This document shows, piece by piece, positions 1 to 6,362 of a stretch of 6,362 bases of DNA. The stretch comes from Candidatus Eiseniibacteriota bacterium (GTDB lineage: Bacteria > Orphanbacterota > Orphanbacteria > Orphanbacterales > Orphanbacteraceae). A model generated the notes under the pieces. The model had not been told where the DNA came from, made no database searches, and saw nothing but the letters and a program-made list of their open reading frames with translations. Within the stretch, counting starts at the first letter, position 1. Each line of letters begins with the position of its first letter. The DNA is taken from assembly GCA_029262235.1 (NCBI GenBank), contig JAJCZU010000005.1:1-6362 (forward strand), read 5' to 3'. The position numbers and the translations under genes were made by a program.

Positions 1-1
1 G

Positions 2-148
2 GGCGGCAGCAAGCCGAACGTGCAGAAGCTGCAGACGGAACTGCAGAGCCTGATGCAGAAGCGTCAGCAGATGTTCCAGACGATGCAGAACATCATGAAG
101 TCGCTGCACGACTCGTCGATGGCGGCGGTTCGCAATCTGAAAGCTTGA
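2..148 (+). CDS. sctF: C-terminal part of a probable type III secretion needle subunit (SctF/YscF/PrgI type)
   Basis: Only the last 48 codons are present; the start lies before the window. Needle subunits are small helical hairpins that polymerise into the hollow extracellular needle of the type III injectisome. The visible part is one long amphipathic helix rich in Gln and Met, without Cys or Trp, after a Gly-Gly-Ser-Lys-Pro turn. From memory of the family, it aligns without gaps to the YscF C-terminus: the Lys-Pro turn, then Leu-Gln, a Lys nine residues into the helix, Ile, Ser and Asp coincide. The last 15 residues fit the PrgI pattern K-x-[FL]-x-D-x4-[IA]-[IV]-x-N-[FL]-[KR]. The stop is followed by a strong terminator, so this is the last gene of its transcript. 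Family identity is inferred from a short fragment; another coiled helical protein is possible. Confidence 0.6.
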   Translation, partial: GGSKPNVQKLQTELQSLMQKRQQMFQTMQNIMKSLHDSSMAAVRNLKA

Positions 149-188
149 TCGATCGCGATGAGCTGACAGAGATATCGCAACAAGCAAG

Positions 189-218
189 GGCCCGGGCGGA
201 AACGCTCGGGCCTTTTTT
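189..218 (+). terminator. Strong intrinsic terminator after the needle-like gene
   Basis: A 10-bp stem (189-198 with 203-212, one G-U pair) closes a GAAA tetraloop and is followed directly by six T. It lies 40 bases after the stop codon at 148 and ends the left-edge transcript, so the arylsulfotransferase-like gene needs its own promoter. Confidence 0.93.
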
Positions 219-219
219 C

Positions 220-248
220 GTGACAGGAATGGAGGGACTCACTAGGAT
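220..248 (+). promoter_or_regulatory. Candidate sigma70-type promoter for the arylsulfotransferase-like gene
   Basis: GTGACA (220-225, five of six matches to the -35 consensus) and TAGGAT (243-248, four of six matches to the -10 consensus) are 17 bases apart. They lie directly after the terminator T-run. Transcription would start near 255, giving a leader of about 40 bases that holds the AGGAG ribosome binding site. Found by eye against the consensus. Confidence 0.4.
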
Positions 249-295
249 CGGCGCTGGCGATCGCAACCGTGTAAACCCACAGGAGTTCAGCCCGC

Positions 296-1672
296 ATGAA
301 GCCGACACTGAGCGTTCTACTGCTCGCTTTGATGTTCGTAATCGGGTTCTTCATTGCGGAGACGGAACTTCCGCCGTATTCCCTCCTGTTTCGCGCCTAC
401 GATGCGGTACGCATGAACCCGGTCGTCGACACTGTTTACAATCGAATTCGCCATCCGCTCGGCAAGCCTCAGGAAACGCGATCGCACTGGTCTACCGACA
501 CGACCGCCTTCCGCGGACAGTGGAGCGAAGCGCGCGATCGGTTGCATATCATCAATGAAACGGAAGAGGAGAGGAAGGCTCGCGAAGACTTCGGCGCGCT
601 GGCGTATCTGCGCAGCTACGAACTCGCGCCTCCGCTCAGCAGCGTCATCCTGCACGACGAAGAGCGTGCCTCCCCCGGGCTCAATTTCTATGTGACGGCC
701 GGTGGGCCGAGCGCATTCCTCATGGATATGGACGGTGAGGTTCTGCACACGTGGACGCTGCCGTTCGAGCAGGCGTTCCCTGCGTTCACGGGCACGGTAC
801 GGATCGGCGCCGAGTACTGGCGTTACGCGCATCTTTACGACGACGGCCGCGTCGTCGCGATCTTTGCGCGACACGGCATCGTCATGATCGACAAGGATTC
901 GCAGCTTCTCTGGGCGACGGAGGGCGACTACCATCACGTGCTCGACATCGATGAAGACGGCACGATTCTCGTTACCGGTCGACGCACCACCGAGAAGCCC
1001 GAGTGGGATAAAGAAAACAAGGTATGGGAAGAGGATATCTGTTATCTGAACCCGGAGACGGGCGAGCAGTTTCGCAGTTTTTCGCTGTTCGACGCGATCG
1101 ACAACTCCCGGTACGTCGCGCTTCGCGATCACGCGCGTGAAGATGACGGCGACCAGATGCACGCCAATACGATCGAGATTCTGGATGGAAGGTTTGCGGA
1201 TCGGAATCCCGCGTTTCGCAAGGGCAACCTGCTCGTTTCGCTTCGCCATCTCGACACGGTCGGCATCGTCGACCCGGAAACCGAGAAATTCGTCTGGGCG
1301 TTGACAGGACTCTGGAGCATGCAGCACCGACCGACGTTTCTTGACGACGGCTCGATGATGGTGTTCAACAACAACAACCCGAGACACAGTTCGCAGGTCA
1401 TGCAGGTCGATCCGCTGACGCAGAACGTGCTGTGGATCTACGACGACGACGTGTTCTATACGGGGTGCTGCGGTGTTGCGTGGCCACTCCCGAACGGCAA
1501 CGTGCTGATTACTGAATCGCAGGCCGGGCGTGTATTCGAAGTGACGCGTGACAACGAGATCGTCTGGGACTTCTACAATCCCGAGCGGCGGGGCGAGAAC
1601 GATGTCGCGATTGCGTCGGTTTACGAGATGTATCGCTTCCCGCTCGACTACGCGAAATCCTGGCTCGACTGA
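296..1672 (+). CDS. Membrane-anchored arylsulfotransferase (ASST)-like beta-propeller protein
   Basis: 458 residues. ASST enzymes move a sulfate group between phenolic compounds in the periplasm through a sulfohistidine intermediate, without PAPS. Residues 4-21 form a hydrophobic signal anchor with no clear cleavage site, so the protein is probably tethered to the inner membrane and faces the periplasm. Residues 110-450 show repeated propeller blades ending in aspartate-rich turns (LDIDEDG, FLDDGSMMVF, PLPNGNVLITES). Family signatures are DQMHANTIE (His289), LLVSLRHLDTVGIVDPET (Arg317) and MQHRPTFLDDG (His344). With His214 they match, in order, His252, His356, Arg374 and His436 of E. coli ASST, of which the last is the sulfated nucleophile; this mapping is inferred. 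AGGAG at 281-285 supports the start. A vicinal Cys pair lies at 391-392. No DsbL/DsbI-like partner is in the window. The substrate is unknown, and some family members may not be sulfotransferases. Confidence 0.85.
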   Translation: MKPTLSVLLLALMFVIGFFIAETELPPYSLLFRAYDAVRMNPVVDTVYNRIRHPLGKPQETRSHWSTDTTAFRGQWSEARDRLHIINETEEERKAREDFGALAYLRSYELAPPLSSVILHDEERASPGLNFYVTAGGPSAFLMDMDGEVLHTWTLPFEQAFPAFTGTVRIGAEYWRYAHLYDDGRVVAIFARHGIVMIDKDSQLLWATEGDYHHVLDIDEDGTILVTGRRTTEKPEWDKENKVWEEDICYLNPETGEQFRSFSLFDAIDNSRYVALRDHAREDDGDQMHANTIEILDGRFADRNPAFRKGNLLVSLRHLDTVGIVDPETEKFVWALTGLWSMQHRPTFLDDGSMMVFNNNNPRHSSQVMQVDPLTQNVLWIYDDDVFYTGCCGVAWPLPNGNVLITESQAGRVFEVTRDNEIVWDFYNPERRGENDVAIASVYEMYRFPLDYAKSWLD

Positions 1673-1678
1673 CAGGAA

Positions 1679-1719
1679 CGGCTTTGCGGGAACGGGATGC
1701 TCCGCACGCAGAGAAGCCG
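1679..1719. other. Imperfect hairpin between convergent genes
   Basis: CGGCTT-TGCG (1679-1688) pairs with CGCA (1707-1710) and AAGCCG (1714-1719) across a three-base bulge. It starts seven bases after the arylsulfotransferase-like stop codon. Neither strand has a T-run after it, so it is a weak candidate 3' end structure. The rest of the 139-base gap (1673-1811) holds a 12-base perfect palindrome, AGAGCCGGCTCT at 1768-1779, and no recognisable gene. Confidence 0.25.
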
Positions 1720-1811
1720 ACCCTCACAGCCTGCAGATCGGTGCTTTCGCTTGACCTGCCAACTGTTAGAGCCGGCTCTCCACGTTGCCTGGCTTATGAG
1801 TCGCGATCGAA

Positions 1812-2324
1812 CTAGTTGATCGTAACTTTCGTAGCGGCGAACTGATCGCCGACCACTTTGCCTTCGACCTTCGCAACCTTCGTACCACTGCAGAGACCGT
1901 ACTGATGGCAGTCAATCGTGTTGCCCGTAATCAGCATTGCCTTGCCGTCGACCAGCACCGCGGCATCGCAACCGGTCACGCCGGCCATCTTGTACATGCA
2001 TTTGCCGCAGCCGACTTCATGCGATCCGGCCGGGATGACGCTGGCCACTTTCGCGGCCGCCGCATCCGCCGTGGACGCAATGCGATCGCCGGCAGCCTTC
2101 ATGCCATCGGCCGCATCGCCTGCGAGTTCCTTCGCGTTCTCGCCGACATCCGTCGCCGCATTCTTGACCGTTTCCGCCGCATCGTACCCGGCATCCTTTG
2201 CCGCTTCGGTCGCTTCGCCGGCTTTCTCTTTTGCGTTCGCCGCCATGTCTTCCGCCTGTTCCTTGGAACAGCCCAGGAATACGACGAGTGAGAGAGCAAT
2301 CAGAATTGTCATCAACTTTTTCAT
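1812..2324 (-). CDS. Lipoprotein with Ala-rich helical spacer and five-cysteine DUF6370-like domain
   Basis: 170 residues. A lipoprotein signal peptide spans residues 1-18, with VFLGC placing the lipidated Cys at 19. Residues 20-95 are a low-complexity Ala/Lys/Glu/Asp helix with loose 11-residue periodicity, like LEA or YtxH-type surface helices. Residues 100-170 form a compact domain with C106-x2-C109, C119, C139-H140 and C145, a GK-x-M-L-I-T-G-N-T-I-D strand pair and a VEGKVVGDQF ending. This matches my memory of small DUF6370 proteins (CGxC, GC, a GK turn, a late Cys, then VxGxV). DUF6370 function is not known to me; the Cys/His set could bind metal or form disulfides. An ACCTCC complement (GGAGGT) at 2328-2333 supports the start. 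The gene is divergent from the cytochrome and convergent with the arylsulfotransferase-like gene. Lipoprotein status is firm; the family is a good guess. Confidence 0.82.
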   Translation of the reverse strand: MKKLMTILIALSLVVFLGCSKEQAEDMAANAKEKAGEATEAAKDAGYDAAETVKNAATDVGENAKELAGDAADGMKAAGDRIASTADAAAAKVASVIPAGSHEVGCGKCMYKMAGVTGCDAAVLVDGKAMLITGNTIDCHQYGLCSGTKVAKVEGKVVGDQFAATKVTIN

Positions 2325-2359
2325 GGGACCTCCGTGATTCCCTGGTAAACACAGCCCCT

Positions 2360-2389
2360 ATCCTGAGTGATCGCGCGTCCTTCTGGCAA
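2360..2389 (-). promoter_or_regulatory. Possible promoter for the minus-strand lipoprotein
   Basis: Read on the minus strand, TTGCCA (2389-2384) is followed 18 bases later by CAGGAT (2365-2360). The -35 element fits well and the -10 element only moderately. It lies 35 bases before the start codon, the right range for a short leader. Low certainty. Confidence 0.25.
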
Positions 2390-2434
2390 TAGAAAACGGG
2401 GGTTACAGGCAGCCTGGAATCGCGAGCGGAGGGC

Positions 2435-2464
2435 TTTACGGATTCCCACGGTATGGGCTAAATT
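2435..2464 (+). promoter_or_regulatory. Possible sigma70-type promoter for the diheme cytochrome
   Basis: TTTACG (2435-2440) and TAAATT (2459-2464) are 18 bases apart in the only AT-rich spot between the divergent genes. The predicted start near 2471 leaves about 29 bases of leader, with AAGGAG at 2483-2488. An inverted GGAATC/GATTCC pair (2416-2421 and 2441-2446) surrounds the -35 element and could be an operator, though six bases can arise by chance. Confidence 0.35.
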
Positions 2465-2499
2465 AATGGGACTGAATCACCTAAGGAGCTCGCTTTCTC

Positions 2500-3075
2500 A
2501 TGATACCGATCTTTCTCCGCGCGTCCGTGGCCACCTTCGCTCTCTTTCTGCTCCTTTCCGGGTGCGCCGGGGAGCCGTCCGAATCCGGGCATTCCCGTCT
2601 GGCCGTGCAGGAGGATACCGAGCCTGCGACCGCCGAACGCGGTGCGGACCTCTACGCATCCCATTGCGCGCGGTGTCACGGGATGGATGCGACCGGTACC
2701 GTTGTCTACGAAGGATCGATTCAGAAGGCGAACGGATTTACCGATCTCGTGCAGAAGGGACACGGAGGCCTCGCCGCTCTTCCGATCTTCACCGACAATC
2801 TGCTCGAATCGATCGAAATGCACCTTGCCGTAGTGGAAGGCGCCCCCGCGCTCGAGGTTCCCGAACGGGCGCGCAAGGTGTACGAACGATACTGCATCGC
2901 CTGTCACGGTCCGCAGGGTCTCGGCGGCAGCATCGCCCCGCGCACGATCACGGGCCACCCGGCCATCGCCTCGATTGTCCGGAACGGGCAGGGCGCAATG
3001 CCCCCGATCGCGGCCTCCACGCTCTCGGATGAAGACCTCGATCTGATCCAGCGATACCTCCTCTCGATTCGCTAG
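2500..3075 (+). CDS. Diheme c-type cytochrome lipoprotein
   Basis: 191 residues; a probable periplasmic electron carrier tethered by lipid. The signal peptide ends in LLSGC, so Cys22 should be lipidated. Two class-I cytochrome c halves follow. The first has C56-A-R-C59-H60 within LYASHCARCHG, and the second has C132-I-A-C135-H136 within YCIACHGPQGLGG. The second half is complete: Met167 in GQGAMPPI is the expected sixth heme ligand, and LSDEDLDLIQRYLLS is the usual closing helix. The first half aligns at VQKGHGGLAALPIF, where Met is replaced; His88 or Met107 might serve, or that heme may be five-coordinate. AAGGAG at 2483-2488 sits 11 bases before the ATG. No oxidase or dehydrogenase gene adjoins it, so its redox partner cannot be named. 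Mature diheme cytochromes of this kind resemble cytochrome c4/c5-type carriers. Confidence 0.93.
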   Translation: MIPIFLRASVATFALFLLLSGCAGEPSESGHSRLAVQEDTEPATAERGADLYASHCARCHGMDATGTVVYEGSIQKANGFTDLVQKGHGGLAALPIFTDNLLESIEMHLAVVEGAPALEVPERARKVYERYCIACHGPQGLGGSIAPRTITGHPAIASIVRNGQGAMPPIAASTLSDEDLDLIQRYLLSIR

Positions 3076-3090
3076 GGTCGCTGGCCCGAC

Positions 3091-3106
3091 TGGTATGCCT
3101 CTTGCG
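3091..3106 (+). promoter_or_regulatory. Candidate sigma54 (-24/-12) promoter for the PKD gene pair
   Basis: TGGTATGCCTCTTGCG matches the sigma54 pattern TGGCACG-N4-TTGCW at the key positions: GG and GC are exactly 10 bases apart, and TGG, A, G and TTGC agree. Transcription should start near 3116, leaving a leader of about 140 bases before the PKD gene. Sigma54 promoters need an AAA+ activator; none is in the window. Confidence 0.4.
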
Positions 3107-3160
3107 CTCCCTCTGTTATGGACACGATGAACCTCGCGGTAACGGCGAAAACGACACCAA

Positions 3161-3225
3161 AGCCGCTCAATCCTTCATGCGGGGTGGTCGAGGAAGGGAC
3201 GAGGCTGGTCAAGGGTTGAGCGGCT
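3161..3225. repeat. 15-bp inverted repeat forming a long leader hairpin
   Basis: Arms 3161-3175 (AGCCGCTCAATCCTT) and 3211-3225 (AAGGGTTGAGCGGCT) pair over 15 positions, with one G-U pair in RNA, around a purine-rich 35-base loop. No T-run follows on either strand, so it is not a standard terminator. It lies between the sigma54-like promoter and the PKD start codon, 33 bases before the ATG. It could be an RNA regulatory or stability element, or a two-half operator. Confidence 0.8.
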
Positions 3226-3235
3226 CATTCGATTC

Positions 3236-3253
3236 GGGGGCGGAATGGGGGGG
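3236..3253 (+). promoter_or_regulatory. Two G-runs (G5 and G7) in place of a normal ribosome binding site
   Basis: Runs of five G (3236-3240) and seven G (3247-3253) stand just before the PKD gene ATG at 3259. No AGGAGG-like sequence is present, so the G7 run, ending five bases before the ATG, must act as a weak ribosome binding site. Such tracts can slip in length. Confidence 0.4.
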
Positions 3254-3258
3254 ACGGA

Positions 3259-3726
3259 ATGAATGGCGAGAGAGATCGATCCTGGAAAGCCGGGCTGACG
3301 CTCGCGATCGTGTTGACGCTGTTTGCGTGCTTCATGTCTGAAATCGTGGCAGGCGAAGTCGTGCGACGCGGGCGTTCCGAGGGCGAACAGGGCATGCTCG
3401 GCGAAGGAGACGGCGCGAACGCGGTGCCGTGCGCCGACGCGGGGCCCGCGCAATGGGGCGAGATCGGCGATCGCGTGCGCCTCTGCGGCGCGGAATCGTT
3501 CGACACGGACGATCCCGTGATTTTTCTCACGTGGGAGTGGGTGCAGCTCGAGGGGCCGTCGGTCTATCTCGAGAGCAGCGCGAGTCCCGGCGCGTCATTC
3601 GTGCCGCAGGCGGCCGGGAACTACCGGTTTCGTCTGACCGTGAGCGACGGTGTCCGGGAAGCGTTCGATGAGGTGGCGGTGGAAGTGAACCAGGCAGCCG
3701 GCGGAGGGAGAGCGGGATGGATTTAG
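3259..3726 (+). CDS. Exported single-PKD-domain protein
   Basis: 155 residues. A hydrophobic segment at residues 11-30 acts as a signal peptide or anchor. The LFAC at 21-24 is a poor lipobox, and cleavage near VAG-E (30-33) is possible. After a Gly-rich linker, residues 58-143 form one PKD/REJ-type immunoglobulin-like fold, shown by ADAGPAQWGEIGDRVRL, the Trp strand TWEWVQLEGP, the PQAAGNYRFRLTVSDG strand pair and the closing VAVEV. Cys58 and Cys76 bracket the first strands and may form a disulfide. PKD domains usually mediate protein or glycan contacts and are normally appended to larger enzymes or repeated; here one stands nearly alone. The stop overlaps the next gene, so the two are coupled. 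The start is the first in-frame ATG and has a poor ribosome binding site. Export and PKD fold are well supported; role unknown. Confidence 0.8.
   Translation: MNGERDRSWKAGLTLAIVLTLFACFMSEIVAGEVVRRGRSEGEQGMLGEGDGANAVPCADAGPAQWGEIGDRVRLCGAESFDTDDPVIFLTWEWVQLEGPSVYLESSASPGASFVPQAAGNYRFRLTVSDGVREAFDEVAVEVNQAAGGGRAGWI
3703..3719 (+). promoter_or_regulatory. Ribosome binding site and overlapping start inside the PKD gene
   Basis: GGAGGGAG (3703-3710) lies six bases before the ATG at 3717, inside the end of the PKD gene, whose stop is at 3724-3726. This 10-base overlap is typical of translational coupling and fixes the downstream start. Confidence 0.8.
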
Positions 3727-4103
3727 GAAAAGTGCGGGAGCGGAGCCGAAGAGTGACGGGACTGAGTGGAATCGTATCGGTAAACGGGGGCCTTGATCCG
3801 GTGCCCGATGCGCCGGGCAGCGCAGCAGAATGCGGCCCTCTGCTCAAGCTGCCCAAGCGCGACCTTGTTGCCGAGTACGAAGCGGAAGCGACGAAGAGTG
3901 AGCCGGCACCCTCCCCGGTTTCGGCTGCCGCTGTCACGCCCGACTCTTCGATAGAATCGTTCGTGGCGCTTTTTCGAGAGATCACGGACTTCGCCGACAC
4001 GGTGTATCCCGGCTCGCGCGAAGACGACTGCGAAATCACCGTGCTCGTAGGCAGGAGGCGACTCGCGTTCCAGGTCGTGACGGTGGAATCGAAGGAACCG
4101 TAG
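3717..4103 (+). CDS. Unrecognised 128-residue protein coupled to the PKD gene
   Basis: I do not recognise this family. There is no signal peptide or membrane segment, so it is probably cytoplasmic, unlike its exported upstream partner. It starts with a basic stretch (KVRERSRR, residues 5-12), then a Gly/Pro-rich region, a charged helix around 47-60 (PKRDLVAEYEAEA), and a Pro/Ala/Ser linker at 62-78. The C-terminal part (79-128) looks folded: a helix (IESFVALFREITDFADTVY) and two short strands (CEITVLV and LAFQVVTV) joined by a basic GRRR turn. Cys residues are at 39 and 105. The small alpha-beta end would suit a chaperone or adaptor, but that is a guess from shape only. It is a real gene because of the strong internal ribosome binding site and the 10-base overlap with the PKD gene. 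Both are probably made from the sigma54-like promoter. Confidence 0.72.
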   Translation: MDLGKVRERSRRVTGLSGIVSVNGGLDPVPDAPGSAAECGPLLKLPKRDLVAEYEAEATKSEPAPSPVSAAAVTPDSSIESFVALFREITDFADTVYPGSREDDCEITVLVGRRRLAFQVVTVESKEP

Positions 4104-4116
4104 TCGGTTTACGGTT
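4096..4116 (+). other. Small hairpin over the stop codon of the 128-residue gene
   Basis: AACCGTA (4096-4102) and TACGGTT (4110-4116) form a perfect 7-bp stem with a 7-base loop that covers the TAG at 4101-4103. A second small hairpin, CCGGC (4129-4133) with GCCGG (4143-4147), follows. Neither has a T-run, so they could be weak 3' end structures or chance. The rest of 4104-4215 shows only an AT-rich patch at 4167-4180. Confidence 0.3.
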
Positions 4117-4215
4117 CGCATCGTCGCTCCGGCCCGATTCGCGCCGGCAAACGGGGCGCTGTTCCCTTCATTATTAAATCGGTCCGCATGAGATCGGTCG
4201 GCCATTCACTTTTTG

Positions 4216-4251
4216 TTTGGATCCAGGCCGTGAAGAGCTACACTGCGCGGC
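4216..4251 (+). promoter_or_regulatory. Possible promoter giving a leaderless glycosyltransferase transcript
   Basis: TTTGGA (4216-4221) and TACACT (4239-4244) are 17 bases apart, and the latter ends seven bases before the ATG at 4252. That spacing would put the transcription start on or beside the ATG, as in leaderless genes with a TANNNT box. No ribosome binding site lies at normal distance; the nearest purine run, GAAGAG, is about 14 bases away. Confidence 0.35.
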
Positions 4252-5913
4252 ATGAGTCGAATCGAACGCTTTTTGCTCGTGCTTGTGATCGTGGCCGGCG
4301 TGCTGCTGCTTTTCCGCGACGTGTCGAAGCCGTGGGACGGAATCGGCGGCTGGAACGGCACCTGGGTCAGCACGGCCGCACGCAACCATCTCGAATACGG
4401 GCTCGGCGTGACGAAGGGGATCGCGGTTCGGAACGACGAGTCCCTGCCGCCGGGCGAGTTTCGCTACTACGTGCATCACCCGGCGGGACTTCCGCTGGCA
4501 GTTGCCGCGACCTATGCGATTCTGGGCGAGTCGGAACGCTCCGCGCGGCTTTTCGCGATCACGTGCGCGATTCTCACTCTGTTCCTGCTCTTTCTGATCG
4601 GGAAAGACCTCGGCGGCGTTTCTCTCGGGCTCATGGCGGCCGCACTCGTCGCGTGCCAGCCGTTGTTCGTGCTCGCCGGCGCCATGGTCAATCACGAGGC
4701 CCCGACCGGGCTCTTCATTCTGCTTACCGTTTACTCGATCATTCGCTGGCGCCGCGACCGGAGCCGCACCTGGGGCGCCGTTTCTCTGCTGTCGTTCCTG
4801 ATCGGCACACAGTTCGGCTGGCCGGTTTATTATCTCGGGGTGCTTCTCCCGCTCTACGCGTTCTGGGTCGATCCGACACTGATTCGGAAGACGATCGCGT
4901 TTCCCGTGCTCGCCGTGCTCGCGTTCGCCCTCTTCATCGGGCATACGTACTGGGCGATCGGCGACCTCACGATCCCGGCGCTGAAGCAGTCTTTCGCGAT
5001 GCGATCTTCGGGCGTTGTCGCACTCGACACCGCGCACGACTGGGATCGGCTCGCGCAGAGCGGCGGATACGGCTTCAGTGCCGGATCGGCCGCGCCGCGC
5101 GTTCCCTACGTTGATTCGTTCATTCGAAGCGGCACGCAGCTCCTGAACCTCACAAGCCTTTCGTTTCTCCTGCTCGCGCTGATCGGGCTCGCGTCGCGAC
5201 CGCGCGGCGTCGTCTACGGACTGACGGCGGTCGGGCTGCTGCACCTCGTGATTTTCAGGCAGGGGGCGTACGAGCACTGGTACTGGTCGTATTACATGTT
5301 GCTCGGCCTCGGCCTCGCCGCCGGCTGCGGCCTGCGCTTTTTCATGAAGCGCATCTCCGAGCCGTTCGCGCGCCATCTGCTGTTTTTCTTCGTCGGCGTG
5401 CTGATCGTGATTCCGGCGTTCGGGAAGCTGCGGTTCATGAAGACCGAAGGGCGCCAGAACCTGTTCGTGCACGCGCGCGGGCTTCAGAAGATCGTGATCG
5501 AGAACGAATCGTGGCCCCGCGCCGTCGTGTTCGGCAGGGCGCTGGCCGAATCCAGGATTCCCGACGGCCCGGTGCTGACGAACCTGCCGTTCCTCGGCCC
5601 GCAGATGGAACATTACGGACGGCACCGCATTCTGCATCAGGACCGGTGGCGGTACGACGATCTCATGGCCGGTGCCCGGGAGTCGGGCGCGAAGACGATC
5701 GCGCTCGTGACACGGCTCGGCACGAGCAACGACTGGGCCGAATTCGTCGACGGCGCCCCCAGCCTGGGCTCGTTCGCGCTCGACCGCTCGCAGGTCAGGC
5801 TCTACGCGATCGACGAGATCCCGGCACGCGCGCCCGCCCCGCCAGCGGCTTCCTCCTCCCCCGGAGCCGATTCCGGCGGAGAAACGGCCACCGACCCCGG
5901 TCAGGCGCAGTAG
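4252..5913 (+). CDS. GT39-type (PMT/ArnT-like) membrane glycosyltransferase
   Basis: 553 residues. The GT39/PMT_2 family transfers sugars from polyprenyl-phosphate carriers to lipid, glycan or protein acceptors on the outer face of the inner membrane. Residues 6-22 form the first membrane helix. The periplasmic loop GGWNGTWVSTAARNHLEYG (32-50) occupies the catalytic loop position, although the classic Asp-Glu of ArnT/PMT is not obvious. YYVHHPAGLPLAVA (72-85), ERSARLFAI, MVNHEAP (145-151) and GAYEHWYWSYYML (338-350) are family hallmarks from memory. About ten or eleven membrane helices can be placed up to residue 391. A soluble domain follows (392-522), ending in a Pro/Ala/Ser-rich tail (523-553). 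No sugar-nucleotide or polymer genes adjoin it, so donor and acceptor are unknown. The start is the first ATG of the hydrophobic N-terminus, and its lack of a ribosome binding site is unusual here. Confidence 0.9.
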   Translation: MSRIERFLLVLVIVAGVLLLFRDVSKPWDGIGGWNGTWVSTAARNHLEYGLGVTKGIAVRNDESLPPGEFRYYVHHPAGLPLAVAATYAILGESERSARLFAITCAILTLFLLFLIGKDLGGVSLGLMAAALVACQPLFVLAGAMVNHEAPTGLFILLTVYSIIRWRRDRSRTWGAVSLLSFLIGTQFGWPVYYLGVLLPLYAFWVDPTLIRKTIAFPVLAVLAFALFIGHTYWAIGDLTIPALKQSFAMRSSGVVALDTAHDWDRLAQSGGYGFSAGSAAPRVPYVDSFIRSGTQLLNLTSLSFLLLALIGLASRPRGVVYGLTAVGLLHLVIFRQGAYEHWYWSYYMLLGLGLAAGCGLRFFMKRISEPFARHLLFFFVGVLIVIPAFGKLRFMKTEGRQNLFVHARGLQKIVIENESWPRAVVFGRALAESRIPDGPVLTNLPFLGPQMEHYGRHRILHQDRWRYDDLMAGARESGAKTIALVTRLGTSNDWAEFVDGAPSLGSFALDRSQVRLYAIDEIPARAPAPPAASSSPGADSGGETATDPGQAQ

Positions 5914-5993
5914 CCCCGTCAGCCTGCCCGGCGACAGCCGCGTTCGCGCCTCATTCCTCGTATTTCGCTCATTGCAGGCCGTTTCAGCTGTCT

Positions 5994-6016
5994 GCGGGCC
6001 GGAATCCCGTCTTTTT
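5994..6016 (+). terminator. Weak candidate terminator after the glycosyltransferase
   Basis: GCGGG (5994-5998) pairs with CCCGT (6006-6010) around a 7-base loop, followed by TCTTTTT... pyrimidines with five T at 6012-6016. The stem is short, so termination would be partial. A pyrimidine-rich stretch continues to about 6050. No gene is visible between 5914 and 6152. Confidence 0.28.
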
Positions 6017-6092
6017 CCCGCAAAATCTCGATTTTCTTTCCTTTTCTCCGCAACTCCGGGCCCTCGTGTCTGGATAAGAAGGGCAAATAGGA

Positions 6093-6119
6093 CAGGAGTT
6101 ACGGGCCGCCCGGCTCCTG
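6093..6119 (+). other. Hairpin in the leader of the right-edge gene
   Basis: CAGGAG (6093-6098) pairs with CTCCTG (6114-6119), and inside it CGGG (6102-6105) pairs with CCCG (6109-6112). The T-run (6130-6134) is 10 bases downstream, too far for a normal terminator. Because the 5' arm resembles a ribosome binding site and the true site is at 6139-6144, it may instead be a leader or stability structure. Confidence 0.45.
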
Positions 6120-6152
6120 ACACACAAACTTTTTGCTTAAGGAGAAGAGAAA

Positions 6153-6362
6153 ATGATCAACCCGAACGCCAGTAACAGTGTCGGAACGCAGGTCAACCGC
6201 TACCTGGACGCCCTCGGTCTTCCGGACGCTTTCGGTGACAAGATCGGTGCCCTCGTCGACACCGCCCGCGGTGACGCTGCCGGCGCGCTTCGCAACATCG
6301 TAGATCTCAACAGTGGTCTTTCCACCAAAACGCTCGATCGCCTGACCGGCGCTCGTGGTCGT
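6153..6362 (+). CDS. N-terminal 70 codons of an unrecognised, probably abundant helical protein
   Basis: The gene starts at ATG 6153 and runs off the right edge with no stop in 70 codons. AAGGAG (6139-6144), eight bases before the ATG, is the best ribosome binding site in the window. The visible part has no signal peptide or membrane segment, no Cys or Trp. An Asn/Ser-rich start (MINPNASNSVGTQ) leads into amphipathic helices (VNRYLDALGLPDAFGDKIGALV and a helix after residue 38). Gly is coded by GGT in six of nine cases, unlike the GGC-rich neighbours, and AAC/GAC endings dominate, which suits high expression. I do not recognise the family. A polar, Cys-free N-terminus without a signal peptide would suit a type III secreted component, given the needle-like gene at the left edge, but that is inference only. 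Confidence 0.72.
   Translation, partial: MINPNASNSVGTQVNRYLDALGLPDAFGDKIGALVDTARGDAAGALRNIVDLNSGLSTKTLDRLTGARGR

What the first reader, a model, noticed from the sequence alone, without database searches (positions are those of the whole stretch)
2..218. Probable type III secretion needle gene ends its transcript at the left edge
The visible 48 residues align without gaps to remembered YscF and PrgI C-termini, including the Lys-Pro turn, Leu-Gln and the final D-x4-x-V-x-N-L spacing. A strong terminator follows. A needle gene implies a full injectisome just upstream in a genome whose other genes here are ordinary cell-envelope genes.
Basis: partly seen in the sequence, partly recalled or inferred. 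Interest (0 to 1): 0.62.

Follow-up and report, generated by a model that had tools for sequence, protein, structure and literature searches.

The report
Needle-tailed injectisome protein, two copies
The fragment at the window's left edge is not a needle gene but the tail of a roughly 370-400 residue protein that belongs to a real injectisome (type III secretion system) in an uncultured bacterial phylum, and that tail seems to be distantly related to the tail of needle proteins.

Summary
The window is one whole 6,362-bp contig (C5) of a 4.47-Mb draft genome. Bases 2-148 are the last 48 codons of a larger gene and a strong intrinsic terminator follows, as reported. Full-length relatives have about 360-430 residues, so this is not a ~80-residue needle, and PF09392 finds nothing in this genome. 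A paralogue of the window gene sits directly after sctU, followed by a SycD/LcrH-like chaperone gene. The tail is shared by several otherwise different proteins per genome, including a 108-residue protein between a small helical and a TPR protein, the layout of needle genes. Within the phylum the family occurs in exactly the four genomes with sctJ. Homology of the tail to needle C-termini is supported but sub-threshold. Two near-identical copies flank the window: the right edge (6153-6362) is the start of the other. Best reading: a secreted translocator-like or axial injectisome component with a needle-type C-terminal helix; exact function unproven. A variant of a known kind.

The parts
2..148 (+). 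3' end of the injectisome-linked gene (copy 1): last 48 codons and stop; needle-like C-terminal helix
   Evidence: 96% identical to residues 382-429 of the C10 paralogue; identical protein at the start of contig C4
186..218 (+). intrinsic terminator of copy 1 (stem 186-215, T run to 218); the identical stretch shared with C4 ends in this T run
   Evidence: fold -25.7 kcal/mol, z -4.9; repeat border
6042..6152 (+). 5' leader of copy 2, nearly identical to the leader at the left end of contig C10
   Evidence: one mismatch in ~110 bases, identity breaks off upstream of it
6153..6362 (+). 5' end of the second copy (70 codons, runs off the contig)
   Evidence: 66% identical to residues 5-68 of the C10 full-length paralogue; the same sequence, with two mismatches, ends contig C10

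Best explanation
Window 2-148 is the C-terminal end, and 6153-6362 the N-terminal start, of two nearly identical tandem copies of a gene for a secreted injectisome component ('A2' type, expected ~370-400 aa). The protein has an N-terminal helical domain, a middle domain, a Gly/Ala-rich mildly hydrophobic stretch and a C-terminal ~40-residue helix. It is exported by the genome's own type III secretion system. The C-terminal helix is a needle-type assembly helix: in the cytoplasm it is kept soluble by TPR chaperones of the SycD/YscG kind, and outside it packs like the needle's terminal helix, so that several paralogues with different heads join or cap the same tube, probably as translocators or filament/tip parts. 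Shown: gene identity, duplication, terminator, conserved injectisome neighbourhood, co-occurrence with sctJ, chaperone-like genes beside the paralogues. Inferred: export, chaperone binding, packing of the helix, translocator/axial role.
For: Full-length paralogue directly after sctU and before a TPR gene with TIGR02552 (LcrH/SycD) as best NCBIfam hit (1.2e-17, below cut-off). Operon sctI-U plus sctV by NCBIfam, several above cut-off (SctN, SctU, SctQ, SctL, SctR, SctV). Same order in G004 and, in part, in G001/G003. Family in 4 of 7 phylum genomes, the same four with an SctJ distinct from FliF. Same tail on a 108-aa protein between an 87-aa helical protein and a 138-aa TPR protein (weak CdsG match), the needle E-F-G layout, conserved in three further genomes. 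Tail-needle similarity: PF09392's only hit in seven genomes is a family member, in the right register; the PDB profile search gives a needle C-terminus among its only three hits; hhalign with controls. Papers: chaperones bind the needle's C-terminal helix (PMC9426511); chlamydial CopB/CopD were recognised by gene linkage and class II TPR chaperones bind translocators (PMC2734247).
Against: All tail-needle matches are below curated cut-offs, and the 108-aa needle candidate itself scores worst against known needles (20 of 200 permutations as good). Hydrophobic stretches are weak for a membrane-inserting translocator (maximum Kyte-Doolittle mean about 1.2-1.5). The copies beside the window have no chaperone gene next to them. 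The AlphaFold model is of very low confidence (pLDDT 39.6). The middle of the window's own gene is not assembled.
Confidence: 0.62

Rival explanations
1. The proteins are diverse secreted effectors that share only a C-terminal chaperone-docking or export helix; likeness to needles comes from binding similar TPR chaperones, not from assembly into a tube.
For: Heads differ strongly between paralogues (108, 271, 357, 429 aa) while the tail is kept; two long types are paired with LcrH/SycD-like genes; needle tails are themselves the chaperone-binding part (PMC9426511).
Against: The long types are conserved between genera (60-75% identity) and one sits inside the core operon, more like a structural part than an effector. 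Effector chaperones are usually not of the SycD class (general knowledge).
Confidence: 0.2
2. The window gene is the needle subunit SctF itself, in an unusually long form, and the 108-aa protein is a minor part such as an inner component.
For: Needle-like tail at the C-terminus; PF09392 matches a 276-aa family member in G004 over nearly the whole model.
Against: ~370-400 aa instead of ~80; the 108-aa paralogue has the needle size and the E-F-G neighbours; no PF09392 match in this genome.
Confidence: 0.06
3. The gene is an injectisome translocator, but the tail's likeness to needles is chance between amphipathic helices.
For: Sub-threshold scores throughout; without EsaG the hhalign signal falls to P 0.013.
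Against: Independent searches (Pfam in whole genomes, PDB profile search, permutation controls) point to the same family and the same C-terminal register.
Confidence: 0.12

Closest known systems
Type III secretion needle family SctF (PF09392; PrgI, MxiH, YscF, EsaG)
   Same: C-terminal ~30 residues align in register; the 108-aa paralogue has needle-like size and E-F-G neighbours
   Different: The window gene's relatives are four to five times longer, with extra N-terminal domains; no match above cut-off
Injectisome translocators paired with SycD/LcrH chaperones (YopB/YopD, CopB/CopD)
   Same: Gene directly beside an LcrH/SycD-like TPR gene in a type III operon; Gly/Ala-rich weakly hydrophobic stretch; size range
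   Different: No Pfam or NCBIfam translocator match; weak hydrophobicity; a needle-like tail
Chlamydial CdsE-CdsF-CdsG needle and chaperone set
   Same: Order small helical protein - short protein with the tail - TPR protein; the TPR protein matches CdsG weakly (NF052304, 8.2e-6)
   Different: The short protein itself has no needle match in Pfam; the cluster lies beside a kinase and a lipoprotein-like gene

Membership tests
SctF needle family (PF09392) | Match above the curated cut-off of PF09392 | tested here: not met
   No match in the genome at E<=1; window tail and full-length paralogue no match; best family member in G004 16.5-20.2 bits, cut-off 29.4
SctF needle family (PF09392) | Short protein, about 70-100 residues | tested here: not met
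   Orthologues of the window gene 367-398 aa, paralogue 429 aa
SctF needle family (PF09392) | C-terminal helix with the needle sequence pattern | tested here: inconclusive
   hhalign P 4e-4, 0/200 permutations with six needles, 3/200 without EsaG; PDB hit E 1.2
SctF needle family (PF09392) | Polymerises into a hollow tube | not testable with these tools
   needs purified protein
Injectisome (non-flagellar type III secretion system) | Core export genes sctN, R, S, T, U, V, J, Q distinct from the flagellar set | tested here: met
   a separate flagellar FlhA/FliF set on C3
Injectisome (non-flagellar type III secretion system) | Dedicated outer-membrane secretin SctC | tested here: not met
   Only one secretin in this 95.5% complete genome, in what reads as a type IV pilus cluster
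SycD-paired translocator | Adjacent class II (LcrH/SycD) TPR chaperone gene | tested here: inconclusive
   Present beside the sctU-linked paralogue and the C1 paralogue, not beside the window copies; TIGR02552 is the best match but below its cut-off
SycD-paired translocator | Membrane-spanning hydrophobic segment(s) | tested here: inconclusive
   Gly/Ala-rich, maximum mean hydropathy about 1.2-1.5 over 19 residues

The most novel reading that the evidence does not exclude
In this phylum the injectisome's axial parts (needle, and several larger tip, filament or translocator proteins) form one family that shares a needle-type C-terminal helix, much as flagellar axial proteins share their terminal helices, so that a composite needle is built from paralogues; the system has no dedicated secretin and keeps a FliO and a FliA-like sigma gene.
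Probability: 0.3. Interest if true: 0.72.

Novelty: new variant of a known kind. Interest (0 to 1): 0.5.

Why it matters
Injectisomes were reported in 2012 only from Chlamydiae, Proteobacteria and Verrucomicrobia (PMC3459982; later surveys were not found in the held library); this is a nearly full gene set in an uncultured phylum near Eisenbacteria and Latescibacterota, probably JABDJQ01. The same paper notes that needle-tip and translocon proteins cannot be placed in the evolution of the system because their similarity is low or undetectable; a family that carries one needle-like tail on both short and long proteins would be a way to connect them.

Tried and rejected
Structure of the long protein from five sequences: pLDDT 39.6, not used for fold searches. 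PDB searches with the 108-aa protein alone and with the long-protein alignment gave only chance hits. A weak DUF5398 match of the 87-aa protein did not recur in its two relatives and was dropped. A circular C5 was considered and judged less likely, because G003 has two tandem copies with the same flanks and sctV downstream. The 108-aa protein was not folded, because no locus from the sources permitted to that tool held it. Literature searches on type III secretion in Eisenbacteria, Latescibacteria or candidate phyla found nothing relevant.

Full report
What the window is. The window is the whole contig C5 (6,362 bp) of a 4.47-Mb genome in 11 contigs, 95.5% complete. Six other genomes of its phylum are held, all of one family. 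Two of them can be named from contig lengths and coordinates: G004 is JALGYY01 (LQ108M_Bin_12) and G003 is JAJRWB01 (Dive96_bin2.117, submitted as Eisenbacteria); the same-genus relative is probably JABDJQ01 (SS_bin_27, submitted as Gemmatimonadetes). The phylum is therefore probably GTDB's JABDJQ01, which PMC11323493 places near Eisenbacteria and Latescibacterota; this name is inferred.

The observation. Bases 2-148 are an open frame of 48 codons open to the left. A hairpin with a T run follows (-25.7 kcal/mol, z -4.9). The frame is real coding sequence: it is 96% identical in protein to residues 382-429 of an intact gene at C10:25414-26703(-).

Why the contig begins there. C4 begins with the same 217 or so bases (two mismatches), and C10 begins, on its other strand, with the same ~320 bases that end C5 (three mismatches). 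Identity breaks off at a terminator T run on one side and ~110 bases before the start codon on the other. So C5 lies between two nearly identical copies of one gene, cut in the middle by assembly. In G003 two such copies (86% identical in protein) lie in tandem 3.5 kb apart, with sctV ~8 kb downstream and upstream neighbours that resemble those at C10 8.8-17 kb (the neighbour resemblance was read by eye). The order C10(-), C5, C4(+) follows by inference. The sctJ-U operon with its trailing genes then ends ~25 kb upstream of the window, and sctV starts ~20 kb beyond the second copy.

The injectisome. On C10(-): FliA-like sigma gene, SctI-like (by position and by eye), SctJ, SctK-like (position only), SctL, SctN, SctO/FliJ-like, SctP/FliK-like (PF02120), SctQ, FliO (PF04347), SctR, SctS, SctT, SctU, then the 429-aa paralogue and a TPR gene. 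SctR, SctS and SctT score about as well or better against flagellar models as against injectisome models, so their type rests on the operon; SctN, SctQ, SctU and SctV favour the injectisome models. SctV is on C4 (805.7 bits, cut-off 692). A separate FlhA/FliF set is on C3. The order is kept in G004. Only one secretin was found in this genome, in what reads by eye as a type IV pilus cluster; G003 and G004 have two each, not assigned.

The family. Per genome there are four to six matches with the same tail. Long forms: A1 (after sctU, with TPR), A2 (the window copies; N-terminus 71-78% identical to G003/G004 A2 against 59-63% to A1) and A3 (with TPR). A 271-276-aa form. A 108-112-aa form between an 87-aa protein and a 138-aa TPR protein, beside a PEGA-domain kinase gene and a lipoprotein-like gene, conserved in G001, G003 and G004. 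The four genomes with the family are exactly the four with an SctJ distinct from FliF.

Is the tail needle-like? PF09392 gives nothing in this genome. In the seven genomes its only hit (E<=0.01) is the 276-aa family member of G004, positions 3-71 of 71 ending at the C-terminus (20.2 bits), and in hmmscan PF09392 is that protein's best Pfam match. A profile of 17 tails against PDB sequences returned three hits up to E 10; the third (E 1.2) is chain F of 7Y6C, labelled a co-chaperone but by the paper's residues the needle EsaG. The same EsaG stretch finds YscF and PscF only at E 0.26-0.36. hhalign against six PDB needles gives P 4e-4 over 31 ungapped columns; 0 of 200 column permutations did as well. 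EsaG was picked by my own search, so I repeated it without: P 0.013, 3 of 200. By subfamily the 271-aa type is strongest, the long types including the window's intermediate (1 of 200; 11 of 200 without EsaG), the 108-aa type not significant. I read this as probable distant homology, not proof.

Mechanism. Needle chaperones hold the needle's C-terminal helix (PMC9426511), class II TPR chaperones bind translocators, and chlamydial CopB/CopD were recognised by gene linkage (PMC2734247). With TPR genes beside A1, A3 and the 108-aa form, the simplest model is that the tail is the chaperone-bound and tube-assembling helix. Export, binding and assembly are inferences.

Verdict.

Noticed in passing
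G000 C10:7673-8368(-) and C10:8825-10123(+); L013: An LcrH/SycD-like TPR gene near a 432-aa gene whose protein holds a TFIEEAGHAID stretch (by eye, metalloprotease-like); a relative lies beside the tandem copies in G003 (L051:3510-4691). Possible further substrate and chaperone.
   Followed up: partly
G000 C2:734112-735416 (L064:8112-9416): The only secretin found in the genome sits in what reads as a type IV pilus cluster, so the injectisome seems to lack its own SctC here; G003 and G004 have two secretins each, not assigned.
   Followed up: partly
G000 C10:29907-30284(-) and 38047-38751(-): A FliO gene and a FliA/WhiG-like sigma gene, usually flagellar, lie in or at the head of the injectisome operon and are conserved in G004.
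   Followed up: partly
G000 C4:298219-299714(+); L012: A 195-aa and a 271-aa gene in tandem; the 271-aa protein carries the tail and, with its G004 relative, is the form most like known needles in profile comparison.
   Followed up: partly
window 296-5913: Between the two copies: arylsulfotransferase-like, DUF6370 (minus strand), a cytochrome c with two CxxCH motifs, a PKD-domain protein, an orphan and a PMT-type glycosyltransferase; G003 also has a membrane glycosyltransferase-like gene between its copies (by eye).
   Followed up: no
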